Below, one piece after another: positions 1 through 64,000 of a DNA stretch of 64,000 nucleotides. The translations under genes were made by a program, and so were the position numbers. This DNA comes from Chitinophagaceae bacterium. GTDB lineage: Bacteria; Bacteroidota; Bacteroidia; Chitinophagales; Chitinophagaceae. Each line of letters begins with the position of its first letter. Position 1 is the stretch's first letter. The stretch is from the NCBI GenBank assembly GCA_024707305.1, contig JANPZZ010000013.1, positions 62,001 to 126,000 of the forward strand, in the 5' to 3' direction. A model generated the notes under the pieces. That model had not been told where the DNA came from, did not search any database, and was given only the letters and a program-made list of their open reading frames with translations.

Positions 1-3000
1 AGCCAGAATTCTGAAAAGCGATTGACACGAAACGCCGCATAATAACCGGAATCGTAAGGCACAATCCGCACGCTGCCCGGAGGAACCCATTGCCAGTTGG
101 TTCCCGTATTATCATCAACGGTTCCGTTCTCGTGGGCTTTCATATTATCGGTGTATTGCGAAATGCCCAGCGTATAGGCCGAAACAACCTTCGGGCAGTT
201 TGCACATCCATTCGCACTACGTAATTGTTCCACTTCTTTATCTGTAAAATAGAAGCGCACATCCACCGAATCAGAAAGGCGTACGAGCGATGATTGCACC
301 ACAATGTTGCGATCGAGGTAATAGGCATTGTTATAACTTCTTACATCATCTTTATTTAAATAAGCTTGCGCGGAAGTATTGCCTAAATCCTGTTGACGGG
401 GATGAATGGCTGCAACGACCTCATTGCCCTGTCGGAATTCGACCCAGTTATTTCCACTAACCGGCAGTTCAATTTTATCACCTGACGCCGCACTGGTTTC
501 AAATATTTTAGATTGAAGATCAAATATATGGATGTCGTCTACAGCAATACCTTCGCGGCTCACATAAGGATCCGATTTCATCACAAAACGAATACGCAGA
601 TTATTATAACCTGTTGGAAGCGGAATCGATGCTACGTGCCAGTTGGTATAATTTTGAACAGCCCACACGTGACCAGTACTGAAGTTTTTATCATACCAGT
701 TCTTGCCTTCCCCTCTGTTTCCCAGTATATTCCAGTTAATACCATCCGTTGAATATTCAACCCAGGCACCATCACAAAGTGCCGTTCCGCAATCTTCAAT
801 ATCTAACGCGGTGCTAAAGCTCAAAATTGGTGAAGTCATTCCTGAAATATCAAAACAGGGCGAATACAGGTAAGAATGTTCCAGGTCGTTGTAGTTGCCG
901 CTGAGTGTCGTCTTCCAGGCATTATTTCCACTTGCCGCAGTTTTTATTTTCACTGATGCGGGTGTACCAAATTCCCAGCTGCTGTTTTTGCCATCGGCAA
1001 ACCAATAATTTTCGCCGGTTTCAAAATCCTGCAGGTAAGGGAACTGGTTTATTACTGGCGAATTTTGCAACACAACACGTGCCGTATCATTATCCTGGAA
1101 ATCGTCCGTTGCAAGGCTTACCCACGTCTCCAGTTTATAGCTTCCAAAACCCGACATATTTGCGCCCTGATTGAATGTATATGTGATGGCTGTGTTTGCC
1201 GGGATGGCAGGAATTATTTCCGTCGTAATGTTTTGTCCGTTTACGCGATAGGAAACAGGTATGTTATTGATAACACCGTTCGCGCTGTTGCGAACGACAA
1301 CACGTACCGGGGTGCTTGTGTTCAGGCCACAGCTTGCTGTGATTGGATTTTCGATTGAAATTAACTGAATATCATCCGTTACATAATAAAGTCTAACATC
1401 ATCAATTGTATAACCGGAACCACTTTTCCTGTCGCTTGCGTTTAAGCGGCCCCATTGTCCCCATTTCACCTGGAAACTACTACTGAAATCCTGGCCATTT
1501 GCCTGCAAAAGATCGCTGACTTCGAGACTGGGGGTTTTTCGATATACGCCTGGTTCATTCCGATCAGCGTCCAGGTCATAGATCAACAACCAGGGATTTT
1601 GATCATTTCCCCTGACCCAAACTCTGTTTGCTGCATTGGCCTGCTGGCCGTGATGCATATACTGAAAGTCAAGCCGCACATCATGCGTAGCGGTGCTATA
1701 ATTTTTAAGATTAAAATTACCAGTGAGGGAGTCAACATTTCCATTTCCGGTATACCGTTCTACATCAAGCGTAATAGCCCTATCACCGGAATACGCATGG
1801 CCACTGGATACGAAACTTCGCAATCTTCCATTTGTTGTTGACCCTACAAAATCAAACTTATCTAAACCTTCCAATCCGGTTTGTCGCGTGGTGTGCGATT
1901 GAATTGGCATGTTTTCAAAATCTTCGACATATGGCAACAGCATTTCCGGATTTACTACCTGCTTTATCACAGCGGTGGCTGTATCGTTCCCTCTTTGGGG
2001 GTCATTCGGATGATCGACCCATGCCTTTAGAATATAAGTGCCCGGCGCTGCAAAGTTGGCTGTTACTGGAAAAGTATAGTTTACGGAACCGCCGGCGCCA
2101 AGAGTTATATTAGGAATCACTGAACTCACTACAGGACCATCATTCACCCGATACCCTACGGGTATAGGACCAGTAAAACTCACATCATCAATATTGCGAA
2201 CAAAGAATCGCACAGTAGTAGTGGCTGACAACTGACGGCTGGTTTCAAGCCTTCCTGAAGTTGCTGGTGCCGAAATCGACAGCGCCCGGAAGTCACCATT
2301 TGAAATCGATCCGGCACAAGTACCCGTTGCAGGGGTTCTGCTTATCGCAAGAGCACGAAGCCCAGCTTTACCGTTTATTCTCGCTCTAACTGTGACAAAA
2401 TATAGCGAGTCTCTATTGAGCCCTCCTATTGTATACGACAACCCGTTTGTTACGACGACCGACCTCATGTCCTCGCCCGAAGAAATCATTACTTCATAAT
2501 CGGTTGCGTCAGGTACCGCTGTCCAGTTAATCGCAATGTAGGTATCACATTGAACTGATGCAAGGGACACAACAGGCACGCCAATAATTACAAAATCTTC
2601 ACTCACCTTTTCAAGTGAAGTAGAGGGTTGAGTAACTCGAATTCTCGCAGCTTCCGACGATATCCCAGCAGGAATATGCCATAGATACTGTTTCAACGAT
2701 GGAGCGACCGAATTGGAAATCAGTTCCCAATTATTTCCATTGTCAATGGAATATTCAAGTCTTAGGTTACCATTTTGAGTACCCATCCAATCCCAGGATA
2801 CATACAGCGAGTCACTACCTGAAAACTTTTCACCACCCAGCGGATAGGTCAGATCCATTCCGTTCTCTAATATATCGTAAACAACAACATAGTCCTGGCT
2901 CGAAGTAATTCTGTGTCCTCTTACCTTCACCTGGTAGGCTCCAGGTTGAGGATTATTAATTACTACCTGTTCAATATTATTAATACGGTCCACCCCACGT

Positions 3001-4773
3001 GTGGCAGGCTGGGTAATATCAATTGGGTTAGTGTTCAATACATAGGGCAATATCGTTCCGCCGGGGCCGCTGACTTCCAGATCGAGATCATGCTGAAGGG
3101 TCTCTGCAGCAAGTGGCATGGCTGCCGGATCATTCCAATGCAACATAATTTTTAACTGACCAACTGGTTCGCCCGCAGGAATTATAATGCTATGTGATGT
3201 TTGTGCTCCTTGCGTGATCTGACCCTGAAAATAATTGGTTGCCTCCAGCATCTTTACAGATCGCAACAGATTCATCCAACCAAACCCATAGGTAAAGTCG
3301 GGTCCCTCCGCCCCAAGGTCAGTTGCACCATTACACAGTACGGCCTTCATCAGCGCGGCGGATGGGTTCAAGTTTCCGTTAAGTTGTTTATATCGCTCGT
3401 ATAATAACGCAAGTCCACCTGACACTGCAGGCGCAGCCATGCTGGTTCCGCTATTACGTCCGTAGGAATTGCTAATAACAGTAGAAGTAACACGTGTGCC
3501 CTGTGCTGTAATCTCCGGTTTTATCCTTCCATCTTTCACAGGCCCTTTACTGGAACCTGCAGCTATTTCTGTGGTTTCCCAGGTATTGCCGACGCTGATC
3601 GAATTCTTAGCCGACTGGTAGGCACCCAGAACATTTCCAAAACCATCGGGATAACTTCCGCAACTCATTAAACCACTATTGCCTGCTGCAAAAACATGCA
3701 TCAGAAACGGATACTGGTTCATCTGTTGATCTACCATTCGGGAATACAGATCATACACCCCGAAACTTTCGCAATCATCCACAATGTTGCCATAGGAATT
3801 ATTGGTAATCACCATTCCATAGTCAGCGATAAAAATTGGCGTATAAAATAATATATTTGAAAATATCTGCGCCACAAAACGGCTTCGATATGCAAACCCT
3901 TTATAGCGTTCGTCACGTATACCCGCACCCGCAATCGTTCCCATAACATGAATACCATGAGGGCCGGAAGTTGCCGACGAATGATTATATGCACGACCAA
4001 TAAGATCTATATGCTGCGTAGGAGTGCCGTCGTCCCCCACTCCTATTACAACTCCCTCACCAGTAAGACCTCGCCCACCTGAAATAGTTGATTGTAACAC
4101 ATTCCCCCGCCCATTCGCACGACTTTTATCGTTCAACGGCTGATCTTTGGCTGGTGCCGCCTGCAGAAATTCCACAAATGAAAGCGTTGCGACTCTCTGT
4201 ATCTCATTGCCCTTAACAACAACAGATATAATTCTATTTGCAGGAAAATCAGACGCCCCAGTCCTGATATTAAGCTTCTTGAGTTCCTCTTTTACCTCCT
4301 GATGCGTAAATCCCGCTGGATAAGCAAACCATAATTCAACGTAGTCTTCACCTCTTTTTTGCCCAATCGGGAACACGTCCTTTTGCGAGTCGTGGCTCCA
4401 TCTTTTGACTGGGAGACAACTCCACTACAGCCCTTGCTCCGGTACGTTTCAATACGTCGGCAGATAATGCGCCCCGAACAATTGCAGTATACGCATTCCC
4501 CGAAACATATTCCTGCAACTCCACACCCGCCTTGCGCAATTGTTCACGCCGCGATTGATCTGGCATTGTTTCAAACTGCACCAACACGAGAGCCTTGTTG
4601 CCTGACCGGGTCAGGCTGCGGTCAAGTGATTTTATTTTGGAGGAAGAAATATTCGCAGTGGGTTCTATTGTACCCGATTGTAACCGGATCTGGTATTTGC
4701 GGTCATTCTGGCCAAACGATGTAGCAACTAAAAACAAGAAGACAATAAGCAGTAGGGTTCCTGGCGATTTCAT
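1..4773 (-). CDS. Secreted S8 (subtilisin-like) serine peptidase with C-terminal repeat/Fn3-like region; 3' end outside window; frameshifted near 4355-4360
   Basis: Signal peptide MKSPGTLLLIVFLFLVATSFGQ from 4773. After one base is removed from the T6 run at 4355-4360, the minus frame stays open to base 1. Catalytic motifs: VGDDGTPTQHID, GPHGIHVMGTIAG, NSGTSMAAPAVSGG. The sequence ends in NRFSEFWL, typical just before a T9SS CTD. The ORF track shows only the 152-aa N-terminal piece. Confidence 0.88.
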
Positions 4774-4869
4774 AGTGACTGGGCTTACAGGGATAAACGT
4801 ATCCAATAACGTCAGAACCCTTCTTTTCTGATTAATGGCAACGACATTTTTTGGAAATAATACGCGCGA

Positions 4870-7800
4870 TTAGCTGGTCACTTTGCCAAAGCAATAACGA
4901 TGCATGGACTGTAAAAACTGATGGAGTGATTCCATCGACTTAACAGGCTGAATTACAAGCAGAAACAGTTTACCAGTTTGTTTCAGTTTTGCCTTATTCG
5001 TTTCCGTTTGCACAAAGGAAAGAATGCGCGTAAAGAGGTCCGCTTCGAAATAAGGCGAATCGGGGCGGTTGATGAAGAAACAACGGACTGTATCATCTTT
5101 GAGTGACATCTTCTCAAATCCGAGTTCCACAGCCAGTTTGCGGCATCGTACGGTCATGAAGAGGCCATCCACCTGTGGAGGAATGGCGCCAAAGCGATCG
5201 ATCATTTCATCACGCAAATCGAGAAGCTCCTGCTCAGTTTCGCAATTATCCAATCGTTGGTAAAGACTGAGACGTTCAGTGATACTTTCAACGTAGGAAT
5301 CAGGAATCAATATTTCAAGATCAGTATCAATGGTACAATCCTGAACAAAATCGTCCTGCTTATGTATCTCTTCTTTGAAGAGTTCTTTAAACTCGGTACG
5401 TTTCAGTTCGCGGATGGCTTCCTCCAGGATCTTCTGATACATTTCAAAACCAATTTCCGCCATGAAGCCGCTTTGTTCACCACCCAACAGGTTACCGGCG
5501 CCACGAATATCCAGGTCGCGCATGGCAATCTGGAAACCGCTGCCCAGTTCACTGTGTTGTTCCAGGGTTTGTAAACGTTTACGCGAATCGGCAGGCAATG
5601 TGCTCATGGGCGGCGCCAGCAAATAACAAAATGCTTTCTTGTTGCTGCGGCCAACACGCCCGCGCAACTGGTGCAAATCGCTCAATCCAAACTGATGCGC
5701 GTTGTTGACGATGATCGTATTCACATTCGGGATATCAACACCACTTTCCACGATATTGGTACAAACAAGCACATCATATCGACGGTCAATGAAATCAAAA
5801 ATTCTTTCCTCCAGCACATGTCCTTCCATTTGGCCATGTGCATAGCCAATGCTTAAATCAGGACAAAGTCCCTGTATAATCGCCGACATTTCGGCGAGGC
5901 CGGCAATGCGATTGTAGATAAAGAAAACCTGACCACCACGTTCTGTTTCATAATAAATCGCGTCACGGATAAAATCTTCATTGTACACCTGCACTTCCGT
6001 TTGGATCGGCTGTCTGTTTGGCGGTGGTGTATTCATAATGCTCAGGTCACGCGCGCCCATGAGACTAAACTGAAGGGTTCGTGGAATAGGTGTTGCCGTA
6101 AGTGTAAGACAATCCACCGTGGTGCGAAGCGTTTTGATTTTTTCTTTGTGTGCCACACCAAATTTCTGCTCTTCATCCACCACCAGCAAACCGAGGTCTT
6201 TAAACTTTACATCTTTTCCTAACAATCCATGCGTACCAACAAGAATATCAATCTTTCCTTCTTCGAGTTTTTTTAGTGTCTCTTTTTTCTCTTTTGAAGA
6301 TTTGAACCGGTTGATATAATCCACCGTTACGGGGAAATCGCGCAATCGCTCGCTAAATGTTTTATAATGCTGAAAGGCAAGGATTGTCGTTGGCACCAAC
6401 ACGGCTGCCTGTTTTCCATCCACACAGGTCTTAAATGCGGCACGCACGGCCACTTCTGTTTTTCCAAAGCCTACGTCACCACAAACCAGCCTGTCCATCG
6501 GCGACGGCGACTCCATATCTTTTTTCACATCAGCTGTAGCCTTGCTCTGGTCAGGTGTGTCTTCATAAATAAACGAAGCTTCCAGCTCAGTCTGCAGGTA
6601 ATTATCGGGTGAATGCGCAAATCCCTGCTGTGCTTTTCGGGCTGCGTATAGTTTAATCAGGTCGAAGGCAATTTCCTTTACCTTTGTTTTTGTCTTCTCT
6701 TTGAGTTTATTCCATACATCACTTCCAAGTTTATTCACCTTCGGAACGGATCCTTCTTTCCCTGTATATTTTGCAATCTTGTGAAGCGAGTTGATGTTTA
6801 CATACAGGATGTCGCTGTCTTTGTAGATGATGCGAACGGCTTCCTGCAACTTCCCATTCACTTCCATTTTTTGAAGGCCGCTGTAAACCCCTACACCATG
6901 ATCGATATGCGTTACATAATCACCGGGCTGCAGTTCGCGCAGCGTACGCAGTGTAAGCGCTTTATTTTTGTTGTACGCCTGTTTTACACGGTATTTATGA
7001 TATCGTTGAAAAACCTGGTGATCGGTATAACAAACCAGTTTTAAATCTTCATCAACAAAACCTTCGTGGATAGAGGTGTTGATGGGATTGAAAACAAGTT
7101 CAGCTTTCAGGTCATCAAAGATGGTTTGCAACCTTTCCAGTTGACGCGGATTCTCTGCAAACAGGCATATCTGGAACCCTTTTGTTTCCCACGATTTCAG
7201 ATCGCGAATCAACAGGTCAAATTGCCGGTTGAATGCTGGTTGTTCTTTTGTATGGAAAGCAATTTCCAGCGCCGCTCCGCCGTCGGGAAGGTCTGCTCCC
7301 TGGCCCCATACCACCAGGTGGCGATTCATTATAGCGGCATCAAAAGTATCGGCATCCAAAAAATCAGCAATCGATACTTTTTTCTTCAACAACCTGTCTT
7401 CATCCTCGCCTGTATTCACAAACCCCTTCGTTTTACCGGTTGCCGTTGGCGTATTTCTTAAGTCTTCCTGTAAACGAATAAATGCTTCCACATCTTCCAC
7501 CGTTTCCTGTATCCGCTCCCTGCAAAAAGCAGGGTCTTCCATCCAGACCACCGTGTTTTCCGGAAGAAATTCAAACAGGGAAACACGTTTTTCATCTTCA
7601 AATTGCGTATCCACATTCGGGATGATCGAAACCTGTAAAAGTTTGCGTTCACTTAATTGCGTTTCCGGATCAACAATACGAATAGAATCCACATCATTGC
7701 CAAATAACTCGATACGATATGGTTTATCGTTTCCAAAAAGAATAAATATCAACGATGCCTCCACGCAATGCAAACTGACCGGGCTCATAAACAAAATCGG

Positions 7801-8326
7801 TGCGTTCAAATCCGTAATCAGCCAGTTTAATCAGCAACTGCGCCAGGTCCAGTACATCTCCCGATTTTATATGTATAATGTTTTTGGAAAGCCTGTCGGC
7901 CACCACCACTTTTTCCATGAGTGCTTCCGGATACGTAATGAGCACTTTTTTGTTACCGCCGCCTGCAATACGCGTCAAAGCTTCCGTACGCAACATCACG
8001 TGCGACGAATGCAGCAACCTGAAATTTTTCCTGTTCTTAAAAGAAGAAGGAAAATAAAATACATCAAGTGCGCCGGTAATATTTTCTATGGAGTTGTGAA
8101 AGTAGGCGGCTTCTTCAGCGTCGTTCAGCACTACAACATGATTTTGTTGGGCAGCCGACTCATGTGTATATGCCGCGGCGAATGTAAACGCGGGGCTACT
8201 GCCATACAATCCTGAAAGTTGTACCTGTTGCGGCTGGGCATAACTCACCCTGTCCACCAGCTGAAACAGGCGGGGGTTCGATTGGTACCGCTTCAACAGT
8301 TCATTGATCATAATTCCGCGTGGCAA
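4870..8326 (-). CDS. mfd: Transcription-repair coupling factor Mfd (split by frameshift at about 7735-7739)
   Basis: ORFs 7724..8326 and 4870..7809 join as ...[30 protein letters not shown]... if A5 at 7735-7739 is A4. Helicase motifs [44 protein letters not shown]. Confidence 0.95.
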
Positions 8327-8339
8327 AGATAGGGAGAAT

Positions 8340-8510
8340 CGGGGATCGATAGTCGATGATCGATAGCCGATGATCGAGTATTGTGTTCACGAAAAATGTC
8401 CGGTGTAAATGACATACATCCAATGAGAGATTGACGGAATCCATCAATAGACATATGCATCTTCACCGGACATTCAATATCGATCATCCCTCGATCATCG
8501 AACATCGCTC
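8340..8510. repeat. Nested inverted-repeat element with GATGATC heptads as outer arms
   Basis: Outer CGATGATCGAG (8368-8378) / CTCGATCATCG (8490-8500); inner AATGTCCGGTG (8395-8405) / CACCGGACATT (8464-8474). Confidence 0.75.
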
Positions 8511-8512
8511 TT

Positions 8513-8824
8513 CTACTGCTGCAAAGCAATTTCGCCAAGGTCAGTTGGTTCGCCATCGCGAACTTCAACGTTGTCGAAAGTCACATCTTTGTAAGGTTCT
8601 TTTGCATCAATGATCACCTTATAGGTTCCAGGTGCTGCGGGAAGACTAAATGCACCAGAAGTTACATTTGTTTTCAATGAATCTGTGCCATTGATGGCCC
8701 AAACTAATTCAACACTATCGCCGGGAGTTACTTTACCGACAATACCTGTTTCTCTGCCACTGAACGCCACAAGACCTAATGCAAAGGCAGCAGCCATACT
8801 AATTGAAAGGAGTTTTCTTTTCAT
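8513..8824 (-). CDS. Small secreted protein with carboxypeptidase-regulatory-like (beta-sandwich) domain
   Basis: Signal peptide MKRKLLSISMAAAFALGLVAFS; ...SGAFSLPAAPGTYKVIIDAKEPYKDVTFDNVEVRDG pattern. Confidence 0.6.
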   Translation of the reverse strand: MKRKLLSISMAAAFALGLVAFSGRETGIVGKVTPGDSVELVWAINGTDSLKTNVTSGAFSLPAAPGTYKVIIDAKEPYKDVTFDNVEVRDGEPTDLGEIALQQ

Positions 8825-9144
8825 AAGAAAAAATTTAGAACATGAAATAATAGATACCAGTAGTATGGTCTTTTCGGTGTGTAAGCAGTTTCATTTATCC
8901 AACTACTGTGCCAATCACTTTTTTATGTGGAAAACTCGGCTTACTTTAGGATCGATGTCCGATGGTCGTTGGTCGGTGAACGATGTCGTATGGACGCGTA
9001 CGAATCGACAAAAGCTATATGTTGCAAAAGAGAATATATAATTTATTTACCTTTTGTTAAAGGAGACTTAACTCTCGAAAAAATTCGGTTCATCGGCATC
9101 GAAAAACAGTCATCGAACATCGAATCACACAAAACCTGCTTACC

Positions 9145-9919
9145 ATGGCTCTTCAACCCTGGCGTACCGGAAAAGTTATTCGAATTGTACAGGAAACGCC
9201 CTCTACGCGGCGGTACTGGATACAGATTCCTGAGCTCGATCGGTTCGATTTTCAACCGGGGCAGTTCGTGACACTCGACCTGCCGATTCATGAAAAGCCA
9301 AATAAACGCTGGCGTAGTTACTCCATCGCCAGTTGGCCCGATGGAACCAATGTATTCGAACTCGTAATCGTTTTGCTGGAAGGTGGGCTGGGCACCACCT
9401 GGCTTTTTAACAATGTTGTAGAAGGCTCCGAACTGATTCTCCGTGGGCCGCAGGGCGTATTTACACTTCCCGACCCTATCGACCGCGACCTGTTTTTTAT
9501 CTGTACAGGCACTGGCGTGGCGCCTTTCAGAAGCATGGCGCATCATATTCTCAACAACAACATTCCCCATCAGAATATTTACCTTCTCTTTGGCTGCCGC
9601 AAATTCGGAGATGCCCTGTATGCACCTGAACTAAAAGAATTAAGTAGGAATATCCCCAGCTTTCGTTATATCCCAACTTACTCGCGTGAAGTACCCGGAA
9701 ACTACGACCACCTCGTACGAATCGGTTATGTACACCAGGCGTATGAAGAAATCTGCCTGTCGAAAGCGACAATAGATCCCGAAAATCGGGAGCAGAAAAA
9801 AATTATCGCCGGCTTATTTCTATTTATGCGGTTGGAAAAATATGATTGATGAAGCCAAACAACGTATCCAGGCATTAGGCTACGATAGAAAATCCATTCA
9901 TCAGGAGTTGTACGGTTAA
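9145..9919 (+). CDS. FAD/NAD(P)-binding oxidoreductase (ferredoxin-NADP reductase-like); frameshift at 9796-9802
   Basis: RSYSIAS, GPQGVFTL, FICTGTGVAPFRSM motifs. Correcting A7 to A6 gives ...REQKKLSPAYFYLCGWKNMIDEAKQRIQALGYDRKSIHQELYG*, ending at 9919. Confidence 0.82.
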
Positions 9920-9924
9920 AAGAA

Positions 9925-9957
9925 AAAAGCGCTTCAACTACGTTGAAGCGCTTTTTC
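9925..9957. terminator. Bidirectional Rho-independent terminator
   Basis: AAAGCGCTTCAAC-TAC-GTTGAAGCGCTTT perfect stem flanked by A and T runs, between convergent genes. Confidence 0.88.
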
Positions 9958-9980
9958 TTTGCTGTGATAAATTGCGTTAA

Positions 9981-11447
9981 TTATAGCGATGACTGTACGA
10001 GCGAAATAATGTTTTCAATTGGAATTCGTTCCTGTTCCATACTATCCCGATAACGGATGGTTACAGTCTGGTCTTCTTTTGTCTGATGATCAACCGTAAT
10101 GCAGAATGGCGTTCCCAATGCATCCATACGACGGTAGCGTTTACCAATTGTATCTTTCTCTTCGTAGAAACAACGGAAATGAGGACGGCATTTGCTCATG
10201 ATCTCTTCTGCAATCTCAGGCAATCCATCTTTTTTGGTAAGCGGGAAAACAGCCAGTTTCACAGGAGCCAGTTTTGCCGGGAGTTTTAATACTACACGGC
10301 TATCTTGTTTATCAGCGGTGCTCAAATCCTGCTCTTCGTAAGCCTGGCTCAATACGGCGAGGAACATTCGATCCAAACCAATGGAGGTTTCAATTACATA
10401 AGGAACATAATTGCCATAAGGTTTGCCAGTTTCAGGATTGTTATCATTATCAAAATACTGTTGCTTTTTACGGCTGTATTTTTCATGCTGGCTCAGATCG
10501 AAATCCGTGCGTGAGTGAATGCCTTCCAGTTCTTTGAATCCGATCGGGAATTCAAACTCAATGTCGCAGGCAGCATCAGCGTAGTGTGCAAGTTTAACAT
10601 GATCGTGATAGCGATATTTTTCTGCCGGCATACCCAGGCTCAGGTGCCATTTCAATCTTTTTCTTTTTTCCAGTGCTCATACCATTCTTTCTGTGTGCCA
10701 GGGCGAATAAAGAATTGCATTTCCATTTGTTCAAATTCGCGCATGCGGAAGATGAACTGGCGGGCAACAATCTCGTTCCGGAAGGCTTTACCTACCTGCG
10801 CAATGCCAAAAGGGATGCGCATCCTTCCTGTTTTTTGCACATTCAGGAAGTTCACAAAAATACCCTGGGCCGTTTCCGGACGCAGGTACACTTTGTTATC
10901 CTCATCATCAGAAGAAGCTGTTGAACCGAATTCGGTAGCAAACATCAGGTTGAACTGACGGATATCTGTCCAGTTAACAGTACCGCTGATAGCACATTTT
11001 ATTTTGTTTGATTCGATGAGCGTTTTCAATCCGGCAAAATCATCCTTTGCCAGCAGCGCATCCATTGATGCCAGCAATTCGTCTGCTTCTTTTTCTTTGC
11101 CTTCTTCTTTCAACGCCTCGGCATGCGCTTCAATCAAATGATCTACGCGATAGCGCTTTTTACTATCCTTATTGTCAATCATCGGGTCGTTGAAATTATC
11201 CACGTGACCAGACGCTTTCCAGGTAGTTGGGTGCATGAAAATTGCGGCGTCAATACCCACAATATTATCCTGCAACTGTGTCATGCTTTTCCACCAGTAG
11301 TCGCGAATATTTTTTCAATTCGCTCCCCATCTGGCCATAATCATACACGGCCTGCAGCCCGTCATAGATTTCACTGCTCGGAAAAATAAATCCATACTCT
11401 TTACAATGCGAAATAATCGCCTGAAGCTTGTTACTATCGTTTGCCAT
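9981..11447 (-). CDS. glyS: Glycyl-tRNA synthetase (three fragments because of frameshifts)
   Basis: ORFs 11265-11492, 10652-11284 and 9981-10655 together cover a class II GlyRS (YDYGQMGSEL, RPETAQGIFVNF, GKAFRNEI, YVIETSIGLDRM). Homopolymer breaks at 11310-11315 and 10657-10670. Confidence 0.93.
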
Positions 11448-11479
11448 AGTTGGCAAAATTAAGGAATGTGACGGGAGAT

Positions 11480-11680
11480 CGGCAAACGGCAAGCGGCAAA
11501 CGTGAAAGAACTAAGGTCTGTGTTTAAATCTGCGTAAATCTGTGTTTAAATCTGTGTGAATCTGTGTGAAATCCCTCCAGGTTACAAGCTCTCCCACAGA
11601 TTTACACAGATTTAAACACAGATTTAAACAGATCTTGTTCGTTGCCGTTTGCCGCTTGCCGCTTGCCGTTTGCCGATTCA
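11480..11680. repeat. Nested inverted composite repeat: GGCAAAC heptads outside, AAATCTGTGTTT repeats inside
   Basis: Outer GGCAAACGGCAAGCGGCAAACG (11481-11502) versus CGTTGCCGTTTGCCGCTTGCCG... (about 11640-11675). Inner arms 11529-11566 / 11595-11632 pair at 35 of 38 positions by eye. Confidence 0.85.
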
Positions 11681-12626
11681 CGCGTCACGACTCTTCGCTA
11701 CCGGTTGTTCCTGCAAATCCGCGCGTGACTCCAGTTCAACCTGGTCTACCCAGACTGCATATTGGTTGGGGTAAATATGGGCGCCCTGATGGACTGCAAA
11801 TGCGCGGGTAAAAAGAGGCGCCGAAGTATAGTATGATCGCTGAATAATACACCCACATCAGGATTACAATAACAGATCCGGCGGCACCATAAACTGATGA
11901 AAGGCGGCTTTGGCCCAAATAGTAGCTGATTACAAATTTACCTGCCATAAACAGCAGGGCTGTAGCAATGGCTCCTGCCCGCACATGTCGCCATTCGATT
12001 TTTGCGTCGGGCAGCACTTTAAAGATGAGTCCGAAAAGAAGCGAAGTAACCAGGAATGTAAGCACAAGGTTAAAAATATATACCAGTATCACTTCAGTTT
12101 CAGGAAAGGCCCGTGTAAGTTGATTGATAAATGCATCCATCAACCCATTTACCAGTAAGGATACCAGCATTAGAAATCCGAGCGTAATAATGATAGAAAA
12201 CGACAGCAGGCGATTCAGCACCATTTTCAACAATCCTCTCCCCTTTCGCGGCTTTGCTTTTAACTGCCAGATCTGGTTCACGCTATCCTGTATCTCCGCA
12301 AAAACCTGGGTACTACCCCAAATCAGCGTTGCGAGGCCAATAATCGTTGCAAAGCGACTTTCGGAAGAAAGTGTAGCATTACGAATGGTTTCCTGTATCT
12401 GCAGGGCTGCATCCGAACCCACAAGGGAAGTGATTTGCCCATAAACTGTTCCCTCCACCGCCTGCTGGCCCCAGAATAAATCACTCACCCAGATGATAAT
12501 GATGATAAGCCCCGGCAATGAAAATACCGTATGGTATGCCAGCGCAGCACTGAGTTTCATTGAACGGCCGTCCAGGAAAATTTGTACCGAATCACGGAGT
12601 ATATGCCAGGCTTTACGAAAAGACAT
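11678..12626 (-). CDS. YihY/BrkB family inner-membrane protein; C-terminal frameshift at 11810-11814
   Basis: Multiple TM segments, FGLIFKVLPDAKIEWRHVRAGA. Correcting A5 to A4 gives ...LYFGASFTRAFAVHQGAHIYPNQYAVWVDQVELESRADLQEQPVAKSRDA*, with stop at 11678. Confidence 0.85.
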
Positions 12627-12668
12627 GTTTTTATATTAAAAAAACTATGCCAGACCTCGCGAGCACCA

Positions 12669-12997
12669 CTAGGGGCGCAATTTCTCATTGTTCTGGTGCC
12701 TGTCTTTATCGCGGATATTCTTTTATCAAAATTCTTCTCGAGTGCTTCGGTCAGGTTAATGCCGGTTTGATTTGCCAGGCAGATCAACACCCACAAAACA
12801 TCAGCCATCTCATCACCGAGGTCTTTGTCACGGTCCGATTCCTTTTCAGACTGATCACCATACCGGCGGGCCATAATCCGGGCGAGCTCGCCCACTTCTT
12901 CAGTCAGGATCGCCATATTGGTGAGTTCGCTGAAGTAGCGGACACCCACTGTGCGGATCCATTGATCCACCTGCTGCTGCGCCATTTCAAGAGTCAT
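12669..12997 (-). CDS. MazG-like nucleotide pyrophosphohydrolase
   Basis: LTEEVGELARIMARRYGDQ...DLGDEMADVLWVLICLAN. With one base added near 12721-12724 it ends ...EKNFDKKNIRDKDRHQNNEKLRP*. Confidence 0.85.
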
Positions 12998-13087
12998 AAC
13001 AAATTTTTACAATTCATTTGCAATATAGCACGAATCGACCCGTTATTCCCTGCCACGCCAACGTGGAACTAAAACCCGATACCAGAA

Positions 13088-13426
13088 TGACCGTCGCCAA
13101 ACTATTCAACCGCGGCACACTATGCTGCCTCATGTTGCTCTTTTCCCTCCTTTGGAATGGCACAGTCTCCGCGCACATCTGTATCCGGTTCAAAATTTGC
13201 CAAACCATTCAAGATTCTGACAAACGGCAGGCAGATTACCATCCAAAGCAATAAGAATATCGAATCGGTAATGGTATGGACCTCAGGCGGACATCGTGTA
13301 GTGGAGGATAAAGCCATCAACAGAACCGACTATCGTTTCGAACTAACTATTGATTCGCGTATTTATTTCATCATGGTCAGAACCGTTGACGGAAAATCTT
13401 TCTCCGAAAAAATCGGTATCAGGTAA
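13088..13426 (+). CDS. Small secreted protein made of a signal peptide plus a T9SS-sorting-domain-like module; internal frameshift near 13145-13160
   Basis: MTVAKLFNRGTLCCLMLLFSLLW... in one frame, then ...KPFKILTNGRQITIQSNKNIESVMVWTSGGHRVVEDKAINRTDYRFELTIDSRIYFIMVRTVDGKSFSEKIGIR in the next. Confidence 0.5.
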
Positions 13427-13437
13427 CTACGCTTCGT

Positions 13438-13890
13438 TTACTCTTTCGCTTTTGAATCAATCACGATCGTAACGGGTCCGTCGTTCAACAATTCCACTTT
13501 CATATCGGCACCAAAAACGCCTGTTTCAATTTTATGCCCCAGTTCCTGTTCCAGTTGCGTAATCATTTTTTCATAAAGTGGAATGGCAATCGGTGGTTTG
13601 CTGGCCCGTATATAACTGGGCCGGTTCCCCTTTTTGGTAGATGCATGTAATGTAAACTGCGAAACCAGCAGGATGTTTCCGCCAACATCTTTTACTGAGA
13701 GATTCATTACGCCATGTTCATCATCAAAAATGCGCATCTGGCAGATTTTCGAAGCCAGCCATTGCACGTCCTCGTCGGTATCAGCATCTTCAATACCCAG
13801 CAAAACCAGCAAACCTTTTTCGATTCGTGAATGTAATTGCTGGTTAATTGTAACGCTGGCAAAGGATACACGCTGGATAACAGAACGCAT
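13438..13890 (-). CDS. dtd: D-aminoacyl-tRNA deacylase
   Basis: MRSVIQRVSFASVTI...LLVSQFTLHASTKKGNRPSY...GVFGADMKVELLNDGPVTIVIDS. Confidence 0.95.
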   Translation of the reverse strand: MRSVIQRVSFASVTINQQLHSRIEKGLLVLLGIEDADTDEDVQWLASKICQMRIFDDEHGVMNLSVKDVGGNILLVSQFTLHASTKKGNRPSYIRASKPPIAIPLYEKMITQLEQELGHKIETGVFGADMKVELLNDGPVTIVIDSKAKE

Positions 13891-14084
13891 CTTGATGATT
13901 TTTTTAAATGTGATTTATCAAAATTATCCTAATGTTTTTTAAACATCCGTTTTATCCTGAAATAATAAGTAACTTTCGCTGTTCATTTTTTTCATTATAA
14001 AAACAATAAAACATCATCTTTTCTTCTGAAATATCATTTTCTACCTCACGCAGCGGAGGCAAGGGCGGACAAAATGTAAACAAA

Positions 14085-14411
14085 GTGGAAACTGCCGTAA
14101 CCGGCTATTTCAATGTCCGCAATTCCGCGCTGTTGAGTGATGCACAAAAAGAATTAATTCTTTCACGTTTGTCGAACAGAATTAACAGCGAATCCGTGTT
14201 GGTTGTAAGATCGCAGGAGCATCGGAGCCAATTGGGCAACAAAGAAGAAGTCGTAAAAAAGATCAACCATCTATTAAAGAATGCGCTTCATACCAAGAAA
14301 GCGCGCATCGCTACTAAAAAATCAAAAGCATCTATAGAAAAGCGTTTGGAACAAAAGAAAAGAAAATCGCAGACGAAGGAAGGGAGAAGGAGAATAGATG
14401 GGGGATGGTAG
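14085..14411 (+). CDS. arfB: ArfB-like peptidyl-tRNA hydrolase (class I RF GGQ domain); true start upstream, about 14015-14030
   Basis: In-frame upstream codons read ...SSEISFSTSRSGGKGGQNVNKVETAVTGYFNVRNSALLSDAQKELI, with GGQ motif and basic C-terminus. No ATG in that frame upstream of the GGQ. Confidence 0.8.
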   Translation: METAVTGYFNVRNSALLSDAQKELILSRLSNRINSESVLVVRSQEHRSQLGNKEEVVKKINHLLKNALHTKKARIATKKSKASIEKRLEQKKRKSQTKEGRRRIDGGW

Positions 14412-14482
14412 AGGGGGGATGGAGGATGGGGGATGAGGGATGGAGGATGGAGGATGGGGGATGGTGGATGATGGATGGGGGA
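14394..14482 (+). repeat. GGATGGN heptad array
   Basis: gatgggggatggtagaggggggatggaggatggggg... period about 7. Confidence 0.9.
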
Positions 14483-14486
14483 TGAC

Positions 14487-14566
14487 GTATTTCCACATTT
14501 CCACATTTCCACATTTCCACATTTCCTCATTTTCACATTTTCACATTTTCTCATTTCCACATTTCT
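14487..14566 (+). repeat. ACATTTCC (8-9 bp) array
   Basis: ccacatttccacatttccacatttccacatttcctcattttcac... Confidence 0.92.
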
Positions 14567-14567
14567 T

Positions 14568-14610
14568 TTCACGTTTGCCGTTTGCCGTTTGCCGCCTCAC
14601 GCTTCACGAA
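14568..14610 (+). repeat. GTTTGCC heptad array ending in TCACG
   Basis: cacgtttgccgtttgccgtttgccgcctcacgcttcacg. Confidence 0.88.
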
Positions 14611-14613
14611 AAA

Positions 14614-15654
14614 ATGAAAAAGAGCTTCACCATATTACTCATTCTCGCTGTCCTGATACCACTCTCCTGGTTCATCGGATCATGTACCCGTTTTGACCGT
14701 ACAGAGCCGTTGGATTATGTGACGCTGGATATTCCGGATGGATTTCCTGCGCCGGTGCAGGATTTTGCGGGCAATCGTTTTAGCCGCGAGGGGATTGAAC
14801 TGGGGCGAAGACTTTTTTATGATGGTATTTTATCAAAAGATGGAAACTATCCCTGTTCATCCTGCCACCAGCAAATTGCGGGCTTCGGCACTTTTGAACA
14901 TGACCGGAGTCACGGTTATAACAACTCACACACACTGCGCAATGCACCCGTTTTATTTAATCTTGCCTGGCAGGATAAATTTCACTGGGATGGCGCTTTC
15001 AGTTCTCTGCGCGAAGAAGCCGCACAACCCATAACGGGTCAGATAGAAATGGCCGAAACTTTTGAAAACGTCATTCGAAAATTGAAAAACGATGGCGCCT
15101 ATCGCATCATGTTCAGGAGGGTTTTTCAAACGGCCGATATTCGCGCTGAGCACATTCAGAAAGCGCTGGAGCAGTTTACCGGCAGCCTGATCTCTGCAAA
15201 CAGTAAATACGATAAATTTAAAAGAGGCGAGATCAATTTTACTTCAGATGAGCAGGCCGGTTATGTCCTCTTCCAACAGCATTGCGCCAGTTGTCATCCC
15301 GAACCGCTGTTCACAGATTACAGTTACCGCAATATCGGTTTACCGGTAGATAATTTTCTAAACGACTACGGGAAAATGATGGTGACAGGATTGTCGTCCG
15401 ATTCCCTGAAATTTAAAGTACCCACGTTGCGCAATGTGGATATATCATCGAACTATATGCATGATGGGCGATTTAATACAATTCAACAGGTGTTGAATCA
15501 TTACCGAAGTGGAATCCAGCAATCGCCAACACTGGAACCGGCATTAATCGGCGGGATATCGTTAACAACAACAGAGGCCGGACAGATGATACGCTTTCTC
15601 CGTACGCTAACGGATTCCAGCTTCCTCATCAATCCGGCCCTGTCTCGCCCCTGA
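14614..15654 (+). CDS. Di-heme cytochrome-c peroxidase family protein (lipoprotein)
   Basis: Two CxxCH motifs (CSSCH, CASCH), lipobox ...FIGSC, RNAPVLFNLAWQDKFHWDG, VPTLRNVDISSNYMHDGRF. Start set at MKKSFTILL. Confidence 0.92.
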   Translation: MKKSFTILLILAVLIPLSWFIGSCTRFDRTEPLDYVTLDIPDGFPAPVQDFAGNRFSREGIELGRRLFYDGILSKDGNYPCSSCHQQIAGFGTFEHDRSHGYNNSHTLRNAPVLFNLAWQDKFHWDGAFSSLREEAAQPITGQIEMAETFENVIRKLKNDGAYRIMFRRVFQTADIRAEHIQKALEQFTGSLISANSKYDKFKRGEINFTSDEQAGYVLFQQHCASCHPEPLFTDYSYRNIGLPVDNFLNDYGKMMVTGLSSDSLKFKVPTLRNVDISSNYMHDGRFNTIQQVLNHYRSGIQQSPTLEPALIGGISLTTTEAGQMIRFLRTLTDSSFLINPALSRP

Positions 15655-16299
15655 CTAATCTTCTGCAGGAACTTTCCGGCGGCCTTTCAATCCATCGAGT
15701 GTGGCACGCTGGCTTTCTATTTCTTTTTGTTGCTTTTCCAGGTCTTCCGCATTCTTCTTCAGTTTCTTTTCAAGATCAGCTTTCTCATCCTGAAGGTCTT
15801 TGAATTTTTTCTCTGCTTTTACCACCGTTTCATCCTGGGCTTTTATCTGCAATTCAAGACTGGCTTCTTCAATATCAGGAATTAGGTTGGTGAGGAAGAG
15901 TTTTGCACGACCAATGGTTTGCGCATCCAGATTGGGGATCATATCCTCCCCTTTCCTGCTAATAATTACATTCAGCGTTGTCTCATCTTTCTCACGGCGG
16001 CTTTTGCGATCCACTTTTACGATGTAATCATAACGTTCATCGCTGACATCTGTCAACAAAGCATCACCAAATACAATGAACCCTTTGTCTTTGTTAAACA
16101 AACCCTTTTCCACCTTCGCTCTGTGGCCCAGGCTCTCCATTTTTAATAACACCGCATTTTCTACAGCTTCCTGCGAAAATGAATAGTCCATACTGATGGT
16201 CTTTTGTTTCTTTTTATCATAGGTAATGGAACTTTCATATGCCTGAGAAAAGGCAGCGGTTGCCAGCAGCAGCGTGGCGGAGAGTAACAGGAATCGCAT
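15655..16299 (-). CDS. Secreted hypothetical protein with C-terminal coiled coil
   Basis: Signal peptide MRFLLLSATLLLATAAFSQA; heptad-rich KAEKKFKDLQDEKADLEKKLKKNAEDLEKQQKEIESQ. Confidence 0.7.
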   Translation of the reverse strand: MRFLLLSATLLLATAAFSQAYESSITYDKKKQKTISMDYSFSQEAVENAVLLKMESLGHRAKVEKGLFNKDKGFIVFGDALLTDVSDERYDYIVKVDRKSRREKDETTLNVIISRKGEDMIPNLDAQTIGRAKLFLTNLIPDIEEASLELQIKAQDETVVKAEKKFKDLQDEKADLEKKLKKNAEDLEKQQKEIESQRATLDGLKGRRKVPAED

Positions 16300-16316
16300 G
16301 GCTTAAAAAATTTTGA

Positions 16317-16324
16317 CAAAGATA
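16317..16324 (-). promoter_or_regulatory. Bacteroidota-type -7 element TATCTTTG upstream of the 16299 gene
   Basis: Matches TAnnTTTG about 20 nt upstream of the start; no clear -33 element. Confidence 0.45.
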
Positions 16325-16350
16325 GTATTTCGGTTTGCATTGAAATTTTT

Positions 16351-17970
16351 ATGCAAGCAAAGAACATCAAGACAATGGTCTGTTCTACTGCCTGTGGCCA
16401 AGATTTTAACATTCCCCTTGCATCAGGCAGGATTCCTCGTCGATTTTCTGTTACATTTGTCGAAATCAATATTCTTTTGAGCGGCATTAAACAACTGGCG
16501 GGACAAACGATGTGGTACGGGGTAAGCTCCATTGCGGCGCGTTTCCTCAACTACCTCCTCACGCCCTATATTACCACCGTTCTGTTTACTGCCGAATACG
16601 GGGAAATGAGCCTGGTTTATTCGTTCATTCCTTTTCTCAATATCATCTTTACCTACGGACTTGAAACGGCATTCTTCCGTTATATACAGAAGAGCGATAC
16701 ACGCGAAGATGTATATAGCACCATTACCATTTCGCTGATTGCAAGTACCATTTCCTTCACGGCACTTTTGTTGATTTTCCGGGGGCCGCTGGCGGATCTT
16801 ATTTCTTTAAAAAACCATACTGAATACATTACCTGGGCCGCCTTCATCATTGCATTTGATGCGCTCAGCACAATCGGCTTTGCGCGGTTGCGACAGGATG
16901 GCCGACCGATTAAATTTGCGGCCATTCGTATCGCAGGAATCCTGATTAATATCGGTCTCGTCATTTTTTTCCTGTCTGTGTGTCCCGCTATCGCGAAAAA
17001 AAATCCGAACAGTTTTATTGGTGTTTTTTATAAAAAAGAAAACCTGATCACCTATATATTGCTGGCCAACCTGGCACAGGCTGTCATCAGTTTTCTGTTG
17101 CTATATCGAGAGTTCTTCAATTTCAAATGGAAGTTCAATTTCGCATTGTGGAAAGAAATCATGCCCTATTCGCTGCCGCTGGTAATTGCAGGATTGGGAG
17201 GTATGATCAATGAAACGATGGACCGCATTATGCTGGGTTGGTGGAGTACGGCCGCTGATCCACTGTCGGAAATCGGTGTGTATTCAGCATGTTACAAACT
17301 CGCAATCCTGATATCACTTTTTGTGCAAGCCTTCAGGCTGGGTGCAGAACCTTTTTTCTTCAAACAGGCTTCGGGTGAAAACGCGCAGCGAACCTATGCC
17401 CGTGTGATGAAGTTTTTTGTGATCGCAGTGAGTGGGATGTTTCTCGTCGTGATGCTGTATCTCGATATCTGGAAACATTTCCTGCGTAAACCTGAGTACT
17501 GGGAAGGACTTTCTGTTGTGCCAATTCTTTTATTCGCCAATATTTTCCTGGGCATTTATTATAACCTGAGCATCTGGTATAAATTATCGAATAAAACCGG
17601 AAAAGGAGCCACGATCACATTGATTGGTGCGGCAATTACCATTCTTGTTAATTACCTTTTTATTCCATCGTATGGTTATATGGCCTGCGCCTGGGCAACG
17701 TTTTTCTGTTATGGCACCATGATGGTACTTTCATTTACCTGGGGACAAAAAGTTTATCCGATCCCTTATGCCTGGAAAAAGTTGTTGGCCTACCTGATAA
17801 TCGTGTTACTTATTTTCTGGGTGTACAGGCTGATCAGTTTAATTGGTATGGGCGATGTTGTCAATTTCGCCATCGCCACCCTGCTGCTGGGCGCTTATGC
17901 CTGGTTTATCCTGCGAGTAGAAAGAAAAGAATTTCAACGCTTCCCCATCATCGGAAAGTTTATTAAATAA
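16351..17970 (+). CDS. Oligosaccharide flippase / polysaccharide biosynthesis protein (MATE/Wzx-like)
   Basis: About 12-14 hydrophobic segments, GIKQLAGQTMWYGVSSIAARFLNYLLTPYITTVL start. The N-terminal 30-50 aa may be an over-extension. Confidence 0.85.
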   Translation: MQAKNIKTMVCSTACGQDFNIPLASGRIPRRFSVTFVEINILLSGIKQLAGQTMWYGVSSIAARFLNYLLTPYITTVLFTAEYGEMSLVYSFIPFLNIIFTYGLETAFFRYIQKSDTREDVYSTITISLIASTISFTALLLIFRGPLADLISLKNHTEYITWAAFIIAFDALSTIGFARLRQDGRPIKFAAIRIAGILINIGLVIFFLSVCPAIAKKNPNSFIGVFYKKENLITYILLANLAQAVISFLLLYREFFNFKWKFNFALWKEIMPYSLPLVIAGLGGMINETMDRIMLGWWSTAADPLSEIGVYSACYKLAILISLFVQAFRLGAEPFFFKQASGENAQRTYARVMKFFVIAVSGMFLVVMLYLDIWKHFLRKPEYWEGLSVVPILLFANIFLGIYYNLSIWYKLSNKTGKGATITLIGAAITILVNYLFIPSYGYMACAWATFFCYGTMMVLSFTWGQKVYPIPYAWKKLLAYLIIVLLIFWVYRLISLIGMGDVVNFAIATLLLGAYAWFILRVERKEFQRFPIIGKFIK

Positions 17971-17978
17971 CAAAACAT

Positions 17979-18052
17979 CCCCCATCACCCATCCACCCTC
18001 ACACCTCCCCTCGATCATCGATCATCGGACATCGATCATCGTTCTTTGGTCA
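17979..18052 (-). repeat. Degenerate CCATCNC plus CGATCATCG heptads between convergent genes
   Basis: ccatcacccatccaccctcac...tcgatcatcgatcatcggacatcgatcatcg. Confidence 0.75.
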
Positions 18053-18691
18053 TCGCTTCACAAAAGGATTACTCCTCGCCTCCACATCAATCGTGGTTGG
18101 CAAACCATGCCCCGGATAAACCTTCGTAGCGGCGGGCAATGCGTACATTTTTTCGCGGATACTTTTTTCCAGTGTATCGTAATCGCCGCCGGGCAGGTCG
18201 GTGCGTCCAATGCTGCCGCGGAAGAGCACGTCGCCGCCAATAACAAAACCCTGATTTTCGTGGTAAAATGCCAGGCTGCCCGGCGAATGTCCCGGAACAT
18301 GTAAAACCTGGAATTTTTCTCCCGCCCATTCCAGCCCGGTTTCTTCGTCGAGGTATTTTACCGCACCCTGATAATTGTCAAATGGGAGCTGCCAGCGTTT
18401 TGCGGCTTCCCCGGCGCGGTCCAGTACGGGCTGCTCCAGTTGATGAATATGCGGCACCAGCCCCCAGGTCTCAAATACGAACTTATTGCCAAAAACATGA
18501 TCAAAATGGCAATGTGTATTCAGCAAAAGATTAGGCCGCAGCCCCTGTTTTTCGATAAAATCAGCCAGTTCCTGCTTTTCTTCCGGAAAATAACATCCCG
18601 GATCGATAATGCAGCAGTCTCCCGACTCGTTATAAAGCAAACAGGTATTTTCCTGAACGGGGTTAAAAGTGAATACCTTAACAGTTATCAT
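18050..18691 (-). CDS. MBL-fold metallo-hydrolase (glyoxalase II-like)
   Basis: NTHCHFDHVFGNK, VPGHSPGSLAFY, GGDVLFRGSIGRTDLPGGD, YPGHGLPTTI. Confidence 0.93.
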   Translation of the reverse strand: MITVKVFTFNPVQENTCLLYNESGDCCIIDPGCYFPEEKQELADFIEKQGLRPNLLLNTHCHFDHVFGNKFVFETWGLVPHIHQLEQPVLDRAGEAAKRWQLPFDNYQGAVKYLDEETGLEWAGEKFQVLHVPGHSPGSLAFYHENQGFVIGGDVLFRGSIGRTDLPGGDYDTLEKSIREKMYALPAATKVYPGHGLPTTIDVEARSNPFVKR

Positions 18692-18856
18692 AAAGCCTTT
18701 TTCGTATTTTTAATTGTAATCCTTATTCCGGTAAATTTGTAATTCGGACATCTTCCAGAAGAGCAACGAAGATAGTCCATATCCCAACCACTGACTGCAG
18801 CAACCTGGATTCGAAAAACGATTAAACCTACAAGAAACCGTAACGCAATACTTTTT

Positions 18857-21800
18857 ATGACGAAACTGAAATTAGGCCTGCTCACTTGTTGCCTGCTTGC
18901 TTTATCAGTGGCTGCCAACGCACAAGTAAGTACAGTGGAATTTGGTAAGAACAGGGTTCAATACCAGAAATTCAAATGGCGTTACTACCAGACTGAGAAC
19001 TTCAACTCCTACTTCAGCGAGGATGGGTTGGGACTTGGCCGCTATGTAGCGCAGGTAGCCGAACTCGAGTTGCCGAGTATGGAAGAGTTTATGGAGTATG
19101 GACTGCAGCGCCGGGTAAATATTGTGATTTATAACAACTTCGATGAAATGGTGCAATCCAACATCGGAGCGGGTATTGACTGGCAGAATACCGGTGGTGT
19201 AACCAAGTTGGTGAATAATAAAATGCTGGTTTATTTTGATGGCAATCATGAAAACCTGCGTATGCAAATCCGCCAGGGACTTGCACAGGTTTTGCTCGAT
19301 AATATCCTCTTTGGTGATGATCTGGGCGAATTTGCGACAAACCAGGCTTTACTGGACCTTCCAAAATGGCTTACTGATGGCTACATTATGTATGCCGCGC
19401 AAAACTGGAGCCCTAAACTGGATGATGACCTGCGTGGTGTGATGCTTGCAGGTAACTACAATAAGTTTTACCAGTTCGCCTTTGAAAAACCGAATCTCGC
19501 CGGACATGCGTTCTGGAAATATATTGCAGACAAATACGGGAAAAACAAAGTCACTTACTTCTTCTACCTCGCCCGTATCTATCGCAACCTGAATAATGCT
19601 TCGCAAAAAATTGCAAAGAAAAAATTCAAAGACATTCTGAAAGATTTTATGCTGGAAGTTCCCCAGCAGTATTATAAAGACATCCGTGGCCGTCGCAACG
19701 CGCCGAAAGGCCAGTTGGGTGTAAGTGAAGTGGTTGGTAAAAAAGATTTTTTCCGTTTCAATGCCAATCCAAACCCACGCAGCTTTACCTATGTGGTAGT
19801 AGAATTTAAGCAGGGTATTTATTCCGTCGTGCTCAATGAAAACTTTGTAAACCGCAAAGTATTGTTGAAATACGGCGCGCGCTCACGCGAAGATGAAATC
19901 AACCCCAACTACCCCATCATTGCATGGGATGGCAAAGGAACACGAATTGCCGTATTATATTCTGAAAAAGGGAAACTGAAACTGTTTGTGTATGATGCCG
20001 CCAACCGGTTAAAGATCATCAAACAGGAACTGGATATGTTTGACCAGGTAACGGATATGAAATATATGCTCGACAACAATACCCTGTTGATGAGCGCCGT
20101 AAGAAGTGGTCAAACCGACATCTTTGTTTATAAAATAGCAACACAAAGTTTTGATCAGATCACAAACGATGTGTACGACGACCTGGATCCTGCATTTGTT
20201 GCTTTTCCCAACAAGACCGGTATCATCTTCAGCAGTAACCGTCCTTCTGCGATGGCTGCATCCTCTGAAGATTCCATTCCCGGAAGAAAGTACAATATCT
20301 TCCTGGTCGACAACTGGAACACATCCGACTACAAACAAATTTCGCAACTTACTTCAATGCGATACGGGAATGCACGCTACCCGTCGCAGTACAATAGTCA
20401 CCACTTCACATTTGTGAGTGATGAAAATGGCGTGAATAACCGCTACGCCGGTTTCTTCAGAACGGAACGCGCGGGATTGGATACACTGGTTTTTATTGGT
20501 GACGAAGTTTTACGCAACCCTCCGCCTTCTGAAGTTGACAGCATTCTCGCGGAATGGGATAAGACTGATATTGATTCAGTTGGTTTTGTTTCTATCACAA
20601 ACGATTCGGCATATGTGTTTGCGCTAACAAATTACCAAAGCAGCATGCTCGAAACACGTACTGCAGGTGATGCGCAACAGGTGAGCGAAGTGATCAAAAT
20701 GGGGGATGTAAAAAATCTTTACAGGCTGCGTGTGGATGAAAATGCATTGCGTCGCCGTAATGTAAATGCTCGTCCAACCGAATACATGAAACAGGTGATG
20801 GACAATGACCGGCAGAAACGAATGCAAAATGCCGGCTTGCAGCCACCCGATGCGCAAGCTGATTCTGCAAAGCGAAAACCTGATTTCTTCCAGAGCGAAT
20901 TTGATGATGAACCTGAAACCGAAGGAAACGTAGGAAGAGTGGTGGAAGGTGTGCAGGCGCCGCGATCAACAGCGTTGGCAAAAGCTAAATTGTACGAATA
21001 CCGTCCGGCGAAATTTGCATCTGACTATGCAGTTACAGGTTTCAACAACTCGGTTCTGGCGATCAACCGCTTCCAGGCTTATGCCGGTGGAGCGGGTCCT
21101 GTGTATATGTCGAATGGCAATGACTTTAACGGATTGATTCGTGTGGGAACGTCCGACCTGATGGAAGACCTGAAGTTTACTGGTGGTATACGCATCGCAC
21201 CAAACCTGCGCGACAACGATGTGTTGTTTGAGTTTTATAATATGCGCCGTCGCTTCGATATAGGCTTTACCTATTTCAGAAGTTCGAGCAGCTTTAGCTA
21301 TGCTGGCGGTTATCCTGGCAAACAATTCTCTAATTACTACCTGGGACGTGTTCGCTATCCATTTGATCGCACACGCAGCCTGCGTGCAACATTTGGTCCG
21401 CGCTTCGATCGCCTTGTGCCATTGCAGGTGGACCAGCCATCGGGCTCACTCAGCGACGTAAAACTGAATTACGGTCAGTTAAGTCTTGAATATGTTCACG
21501 ACAATACACTGAACCCTGCTACGAATATCTGGCGCGGCCTGCGCTATAAAGCGTATGCGGATATGTTTACCCGACTGAATGATCCCAATGTACCGGGCGA
21601 AGGACGACTGATGTTCAATTTAGGATTCGATGCACGTAATTATTTACAGATTCATCGTAACCTGATTTGGGCAGTGCGTGCCGCCGGTGATTTCTCCTTT
21701 GGCGATCAGCAGGTAATTTATTATCTCGGTGGTGTAGACAACTGGTTCTCACCAAAATTCAATGATGGCAATCGACCCACACAGAATTACACCTATCAAT

Positions 21801-22219
21801 CACTTGCCGTTAACATGCGAGGTTTCCGTCAGAATATCGCCCATGGCAACAATGCAATTGTGTTGAATAGTGAAGTCCGTTTGCCAGTGTTTAGCACGTT
21901 GTTCAACAAACCGATCAACAACGCGTTCCTGCGCAACTTCCAGTTGGTACAGTTCTTCGATCTTGGAACTGCATGGGAAGGATCGCTGAAGAATATTGCG
22001 CGTCCACAAAACGTGTATAAAGAAGAAGACCTCCCTGGTAATCCTCAACCGATTGTGCGTTTCCGCGCTGGAGGTATAGGGCCTTTTGCAGGTGGTTATG
22101 GATTTGGTGCACGCAGCACGCTGCTTGGTTACTTCATCCGTGTAGATGCCGCCTGGGAAATGAATGGATTCTTCCGTAATAAACCGATGTGGTATTTCGC
22201 GATGGGGTTGGATTTTTGA
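18857..22219 (+). CDS. Large OM-associated protein: degenerate peptidase-MA-like N-terminus, TolB-like propeller, BamA/surface-antigen-like C-terminal barrel
   Basis: Signal peptide; LPKWLTDGYIMYAAQNW; DPAFVAFPNKTGIIFSSNRPS propeller motif; C-terminal FRAGGIGPFAGGYGFGARSTLLGYFIRVDAAWEMNGFFRNKPMWYFAMGLDF. Confidence 0.75.
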   Translation: MTKLKLGLLTCCLLALSVAANAQVSTVEFGKNRVQYQKFKWRYYQTENFNSYFSEDGLGLGRYVAQVAELELPSMEEFMEYGLQRRVNIVIYNNFDEMVQSNIGAGIDWQNTGGVTKLVNNKMLVYFDGNHENLRMQIRQGLAQVLLDNILFGDDLGEFATNQALLDLPKWLTDGYIMYAAQNWSPKLDDDLRGVMLAGNYNKFYQFAFEKPNLAGHAFWKYIADKYGKNKVTYFFYLARIYRNLNNASQKIAKKKFKDILKDFMLEVPQQYYKDIRGRRNAPKGQLGVSEVVGKKDFFRFNANPNPRSFTYVVVEFKQGIYSVVLNENFVNRKVLLKYGARSREDEINPNYPIIAWDGKGTRIAVLYSEKGKLKLFVYDAANRLKIIKQELDMFDQVTDMKYMLDNNTLLMSAVRSGQTDIFVYKIATQSFDQITNDVYDDLDPAFVAFPNKTGIIFSSNRPSAMAASSEDSIPGRKYNIFLVDNWNTSDYKQISQLTSMRYGNARYPSQYNSHHFTFVSDENGVNNRYAGFFRTERAGLDTLVFIGDEVLRNPPPSEVDSILAEWDKTDIDSVGFVSITNDSAYVFALTNYQSSMLETRTAGDAQQVSEVIKMGDVKNLYRLRVDENALRRRNVNARPTEYMKQVMDNDRQKRMQNAGLQPPDAQADSAKRKPDFFQSEFDDEPETEGNVGRVVEGVQAPRSTALAKAKLYEYRPAKFASDYAVTGFNNSVLAINRFQAYAGGAGPVYMSNGNDFNGLIRVGTSDLMEDLKFTGGIRIAPNLRDNDVLFEFYNMRRRFDIGFTYFRSSSSFSYAGGYPGKQFSNYYLGRVRYPFDRTRSLRATFGPRFDRLVPLQVDQPSGSLSDVKLNYGQLSLEYVHDNTLNPATNIWRGLRYKAYADMFTRLNDPNVPGEGRLMFNLGFDARNYLQIHRNLIWAVRAAGDFSFGDQQVIYYLGGVDNWFSPKFNDGNRPTQNYTYQSLAVNMRGFRQNIAHGNNAIVLNSEVRLPVFSTLFNKPINNAFLRNFQLVQFFDLGTAWEGSLKNIARPQNVYKEEDLPGNPQPIVRFRAGGIGPFAGGYGFGARSTLLGYFIRVDAAWEMNGFFRNKPMWYFAMGLDF

Positions 22220-22258
22220 TCGAAGATCGAAGATCGATGTCCGATGATCGATCATCGA
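22217..22258. repeat. GATGNYC-type heptads between convergent genes
   Basis: gatcgaagatcgaagatcgatgtccgatgatcgatcatcg. Confidence 0.8.
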
Positions 22259-22962
22259 ATTACATTGTAAAGCGCCGCGGCCAGTAAGGCCCCCGCAATC
22301 GGCGCCACAACCGGTATCCAGGCATAACTCCAGTCACTGTCACGCTTGTTTTTGATGGGTAAAATAAAATGGGCAAACCTCGGCGCCAGATCGCGCGCGG
22401 GGTTAATGGCATAACCTGTGGGGCCACCTAATGACAAACCAATAGCGAACACCAGGAATCCAACAGGCAATGCATCCAGCGCTCCCATACTGCCAGATGG
22501 TTTGGAGATTACCAGGGCACCCAGCAACAAAACAAATGTGCCTATTAATTCTGCAAGAAAATTATACAATGGTTTCCGCTCAGCCGGCGATGTTGCAAAC
22601 ACAGCGAGTTTTATATCAGCGTTATCGGTTTTATCAAAATGGGATTTATAAGTAATCCACGCAAGCACCGCGCCTGTGAACGCACCCAAAAACTGGGCAG
22701 CTAAGTAAGGTGCTACCAATTCCGCTTTAAAATCACCGAAAACAGCCAGTGCAATTGTTGATGCTGGATTCAAATGTCCACTTCCACCCAGATGTACAGA
22801 GGCGTAAACGCCGACAAATACCGCCATCGACCATCCAAACGTGACGACTATCCAACCAGCATTATGTCCTTTTGTGTTGTTTAAAACAACATTGGCTACC
22901 ACACCCCCACCCAGTAAAGTAAGAAGGGTGGTGCCAATAAATTCACCAATAAACGGGCTCAT
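22252..22962 (-). CDS. glpF: MIP family glycerol facilitator / aquaporin
   Basis: Two NPA boxes (HLNPASTIA, AINPARDLAPR). Confidence 0.93.
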   Translation of the reverse strand: MSPFIGEFIGTTLLTLLGGGVVANVVLNNTKGHNAGWIVVTFGWSMAVFVGVYASVHLGGSGHLNPASTIALAVFGDFKAELVAPYLAAQFLGAFTGAVLAWITYKSHFDKTDNADIKLAVFATSPAERKPLYNFLAELIGTFVLLLGALVISKPSGSMGALDALPVGFLVFAIGLSLGGPTGYAINPARDLAPRFAHFILPIKNKRDSDWSYAWIPVVAPIAGALLAAALYNVIR

Positions 22963-22988
22963 GTTTCTTGTTTTATTAGATTGAGAAG

Positions 22989-24488
22989 TTAGTCAACGTC
23001 CTCCGTCCATGCCTGCGCAGCACGAATGGCGCGTTTCCAGTTCTTTTGTAACATTTGTCGCTGATCATCCTGCATGGATGGCGTAAAGCGATGGTCTTCT
23101 TTCCAGTATTGTTTTACTTCTTCTTTATTCGACCAGAAACCGACCGCAAGTCCTGCGAGATATGCAGCACCGAGTGCAGTGGTTTCGGTAACAGCAGGTC
23201 GCACAACTGTCGTATTCAGTATATCACACTGAAATTGCATCAATGCATTGTTGATCGTAGCGCCGCCATCTACCCTTAGTTCTTTAATGGGAATACCTGC
23301 GTCCGCTTCCATCGCTTTTAATAAATCCATCGACTGAAAAGCGATGCTCTGTACTGCTGCGCGGGCAAAATGTGCATCAGAACTTCCGCGCGTAATGCCC
23401 ACGATAATGCCGCGCGCATGTTGGTTCCAGTAAGGTGCGCCCAAACCGGTAAATGCCGGCACCATATAAACACCTCCATTGTCTTCCGCTTTAAGTGCTA
23501 ACGGTTCTACTTCCGCTGAGGTTTGGATAAGGCGTAAACCATCACGCAACCATTGCACAACAGCGCCACCAATAAATACACTTCCTTCCAACGCGTATTG
23601 CACTTCCCCATTTACTTTCCAGGCAATTGTTGTCAACAGGTTGTTGCTTGAAACAACAGGCTTGTTTCCGGTATTCATTAACATAAAACAACCCGTGCCA
23701 TAGGTATTCTTTACCATTCCAGGCGTGGTACACATTTGCCCGAACAATGCCGACTGCTGATCCCCTGCAATACCGGCCACAGGTATACCCGTACCCGCCA
23801 GAATCGTTTCCGAAGTCCCATACACTTCACTGCTGCTTCGTACTTCCGGCATCATAGAAGCGGGAATGTTCATCAATTGCAACAACTCTTCATCCCATTG
23901 TAATGTGTGGATGTTATAAAGTAATGTGCGTGATGCATTGGAAACATCAGTTGCATGCACTTTACCGTCTGTAAGTTTCCATAATAGCCAGCTGTCAATG
24001 GTGCCGAAACAGAGTTCACCGCGTTGTGCTTTCTCCCGGGCGCCGGGTACATTTTCCAGTATCCATTTCACTTTCGTACCGGAAAAATAGGCGTCGGTAA
24101 CAAGGCCGGTTTTGGAACGAATCATTTCTGCTTTGTTCTCCCTTTTCAACTGGTCACAGTACTCCGCCGTGCGGCGGTCCTGCCAAACAATCGCGGGATA
24201 AATCGGCTGATGTGTTTGCCTGTCCCATACGACGGTCGTCTCCCGTTGATTAGTGATACCAATAGCTACCACATCGCGTGTCGTTATCCCTGCTTTTAAA
24301 ATTGCTTCAGTAGCAACGCCGAGTTGCGTGCTCCATATTTCATTCGCATCATGTTCTACCCAACCCGGCTGCGGAAAATATTGGGTAAACTCCTTTTGAG
24401 CAATGGAAACTATCTGGCCCTGTTTGTCAAAAACGATAGCCCGGGAACTGGTCGTTCCCTGGTCAAGAGATAAAACATATTTTGGCAT
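22989..24488 (-). CDS. glpK: Glycerol kinase
   Basis: [51 protein letters not shown]. Confidence 0.97.
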
Positions 24489-24516
24489 CGCAATCGTTTA
24501 TTAAATTTTCACCTGG

Positions 24517-26031
24517 TTATTTATCGTCGGTAAAATAATTTGCGTAATCTGTAATAATACCGTCCACTCCCATCTCTTTTAACTTTTTGATTTCTTCTTT
24601 TGTATTCACCGTCCATGGTATAATACGCATACCCATTTGATGGCATTCTTTAATCAGTTCTGCTGTAACCACTGAATAGTGCGGACTGTAAATTCCCGGT
24701 ATGTAACCGAGGTCTTCAATTTGTTTCGCCAGGCTGCGTTTATCGACACCAATCAACACTGCTGTTTCAATATCAGGATACTGTTGATGCAGAATCTGAA
24801 GCGGCCTGAAATCAAATGACTGCAGGTAGCAGCGATCTTCAATTTTTCGTGACCGAACTACCTCCATTACCAACTCTACCATTTCGTTTACCGTGGGCTG
24901 GTGAACGTTATCATAATCACGATTCAGTTTCAATTCAATATTATAATAAATCGGCTTCCCTGTCTTCTTCGCATAGGCGTCAACTGAATCGATTAATTCC
25001 GCAAGTAAAGGTTTATACGTCGCGATTTTTTGTTGTTGTGGAAACGCAGGATGCGGCTTCAGTCCTACATCATATTTGCGGATACTGTCGTAATTCATTT
25101 TGTAAAGATGATGTAATTGCGCCTCGGCAGGGGTAAGCGTCTTCCCATCTGGTGTGGTGCTAAAATCCTGATGGAAAAATACATCATGCGACACCACCAC
25201 TTTTTTATCCTTTGAAATCACTACATCCACTTCCAGCGTATTCACGCCATAATCCATAGCGAGATACATGGAAGGAATTGTATTCTCAGGCGAGAGGCCA
25301 CGAATTCCCCGATGACCTTCTTTGTTAAATGCGGGGTGCATAAACCTGGTAGGTTTCGCATATTCACGTATCAGCGGCACCCAATGCAAATAACCTTCTG
25401 CATTCAGATGCAGTCCGTCGTAGGTAAAGCGCTTTTCCAGTTTGCCTGCCGTGTTGCTGAAATGCGAGAAAAGATCAATCAATGTTACTTTTTCTTCAGC
25501 AGCCAGCTTCTTCAGCCCTTCATTCACTTTCAGGATTTGTGCAAACTTGTTGAATTCTGTACGACCAGGCACTTCGTTATTTACCGGCAAAAGCGTTTGC
25601 AGAAAAATTTGTGTGCGGGGAGATCCCTGCTTAATTCGCTGGAGAATACGTTTATGGTTTTGCAAAATCACCGCTTCGGGAATATTCCGGGAAATATCGT
25701 TGATGCCAATCAGTATAAAAACTTTGGAAGGCTTGCCTTCAATCACTTCATCCAGGCGTTCCAACACACCAAAAGTAATGTCACCAGAAATGCCCCGGTT
25801 TTTTGCATAAGGCATTTGCAAAAGTTCATTCCAGTTATTATAATCAGTAATGCTGTTACCCAGGAATACAACATCATTTTGTGAATGTGGATAGCTTTTA
25901 AACTGAGCTACCTTCCGTGCAAAATTTCCCGGCCGGTAGGTACTGTCCCAATCTGTCTTTTGGGCTAAAATGGATGTTGAAAAAAGTCCACCAAGTAGGG
26001 TAACTGCAATAAAACTTAACCTTCTTTTCAT
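24517..26031 (-). CDS. SGNH/GDSL hydrolase fused to glycerophosphodiester phosphodiesterase (GDPD)
   Basis: SGNH blocks VVFLGNSITD, GINDISRN, DGLHLNAEGY; GDPD blocks HRGIRGLSPENTIPSM, LEVDVVISKDKKVVVSHD, IELKLN, GVDGIITDYA; signal peptide. Confidence 0.93.
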   Translation of the reverse strand: MKRRLSFIAVTLLGGLFSTSILAQKTDWDSTYRPGNFARKVAQFKSYPHSQNDVVFLGNSITDYNNWNELLQMPYAKNRGISGDITFGVLERLDEVIEGKPSKVFILIGINDISRNIPEAVILQNHKRILQRIKQGSPRTQIFLQTLLPVNNEVPGRTEFNKFAQILKVNEGLKKLAAEEKVTLIDLFSHFSNTAGKLEKRFTYDGLHLNAEGYLHWVPLIREYAKPTRFMHPAFNKEGHRGIRGLSPENTIPSMYLAMDYGVNTLEVDVVISKDKKVVVSHDVFFHQDFSTTPDGKTLTPAEAQLHHLYKMNYDSIRKYDVGLKPHPAFPQQQKIATYKPLLAELIDSVDAYAKKTGKPIYYNIELKLNRDYDNVHQPTVNEMVELVMEVVRSRKIEDRCYLQSFDFRPLQILHQQYPDIETAVLIGVDKRSLAKQIEDLGYIPGIYSPHYSVVTAELIKECHQMGMRIIPWTVNTKEEIKKLKEMGVDGIITDYANYFTDDK

Positions 26032-26117
26032 GTCAGAGCCAAAGTATTTAACGTGAACGAATCTGTATAGCCGAATATAACTAGTTTACTTAATATTAGT
26101 ATTAGAAATACATTTAT

Positions 26118-27704
26118 TTACAACAAATAATTGGCTGCCATTTTTTTAAACGCCGACAACTGTGCCTGCTGCCATTCGTTTGTTTGACCGAGCGATTGCG
26201 CCATGATGCTGACCACGGTGGGAGCAATCCGCAACGCTTCGCGTGCATCCAAAAAAAGGTTTCTTGTTCTTCTCGACAACACATCATCGAGCGTTCTCGC
26301 CATCTCCTTTTCTACAGCCCAACGTACCTGCTCCGGATGTATTTTAAATTCTTCCGAAATCCAGGCCTCGTTGCTATTTTTGATACGTCTTTTTATCGCC
26401 TCTGCATCGGAGCCATAGTAATAAAACGGATCTGTCCAGTCTGATGTAGGTATCGCACCATTAATGGATAAACTGGCCGTTCCCGACGACCTGTGTTCCC
26501 ACCCCAATTCCTTCTCCACTTTATCCATCATATCCTCTGCCATTTTACGATAGGTGGTCCATTTCCCACCCAGCATGGTAAACAACTTAGATGGTGAAAC
26601 ATGAATCTTGTGGCTCCGACTGATTTCTTTTGTTTTTTGGCCTGGCTGTTTTGGCGCAGCCAAAGGACGAAGTCCGGAAAATACACTTAACACATCGCTT
26701 CTGCCGGGCTGTTTTGTAAGATAGCTTCCTGCAGTATTGAGAATAAAATTTATTTCCATTTCAAGTGCCACCGGATCCATCGCAGTATTGTCAACAGGGG
26801 TATCGGTAGTGCCTACGACCACTTTATTGTGCCAGGGTACCGCAAATAATACACGCCCGTCGCTGGTTTTTGGAATCATCATGGCTTCGGATGCCGTATA
26901 GAAACTTCGATCCAGTACGATATGGGTTCCCTGACTTACAGCCACAGAAGGTCGTTTCGCCTTCTGATCCATTTGGGCAATATTGTCGGCAAAAACACCA
27001 GTTGCATTAATGACGGCCCTGGCTTTTATATGCAGTTCTTCGCCTGTCTCCAGATCCACCGCAGTTACCGCATCCAACCATCCCTTTTCATTTTTGCCAA
27101 GCGATGTTACCTGTGTATAATTTAAAACCTGACCTCCTGCTGATGCAACGCTTTGCGCGAGGTTAATGGCCAGTCTTGCATCATCAAACTGTCCATCGTG
27201 GTATTCAATACCGCCGACTAGTCCATCGTGACGGATATCGGGCATTCGTTCAACCATTCTCTTTCGCGAAATAAACCGGGATGGTCCCAATCGAAGTTTG
27301 CCAGCGATCCAGTCATATATTTTCAGTCCGATCAGGTATTTCCATTTGCTGAACCAGGAATAAACTGGAACTACAAAAACCAGATCGCGCACCAAATGAG
27401 GTGCATTGTGCAAGAGCAAACCTCTTTCTTTGCAGGCTTCACGCACGAGTCGAATATCACCCTGAGCCAGGTAACGTACGCCGCCATGTATCAGTTTTGT
27501 ACTGCGACTGGATGTTCCTTTTGCAAAATCAGATTGCTCCAGTAATACAACGGAGTAACCGCGTGTACAGGCATCGAGTGCAATTCCAAGCCCGGTTGCG
27601 CCGCCCCCTATCACCACAATGTCCCAGTCCTGCCGTAAACGAACCTGCGTGAGCATTTGACTTCGATCAAATGCAGTTTGATTTATGGATGCTGATTTTT
27701 CCAT
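26118..27704 (-). CDS. glpD: Glycerol-3-phosphate dehydrogenase/oxidase (FAD)
   Basis: DIVVIGGGATGLGIALDACTRG, SSRSTKLIHGGVRYL, LFTMLGGKWTTYRKMAED. Confidence 0.96.
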   Translation of the reverse strand: MEKSASINQTAFDRSQMLTQVRLRQDWDIVVIGGGATGLGIALDACTRGYSVVLLEQSDFAKGTSSRSTKLIHGGVRYLAQGDIRLVREACKERGLLLHNAPHLVRDLVFVVPVYSWFSKWKYLIGLKIYDWIAGKLRLGPSRFISRKRMVERMPDIRHDGLVGGIEYHDGQFDDARLAINLAQSVASAGGQVLNYTQVTSLGKNEKGWLDAVTAVDLETGEELHIKARAVINATGVFADNIAQMDQKAKRPSVAVSQGTHIVLDRSFYTASEAMMIPKTSDGRVLFAVPWHNKVVVGTTDTPVDNTAMDPVALEMEINFILNTAGSYLTKQPGRSDVLSVFSGLRPLAAPKQPGQKTKEISRSHKIHVSPSKLFTMLGGKWTTYRKMAEDMMDKVEKELGWEHRSSGTASLSINGAIPTSDWTDPFYYYGSDAEAIKRRIKNSNEAWISEEFKIHPEQVRWAVEKEMARTLDDVLSRRTRNLFLDAREALRIAPTVVSIMAQSLGQTNEWQQAQLSAFKKMAANYLL

Positions 27705-27923
27705 TTGCTTCCGCTGAAATTAAAATAAATCCATCAAAACAAAGGTTTTATCAATCCCTTAAAACCCGGGAATATTAAAAATGCGGCAATCCTGAAGGTT
27801 TGAAAATTGGAACATTTATTTCTATCTTACTGCGAACATATTAAAAGAAGGTTGTCTCGTGTCATATCGACATCCACCTACAGCGCAAACATCAATACTT
27901 ACATCCACCATCTACCTTTCTTT

Positions 27924-30900
27924 ATGAAACTTAAGTTCCCACTCGTTGTCGCACTTTTTGTCGTTTACAGCAATCTGAACGCTCAAACAAAATGGCCTTC
28001 CACATTGCTTTGGAAAATCTCCGGTAACGGTCTTAAAAAAGATTCCTATCTGTATGGGTCTATGCACATGCTGGACAAACGCCTTTTTTATTTTTCAGAC
28101 TCTCTTTATCATTTTATTGAGAAAGCGGATGGCTTTGCGATGGAAATAAGTATCCGGGAATTGATGGATACAATAATGACGCAGGCAATTTTTGAAAAAC
28201 AGAAAGATCTATACAAACCAGATATCGCTATAACTGAAGCATTAGCTGAAGTCGAAATTGATTCCGCGGCACCCATGCAACCGCCGCCACCACCACCACC
28301 AGGCGCCGACTTAGAAATGATTCCTGTAGCTAAAAAAAGTCGGGACGAGATACGTTTATGGCTAAAAATACAAAAGAACTGATGCCTACAATTATGGACA
28401 CGTGGCTTCAAAGTATAGCACACCGACATAATAAATGGCTCGGCGCAATTGAAGACGTCGGCGATCAATTACCACTGTTGGATCAGTTTGGTACCAGTAT
28501 TCAGAAGACCCCGGAAGGAAAGTCATTCGACCCTACCCCACTTTTGTTGGAAATGATGGTGAACTATTATTTGAAAAAAGATTTGAATGCTATCGAAAAA
28601 TGGCTGGTTAGCCGTGAAGACAGATTCGATATGATAAAGCGTAACAAAAAAATGGCTTACCGTATCGACAGCCTTGCACAAATCCGAAGCATATTTTTCA
28701 CCGTAGGTGCCGCGCATTTGCCCGGCGATTCGGGGGTCATAAAACTATTGCGCAACCGGGGGTTTCATGTAGAACCGGTTTGGAGTAGTAAAACAATCGA
28801 TCCGGATGACTACCTGAAAAATTTACCCGAACTCAAATGGATAACTTTTCGGGAGGCGAACGGCGACTATGAGATTGACCTGCCCGGAACTCCCTCTCCA
28901 TTGGTTTCAAACGGGGTGGAAACCCAATTCTATATGGATCTCTCCACGATGACATTTTATATGGCTGGGGGCCTTGTGGCGCCAAACAATGCATCACTTG
29001 ACTCGGTGACGAAATCAATGATGAAAAACATGAACGCGGACCTCATTTCAAGCAAACCCATCACCTACCAGTCCCTTTCCGGGTTGGAGAATGTTTTCGA
29101 CTCCAATGACGGACATTTCGTAGTCCGTTTGCTAAAAGACGGCAACACCGTGTACCTCCTGATGGTTGGAAGTGAAAAGGAAGAAGTGATTACATCTCCG
29201 GATGCCGGACGTTATTTCAGTTCCTTCAAACCTTTGAAAAAGCCGTCTAAAACAAATTTAAAAGATGAATGGGTTTTGCTCTCGTTGCCAGAGAAGGGTG
29301 TAAAACTTGAATTCCCAATCAAACCGAAAAGAAATAAAGCGGCTGAATCAAAAACAGAAGGGACCAACTGGTCATTCCAGATTTACGACCTCTTTGATAT
29401 GAAACAGGAAGGTTACTTCCTGCTGAATATCCGCGAAACCATGCCCGGTTATCATTTGACGGAAGATTCTGTTTTCTTTAAGGAAATTGAAACATCCATC
29501 AAAGACAATCTTACAAAAGTTACTGAAAAACAATTACGTACTTACCAGGGTTATCCATCCTATTATTTAAAAGGTATCAATGAAGACCAGGGCACCACTT
29601 TTGGTTTGTTTATGGTCATCAGGGGCAACCGAATTTACCAACTGGTTGCTGGCGGTGCTACCTCTAACAAAAATGTCGATGGGCTTATTGAGCGTTTCTT
29701 CACCCAATTAAACCTGATTGAATATGACGCAACTCCTTATTCGCGCAAAAACAGCCCGAGTAACTCCTTCCAGGTTTATGGCCCAAAAGACTTCCATGTT
29801 GTTGCCGACAGCAATGCAACTACATCCAAAACCGTACACTATACAACTTTTGACGACCAACGGCAGGTTACTTATGAAATTTATGCCGAGGCGATATCAC
29901 CTTATTTATGGACAGCAACAGACTCTGCATTTCTGGAAGAGAAGGGGAAAGTATATATAGCTTATAATGATTCGATCGAATCAAAAAAGGCAATGTGGAA
30001 CGGAAAAGCACCGTCTCTGCATTGGGTAGTAAAGGAACCGGGAAATAATTTGAAAAAATTAGTGCGGGTCGTGGCTTCGAAAGATTCTTTATACACATTA
30101 ATTACCGTCATTCAAACACAGGAAATAAACGCGTCGGATATTTTCTTCAATAAATTCCTGACAACGACTGCACCCGGGAAGAATCTGACAGCGTCTAAAA
30201 CAAGTTTGCTGCTAAAGGATCTTCAATCAAAAGACACGGCAACTTTTGAAGAAGCAAAAGAGGCATTGTCTGTAGTAAAGTTTGATAAAAAAGACCTACC
30301 CTCACTTCATCAGCATTTACTCAAAGAATTTCCAGATGATGATAACTATTACTGGACAGTACGCCATCAGTTGGTCGATAAGATTGCTGCTTTTCAGGAT
30401 AAAAGCAGCATCAAATTTGTGAAGGAAAAATACCCCAGCTTAACAAAACAGCCTGTACTGCAGTATCACCTTATTGGTCTATTGTCAGATATCCTGACGA
30501 AAGACGCGTACGCGCTATTGAAAACAATTCTTATTCAAAACACACCTGCGGAAATCGACGATCGTTTTCTTGATATCAACTGGTTCGACAGTCTCGAATT
30601 ATCCCGCACATTATATCCAGAGATCCTGACAATGGTTCAACTCCCTTTACTATCGGACAACATTCTGAATCTTACTGCCACTTTACTACGTGAGGAATAC
30701 CTTTCACCTACAGATCTGGTTCCATTTGAAGCCACACTTCTCCAAATAGGAAAAGAGAAAGCTGCATTGGCAAAAATTCAGTCGGCCGCAGAAACGAGCT
30801 TCTATGAATTACAGTCGACTATTCGACTGATGGCAGCGTCGAAGAACAAAGAACTCAACAACGTCTTAAATGAATTCCTGGAAGCAAATAACTTAAGCAT

Positions 30901-31376
30901 TAAAATGCAAGCAGCCATGTTGATGTTGGATAAAAAAGATATCGGTACCGCAACATGTTTGGGATTCGCTGGCATCCAGTGATTATTACCGTCGTGATAT
31001 TTACGACAGCCTCTCTGCACGCAATCTTTTACATCTGTTTCCGAAAAAATATCTCACCCAGGAGTTGATTGCTGCTTCCGATATGTATATCTATGCAAGT
31101 GATGAGGAACAACCCGACAAAGTGGAACTGTTAGAAGCAAGGGAGATCGACATCGACGGGGTGAAGAAACGTATCTATTTCTTCCGTGTCACTTATGTGT
31201 TTGATGCCGAAGACGGAGACGTAGGAACTGAAGTATATCTGGGTATGATAGGTGCCTATAACCTTGACAGGAATGACATGACCATCGGCCAAATTTCTGG
31301 AGATCTTACTATTTTAGAAGATGAAGAACTACTTGAGGAGAAGATTATTGAGTTGCTAGAAAATCGTGAACCGTGA
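27924..31376 (+). CDS. Large TraB/GumN-type secreted protein with internal repeated beta modules and helical C-terminus; two frameshifts (near 28331-28337 and 30932-30937)
   Basis: SLLWKISGNGLKKDSYLYGSMHMLDKR (TraB/GumN-like start), ...FFTVGAAHLPGDSGVIKLLRNRGF. Fragments 27807-28382, 28358-30982 and 31065-31376 join into one reading frame. Confidence 0.75.
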
Positions 31377-31395
31377 AACGGCAAACGTGAATGGA
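31376..31395 (+). repeat. Short CGGCAAACGTGAA remnant of the GGCAAAC family
   Basis: gaaacggcaaacgtgaatgg immediately after the stop codon at 31376. Confidence 0.6.
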
Positions 31396-31466
31396 GGAAT
31401 TTCCTTCTATGCAACAAAACGTGATAATGTGTCGATACTGCCCCATGGCGCTCGCATAAAACCATT

Positions 31467-33991
31467 TTAAAATGCCAAACGGAAGCTTCCAAACACGCCA
31501 AATTTCGGCGTATTACCATCAGGTAATCGGCTGGGAAGTACGCGCCAGATAAAGTCGACACGGAAAACGCGGAAGATATTATCTACGCCTGTTCCCAGTT
31601 CCATGTATGTATTTCCATCCAATGTTTTGAAACTATGGCCTTCTTTGAAATTATAAGCGCGGTTTTCATCCGACAATCCGCCCCATAACGTTTTTACCGT
31701 CCAGAACTGACGAAGCTTTAGTTTTGGGATCAGACGAAAGATGCCGTTGCCGACATTGTGTTCAAAATTTATTCCCAGGTATTTATCATGAATGAACTCA
31801 TAACGGTTCATCATGTTGAAGGCATACTTGTTGTAATAATGCAATTCATTTCCCGGGGCGATATCCAGCAATACATACGGTAAGGTTCCAAATGTTCTTC
31901 CACCATACACCTGGTAAGAGATGGAACCCAGTGGTGGAATTTTTTTATTCCCTGAAATGCTGCCGGACAATTTCGTGTAATTGTAATTACTCTTAAAAAA
32001 ACCAGCCATTCCACGTGAAAGATAAAGCTCGCCGATTGGATAAGGACTGCCCAGGCTGCTTCGGAAAAATGTGGTCTCAAGGAATTTTTCAAGATAGGCA
32101 AAACGTAAACGCATGGAAACTTCAAAGCTGGTGAGCGGCGATCGCCCGTCACCCGACGGGAAAGAATCCTTTAAAGGAATATTCCGGAGCGGTGTAAATG
32201 CTTTGTGTGTAAGGGCGAATAGCTCTGAAAACCCGGAACGATGTTCATTAAAAAACTCAAAGCGTTTTTCATCCACCTTCAAAAATTTCAGCGGCACATT
32301 CGGTTTGCGTATGGCCAGCGCAAACACGTTGTCGGCTGTAACTTCTCCGTAATAGTTTTGACCAAAATCCAGGTCGTTTGTATATGATGCATACCAGTAA
32401 CGACGCGGATGTTTTTGCGGCAGGTAAAACAATTCTGCTTTTCCTTTCAGTTTCTTATCACCAAATCCATAAGCAAGATACCAGTGCCACCACCAGTGTT
32501 TATCAAACTTTTTATTACTTCCCAGGTCGAAACGCATGCGGAATCCTTCCCAGGAATTTGCTGTAAACCAGTTATACCAGGGTCCAAATTGTACATTGCC
32601 CGAGTTCACATATCCCGTTGCAATAAAATTAAGTTGCCTTGCCAGTCGCTGAAACACCGGAGCATTGGTGAGGGTATCAATCATCCTGATAATGGCGGCT
32701 TCATTTTTCGAGAGCTCTTCATGGCGGGCAGTACTCCAGAATTCCTTGTCACGTCCGGCAGCATCTTTCAACGTGATCACTTCTTCCATGATCTTATTCT
32801 CATTCAACGCGGCCACTACCGAGCTGTCATTCACTTTCACATTACGGTAGGTGGTGGTTTTGCGGCCGATCAATCCCGGACTGTTTTTGCCAATCGGAGA
32901 AATATCAGCGACAAATTTATCTTTCGAAAGAAACCAGGTTGTATCATCAATCAAACGGAATTCCTGGATGAGGCTCAGGTTTTCCAAAAAGTTTACATTG
33001 GCATCTTTTCCTAAACGCAGGTTCATCCGCTGAATGGCAAAACTGCCAACATGAACCCAGCAATCACCTTCAAATGTATTGGTACCATTTCTGCGTGGCG
33101 AAAAAACAAGACGGTAAAAACGCTGGTCGTTGATAAGAACGGTATCTGTAACCCGATAATCATAATAAAGATCACCATTGTCGGACGCCGGACTTACAAA
33201 TTGTTTGTCGAATACGGCAATAAAATTATTATACACGTTTACATTCTGGTCCATCCCCCGAGAAACTGAATGATGCTTTCATTCTTCACACCATTGGTAT
33301 TTGCCGCTTTGATTACTTCCCGGCGTTTGAGTGGTTTTTTCTGATAGTAATAATCTGAAAGTGCTTCTGTGAGATAAGTTGGCAGATATTTAAATCCTTC
33401 GGAGCTATCAATATTCTGACTGATCAATTCACCTACCGGACGGAGAGGCTTTAATTTCGTTATCTTTTTAAAGTTGACATTCTTGATGTCCAGCTCCAGT
33501 TTGTTATATAATTCATAAGAAAAATTTTGAAACCGATAGCGGTCGTTTCGTGGTTTATTCTGCACAATCTTTCGCCACACCAGCAGGCCTCGGTTCACTT
33601 TTACTTTTACGCGCACGCCTTCGTTGTAGGTTCCACGTTCCAGCATAATTGAAACCTGCAGGGAGTCTTTATCTTTTGGAATTAATAATCGATACGGTTG
33701 ATAACCCACACAGGTAACCACCAGCGAATCGCCGGGCCATTCATTAAGCCAAAGCGAAAAGCGACCAGAGGTATCTGTTAGCTGTCCAATACTCGTTCCG
33801 GGAAAACTTACCGATGCAAAGGCAACAGGCTCTTCGCTGTGCGAATCCAACACAATCCCTTCAATCAGTTTACGGTTACCACTAACAGTAGTTCGTTGTT
33901 CATTTGCGGGAGTTTGCGCCAATCCCCCTGACGTAATACAGAGAGCAAAAAATAGCAGGATAAAAAAGTGAGAACGTACTTCAGCGCGCAT
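31467..33991 (-). CDS. DUF5686 / carboxypeptidase-like regulatory domain outer-membrane protein (frameshift at 33255-33259)
   Basis: IEGIVLDSHSEEPVAFASVSFPGTSIGQLTDTSGRFSL, then ...NVNVYNNFIAVFDKQFVSPASDNGDLYYDYRV... and a C-terminal barrel. One extra C at 33255-33259 joins the frames. Confidence 0.85.
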
Positions 33992-34073
33992 CGCTGCAAA
34001 GGTAAATGAAAAAAGATGACCTCATTCTTTCCATCGGTAAACGAACCTATAACATCGGACAAAGACCTCCTCT

Positions 34074-34160
34074 CGATCCACCATCCACCATCACCCATCC
34101 ATCATCCACCATCCACCTTCACCCATCCACCTTCACCCATCCATCCCTCCTTCCTCCCTC
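34074..34160 (-). repeat. CCATCCA/CCATCAC heptad array (GGATGGN family, reverse orientation)
   Basis: ccaccatccaccatcacccatccatcatccaccatccaccttcacccatcc... Confidence 0.88.
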
Positions 34161-35340
34161 ACTCATCTCCCATCGCCTCCAGCATCACTTCACAAGCCTT
34201 CCTGATCTCCTCTTCCGTAATTACCAGTGGCGGAGAAATGCGCAGACTGTCGGCTGCAAAAAGGAACCAGTCCGTGAGCACCCCTTTTTCAATACAGCGA
34301 TCGATAATGCGTTTGTTGGTTTCAAACGAATTGAAGCGTACGGCAAACCAGAGCCCGGCGGAATGGACTTCTTTAATGGAAGAATGTTGCAATGACTGTA
34401 AGAACAATTCAGATTTTGCCGCTACTGACTCAATCATATTTTCTTCCAACAGGGCTTTCAAGCTGGCGAGTCCGGCGGCACAGCTAACGGGGTGGCCGCC
34501 AAATGTGGTGATATGTCCGAGTACAGGTGCTTCTGTCAGTTTCCACATCAGTTCGCGGTCGGCAATAAATGCACCCAGTGGCATGCCGCCACCAAGCGCT
34601 TTCCCTAATAAAAGAATGTCGGGAACTACATCATATTGTTCAAATCCCCACAAGGAACCTGTGCGACCAAAGCCGGTTTGGATTTCATCCAAGATCAATA
34701 AAGTTCCAGTTGCAGTACATTTTTCCCGAAGTGCATGCATCCATTCTTTGGAAGGTTTTCGCACACCCGCTTCGCCCTGTACCGTCTCTGCAATTACACA
34801 GGCAGTCTGTGTATTAATTGCCTCCAGCATCTCAAAGTCGTTGTACTGCATATGTCGTACACCGGGTAATAATGGACGGTATGCCTGGCGCCAGTATTCA
34901 TCGCCAATTATACTCAGTGCTCCCTGTGTGGAGCCATGATAAGAATTTTTGAACGCGATAATCTGACTGCGGCCGGTGGCGCGTTTTGCCAGTTTCATCG
35001 CACCTTCAACAGCTTCTGCACCCGAGTTGGTAAAATAAACCGAATTCAGCGACGATGGAAGGTATTGAGTCAGCAGTTGTGCGTATTGCACCTGCGGACT
35101 GCTTACAAATTCACCATAAACCATCACATGCAGGTAAGCATCCAGTTGTTCACGAATTGCAGCCAGCACTTTAGGATGACGATGGCCTACATTTGCCACA
35201 CTAATACCACCAATCAGATCAATATATTTTCGTCCTGAAGCGTCTTCAAGTGTTGCCGCTTCTGCACGCGTAATTTCTATTGCCAGCGGAGCGGGCGAAG
35301 TTTGAGCCACATGTCGGAGAAAAAGCTCCCGGTTATTCAT
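34159..35340 (-). CDS. Class III PLP-dependent aminotransferase (aspartate aminotransferase family)
   Basis: IDLIGGISVANVGHRHP, YFTNSGAEAVEGAMKLAKR, LILDEIQTGFGRTGSLWGFE, LLGKALGGGMPLGAF. Confidence 0.92.
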   Translation of the reverse strand: MNNRELFLRHVAQTSPAPLAIEITRAEAATLEDASGRKYIDLIGGISVANVGHRHPKVLAAIREQLDAYLHVMVYGEFVSSPQVQYAQLLTQYLPSSLNSVYFTNSGAEAVEGAMKLAKRATGRSQIIAFKNSYHGSTQGALSIIGDEYWRQAYRPLLPGVRHMQYNDFEMLEAINTQTACVIAETVQGEAGVRKPSKEWMHALREKCTATGTLLILDEIQTGFGRTGSLWGFEQYDVVPDILLLGKALGGGMPLGAFIADRELMWKLTEAPVLGHITTFGGHPVSCAAGLASLKALLEENMIESVAAKSELFLQSLQHSSIKEVHSAGLWFAVRFNSFETNKRIIDRCIEKGVLTDWFLFAADSLRISPPLVITEEEIRKACEVMLEAMGDE

Positions 35341-35456
35341 CAGGGAAAATTTGAAAATGAGAGAATTCGGTAATTTGCGTGCAAATTAACATTTCAAAGG
35401 TTTACTCCGGTCAAATGGAGCAAAACGCAATCGCAAACACTCAACAACTTTTAAAT

Positions 35457-35987
35457 ATGCCAACCATCTTTCCGGTAAACGGCGTTTCTCCAAAATTTGG
35501 TCAGAATAATTTCATTGCACCCAATGCTACGATTGTGGGCGATGTACAAACCGGCGACGATTGCAGCATCTGGTTCAATGCCGTGGTAAGGGGTGATGTG
35601 AATTTTATTAAGATGGGTAATCGCGTGAATATCCAGGATGGCGCATGTATCCATTGTACTTACCAGAAATGTGGAACTACCATTGGCAATAACGTATCGA
35701 TCGGCCACCATGCTATCGTGCACGGATGTACGCTGCATGATAATGTGCTGGTGGGAATGGGCGCAATTATCATGGACCAGGCGGTAGTTCACAGCAATAC
35801 CATCATTGCGGCCGGTGCGGTTGTGCTGGAAAACACCATTTGCGAACCTGCCAGCATTTATGCGGGTGTGCCGGCAAAGAAAGTGAAGGATATTTCTGCA
35901 GAATTAATCGAAGGTGAAATCAACCGGATTGCAGGTAATTATATTAAATATGCCGACTGGTTCCGCGATCAGGTACCGCAACCCTGA
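35457..35987 (+). CDS. Gamma-carbonic anhydrase family hexapeptide-repeat protein
   Basis: MPTIFPVNGVSPKFGQNNFIAPNATIVGDV, NVSIGHHAIVHGCTLHDNVLVGMGAIIMDQ. Confidence 0.93.
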   Translation: MPTIFPVNGVSPKFGQNNFIAPNATIVGDVQTGDDCSIWFNAVVRGDVNFIKMGNRVNIQDGACIHCTYQKCGTTIGNNVSIGHHAIVHGCTLHDNVLVGMGAIIMDQAVVHSNTIIAAGAVVLENTICEPASIYAGVPAKKVKDISAELIEGEINRIAGNYIKYADWFRDQVPQP

Positions 35988-36100
35988 TTTTTTCTACACA
36001 TAAACTACTGAACATCAGAATTCCGGCTACGGCCTGTAAGGCCAACCGTATTTTTACTATAGTAATTGCAATTTTTACGGATTAAATTCGTTTTACCAAT

Positions 36101-36295
36101 ATGCCTCAAAAAATGAAAAACGTCACTATTTCATCCGTACTCATTTGCTTTTTGATCCTGTTTGCTTCATGCAACCTGTTCAAACCAAAATATGGTTGTC
36201 CCACAAATGGTAAGAACATAGGCGCTGAAAAACTGGCGAGCGGTGACCCGGATGCTGAGAAAGCAGCACGCAAGGCGAAGAAGTTTAGAAGTTAA
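36101..36295 (+). CDS. Small lipoprotein (64 aa)
   Basis: Lipobox ...LILFASCNLF. Confidence 0.6.
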   Translation: MPQKMKNVTISSVLICFLILFASCNLFKPKYGCPTNGKNIGAEKLASGDPDAEKAARKAKKFRS

Positions 36296-36365
36296 AAAAA
36301 TGCCGGCGCAGCTTTCGTAAAATCCACGTCTACTGAAAGCCGTTTAACCCGTAAAACCTAGCGCC

Positions 36366-36695
36366 ATGAGCCTTGCCCTGAGAACTTCCCTCGGCTGTGC
36401 CGAAGTAATCATTGCCGACGACGGCAATCTCCAACTCTTTTACCAGGTTGCCAGCCTGCTTGAAGACGATTTCCAGATTAAATACCTGAACAAAGAAGAC
36501 GACTTCGACTCTATTAGTTGGGAATTCCGCTATAAAGGATACCAGTTAACATTACACTATAATATTTATAGTGGAATCCTGTTGTTTCCAACGAAGACCC
36601 GCGAAGCAGGTTATAAGGAAAATAAATCTGTGATGGAACTGGCGGATCTGATTGAAGAAAAAATGGAACAGACGCTGCTGAAAAAAATCGCCTGA
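36366..36695 (+). CDS. Uncharacterised 109-aa cytosolic protein
   Basis: Intact ORF with normal composition and no recognisable family. Confidence 0.55.
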   Translation: MSLALRTSLGCAEVIIADDGNLQLFYQVASLLEDDFQIKYLNKEDDFDSISWEFRYKGYQLTLHYNIYSGILLFPTKTREAGYKENKSVMELADLIEEKMEQTLLKKIA

Positions 36696-36726
36696 TTTCG
36701 TTGTACGATTCCAGCTGTGGATTTCG

Positions 36727-37650
36727 CTAGTACTCTTCTTCCATTGAGTTGAGCAGGCCTACATAGCTGACAAACCGGTCTTCGTTGATGTCGCCAGAAA
36801 CAACAGCCTTTTTCACTGCGCAGCCTGGTTCGTTAATATGAATGCAGTTATTAAACTGGCACTGGCCAATATACCTGCGTATTTCGGGGAAATAGTGTGA
36901 TAATTCTTCGCGCGATACATCGACAAGACCAAATTCACGCATGCCGGGTGTATCAATAATTGACCCTCCGTCCGGCAGATCAAACATTTCTGCAAAGGTG
37001 GTAGTGTGCATTCCTTTCCCACTCCATCCACTTACATCTTTGGTACGTAGTGCCAACTCAGGCATTATTGCATTCATCAGCGATGATTTACCAACACCTG
37101 AATGCCCGCTGAAAAGACTCACTTTGTCTTTCAAATGCGATTTCAACTCATCCATTCCTTCACCCGTGGCGGCGCTACACATTAATACCTCGTATCCGGC
37201 GCGCTCGTACATATCTTTCCACTTTTCGAATTGTTCCAGTTCCTTTTTCTTATAAATATCCGACTTGTTGAAAACGACAATTGCTTTCACATGATACATT
37301 TCCGACGCCACCAAAAACCGGTCGATAAACCCCTGCGATGTGCGTGGTTCTTTTAATGTGGCAACAAGCACCGACTGATCAAGATTGGCCGCTACGATAT
37401 GGTGTTGGTGTTTGGCTCTGGGAGATTGCCGGTTGATATAATTGTGCCGGTCGTCAATTGATAGAATAATGGCTGTTTTTGCCACTTCATCTTCTACTTC
37501 CATTTCAACATGATCGCCAACGGCAATGGGGTTGGTGCTGGTGATATCATCCAGCTTCAACACACCACGTATACGGCCCTGGTACCATTCTCCGTTTGAT
37601 GCCTTGAGATTATACCAGCTGCCAGTAGATTTATAAACAGTCGCTTTCAT
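36727..37650 (-). CDS. rsgA: Ribosome small subunit-dependent GTPase A
   Basis: Circularly permuted GTPase: FNKSDIYKK, SGHSGVGKSSLMNAI, DTPGMREFG, Zn motif CQFNNCIHINEPGC. Confidence 0.95.
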   Translation of the reverse strand: MKATVYKSTGSWYNLKASNGEWYQGRIRGVLKLDDITSTNPIAVGDHVEMEVEDEVAKTAIILSIDDRHNYINRQSPRAKHQHHIVAANLDQSVLVATLKEPRTSQGFIDRFLVASEMYHVKAIVVFNKSDIYKKKELEQFEKWKDMYERAGYEVLMCSAATGEGMDELKSHLKDKVSLFSGHSGVGKSSLMNAIMPELALRTKDVSGWSGKGMHTTTFAEMFDLPDGGSIIDTPGMREFGLVDVSREELSHYFPEIRRYIGQCQFNNCIHINEPGCAVKKAVVSGDINEDRFVSYVGLLNSMEEEY

Positions 37651-37735
37651 GAAAATGTGAAAGGTAATTTGTAACAAAGCAGCAATTTAGGCAATTTGAA
37701 TTGCCTGAACAGAATATAATCTGTTCTTATCACGC

Positions 37736-38750
37736 TTATGGGAACTTTCTGAATATTGTGAAATGCAGTACCAGTTCGAGGAACAGAAATGCCAAAGCCG
37801 CGAGTGCAAAAGGCAGAAAGCGTTCTTCATATTTTTTATAACTCGTAACATCTACTTCCGATTTTTCCAGTTTATCAATCTGGTTATAGATTTGTTGCAA
37901 ACCCTCCTTATCGCGCGCCCTGAAATATTTACCGCCTGTTTCATCTGCCATATTCTGAAGCAGCTGCTCGTCCAGAAAATCGAAAGCAGCGGCACGCCGC
38001 GGTTCGGTATTGCCGGTGTTCTCACTAACGGTACTGGGTTGCGCACCCATTCCGATTGTATAAACTTTTACGCGCTGGCTTTTTGCAATCTCCAAAGCAG
38101 TGAGAGGATCAATCAATCTGGTATCAGGGGCATCTTCCTTCCCGTCGGTGATAAGGATGATGACTTTACTCACGGCGCTGCTGCGAGAAAGGCGATCAAC
38201 AGCCGTTGCCAGACCCTCTCCTATTACCGTTCCATCTTTCAAATATCGGCGGCTCTCCAGCGATTGTATTTGCTGTATCAGTGTGGTGCGGTCTGTGGTA
38301 ATTGGGCACTGCGTAAAACTTTCACCGGAAAATATTACAAGACCGATCCGGTCTACGGGTCGTCCCTGTACAAAATCGATCGCCATTTGTTTGGCAGCTT
38401 CCATACGTGAAGGCCGGATATCGGAGGAATTCATACTTCCACTCACATCCATACATAATACAATATCGATTCCTTCGCCCAGTATCTGTTGCTGATCGTT
38501 ACGCTTTTTGCGGTCGCGCCAGCGCCAGCACCAGCATTGCAATTGCAAGTAACCGCAAATAAAAAGGCCAGTGACGAAGTCGTTGTTTCCAGGTTTTTAC
38601 AGTGAACGCTTCAACCGTTGAAACTTTGAAAGAGGAGTAGGTTGTAGATTGTCGTCGCCAATACCACCAGATCAAAAATGGAATGATCAGCAGGAGAAGG
38701 AAGTTCTCCGGCCACAGGAAGTTCATATGTCCAATCCAGTCGTACAGCAT
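37736..38750 (-). CDS. VWA-domain BatA-like protein (frameshift at T5 38505-38509)
   Basis: FLWPENFLLLLIIPFLIWWYW...LALARPQK|RNDQQQILGEGIDIVLCMDVSGSMNSSDIRPSRMEAAK (MIDAS DxSGS). Confidence 0.9.
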
Positions 38751-39637
38751 TAATTTAATTTCTCCAGTTGTTCAATCGCATCGTTGATTGCCTTCCAGGA
38801 TTGGTCACGATCCTGGTCCGTAGGCTCATACTTTGCAAATTTTACAAAATCACTTAACCGTAAAGCCTGGGCAATTTGTCCAAATTCATGTTCCGAAAGT
38901 CCGGTGGCTTTCAACTGTACCAGCAGGTCTTCGGATGTCTGTTGTTGCGAATGAATGTTTTTACGTTCATCAGCATATAATCGGAATATATCTACAAGGC
39001 GTGTAAACCATGTTTTCCCATCCAATTTTGACTCCCTAAGTTGCTGCAAAGATTTTTTAGCTTCCGCAAAAGCATCGCGGGTTACAACCGGTGCAGGAGG
39101 CGGGGCTTGTTTTTTCCCGCGGAAAACGAGGTAAAAGACAAGAATAATTACGAATGCAGCACCCGCAGCATACCACCACCATTTCATCGACTCCTTTTCT
39201 TCTTCCTTCGCGTCGATGATATCTTTAATGTCGTGATAAGGCTGATCCGGATTATAAGGTGTATAACTCACTTCAACAGCGATGCTGTCGGAAACAACAT
39301 CCTCCTGCAGGGCGAATGCCGGAATCACCCAGCTACCTGAGTCATAACTTGTAATCCGCACCTGTTGTTTTAGAATTGTACCATATCCGGTATTTGTTGT
39401 ATCAATCTTACCGCGGTCAAGCACTTCAAAATGTGGTAATGAATCTATTCTAAAAAAACGGATAGGTGCATTCTCAGGGATATCTGCCTGCAAACTAAGC
39501 GTGATGGGTTCGCCGATTAAAATAGCGGTCCTGTCGGCTTTCGCCTGTATACGTGTAAGTTCCTGCGCTCGCAGATGCAGGTTGCAAAAAACAACCAGTA
39601 AAAAGAGTATGAGATATTTGGTGGGTCTGCTCATCAA
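38750..39637 (-). CDS. BatD-like membrane protein
   Basis: Signal peptide, N-terminal beta domain, one TM (WWWYAAGAAFVIILVFYLVF), position in Bat cluster. Confidence 0.7.
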   Translation of the reverse strand: MMSRPTKYLILFLLVVFCNLHLRAQELTRIQAKADRTAILIGEPITLSLQADIPENAPIRFFRIDSLPHFEVLDRGKIDTTNTGYGTILKQQVRITSYDSGSWVIPAFALQEDVVSDSIAVEVSYTPYNPDQPYHDIKDIIDAKEEEKESMKWWWYAAGAAFVIILVFYLVFRGKKQAPPPAPVVTRDAFAEAKKSLQQLRESKLDGKTWFTRLVDIFRLYADERKNIHSQQQTSEDLLVQLKATGLSEHEFGQIAQALRLSDFVKFAKYEPTDQDRDQSWKAINDAIEQLEKLN

Positions 39638-39649
39638 CGGTATTGGATT

Positions 39650-40522
39650 CTATTTGTGTCGACTTAAGAAAAATCGTTGTAATACTTTTACATAATCGTC
39701 GCCTCCCTGTACGTGTAAGAGGTCGCAGTTAGCTTTCCTGAATACTTCGCGGCTATAAGCAGATACGCGAAAGAACTCTTCCTGGAATTTCTTTCGCACA
39801 AATGCATTGCTGCTATCCACCCATTTTTGCTTACCGGTTTCCAGGTCTTCCATCAACATTAATCCGGCATCGGGCAACTGCATATCCATTTTGTCGTATA
39901 AACGAATGCCGATGATATCATGTTTTTTCCCGGCAACGCGTAGCGCATCTTCATAAGATGCATCCAGGAAATCGCTGATGATAAATGAAATACTTTTTTG
40001 GCGGGTTACATTGTTAAAATACCGAAGTGCCGGCGCCAGCGCAGTGCTTTTCCCTTTTGGTTGTTTACTCAATAACTCACGCACGATATACAACGCATGT
40101 TGTTTTCCCTTTTTCGGCGGAATATAGGCTTCTACCCGATCGCTGTAAAAAATCACACCCACTTTATCGCCATTATTAACTGCCGAAAAAGTAAGCACCG
40201 CAGCAATCTCTGTCATCTGATCGCGTTTGGTATTGTGCACAGTACCAAACTCACCGCTTTGACTGATATCGATCAATAGCATCACCGTTAACTCACGCTC
40301 CTCTTCAAACAATTTGCTGAAGGGATGGCCGAATCGCGCAGATACATTCCAGTCAATAAAACGGATATCATCTCCCGCTGCATACTCACGCACTTCTTTA
40401 AACGACATACCCTTGCCTTTGAAGGCACTGTGGTATTCGCCTGTAAAGAGATCAGTAGCCAGCTTCCGGCTTTTGATCTCCAGCATACGCACGCGTTGAA
40501 GTATTTCTTTTGTTGTCAGCAT
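39650..40522 (-). CDS. DUF58 domain-containing protein
   Basis: FKGKGMSFKEVREYAAGDDIRFIDWNVSARFGHPFSKLFEEERELTVMLLIDIS. Confidence 0.93.
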   Translation of the reverse strand: MLTTKEILQRVRMLEIKSRKLATDLFTGEYHSAFKGKGMSFKEVREYAAGDDIRFIDWNVSARFGHPFSKLFEEERELTVMLLIDISQSGEFGTVHNTKRDQMTEIAAVLTFSAVNNGDKVGVIFYSDRVEAYIPPKKGKQHALYIVRELLSKQPKGKSTALAPALRYFNNVTRQKSISFIISDFLDASYEDALRVAGKKHDIIGIRLYDKMDMQLPDAGLMLMEDLETGKQKWVDSSNAFVRKKFQEEFFRVSAYSREVFRKANCDLLHVQGGDDYVKVLQRFFLSRHK

Positions 40523-40524
40523 TT

Positions 40525-40657
40525 TCGATGGTCGATGGTCGATGGTCGATGATCGATGACCGATGTCCGATGACCGATGTCCGATGACCGATGACCGATG
40601 ACCGATGACCGATGTCCGATGACCGATGACCGATGTCCGATGACCGATGACCGATGT
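40525..40657 (+). repeat. GATGNYC heptad array, about 19 units
   Basis: gatggtc x3, gatgatc, then alternating gatgacc/gatgtcc units. Confidence 0.95.
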
Positions 40658-40687
40658 TTGATTTAGATGATAGATGTTAATTAGAAG

Positions 40688-40834
40688 TTATTTTCACATT
40701 TCCTCATTCTCACATTTCCTCATTTTTCACATTTCCTAATTTTCACATTTTCACATTTCCTCATTTCCTCATTTCCTCATTTCACATTTCCACATTTCCA
40801 CATTTTCACATTTCCTCATTGTCACATTCTCCCC
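40688..40834 (+). repeat. ACATTTCC/TCATTTCC array
   Basis: ttcacatttcctcattctcacatttcctcatttttcacatttcc..., about 145 bp. Confidence 0.93.
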
Positions 40835-40840
40835 CTCCTC

Positions 40841-41842
40841 TCACGGTACATTAATTGCCTTCAGTATTTCTTCCACCACATCTTCCACGCTCACATTCTC
40901 TGCTTCTGCTTCATATGTAAGTCCGATTCGATGGCGCAGTACATCTTTGGAAATACTGCGAACATCTTCAGGAATTACAAACCCGCGTTTATTTAAAAAT
41001 GCCTGCGCTTTTGCTGCAAGTGCCAGGTTGATACTTGCGCGTGGCGAACCGCCATAACTAATCAGCGGACGCAAATTTTCAAGATTATATTGATCGGGCT
41101 GGCGCGTTGCAAAGACGATATCGAGAATATACTGCTCAATTTTTTCGTCCATATAAATCTGGCGCGTCAGGTCTTTTGCATTGTTCACTTCCAGTATTGA
41201 TACCACCTGCTTTACAGGTTCAGGTTTCACACCCTGCACATTCTGACGGATGATCATTTGTTCCTCATGCATTTTGGGATACCCCACAATTACTTTCATG
41301 ATAAAACGGTCAACCTGTGCTTCGGGTAATGGATAAGTTCCTTCCTGCTCTAAAGGGTTTTGTGTTGCCAGTACGAGAAAAGGCTCATCCAGTTTATAGG
41401 TAGAGTCGCCAATTGTTACCTGGCGTTCCTGCATGGCTTCAAGTAAAGCAGACTGTACTTTCGCGGGGGCACGGTTAATCTCATCTGCCAGAATAAAATT
41501 GGCGAAGATGGGGCCTTTGCGAACGATGAACTCATTGCGTTGCTGATTATAAATCATCGTGCCGATTACGTCGGCTGGTAACAGATCGGGTGTAAACTGT
41601 ATACGACTGAATTGTGCCTGTATCGCTTGCGCCAGTGATTTAATCGTGAGCGTTTTTGCAAGTCCGGGTACCCCTTCCAGCAAAACGTGGCCATTGCTTA
41701 AAAGGCCAATCAACAGTCGGTCGAGCATGTGGCTTTGTCCAACAATCACGTGGCCCACTTCTGCACGCAGCTTGTCGGTAAATTGTGCTGCCTGGCTGAT
41801 GCGTTCATTTAATTGACGGATATCGTCGGCGGTTTTTAACAT
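40841..41842 (-). CDS. MoxR family AAA+ ATPase
   Basis: GHVLLEGVPGLAKTLTIKSLA, FILADEINRAPAKVQSALLEAMQERQVT, ATQNPLEQEGTYPLPEAQVDRFI. Confidence 0.96.
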   Translation of the reverse strand: MLKTADDIRQLNERISQAAQFTDKLRAEVGHVIVGQSHMLDRLLIGLLSNGHVLLEGVPGLAKTLTIKSLAQAIQAQFSRIQFTPDLLPADVIGTMIYNQQRNEFIVRKGPIFANFILADEINRAPAKVQSALLEAMQERQVTIGDSTYKLDEPFLVLATQNPLEQEGTYPLPEAQVDRFIMKVIVGYPKMHEEQMIIRQNVQGVKPEPVKQVVSILEVNNAKDLTRQIYMDEKIEQYILDIVFATRQPDQYNLENLRPLISYGGSPRASINLALAAKAQAFLNKRGFVIPEDVRSISKDVLRHRIGLTYEAEAENVSVEDVVEEILKAINVP

Positions 41843-41976
41843 CGGTTGTTGGCGTTTTTAGATTTTTACTTAGGTTTTAGGATGGTTATTTGTTCAAAAG
41901 ACGAATATGAGGCCATCAACTACCAATCTGCGTTAAATAAATCAGGCAGAATTTAGTCTCGCATATAGAATAAATT

Positions 41977-43683
41977 TCATGCCAGATATTTACCAACAAT
42001 TGGCACCCTTCTTCCTATCCCAAATGCCTTGAAACTTACCCTGATGATCGGGCAAAACTGGTTGCGTTTGTACTCTGCATTATTGACCATACGCAGTATG
42101 CGTTTCACCAGTGCTTCATCGAAACCTTTAGCAATGATTTCCCGAGGCCCCTGCCGCATTTCTATATATTCAAACAATACACGGTCTAAAACATCATAAT
42201 CGGGCAAACTGTCGCTGTCTTTTTGATCGGGCCGCAATTCTGCAGATGGCGCCTTTTCGATAATAGAAACCGGGATAATTTCTTTTTCACGATTGATATA
42301 ACGCGCAAGTGCGTACACCTGCATTTTATATAAATCACCCAATACTGCTAATCCACCCGCCATATCACCGTATAAAGTTCCATAGCCTGTAGCCAGTTCG
42401 CTTTTGTTGGATGTATTGAGTAAAATATATCCAAACTTGTTCGAGATGGCCATCAACAGGTTGCCACGTGTACGGCTCTGGATATTTTCTTCGGCAACAC
42501 CAAATGAGGTACCGGCAAAAATGGGTTCCAGTTCTTTTAAAAACGTATCGTAGATGTTTTTTATTGGCAGGATGTCGTATGGATTACCCAGATTTTTCGA
42601 CAACACTTCTGCATCATTTACGGAATGGGAAGTGGAAAAATGAGAAGGCATCAGGAGTGCTAGTACTTTATCGGCGCCCAAAGCCTCCACCGCCAAAGCC
42701 TGCGTTACCGCGCTATCAATTCCTCCGGATGAACCCAGTATAGCTTTGGTAAAACCCATTTTACTGAAATAATCACGAATACCGAGGATCAATGCCTGAT
42801 GGATTTCTTCGATGTTCTTCGTCCCGGTAATATAGGCAATCGTGTCGTCGCCGGCACCAACATCGCGCGCCGAAAAATAAACAGGCCGATCTTCAGGAAT
42901 ATGACCCGTTGTCGGCTTCAACATGATGTTATCCAGATCAAAAACCCGGTAATCTTCCTCAAAATATTTCATCTCTGCTACCCGATCGCCATTGGCATCA
43001 TACACAAGGCTACCGCCATCAAAAACTACTTCTGTCTGTGATCCCACTGTATTGCAATAAAACATGGGCAAACCATATTTTATCGTATGCGCACGCACGA
43101 GGCTGTTGCGCACAATATCCTGTGCATAATTGTAGGGCGATGCCGATAAGTTAATCATAATATCGGGCTGCTGTTTGATCAGCTCTTCCATCGGCGTAAC
43201 CCGGTAAAGTGGGTTATCATCCATATTCCAGATGTCTTCACAAATCGTGATCGCCAGTCGATGCCCTTTAAATGGCACTACCTGCCATGAATCCGCCGGT
43301 TCAAAGTAGCGGTACTCATCAAATATATCGTAAGTGGGAAGCAGTGTTTTGTGCACTTCTGCTTTTACCTCCTGATCATAAAGGAAAAATGCAGCGTTGA
43401 AAAGATCCTTGCCTTCTACTACAGGATTGTGTGCCGGGCTGCCAATCAGGACCGCAATTCCGTCGGCCTCCCTCTTTATTTTGTCGATAGCGGTATAACA
43501 CTCGCGCAGAAAGTCGTTAAACTCCAGGAAATCGCGTGGAGGATATCCGCAAATACATAACTCGGAAAAAACGACAAGATCGACCCCATCATTTTTGGCT
43601 TTCCGGATAACGTCGATTATTTTGCCAGTATTGGATTCGAAGTTTCCAATATGATAATTTTGTTGCGCCAGCGCTATCTTCAT
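41977..43683 (-). CDS. nadE: NAD+ synthase (nitrilase + NadE domains)
   Basis: MKIALAQQNYHIGNFE (nitrilase), AILGSSGGIDSAVTQALAVEALG (PP-loop). Confidence 0.95.
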   Translation of the reverse strand: MKIALAQQNYHIGNFESNTGKIIDVIRKAKNDGVDLVVFSELCICGYPPRDFLEFNDFLRECYTAIDKIKREADGIAVLIGSPAHNPVVEGKDLFNAAFFLYDQEVKAEVHKTLLPTYDIFDEYRYFEPADSWQVVPFKGHRLAITICEDIWNMDDNPLYRVTPMEELIKQQPDIMINLSASPYNYAQDIVRNSLVRAHTIKYGLPMFYCNTVGSQTEVVFDGGSLVYDANGDRVAEMKYFEEDYRVFDLDNIMLKPTTGHIPEDRPVYFSARDVGAGDDTIAYITGTKNIEEIHQALILGIRDYFSKMGFTKAILGSSGGIDSAVTQALAVEALGADKVLALLMPSHFSTSHSVNDAEVLSKNLGNPYDILPIKNIYDTFLKELEPIFAGTSFGVAEENIQSRTRGNLLMAISNKFGYILLNTSNKSELATGYGTLYGDMAGGLAVLGDLYKMQVYALARYINREKEIIPVSIIEKAPSAELRPDQKDSDSLPDYDVLDRVLFEYIEMRQGPREIIAKGFDEALVKRILRMVNNAEYKRNQFCPIIRVSFKAFGIGRRVPIVGKYLA

Positions 43684-43728
43684 AAATCAAATTTACACAC
43701 AACAAATCAGATATAAGCTCCGTTTATC

Positions 43729-44772
43729 ATGACGATGAAATTAACCTGCGTTACCCTCCTATCTGCCCTGCTGCTCATTTCCTGTAACAATGAGCCAAAA
43801 GCACCTGAAATCAGCAATATTTCCTATGAAATGGAATTAAAGCGATTCGATCAGGATTTTTTCCGGATTGATACCCAGCAAATCGATAATTCATTGAGCC
43901 GACTGGGCGCAAAATATCCGCAATTGCTCGGCATCTTCCTGGAAAACATTCTTGCGATTTCCGATCCTTCAGGATTAAAAGCCTATTTAAGAAATTATCG
44001 ACCCGTTTACGATTCTATACAAGATGTATTTGGCGACATGCAGTCGGTAAAAAGCGATCTGGAGAAAGCATATCGCTATGTAAAATATTATTACCCCGAC
44101 TATGATCTTCCCAAATCGCTTGTGGCTGTTGCGGGTCCGCTTGATACAAGAGAAGACCTCGCACGTATGAGCAGTGGTGAACTTACCCCAAATTTCCTGG
44201 GACCCGATTTTGTGGGCGTTAGTCTTCAGTTTTACCTCGGTGCTGATTACAGTTTATACAACAGTGAGCATTTTGTCAGCAACGTAACGCCATTATTCCG
44301 CAGCCGCCGCTTTTCAAAAGAATACCTGGTTCCGGATGTGATGCGATTGGTTGCAGATGATATCTATCCCGACCGCAGTTTTACTTTATCATTGATTGAT
44401 CAGATGATTGAAAAAGGAAAACGTTGGTGGTTGATGGGTAAATTTCTTCCCGGCGTTGCAGATACTACCATAACAGGCTATACAGGCATTCAGACCGAAT
44501 GGACAGAGTCGAACGAAGGAATGATCTGGAGTTATATAGTAAAAAATGAAAAGCTTGATTCGAAAGAACCGCCTGTCATTCAAAACTACCTCGGTGAAGC
44601 CCCTTTTACGATTGGCTTACCCCAGGAATATTCTCCCGGCAATATCGGTGTGTGGCTCGGTCGCCAGATCGTCCGAAAATTTGAAAAAGAAAACAGCCAT
44701 CTTTCGGTTGATGAAATCATGAAAACGCCGGCAGAGAAGATGCTGCAGGAGGCGAAATACAAACCCAAATAA
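43729..44772 (+). CDS. gldB: Gliding motility lipoprotein GldB
   Basis: Lipobox LLISCNNEP; ELKRFDQDFFRID...YYYPDYDLPKS...LGADYSLYN pattern; next to nadE. Confidence 0.85.
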   Translation: MTMKLTCVTLLSALLLISCNNEPKAPEISNISYEMELKRFDQDFFRIDTQQIDNSLSRLGAKYPQLLGIFLENILAISDPSGLKAYLRNYRPVYDSIQDVFGDMQSVKSDLEKAYRYVKYYYPDYDLPKSLVAVAGPLDTREDLARMSSGELTPNFLGPDFVGVSLQFYLGADYSLYNSEHFVSNVTPLFRSRRFSKEYLVPDVMRLVADDIYPDRSFTLSLIDQMIEKGKRWWLMGKFLPGVADTTITGYTGIQTEWTESNEGMIWSYIVKNEKLDSKEPPVIQNYLGEAPFTIGLPQEYSPGNIGVWLGRQIVRKFEKENSHLSVDEIMKTPAEKMLQEAKYKPK

Positions 44773-44783
44773 ATGTGAGAAAT

Positions 44784-44876
44784 TCGATGGTCGATGGTCG
44801 ATGATTGATGGTCGATGATCGAGGATCGATGGTAGATGATTGATGATTGATGATTGATGATTGATGCTCGATGTCT
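44784..44876 (+). repeat. GATGNYC/GATTGAT heptad array
   Basis: gatggtcgatggtcgatgattgatggtcgatgatcgagg... period 7. Confidence 0.92.
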
Positions 44877-44901
44877 GGTTGAAAATTTTTCAATAAACAT
44901 G

Positions 44902-44928
44902 AAAAAAGCAGCCTGGGGCTGCTTTTTC
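44902..44928. terminator. Rho-independent terminator lying between two repeat arrays
   Basis: AAAAAGCAGCC-TGG-GGCTGCTTTTT. Confidence 0.85.
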
Positions 44929-44977
44929 TATTTTAACGTTTGTCGTTTTATATCGAACGCTTAACAACGGTTTTGTT

Positions 44978-45055
44978 CACATTCCCACACATTTCCTCAT
45001 TTTCTCATTTTCCTCACATTTCCACATTTTCTCATTTACTCATTTCCACATTTTC
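44978..45055 (+). repeat. CACATTTCC/CACATTTTCTCA array abutting the icd stop codon
   Basis: cacatttcctcattttctcattttcctcacatttccacatttt... Confidence 0.9.
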
Positions 45056-46506
45056 TCACTGTCCTTGCGCCAGACTATATGCTTTTTTATCTCCCCATTT
45101 ATTCAACAACTCGAGTGAGCAGATTTTGAAGTTGCCGCTGAGGCTTACATACAATCCGATTACATCCTGTTGATTGAGTGCAGAACCATCAATGCTCTCG
45201 AAGCGAACATTGTACTGGTTCACCAGGTTGGTATACAATGAACCCGTAGGCCATACCTGTGTACCGCGGTTGCTGATGTTAATAAGGTTAAATTTCACGC
45301 CGGCATGACGCTGGCATTTATGTGCAATTGCTTCTGGTTGTTCAGAGCTTTCGATAAACAGGTCCACACCCACAATTGATTCTGGTTCTGTTTCGCTGCT
45401 TTCCATCATACTGTTTTGAACCAGTTTTAATGGAGCAGGGGTGCCAGGTTTATTGGGAATGATTGGTTTTGCACCAACAGCTGGCATCTTACCAAAGTTG
45501 GCAATGATGGCGTCAGCAAACTGGGTGGTATTTACCGGTGCAATAGATTTATCACCAAAATCGCCTGTTCTCACACCGCTTTCGAGTGTATAAAGCAATG
45601 CGTTTTCAATTACGGCTGCGTTTTCTGTAAGTCCTACGTGTCGTAACATTGCGATACCACTCAGCAATAATGCTGTTGGGTTTGCAATATTTTTTCCTGC
45701 GATATCGGGTGCTGTACCGTGTACCGCTTCAAAAATAGAGATATGGTCGCCGATGTTTGCAGAGGGAGCAAAACCTAAACCACCTACTAAACCAGCACAC
45801 AAATCGCTCACGATATCACCCTGCAGGTTCGTCAGCACCACCACATCAAATGTATCTGGTCGCGTAACGAGTTTCATACAGAGATCATCAACGATAATAT
45901 CGTCTGCTTTCAGATCAGGATATTCTTTTGCTACTTCATAAAAACATTCCAGGAACAAACCATCCGTAATTTTCATGATGTTAGCCTTGTGACCGCAAGT
46001 AATTCGACGTGCTTTTTTCTGGCGGGCCATTTCGAAAGCATAACGAATCACCTGCATACTTCCGGGACGTGTAATAAAACGGCGGCTGAGCGCAACGTCG
46101 TGCGTGAGCATATGTTCAACACCTCCGTAGGTGTCTTCAATATTTTCACGTACAACCGTAATGTCAATCGGAATACCTGCTTTGCTGAAAACTGTATCCA
46201 CACCATGCAGGCTTTGGAAAGCCCTTTTGTTGGCATACGTGTTCCAGGTTTTACGAGCCGTTACGTTGATACTTTTTACACCTTTTCCTTTAGGCGTTTC
46301 CATAGGACCCTTAAAAGTAGTCCCAGGTTTTCAATTGTCTGACGTGCCTCAGGCGTCATTCCATTGTTGAAACCTTTGTCGAAAACCCATTTACCCATGT
46401 CTACCATTTCGTATTCAAGGGGTGTATTGTTGGCATTAAAAATGCGCAGAACGGCATCCATGATCTCGGGACCGATACCATCACCTTTTGCTACAGCTAT
46501 TTTCAT
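45056..46506 (-). CDS. icd: NADP-dependent isocitrate dehydrogenase (frameshift at 46323-46325)
   Basis: MKIAVAKGDGIGPEIMDAVLRIF, then ...TTFKGPMETPKGKGVKSINVTARKTWNTYANKRAFQSLHGVDTVFSKAGIPIDITVVRENIEDTYGGVEH. Confidence 0.93.
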
Positions 46507-46625
46507 ATTGAAATAAATATTAAGGGGTGCTTTGAAGCCGCAAATTTACGTCAACATCTGTTAAAAAAGGGGAAGTTTTACCTTCCTCGGGCTTTTTCAT
46601 TATTTTTACCGAAACACCGTGGGGT

Positions 46626-47012
46626 ATGAATAGTATAATTACCGAAGGAGTTCAGGTGAGCGTTGAAACGTTTTATCAACCCGATTACAGCAACCCGCTG
46701 CAATCGGAGTTTATGTTCGCTTACCGTATCACACTGGAGAACCATAATTCGTTTGCGGTAAAACTGCATCGCCGTTTTTGGGAAATCTTTGATAGCAACG
46801 GCAGCCATCGCGAAGTGGAAGGAGAAGGTGTAGTAGGTGTGCAACCGGTAATTGAACCGGGCGAATCATACCAGTATGTTAGCGGTTGTAATCTCCGAAC
46901 GGAAATGGGAAAGATGAAAGGAAGTTACCAGATGGAGAACCTTCATACAAAGTCCATATTTCGGGTTGATATTCCTTCTTTCGAGATGATTGTGCCAATG
47001 AAAAATAACTAA
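46626..47012 (+). CDS. apaG: ApaG family protein
   Basis: GVQVSVETFYQPDYSNPLQSEFMFAYRITLENH...VEGEGVVGVQPVIEPGESYQYVSGCNLRTEMGKMKGSYQM. Confidence 0.95.
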   Translation: MNSIITEGVQVSVETFYQPDYSNPLQSEFMFAYRITLENHNSFAVKLHRRFWEIFDSNGSHREVEGEGVVGVQPVIEPGESYQYVSGCNLRTEMGKMKGSYQMENLHTKSIFRVDIPSFEMIVPMKNN

Positions 47013-47020
47013 ACCGTTAT

Positions 47021-47353
47021 TTACCCCTTCACAGTGTATCCATTCTTTACCAGCCATTGTTTTACTTTCTCTCGCTGATCGCCCTGGATAATAATTTCTC
47101 CATTTTTTGCCGAACCGCCGGTACCACAAAAGCTTTTTAATTTTTTACCCAGTTCTTCGAGGTCGTTGTCGTTTCCGACAAAACCTGTTATCAGGGTGAC
47201 AGCCTTCCCCGCACGTTGTTTAGTGTCGAGCCGAATATTTAGTTTCTGCTTGGCTGGTGGCAGCGTTTCCATATCAGGCTGGTTTTCTTCGATTCTAAAA
47301 TTGGGATCCGTACTATAGACATAACCACTGCTTTGGTTGGGTTTCTTTTTCAT
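47021..47353 (-). CDS. SUI1/YciH-like translation initiation factor
   Basis: LDTKQRAGKAVTLITGFVGNDNDLEELGKKLKSFCGTGGSAKNGEIIIQGDQREKVKQWLVKNGY. Confidence 0.9.
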   Translation of the reverse strand: MKKKPNQSSGYVYSTDPNFRIEENQPDMETLPPAKQKLNIRLDTKQRAGKAVTLITGFVGNDNDLEELGKKLKSFCGTGGSAKNGEIIIQGDQREKVKQWLVKNGYTVKG

Positions 47354-47380
47354 CGTCGTTGAGTTTAAATCGTCAATGGA

Positions 47381-48232
47381 TTATATCGCTTTCAAACTGA
47401 GATCAAGACTTCTCGCCTGGTGAATCAATGCTCCCACTGAAACAAAGTCAACACCGGTAGCTGCATATGCTGTAATGTTGCTGATGTTGATGCCGCCGCT
47501 GGCTTCGGTTTCAAAATCATCACCCAGAATTTCAAGTGCAGGTTTTATTTGTGCGGGTGTAAAATTGTCCAGCATTACGCGAAATACTTTTCCTTTTCCG
47601 GCTTTAGCAACGATTTCAACATCTTCCAGACTTCTGGTTTCTACTTCAATTTTCAAACCGGGTTTCTTTTCCTGCACATATTTCCACGCTTTGTCAATCG
47701 CCTTTTCTATGCCGCCGCAATAATCGATATGGTTATCCTTCAGCATAATCATATCAAAAAGACCGAACCGATGGTTTACGCCTCCGCCGATGCGTACGGC
47801 TTCTTTTTCCAACAAACGGAAATTGGGAGTTGTTTTGCGCGTATCCAGCAGGCGTGTTTTATAGCCTGCCAGTTTTTCGGTATACGTTTTTGTAAGCGTT
47901 GCGATGCCGCTCATGCGTTGCATGCAGTTTAACACAAGACGTTCGCAGGTTAAGATGGTATGGACGCCAGCTTCTACTTCGAAAGCTTTTTCGCCCGGTT
48001 GCATGGTCTCGCCATCATCTTTTAGTTTTTGAAACTTTGAGTCGGGATCTTTATAGGCAAAAATCTGTGCGGCTACTTCCACGCCGGCCAACACGCCTGC
48101 TTCTTTTATTTTAAGTACAGCACGCCCTCTTTCATGTGGATCGATACATGATAAGGTGGAGTGGTCACCATCACCACAATCTTCCTTCAAAGCTTCGTCG
48201 ATAAGGTGCAATAGTTGGGTTCGAAAATTCAT
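47381..48232 (-). CDS. nadC: Nicotinate-nucleotide pyrophosphorylase (carboxylating)
   Basis: LKEDCGDGDHSTLS, LLDTRKTTPNFRLLEKEAVRIGGGVNHRFGLFDMIMLKDNHID, EASGGINISNI. Confidence 0.96.
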   Translation of the reverse strand: MNFRTQLLHLIDEALKEDCGDGDHSTLSCIDPHERGRAVLKIKEAGVLAGVEVAAQIFAYKDPDSKFQKLKDDGETMQPGEKAFEVEAGVHTILTCERLVLNCMQRMSGIATLTKTYTEKLAGYKTRLLDTRKTTPNFRLLEKEAVRIGGGVNHRFGLFDMIMLKDNHIDYCGGIEKAIDKAWKYVQEKKPGLKIEVETRSLEDVEIVAKAGKGKVFRVMLDNFTPAQIKPALEILGDDFETEASGGINISNITAYAATGVDFVSVGALIHQARSLDLSLKAI

Positions 48233-48271
48233 AACGCAAAGAAAATGAAAATGCAGCTGTGAAGTGACAGA

Positions 48272-48311
48272 AAAAAAACCTGTAGCGCCCCAAGACATTA
48301 CAGGTTTTTTT
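48272..48311. terminator. Rho-independent terminator (DUF4783 gene / nadC intergenic)
   Basis: AAAAAAAACCTGTA...TTACAGGTTTTTTT. Confidence 0.75.
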
Positions 48312-48332
48312 CAACGATTTATTTGCGTCTTG

Positions 48333-48725
48333 TTATTCGATTGGCTGAAATCGTATTTCTTTTACCAGTTCACGGTTACCTTTCGCTTTCATAAATACGT
48401 GAGCGCGAAAAGCGCCGGATTTGGTGTTAAGGGTGCCAATGCAATAATGACCTCCGGGAGCGTCGCCTTTGTGTTTCAGGTCAAATCCTTTTACACCATT
48501 ATTGGTAAAAAAGTCCCGCACAATCACCTGTGCCTGGGCTTTGCTGTAGCTATTACTTTTTACGGGCAGCGTCAGCTCCACGTTATCATCGAAATACTTC
48601 GACAATTCGTTTGCATTTCCCGTTCGGAGTGCCCCGATAACGCCATCAATGCCGGTCTGGTCCTCGGTAAACGAAGACGAAATCAGCAGCAGTGACAGCA
48701 GCAATGTGGTAAATGTTGTTTTCAT
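48333..48725 (-). CDS. DUF4783 domain-containing secreted protein
   Basis: SNSYSKAQAQVIVRDFFTNNGVKGFDLKHKGDAPGGHYCIGTLNTKSGAFRAHVFMK. Confidence 0.85.
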   Translation of the reverse strand: MKTTFTTLLLSLLLISSSFTEDQTGIDGVIGALRTGNANELSKYFDDNVELTLPVKSNSYSKAQAQVIVRDFFTNNGVKGFDLKHKGDAPGGHYCIGTLNTKSGAFRAHVFMKAKGNRELVKEIRFQPIE

Positions 48726-48944
48726 AACTTATCGATTTCACAGGTGTTTGGTAATAACAATAGGGTACGGATCAAAATGTGTACTAAAATAATAAAAACA
48801 TACAGTTTTGCGCCTTTCGGGGATAATTAACCGAATGATCTGTAGTTTTACAGCGCATTACAAGCGTGTTTTTACCGAATATATACCTGACAACCTGCAT
48901 TTTACCCCTCGTAAACATGCCGGAATCACAAACTCATAACACAT

Positions 48945-50473
48945 ATGTCTACCAGGAAAGCGATATTGATCATTATGGACGGGTGGGGACTCGGAAAAGT
49001 TGCATCGGCGGATGCCATCCAGCAGGCCAAAACTCCTTTGTTTCAGCATTATACAACCAATACCCTCATAGTGAGCTCATTACATGTGGTGAAGCGGTGG
49101 GCCTCCCCGAGGGGCAAATGGGGAATTCTGAAGTGGGGCATTTGAACCTCGGAGCCGGACGCGTGGTTTACCAGGAGCTGCAGCGGATCAATGTCGCTAT
49201 CAGGGAAGGCGAGCTGGCAGGGAATGCAAACCTGCTGCGCGCGCTGGAACATGCTAAACTTCAAGGCAAGCCCGTTCACCTGATGGGACTGGTAAGCGAT
49301 GGCGGCGTACACTCGCACATCAACCACCTGAAAGCACTTGTCGACATCTGCCATACACAGGGCCTGGGCGAAGTTTATATCCATGCATTTACCGACGGGC
49401 GCGACTGCGACCCCAAAAGCGGCCTGGGCTTCTTAACTGATCTGCAGGGCCACCTCGATAAAACAACCGGAAAAATCGCCAGTGTAAGTGGCCGTTATTA
49501 TGCCATGGACCGCGATAAACGCTGGGAGCGTGTGAAGCTGGCTTATGATGCCCTTGTAAATGGCAAGGGACAAATGGCTTCAAGTGGCATTGCTGCAGTG
49601 GCAGATTCTTATGAGAAGAACGTGTCTGACGAATTCATCCTTCCCACTGTTATCGTTAATGCAGACCAGCAACCTGTTGCTACCATCCGATCGGGTGATA
49701 TAGTGATTTGTTTCAACTTCCGCACCGACCGCTGTCGCGAAATTACAGAGGTATTAACACAACATGATATTCCAGATCACGACATGTATAAACTGTCGAT
49801 TGACTATACCACGATGACGCAGTATGATCAAAGTTATCAGGGAGTTCATGTTCTTTTCAACAACGATGATTTGCGGATGACGATTGGTGAAGTGTTGGAA
49901 AAAGCAGGTAAAAAACAAATCCGAATTGCAGAAACAGAAAAATATCCGCACGTTACTTTCTTCTTTAGTGGCGGTCGTGAAGTTCCTTTTGAAGGTGAAA
50001 CGCGCATCATGGTACCATCACCCAAAGTAGCTACTTACGATCTTAAACCGGAGATGAGTGCGTATGAAATGACAGACGCATTGCTGCCTCATTTGCAGGA
50101 CGGAGCAGTAGATTTTGTGTGCCTTAACTATGCCAATGCCGACATGGTTGGTCATACCGGCATATTTGAAGCGGCTATAAAAGCTGTAGAAACCGTTGAC
50201 ACCTGTGTGAGCAAGGTCGTTACTACTGCACTCGCAAATGGATATACGATATTCCTCACAGCAGATCATGGCAACTCCGACTACATGCGCAATGAAGACG
50301 GTAGTCCCAATACAGCACATACTTTGAACCCTGTCCCCTTCTTCGTTATTGATAATCAATGGCGTGGAACTCTCAAAAACGGCAAACTTGCCGACATCGC
50401 TCCTACAATTCTTAACTGGATGCAAATAGCTGCACCCGTGGAGATGACTGGTGAGATATTGATGGGAGAATAG
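48945..50473 (+). CDS. gpmI: 2,3-bisphosphoglycerate-independent phosphoglycerate mutase (frameshift near 49059)
   Basis: MSTRKAILIIMDGWGLG, then GLPEGQMGNSEVGHLNLGAGRVVYQELQRIN...TADHGNSDYMRNEDGSPNTAHT. Confidence 0.95.
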
Positions 50474-50620
50474 TGGGGGGATGGATGGGGGATGGGGGAT
50501 GGTGGATGGGGGATGGTGGATGGAAGATGGATGGAGGATGGTGGATGGATGGGGGATGGATGGGGGATGGGGGATGGTGGATGGATGGGGGATGGTGGAA
50601 TGGAAGATGGTGGATGGAAG
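50474..50620 (+). repeat. GGATGGN heptad array
   Basis: ggggggatggatgggggatgggggatggtggatgggggatgg..., about 145 bp. Confidence 0.95.
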
Positions 50621-50629
50621 CATTTCCGC

Positions 50630-50692
50630 AATTTCACATTTCCGCATTTCCTCATTTCCACATTTCCTCATTCGCACATTTCCACATTTCCC
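50630..50692 (+). repeat. CATTTCC array
   Basis: catttccgcatttcctcatttccacatttcctcattcgcacatttccacatttcc. Confidence 0.92.
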
Positions 50693-50789
50693 CCTCCCGT
50701 GTTTTCCTCTCTTTTCCCCGGAAAATTACTTTCCCGTGCAGCTTTCGTAATCAAAAATTGTCTAAATTACGGGCAACCAAACGGGAATT

Positions 50790-51371
50790 ATGACAGAAGA
50801 AGCCATCCTGAAAGGTTGTTTAAACAATGAAGCAGTAGCACAGCGTGAACTGTACAACCGGTTCAGCGCGAAAATGCTGGCTGTTTGTTACCGTTATGCG
50901 CATAACCGTGAAGATGCGGAGGACATGTTGCAGGAAGGGTTCATCAAGGTATTCATGCAGATGCATACGTTCGAAAACCGTGGTGCTTTTGAAGGATGGA
51001 TCAGACGAATAATTGTTCATACCTGCATCAATATCCTGAAGAAGAATAAGAAGTTCAATGAAAGTGTTGATATCATTCATGCCAACAGCATCCAGGTAAG
51101 AGAGGATTCTGTATCATCGATCGTACAGGCAAAACAGGTGGTGGAATGCATCCGGTTGTTGCCCATCGGTTACAGAACAGTATTGAACCTGTACGCTGTG
51201 GAAGGATTTAGTCATAGAGAGATTGCACAAATGCTGGAAGTGGAAGAGAGTACGAGCCGTAGCCAGTATACGCGTGCCAAGACGATGTTGGAAGATATAC
51301 TGATCCGAAAAAGGATCCTGCAAAAACCAAAACAAGATATTGATTGGCTTGTCGCCGTTAGCCAGCGGTAG
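50790..51371 (+). CDS. ECF-type RNA polymerase sigma factor
   Basis: YRYAHNREDAEDMLQEGFIKVFMQM (region 2), LPIGYRTVLNLYAVEGFSHREIAQMLEVEESTSRSQYTRAKTML (region 4). Confidence 0.94.
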   Translation: MTEEAILKGCLNNEAVAQRELYNRFSAKMLAVCYRYAHNREDAEDMLQEGFIKVFMQMHTFENRGAFEGWIRRIIVHTCINILKKNKKFNESVDIIHANSIQVREDSVSSIVQAKQVVECIRLLPIGYRTVLNLYAVEGFSHREIAQMLEVEESTSRSQYTRAKTMLEDILIRKRILQKPKQDIDWLVAVSQR

Positions 51372-51404
51372 TCCGTCCCTTAAATGATTCAACTGGTTAT
51401 GGAG

Positions 51405-52820
51405 AGAAATTTCAGTAACAGCGATTTTGAGCGGTATGTGCAGAAGAATGCTGACCAGTACCGGATGTTCCCGTCAGAGAAGGTGTGGAACAACGTGCAT
51501 AAGGCATTACATAAGCGCAGAAGATGGTATGGCCTCGGTCTTGCCTGTCTTCTATTGCTTACCGGCACTGCCGTAACCCTGGTAATGCGCTCATACCCCA
51601 TTGTAAAAAAAGACGGCAACCTTACATCTGCTCAAACTCCGGCTTATATCAGCAACGCTTCCGAATCGGACGAAGCAATTATCAGCCAGCCAACAGATAT
51701 TCGCGACCTCACTCCTTTCGAAGATATTGACCAGGAAGTGGAAGAAGCCATTCGCGCGGCTCTGGCACCGCAACCCGCTGTTCTTGCCGACAACAGGAAC
51801 GCCACAAACTTCAACAATAGCAATTCCGAAATATTAAAGGCAGGCGGCGGAACGATTAGTGCGATCAACAGCCGCAGCCAGGAAATGTTGTTGAGCAACC
51901 GCCCACAACCAGAAGTGCAAAAACCACAGGCGATCATAGTGAAAATGGAAGATTACCTGCGAAACCTGAAAGCGCCTGAAGATGTGGCGGTACATGAAGT
52001 GCCGGCAGAAGAAACAAAAGCCCAGGATGCTATTGTTGAATTCAACAACGTCCCCCCATATACCATTGAGAGCGTTGTAAATAGTTATAAACCTGCTCCT
52101 AAACATATCAGCTGGCAATTCTTCATTACACCCACTATCAGCTACCGCAAGCTGAGTGCGAACCAGGACTTCCAGGCATCACCTGGAGGACCGTTGCCAT
52201 TCCCGTTTGCGAACCTGGACAACGTAAACAATGCAGTAACGCATAAACCCGATCTGGGATTCCAGATTGGAATGACCGGCCGCTATCCTCTCAGTAAACG
52301 TATAAACCTCCGGGGGGGCGTTCAGCTGAATGTTAACAAATACGACATCAAAGCATTTGCATATCCTGGCGAGGTAGCAGTGATCAATCTCGATGACCCC
52401 AATAGTACAACAGTTGCAACCTGGACACGCTATCGCAGCCAGAGTGGTTATAAATCTAACTGGTTGAAAAACTCTTATATCTCTATTTCAGTTCCAGTAG
52501 GTGCAGAAGTGAAACTGTTTGGCAATAAGCATACAAATGTGGGAATTGCAGGTACAATCCAACCCACTTATGTGGTTCGTGATAAAGCCTATCTCATTTC
52601 CACCGACTATAAAAATTATGCACAGGTGCCCTGGCTTATCCGCCGCGTAAACATCAGCACAGGCTTCGAAGCTTTTGTAAACTATGGCAAAGGCAAAACA
52701 CAATGGCAGGTGGGACCACAGGTTCGTTACCAGATGCTTTCCAGCTTCCAAAACAAATACCCTGTTAAGGAAAACCTCTTCGACTTTGGGTTGAAAATCG
52801 GCGTAACACTGAATCAATAG
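51405..52820 (+). CDS. Putative anti-sigma factor fused to outer-membrane beta-barrel (dual-membrane-spanning layout)
   Basis: Cytosolic MERNFSNSDFERYVQKNADQYRMFPSEKVWNNVHKALHKRRRW; TM YGLGLACLLLLTGTAVTLVM; about 180-aa linker; C-terminal porin-like segment from ISWQFFITPTISYRKL to FDFGLKIGVTLNQ. Confidence 0.8.
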   Translation, partial: RNFSNSDFERYVQKNADQYRMFPSEKVWNNVHKALHKRRRWYGLGLACLLLLTGTAVTLVMRSYPIVKKDGNLTSAQTPAYISNASESDEAIISQPTDIRDLTPFEDIDQEVEEAIRAALAPQPAVLADNRNATNFNNSNSEILKAGGGTISAINSRSQEMLLSNRPQPEVQKPQAIIVKMEDYLRNLKAPEDVAVHEVPAEETKAQDAIVEFNNVPPYTIESVVNSYKPAPKHISWQFFITPTISYRKLSANQDFQASPGGPLPFPFANLDNVNNAVTHKPDLGFQIGMTGRYPLSKRINLRGGVQLNVNKYDIKAFAYPGEVAVINLDDPNSTTVATWTRYRSQSGYKSNWLKNSYISISVPVGAEVKLFGNKHTNVGIAGTIQPTYVVRDKAYLISTDYKNYAQVPWLIRRVNISTGFEAFVNYGKGKTQWQVGPQVRYQMLSSFQNKYPVKENLFDFGLKIGVTLNQ

Positions 52821-52844
52821 TCGGTAAACAATCACTATACTTAA

Positions 52845-52880
52845 AGAATAATCCCGGAATTTTTCCGGGATTATTCTTTT
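52845..52880. terminator. Rho-independent terminator
   Basis: AGAATAATCCCGGAA-TTT-TTCCGGGATTATTCTTTT. Confidence 0.9.
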
Positions 52881-52966
52881 TAACAATTATGCGAACGAGG
52901 TGTTAGTGTATTCAATATGCACCACCCAAAACTTTAAGTAATTTCGTGTTGAAGAAAATAAATCAA

Positions 52967-53545
52967 ATGAAATTCACGCCCCTCCTTTTCTGTCTCGGTG
53001 CTTTGCTGTTTTTTACAATATCCGGTTGCCAGTCAAAAAAAAAAGAAGAAAATAAACTCTGGCCGGTATTGCCCTACCTGATGAGTGAAGTGTCTGCTGT
53101 AGACAGTTCTATTTCCCGGATTACGAAAATAATCACACGCGAAGATGGAGGTTATGATACCGTTTATATTCACCGGAATGACTTCAGAAAAGAAGCCAGC
53201 GATTTTCTTTCGTTGCCGGATATCAGCAGCACAAAATTTGCAGGTGACTATAAAGAAGAAGAAATCATGGATGAAGGTATCCAGCGTTTCATTGTAAGAC
53301 AAACCCCGCTGAAACCCGAAAAGCAACTGATACAAAGCCAGGAAGTGTTGATAAAACCTGCGCTCGAAGGCGATCAGGTGATGACCATTTTGATCAGCAC
53401 CCTTCAATCAGGCAAAGACAGTTCAGTACAAAAGAGAATGATCTGGAACATTGGAAAATCAATGCAGGTAACTACCATCGTACAAAAAGATAAAGACACG
53501 GAAAAAATAAACACCTATAAAATAACCTGGGGAGATACGGAATGA
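52967..53545 (+). CDS. Putative lipoprotein of unknown function
   Basis: Lipobox LFFTISGCQSKKKEE. Confidence 0.7.
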   Translation: MKFTPLLFCLGALLFFTISGCQSKKKEENKLWPVLPYLMSEVSAVDSSISRITKIITREDGGYDTVYIHRNDFRKEASDFLSLPDISSTKFAGDYKEEEIMDEGIQRFIVRQTPLKPEKQLIQSQEVLIKPALEGDQVMTILISTLQSGKDSSVQKRMIWNIGKSMQVTTIVQKDKDTEKINTYKITWGDTE

Positions 53546-55342
53546 CGCAGGAAGAGTTTCAACATATTGCACCTGGTATACCTCAACAACCTGGTATCTA
53601 TAAATATTACAGCGCCGAAAATGAATTGATCTATGTCGGCAAGGCTAAAGAATATCCGCAAACGTGTAAGTTCTTACTTCATTAAAACACAGGCGAACTT
53701 CAAAACGCATGAACTGGTTCGCAGGATACATCGGATTGAGTTTACCATTGTGGATTCAGAACAGGATGCTTTCCTGTTGGAGAATTCGCTGATCAAAGAA
53801 TTTCAGCCGCATTTTAATATCACACTTAAAGACGATAAGACCTACCCGTATATCGTCATTCGCAATGAACATTTTCCGAGAGTATTCCTCACCCGAAATC
53901 GCATTCCAGATGGTTCCGAATACCTCGGCCCCTATACTTCTGTAAAAAAAGTGCGCGAGCTGATAGAGTTTACCCGACAGACCATTCCATTGCGCACCTG
54001 CAACCTTGCATTGACGCCAAGGAATATTGAAGCGGGAAAATTCAAGGTTTGTCTTGAGTATCATTTGGGCAATTGTAAAGGACCCTGTGAGGCATATCAG
54101 ACGGAAGATGATTATCGTGCAAATCTTGAGCAGCTAAAAAATCTGCTCAAAGGAAATCTTGCGCCGGTAATGCGTCATTTCCGTGAGGAAATGAAAACAT
54201 TTGCGGCCGATCTTGCATTTGAGAAAGCGGAAATTACCAGAAAGAAAATAGAATTTCTCGAAAATTACCAGGCACGGTCCGTTGTGGTGAATGCGAGAAC
54301 AGGCGATCTGGATGTGTTTTCATTTTTGCAGGACGGGGAACGTGCTTTTGTAAATTACCTCCAGTTAAGAAACGGAGCCATTGTGCAAACACATACAAGT
54401 CCGGTGGAAGCTCATCTGGATGAAACACCAGCAGAAGTGTTGGCTTTTTCAGTAGCCCGTTTACGCAATATCTTTAATAGTGAATCGCCGGAGATAGTCG
54501 TTCCTTTTGAAATAGAATTTCCGGAGGAAGGAATTCGGATTACAGTTCCAAAAGCCGGCGACAAAAAGAAGTTGCTGGAATTATCAGAAAAAAACGCGGG
54601 ATATTTCCTTGAAGAGGTGAAACACCGCGCTCGTCTGCGTCTCAACCAGGGTAAGGATCCGATGGAAGTGCTTTCGCAACTACAGGATGATTTGCAGCTA
54701 CCGCAGTTGCCCATTCATATCGAATGTTTCGATAATTCCAACTTTCAGGGAAGTTATCCTGTTTCCGCAATGGTGTGTTTCAAAAATGGGGCGCCGAGTA
54801 AGGCTGATTACAGGCATTTTAACGTACGAACGGTTGAAGGAATCAATGACTTCGCTTCGATGAAAGAAGCCGTTTATCGGCGCTATAAACGCTTGAAAGA
54901 AGAAGATGCGCCCTTCCCCCAGCTTATCATTATTGACGGCGGCAAAGGGCAGCTGGGTGCCGCATTGGATGCTTTCCGTGAACTGGAACTTTTGGGCAGA
55001 AGCACGCTGGTGGGACTTGCAAAAAATGAGGAAGAATTGTTCTTCGCCGGCGACCAGGAATCGCTCAGGCTGCCATATAATAGTGATAGTTTATTGTTGA
55101 TTCGTCGCATACGTGACGAAGTACACCGTTTTGGCATCACATTCCACCGCCAGAAACGAAGCAGGGGCACTTTTAAGAATGAGCTGGAAGATATTCCCGG
55201 CATTGGCAAAACGACGGCTGCAGAGTTATTAAAGACTTTTAAATCAGTAAAAAAAGTAAAGGAAGCCAGTCTGGATGAACTGGCCGCGCTGATTGGTTTG
55301 TCGAAAGCGCGCAAGCTGCAAGCGCATTTGCGTGAGGCTTGA
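53542..55342 (+). CDS. uvrC: Excinuclease ABC subunit C (frameshift near 53647-53650)
   Basis: MTQEEFQHIAPGIPQQPGIYKYYSAENELIYVGKAK|NIRKRVSSYFIKTQ...; IECFDNSNFQG; HhH FKNELEDIPGIGKTTAAELLKTFKSVKKVKEAS. ATGA overlap with the preceding gene. Confidence 0.96.
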
Positions 55343-55343
55343 G

Positions 55344-55375
55344 AAACGGCAAACGGCAAACGGCAAACGTGAAAA
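55344..55375 (+). repeat. GGCAAAC heptad array
   Basis: gaaacggcaaacggcaaacggcaaacgtgaaaa. Confidence 0.85.
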
Positions 55376-55379
55376 TAAA

Positions 55380-55408
55380 ATAAGCAGCCTTTTGGGCTGC
55401 TTATTTTA
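55380..55408. terminator. Rho-independent terminator after uvrC
   Basis: ATAAGCAGCC-TTTT-GGGCTGCTTATTTTA. Confidence 0.82.
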
Positions 55409-55517
55409 TGCTTATTTTAGAGCGTATTTAGTTGTTAAAGAAAGTCGTAATAGAAGGGTTTGGAGGTATTGAAATTTCTAAACGCACCAGGTTGCTATCA
55501 ATAGGGTGTGCTTATTT

Positions 55518-55606
55518 ACATTCCCTCATTTCCACATCTCCTCATTTTCACATCTCCTCATTTTCACATTCCCCCATTTCCACATTTCCCCATTTCCACA
55601 TTTTCT
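55518..55606 (+). repeat. CACATTTCC/CATTTTCA array
   Basis: acattccctcatttccacatctcctcattttcacatctcc... Confidence 0.88.
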
Positions 55607-55785
55607 TCTCCGTCTCGCGATGGAGCAAAAAAATGGGGCCAGGATAGAAATCCAGCCCCGTTTTTAAAATCCAATATCCTATGAAAAACCGAGACGAAAA
55701 TACAACTATTCCGTCATATTCCTAGTATTGTTTAAGGAAATTTGTTCTTTTTTTTAAGAAACTAAAAATGAAAGTTTTATAAATG

Positions 55786-55816
55786 AAAAAGCCCCCGATA
55801 AACGGGGGCCTTTTGC
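55786..55816 (-). terminator. Rho-independent terminator of the gldKLMN operon
   Basis: GCCCCCG-ATAAA-CGGGGGC with T-tract on both sides. Confidence 0.85.
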
Positions 55817-55844
55817 TGGAGTATTAGAAAGCTTGATAAAAAAC

Positions 55845-56861
55845 TTAATATGACCACAAATCCTGTTCGAAATTGAAAATCTTTTCCTTAATATTATCGC
55901 CTTCAAGCAATGCCAGGATCGGATCTTTAATGTATTGACGGATAGTGCGGTTACCGGCATTTTCAATCGTTGACTTGGTAATGTAACTGCTGAACATGCG
56001 GTTTTCGAAGAGCTCTTCCCATGTCATCCGGCTATTACCCATGTTTTTAGGGTTATAAACCTCATATTTAGTGAGGATCGGACGCAGGTCGGGATAGTAA
56101 ACCCAGAACATTGGTGTCGCTCCGGGCCTTTCACGGCCATCAGGGAAAAACTGTGATTTGAGAGGAGCAATACCGAGGATACGGCAATGCATGCGGCTTG
56201 ATTCGCGGTCAAATACCCATTCTTCTTTGATACGGATTTTTGTTACGCTGTTGGGATCAAAGCTCGACCTTGTAACCACATAGCGCAGGATAACGTTTGG
56301 ATCGTTAGGATCTACCATGGGAACTGTATCAGAAGAACCCTGGGTCATTTCCATGATCGATTCGCTGGTACGTGGCGTTGTAAAACGCTCGTCTTCAAAT
56401 GCACTCACCTGGCCGGTATTAACAGCACGAAGCAGAATGTTTACGAATATTTCGCTTCCATTATCACCTTCAGCTGCATAACGGAAAGGCTGGTTCATTT
56501 TTTCACGCAGGTCCAACTCTCTCCAAACTTTCTCTGCATACAGGGCATCGTCCTGACGCAGGTGCTCGTAAGGGAGTGGTGTCCTTCCGTTCACACTGCT
56601 CTTATCATAAGCATTGTCATTACGGAGTGACTTGCGTACAGCGGTATCTGCTACTGCGCTCGAGTCAACTACAATCGGAATGTTACCATAAGGATTGTAA
56701 CCTGATACAGGCGCATTATTATTCGTCTGCTGCTGTGTCTGCGGTTGATTATTGTTATTGGTCTGGTTTCTGTTACGACCCGTACGCTGAGCTACAGCAT
56801 CTGTCGCAAGCAGTGCCCCGAAGGCAGCCAATAAACAGGATTTTACAACAAGGCTTTTCAT
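55845..56861 (-). CDS. gldN: Gliding motility / T9SS protein GldN
   Basis: PLPYEHLRQDDALYAEKVWRELDLREKMNQPF; KEEWVFDRESSRMHCRILGIAPLK; last gene of gldKLMN. Confidence 0.94.
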   Translation of the reverse strand: MKSLVVKSCLLAAFGALLATDAVAQRTGRNRNQTNNNNQPQTQQQTNNNAPVSGYNPYGNIPIVVDSSAVADTAVRKSLRNDNAYDKSSVNGRTPLPYEHLRQDDALYAEKVWRELDLREKMNQPFRYAAEGDNGSEIFVNILLRAVNTGQVSAFEDERFTTPRTSESIMEMTQGSSDTVPMVDPNDPNVILRYVVTRSSFDPNSVTKIRIKEEWVFDRESSRMHCRILGIAPLKSQFFPDGRERPGATPMFWVYYPDLRPILTKYEVYNPKNMGNSRMTWEELFENRMFSSYITKSTIENAGNRTIRQYIKDPILALLEGDNIKEKIFNFEQDLWSY

Positions 56862-56872
56862 CTCAAATCAAT

Positions 56873-58409
56873 TTATTTAATATAATACACCAAAGAAGGC
56901 AACTTCTGTACACGGTTATCAACGCCCTTAGCACGCAGGTTGTCAATTGTAACCATTCCACCTGGCTTCAGATTCTTAATCAGGTTCAGCGCACGTGGAG
57001 ACCACATGTTACCGGTTACATTCTCTTCAAGGATATCACCTGTAGCAGGATCATCAGCTGTGATCGTAAAGCTTACAACTTCGAACTTCAACGCAAGTGG
57101 GAAGTCTTTGATATAAGCACCTACACCTGATTGTGCTTTGAAAGCACCTGCGGGAACGTTATCACCTGAAGCATATCCACCTACTGTACCAACAGGCTGT
57201 GGAATAGAACGAACACGGAACTGAGACACACCAGCCACTTTACCATCCACCATCACAGTAATCTTCACATCATCCTGTGGAGCCATTACGTGAGCGATGT
57301 ATTTACCGTTGCCGGTTTTTTCAAGACGGCAGTTGCCGGTGATTGAAGTTGAAATCCTGTCGTCACCACCACCGCTTGCAGCGATAGAGATTTTGTTAGG
57401 ATAACCAACATACAATACGTTCATTTCATCGAGGGCGATAGAGGCGTTAGCCTGGCCAACTTTGTATTTAACGGTACGCTCTACCACTTCATCTTTACCA
57501 GTAAACTGGTTGAAGTAAGAGATACGTACAGGAACTGAATGTTCACCGATACCGCCACCAGCGATTTTCATTTCAGCAAATCCTTCAGGGCCGATAGGCA
57601 CTGTTGAATTCCCAATCTGAATCGTGGGCTTGGCATCTTTACTGAATGCACCGATACCTGCGTTAATTGTAATCTCTTCTCCAGGCATCAGATAGTTGGA
57701 GTTTTGTCCAACGATCGCTGCATAAGAGTCGAATACTACTTTTACCTCACCTACTTTATTGTGGCAAAATGCTACAATCTTGTTTTCTGCCGTTTTTACG
57801 TCATTCTGAAACTTGGTCAGGATGGTAATCGCAGCAACTGTAGGAACCATACGGAAGTACGCGGCTTCCCATGTATTGTTTCCTTTGTTAGTTGTAGGTG
57901 GTTTAGAAAGGTCGATCGGCAAAGAGTTTTCAAACTCTTTTGTGATGTCCGGGTGTATCGCCAGGACATTCTTTTTATAATCAGTCAGCATGCCGAGAAG
58001 TTTCTTTCCTTCGCCTTTTTTCCACCATAATGTGGGTAGCGATATCCAGATTATCTTCTTTGAACTTTTTCTCAGGGTTATTGATATCGCCATCAGCGTC
58101 TTTCATGATGCGCGTTTTCAATACCTGGATATAGTCATATACTGATTTAGAATACTCAACAACCTGTTTAGCGCGTGGGTTCCATTCATTGGCCCGCTGT
58201 GCTGTTTCAGGTTCTTTTGTCTTCTCGTCTAGCGATTTCATGATCGTCTCGGTCGACGCGTTAACGGTAGCGTTGGTAGTCTCCAGGCTACGATTAACCG
58301 TTTTAAAGGCATTGAGGATCTCTGCTGCCACGTTCAGTGCTAACAGGGCTGTTAACACCAGGTACATCATATTGATCATCTTCTGCCGGGGCTCGCGTGG
58401 TAAAGACAT
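56873..58409 (-). CDS. gldM: T9SS protein GldM (frameshift at T6 58016-58021)
   Basis: MSLPREPRQKMINMMYLVLTALLALNVAAEILNAFKTVNRSL; the two frames join as ...IMVEKGEGKKLLGMLTDYKKNVLAIHPD... Confidence 0.95.
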
Positions 58410-58501
58410 GACGAATGTGGTTTTTGTTTAATTTAGAAATGGTGACACTTCAAAAATTCAAGGGATATGGATTAAAGTGTGAACCCTTTAATTGTTAGTT
58501 A

Positions 58502-59320
58502 TTAGTTGCGACCCTGCATTGCGCTGAGCATATTGCCATAAACATTGTTCAGGCGGCCCAGGTTATTAGCCAGGAGTGCAATTTGATCTTTTGCTTTTTG
58601 AGCGTCATCCACGCTACCCTGCATTGCTTCAGAAGCTTTGGTCAGGTTGCTATAGAACGTGTTCATTGCTTTCAGGTGATTGTTAGTATCCTGCAATTCC
58701 AGTTCGTAGATAGTATTGAGTGAAGACAGATTTTTTGTCAGCACCTGTACCTGCTCGTGGAATTGTTTTGTACCGTCTGCAGCCTGGTTGAAATGAGAGA
58801 TACCGTTGGCAGCGCCGAGGTAAGCATCTTTCATTGTTCCGAGGGCAGCAGCTGCTTCTTTTGTTTTATTGGTGTAGTCGCTTGTCGCAGCTACCACATC
58901 AGTGATGTCAGAGATTTTTTCTACTGTACCACCGAATTTCTTAAAGCCTTCGCTCAGGCGGCCAAGGTTAGCTGGAGTAATGTCAGCATCACGCAGCATA
59001 TCTTCCAGTTTGTTCAGTGCGGGATTACCGCTATTACCACCACCGAGTGAAAGTGGAGTTGGTTTGAAGTTAGGATCCAGGTCGGGGTGAACAGTAATTC
59101 CGGGGAAATAGCGCTCCCAATGTGGTTCTTCCGGAGGAGGAACGAGGAAGGCCATAATCAGGAATACCACGGCTTCGGCGATCAGACCCACCATGATGGC
59201 GTAGTCGGCACCAGGCCAGTGAAGAATCTTCATCATTGCCGCAAGAATTACGACAGCAGCGAAGAAGCTGAAAAGGAAGTTCATTACAACCTGACCTTTG
59301 TGTGATTTAAAGAAATTCAT
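58502..59320 (-). CDS. gldL: T9SS motor protein GldL
   Basis: Two N-terminal TM helices (VVMNFLFSFFAAVVILAAMMKILHWPGADYAIMVGLIAEAVVFLIMAF) and a coiled C-terminus. Confidence 0.94.
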   Translation of the reverse strand: MNFFKSHKGQVVMNFLFSFFAAVVILAAMMKILHWPGADYAIMVGLIAEAVVFLIMAFLVPPPEEPHWERYFPGITVHPDLDPNFKPTPLSLGGGNSGNPALNKLEDMLRDADITPANLGRLSEGFKKFGGTVEKISDITDVVAATSDYTNKTKEAAAALGTMKDAYLGAANGISHFNQAADGTKQFHEQVQVLTKNLSSLNTIYELELQDTNNHLKAMNTFYSNLTKASEAMQGSVDDAQKAKDQIALLANNLGRLNNVYGNMLSAMQGRN

Positions 59321-59445
59321 AAAGGGTTCGTTTTTGATAGTTTATTAAATTTTAACTTAAACGGTAAAACGCGTTAGAAATTGTTGTGAACAGGGGAAAA
59401 AAAGAGGTCGCTACGGCGACCCCTTTTTTATTGGGAATGATTTTA

Positions 59446-60755
59446 TTAGCGACGGCCTTTTGAAGGAGCTGCTGGCAGGTCGATCACACTGCGGAAACCG
59501 ATATAAGATTTCGCAGAATCCTGGTACTCATAAGTGCTGGTACCTGTTTGCAGGTAATAACCCACGTCTTTCCAGCTACCGCCACGGATGATCTTACGCT
59601 TCATCAGCGGTGGATCGTCATCTTTCGCATTCCAGCGAACATCAGGGTTCATATCATGCTGGAAGCTGTTGCGGCCTTCGTAGTAGATAGATGAAGTCCA
59701 TTCAGCCACGTTACCCGCCATGCAATACAGACCAAAGTCGTTAGGCCAGTAAGCATCTGCACGCACGGTATAGAAACCACCATCTTCTGGATAGTTACCA
59801 CGACCAGGTTTGAAGTTGGCCATCAAACAACCTTTTTTATTGCGAAGGTAATAGTTACCCCAGGGGAACATTGACTGTGAGCGACCACCGCGGGCGGCAT
59901 ATTCCCACTGCGCTTCAGTAGGCAGGCGGAAGTCGGACTCCTGTGTGCGTTTTTTGCCATCCAGCCATGCATTCAGGAAGTGGGTTCTCCACTCGCAGAA
60001 AGCAGTCGCCTGTTTCCAGTTCACACCTACAACAGGATAGTTACCAAATGCAGGGTGAGAGAAATAACGCTTGGTCATTGGCTCATTGTAAGAATACGTA
60101 AAGTCGCGGATCCAGGCCAACGTATCAGGATAAATAGGAACGTCTTTTTTGATAATAAATGTAGAGCGGGGTTTGCCCTGATTTTCACGCTTTGCAGCTT
60201 CTTTCAGGTCAAATACTTCGGAATGATAGATGAGTTTGGAAGCGTCGATTTCTTTTTTTCCAAATACACGATCTTCCGGAGCCAGCATCAGTGGAGAACC
60301 AGCCAAAGTTTCAATCACTTTGGGATCGTCCCACTTCACTGTTTTCATTTTTAGCCCAATCAATTTTCTCCACACCGTCGTTATCCGGTTTTACATAACC
60401 CAGTTGGCGAGCAACTACAGAGTCACGTACCCAGAATACAAACTGGCGGTATTCATTGTTGGTGATTTCAGTTGCGTCCATCCAGAATCCACTGATAGAC
60501 ACATTGCGGTTACGCGCACTGAATGCATAAGCAGGATCCTCATCACTGGGGCCCATGTGGAAAGTTCCCTGCGGAATGTAAACCATTCCGGGGGGCTTGG
60601 GCAGAACGTAGCGGCTGCCTGGCGCAATGCCATGCACCTGGCCATCATTGGGCAGGGCACCACCTTTGTTCTTTTTTTCCCAGGATTCCGCAGCCTGAAA
60701 GCATGATGATGCTCAACACTGCGACGAGGGCATAATTAGGGTTTTTCATTTTCAT
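59446..60755 (-). CDS. gldK: T9SS lipoprotein GldK (frameshifts at 60348-60352 and 60672-60678)
   Basis: Lipoprotein start MKMKNPNYALVAVLSIIMLSGCG; FGE-sulfatase-like fold: PPGMVYIPQGTFHMG, GVNWKQATAFCEWR, RLPTEAQWEYAARGG, GNVAEWTSSIY, IIRGGSWKD. Confidence 0.94.
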
Positions 60756-60774
60756 ACACTTAGAGGGTATTGGG

Positions 60775-60782
60775 CAAATATA
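60775..60782 (-). promoter_or_regulatory. Bacteroidota -7 box TATATTTG for the gldKLMN operon
   Basis: TAnnTTTG match on the minus strand about 20 nt upstream of the gldK start; TTG about 23 nt further upstream. Confidence 0.5.
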
Positions 60783-60899
60783 ATATTTTGGTCTTTTGTT
60801 GAACACAAGGTTACAATTTTAATTTAAAAGGCCAAAGTGGCTTTTACGACGTAAATATTCTAACGATTACTTACCTCATTTTATTGTTTTAACAGGAAA

Positions 60900-62981
<2,082 letters not shown>

Positions 62982-63049
62982 GAGAGTTCAAATGTAGAAA
63001 TGTGAAAATATGCAAATAATGGCCCAAAACGTGAGGCGTGGGAATCGGC

Positions 63050-63134
63050 AAGCATGATGCGGCAAACGGCAAACGTGAAGCGGCAAACAGCAAACGGCAA
63101 ACGTGAAGCGGCAAACAGCAAACGGCAAACGTGA
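63050..63134 (+). repeat. GGCAAAC heptad array with CGTGAA spacers
   Basis: gatgcggcaaacggcaaacgtgaagcggcaaacagcaaacggcaaacgtgaagcgg... Confidence 0.92.
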
Positions 63135-63138
63135 AAAA

Positions 63139-63175
63139 AGGAGAGCCCGGAGTTTTTAACTCCGGGCTCTCCTTT
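63139..63175. terminator. Strong Rho-independent terminator between repeat arrays
   Basis: AGGAGAGCCCGGAGTT-TTT-AACTCCGGGCTCTCCTTT, 16-bp stem. Confidence 0.92.
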
Positions 63176-63232
63176 GCTGCGATAATCATTTGTTAGGCAA
63201 ACGGCAACGTGAAACAGGCGAAAAAAAATGTT

Positions 63233-63291
63233 CACATTTCCACATTTCCACATTTCCTCATTTCCACATTTCCTCATTTCCTCATTTCCTC
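63233..63291 (+). repeat. ACATTTCC array abutting the hemD stop codon
   Basis: cacatttccacatttccacatttcctcatttccacatttcctcatttcc. Confidence 0.92.
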
Positions 63292-63292
63292 C

Positions 63293-64000
63293 TTACTTCT
63301 TCACGGTAGCTGCCAGAAACTTGTCCAACGCTGCTACCATGCTCGGTGCCTGTGGTTGTGGGGCTTTAATATCGAGTACCAGTCCGGCTTCTTCGGCTGC
63401 TTTAAAGGTGTTGCCGCCAAAAGCACCGATCACCGTTCCGTTTTGTTTAAACTTGGGAAGATTGTCGAAAAGGCTGCGGATACCGCTGGGTGTAAAAAAG
63501 CAGATTACATCGAAAGGAGTGCTGGTCAGCAATTCTTTTACATCATTGCTTTGTGTACGGTACATAAACGCAAGTGCAAATTCACATCCGTTTGTTTTCA
63601 ACCAGTTCACAATCTCGTTGTCCTGCTGGTTTTCGGAACATACATAAATGAACTTTTCATTGTTCTTATGTTTGTTGATGGCATCAAACATACTCTTGTT
63701 GGTACCATCCGCTCCGTAGAAAACCTTTCTTTTCCTGTAGAGAATAAATTTCTGTAGATAGAGCGCAACAGCTTCCGTGATGCAGAAATACTTCGTATCC
63801 TGCGACACGCTTACTTTCATTTCTTCGCAGGTGCGAAAGAAATGATCGATGGCATTGCGACTCGTAAAGATTACCCCGGTGAAATTCGGAATATCGATCT
63901 TCTGCTTCCGAAAATCCCTCGCAGGGATACCCTCTAACCTGATGAATGGCTGAAACGCCAGTTCAACTTGATACTTCCTTTCCAACTCAAAGTACGGTGA
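63293..64000 (-). CDS. hemD: Uroporphyrinogen-III synthase (5' end outside window)
   Basis: FTGVIFTSRNAIDHFF, DVICFFTPSGIRSLFDNLP, IGAFGGNTFKAAEEAGL; open to the window edge. Confidence 0.82.
   Translation of the reverse strand, partial: SPYFELERKYQVELAFQPFIRLEGIPARDFRKQKIDIPNFTGVIFTSRNAIDHFFRTCEEMKVSVSQDTKYFCITEAVALYLQKFILYRKRKVFYGADGTNKSMFDAINKHKNNEKFIYVCSENQQDNEIVNWLKTNGCEFALAFMYRTQSNDVKELLTSTPFDVICFFTPSGIRSLFDNLPKFKQNGTVIGAFGGNTFKAAEEAGLVLDIKAPQPQAPSMVAALDKFLAATVKK

Follow-up and report, generated by a model that had tools for sequence, protein, structure and literature searches.

The locus lies in a 64,000-nt window, the whole stretch of DNA analyzed here, in which an ECF sigma factor gene is followed by a gene (dma) for a putative dual-membrane anti-sigma factor and by a lipoprotein gene. 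The features, all on the forward strand, are as follows:

50737..50764, +, likely ECF-type promoter TGCAGC-N16-TGTCTA, an exact match ahead of the sigma gene
50790..51371, +, ECF sigma factor gene (das/ecfO-like), 193 aa (ORF, domain matches, tree)
51399..52820, +, dma gene, 473 residues (ORF, relatives' starts, AF2 model)
51399..51518, +, predicted cytoplasmic anti-sigma domain, Dma residues 1-40 (alignments, AF2 models)
51519..51590, +, predicted inner-membrane TM helix, Dma residues 41-64, preceded by KRRRW (AF2, hydropathy)
51591..52109, +, predicted periplasmic tether, Dma residues 65-237, mostly disordered and variable in length and sequence
52110..52811, +, predicted outer-membrane beta-barrel, Dma residues 238-471 (AF2, Foldseek, PF13568, profile comparison)
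52843..52881, +, hairpin with A/T tracts resembling an intrinsic terminator, between dma and the lipoprotein gene
52967..53545, +, lipoprotein gene of a conserved, uvrC-linked family, neighbor of dma

The isocitrate dehydrogenase-like, iPGM and uvrC genes (window 45056-46506; 48866-50473 with 48945-49145; 53541-55342) each appear to be split over two frames, as single-base indels would cause, through assembly errors or as pseudogenes. Short tandem repeats of the GGATGG and CATTTCC types occur at window 50476-50618, 50620-50691 and 55518-55603, and those of the CATTTCC type flank the sigma-dma-uvrC stretch on both sides.

The first gene of the pair encodes a sigma factor of the ECF type, as judged by Pfam matches to Sigma70_r2 (E 3e-16) and r4_2 (E 1.5e-13) and by a score over the cut-off for TIGR02937 in NCBIfam, and it is homologous to the sigma factors of the Bacteroides group. 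Read from its first ATG, the dma ORF covers 51384-52820 (478 aa) and leaves a gap of 12 nt to the sigma gene. As relatives start at the second ATG (MERN...), translation most likely begins at 51399, giving a protein of 473 residues and a gap of 27 nt; the start at 51405 claimed in the original prediction is two codons late. The proposed pairing of an ECF sigma factor with a hybrid anti-sigma/barrel protein was borne out, both ORFs being present and a sigma gene standing beside the homologues as well. The two genes are adjacent in 22/22 orthologues, and an ECF sigma match was found beside the dma homologue on the same strand at all loci L031-L063. An ECF match also occurs at nearly all loci L124-L163 and at 80/80 named Bacteroides-group loci (L164-L243). 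Pfam and NCBIfam scans detected no FecR-type domain in the window Dma, which sets it apart from the FecR-type TonB-dependent anti-sigma systems. Two genes joined by an assembly or reading error could mimic such a hybrid, and other conserved genes of the window do show apparent frameshifts. However, the same full-length frame is kept in relatives, one of them a single-contig genome, which, on sequence comparison, we take to have already refuted this negligibly probable explanation.

An AF2 model of the window Dma, built on alignment A1 with 32 homologues, consists of two N-terminal helices, a TM helix, a disordered tether and a C-terminal barrel of 8-10 strands. The single TM helix, previously placed at residues 44-65, is modeled at 41-64, in agreement with hydropathy: a strong segment (mean KD > 1.6) lies within residues 25-75 in 26/32 homologues, and no second strong segment was found in any of the 32. 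The tether shows pLDDT < 50 over most of residues 70-217, as would be expected of the long disordered linker that had been predicted. It measures 139-256 residues among the 32 homologues and is the least conserved region of the protein; a chain of this length is long enough to cross the periplasm. The strands of the barrel lie within residues 238-471, most of which have pLDDT > 90, and Foldseek matched the barrel to small outer-membrane proteins of 8-10 strands (OmpA, NspA, OmpW, OpcA and Legionella porins, E 1e-7 to 1e-4), in line with the 8-12 strands anticipated. PF13568 (OMP_b-brl_2) matched Dma at E 4.8e-5, under its curated cut-off, and a sequence search against solved structures gave no match. 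In the homologue alignment, whose more distant A1 rows share a low identity of 14-30%, both ends of Dma are conserved, unlike the tether. The dual-membrane anti-sigma architecture is thus upheld by the modeled helix, tether and barrel together with the conserved ends, and one Dma chain is predicted to span the cytoplasm, the inner membrane, the periplasm and the outer membrane.

A chain of this composition might instead be cleaved in the periplasm as a normal step of its maturation; the anchor and the barrel would then be two proteins, and nothing would span both membranes. The disordered, poorly conserved tether would be an easy protease target, and homologues of 242-289 aa with an anti-sigma domain, a TM helix and a tail but no barrel match occur beside ECF sigma genes (L146, L147, L148, L151). 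Yet, in 22/22 orthologues of the clade both ends are encoded within one gene, which a disposable link would not need, and the authors of the Reo and Dma work also interpret the chain as spanning. We consider such cleavage unlikely and retain the spanning chain as the preferred reading.

The cytoplasmic part of Dma is modeled with helices at residues 7-18 and 27-38 and carries the motif DFE...PSxxVW with the invariant Trp30. The domain had no convincing Pfam or NCBIfam match, but it aligns between the window group and the Bacteroides group, with one Trp invariant. As sigma and dma share a reading frame, reading the stops as glycine yields an artificial chain in which sigma runs on into the anti-sigma domain and the TM helix, and this chain was modeled. 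Of 55 distinct loci with sigma and dma in frame, 45 were aligned (A3), and ten, mostly near-copies, were omitted by eye. The read-through chain of the window reached a pTM of 0.76 with these 45 paired rows. Its anti-sigma helices had pLDDT values of about 92-96 vs. about 60-75 without sigma, a gain that may partly reflect the differing alignment (45 paired rows vs. 32) or the forced tether. The nearest PDB entries in Foldseek, by an alignment covering the sigma part of the model, include SigW-RsiW (TMt about 0.65), AlgU-MucA, sigmaE-RseA and CnrH-CnrY. Under these models, the anti-sigma helices are predicted to contact sigma.

To assess how widely the hybrid occurs, we searched with the window Dma as query and obtained matches in 25/61 related genomes, its own genome counted, while a Dma profile matched 76/393 genomes of the phylum at E ≤ 1e-5. 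For a Bacteroides-like genus, 47/61 genomes matched at a loose E ≤ 0.1, many of them partially. The matches in the related genomes, the conserved ends and the adjoining ECF sigma gene indicate that the hybrid is more than chance. The short homologues mentioned above belong to other families of the class and show an anti-sigma domain and a TM helix without a barrel match.

Sigma groups were named from gene order before tree building. In the tree of 79 sigma sequences, the window sigma and 21 other uvrC-linked sigmas formed one group with 100/100 support, separate from the Bacteroides (Das1-type) sigmas and from a paralogue group (100/100). This supports the distinct lineage that had been suspected, in a bacterial family that is probably Chitinophagaceae. 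Sigma, dma and uvrC occur together in 22/22 clade members, many of which keep the order iPGM - sigma - dma - lipoprotein - uvrC. The same genome holds a second pair (G000:C25:251278-252741, L055), likewise an ECF sigma factor with a barrel-bearing anti-sigma factor. This paralogue belongs to a separate clade (100/100) and to the promoter class GCAAC-N17-TGTCA, as opposed to TGCAGC-N16-TGTCTA in the window.

At ten named Bacteroides-group loci that we inspected, a NigD-like gene (recognized by eye) lies divergently before sigma and dma, and in some of them a pflA-like gene follows dma. These probably represent the BT_4720/BT_4721 (Das1/Dma1) locus, judging by gene order, by locus numbers and by a paper in which BT_4720/21 is termed a sigma/anti-sigma pair (PMC10861873).

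The Dma/Reo architecture is already published for Bacteroides and Phocaeicola (Reo 2022; Dma1 2024; Dma2 2026). An anti-sigma factor of P. vulgatus with an inner TM helix and an outer-membrane barrel was described in 2022 (PMC9308784), and in 2026 Reo was described as spanning all compartments (PMC13114119). In the EcfO-Reo systems of Bacteroides fragilis and Phocaeicola vulgatus (PMC9308784, PMC13114119), an ECF sigma factor is likewise followed by a protein with a cytoplasmic domain, a TM helix, a periplasmic stretch and a barrel. The window sigma, however, falls in a clade other than that of the Bacteroides-group sigmas, and the EcfO regulon has nigD genes, whereas the window neighbors are iPGM, the lipoprotein gene without a Pfam match and uvrC. 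The four-part domain order and an adjacent ECF sigma factor recur in Bacteroides thetaiotaomicron, in Dma1-Das1 and Dma2-Das2. EcfO was described in PMC3536166 and Dma1 in doi 10.1073/pnas.2321910121, as cited in later papers; roles in vesiculation and at glycan loci are reported for the B. thetaiotaomicron Dma systems only. The noted resemblance to Bacteroides Dma is supported for the barrel, to which the match between the window and Bacteroides-group profiles is confined (hhalign, prob. 98%, E 5e-14), and the anti-sigma domain alignment agrees with it. A natural fusion of the Dma3 type (B. faecis, L112, P0003) also combines an ECF sigma factor, a TM segment and a barrel, but there the sigma itself is joined to the TM segment and barrel, while the window has two genes. 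L112 was considered as a natural test of the sigma/anti-sigma contact and dropped, since it shows no evident anti-sigma domain of its own. A likely second fusion of this type lies at G466:C56:7825-9489. Our literature search found no paper on a dual-membrane anti-sigma architecture in Chitinophaga. By family assignment and architecture, the window pair very probably consists of an ECF sigma factor and a cognate anti-sigma factor of the Dma/Reo type.

Next to the gene order, the promoter distinguishes the window clade. GCAGC-N16-TGTCT occurs exactly upstream of the sigma gene in 15/22 orthologues, with shuffles reaching at most 2-3, although these sites are not independent because the orthologues are related. 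In the paralogue group the corresponding sequence is GCAAC-N17-TGTCA (9/9), and the Bacteroides das1-type loci have GCAGT-N16-CATTT (61/79), a class different from that of the window. When the 12-base form was searched in 13 genomes with spacers of 15 to 17, it was found at the sigma gene in most of them, with zero to three other sites per genome, several of these falling within genes. As the 12-base sites are mostly at the sigma gene, the sigma probably controls its own transcription. The search for a wider regulon with this form, which gave mostly the auto-site and scattered single matches, does not point to a large one. TGCAGC-N16-TGTCTA is thus likely, judging by its sequence and position, the autoregulatory promoter of the window sigma, and the conserved autoregulatory promoter of this clade would be new here. 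In B. thetaiotaomicron, deleting dma2 relieves repression of the operon to which it belongs, das2 and neighboring genes rise, and the resulting vesicle phenotype requires das2 (PMC13088901); the das2 rise fits autoregulation. In three genomes, a looser 10-base form, GCAGC-N17-TGTCT, precedes SusC-like genes (L301, L290, L315, L322). These sites sit at similar distances within pairs, yet the numbers expected by chance are high and they may be due to chance.

The lipoprotein gene had been put forward as a dedicated partner of dma, and this part of the original prediction was not supported. The hairpin between the two genes has a folding energy of -23.7 kcal/mol (z -5.3), and no shuffle folds as well. 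A stricter terminator scan did not call it, probably because its T-run pairs within the stem. Similar hairpins are found between dma and the lipoprotein gene in several orthologues and are absent in others; in two the gap is below 10 nt. The lipoprotein itself gave no convincing Pfam match. It was matched in genomes without a Dma match (G003, G008, G009, G014, G020, G023, G026, G029, G034, and G054 from another family), several of these matches being weak, and uvrC adjoins the lipoprotein gene in G009, G014, G020, G023 and G026 of this set. Since the hairpin splits the gene off from dma and its linkage to uvrC persists without a detectable Dma, we rejected a dedicated partnership as unsupported. 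We regard the gene as a uvrC-linked neighbor that is probably not a dedicated part of the sigma-dma system.

In the mechanism that we propose, the two-helix domain would bind and inhibit sigma in the cytoplasm, the single helix would anchor Dma in the inner membrane and the disordered tether would cross the periplasm. The barrel, once assembled in the outer membrane, would serve as a sentinel for the integrity of the outer membrane and for barrel assembly. Upon failure of assembly or disturbance of the outer membrane, inhibition would be lifted, either mechanically or by regulated proteolysis, and the freed sigma would transcribe chiefly its own operon from TGCAGC-N16-TGTCTA. A site-2 protease match in the same genome (G000:C14:108611-109886, split over two frames) says little in this respect, as such a match is present in 14/14 control genomes. 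We favor the sentinel function on account of relatives that react to envelope toxins and to BamA inhibition. In Phocaeicola, both BcpT and the BamA inhibitor bacteroidetocin A induce EcfO-Reo, for which the authors propose sensing of outer-membrane stress (PMC9308784, PMC13114119). This stress signal is taken by analogy from relatives in another clade, and we see about an even chance that outer-membrane integrity is what the window Dma would sense. It is quite improbable that, in this distinct uvrC-side clade, the regulon is roughly its own operon, with the outer-membrane state fed back on the sensor and, via read-through of the hairpin, possibly on the lipoprotein and uvrC genes.

The same architecture could also support a receptor, in which a ligand such as a glycan, bound at the loops of the barrel, would trigger release of sigma. 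Dma2 authors hypothesize sensing of an unknown glycan (PMC13088901), and segments around YLxSxDYKNY and SxxxxxYPxKE, outside or at the edge of the strands, are strongly conserved in the clade, perhaps beyond the needs of a purely structural barrel. On the other hand, the context of iPGM, uvrC and the lipoprotein gene offers no obvious polysaccharide locus, and the response of relatives to envelope-damaging toxins and the BamA inhibitor (PMC9308784) speaks for the sentinel. We hold ligand sensing to be possible though doubtful; the conservation of the two segments near strand ends keeps it a serious rival of the outer-membrane sentinel.

The window pair is a further member of the Dma/Reo family, in a distinct clade. 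The family, studied so far in gut Bacteroides and Phocaeicola, now extends to a well-supported clade of another family of bacteria, with a conserved promoter and gene order of its own, and homologues with an anti-sigma domain but no detectable barrel have been revealed. With a promoter defined, the signal can be tested with a simple reporter. The comparison also helps to distinguish features that may not be general to the Dma/Reo family, such as nigD, the lipoprotein and vesiculation.
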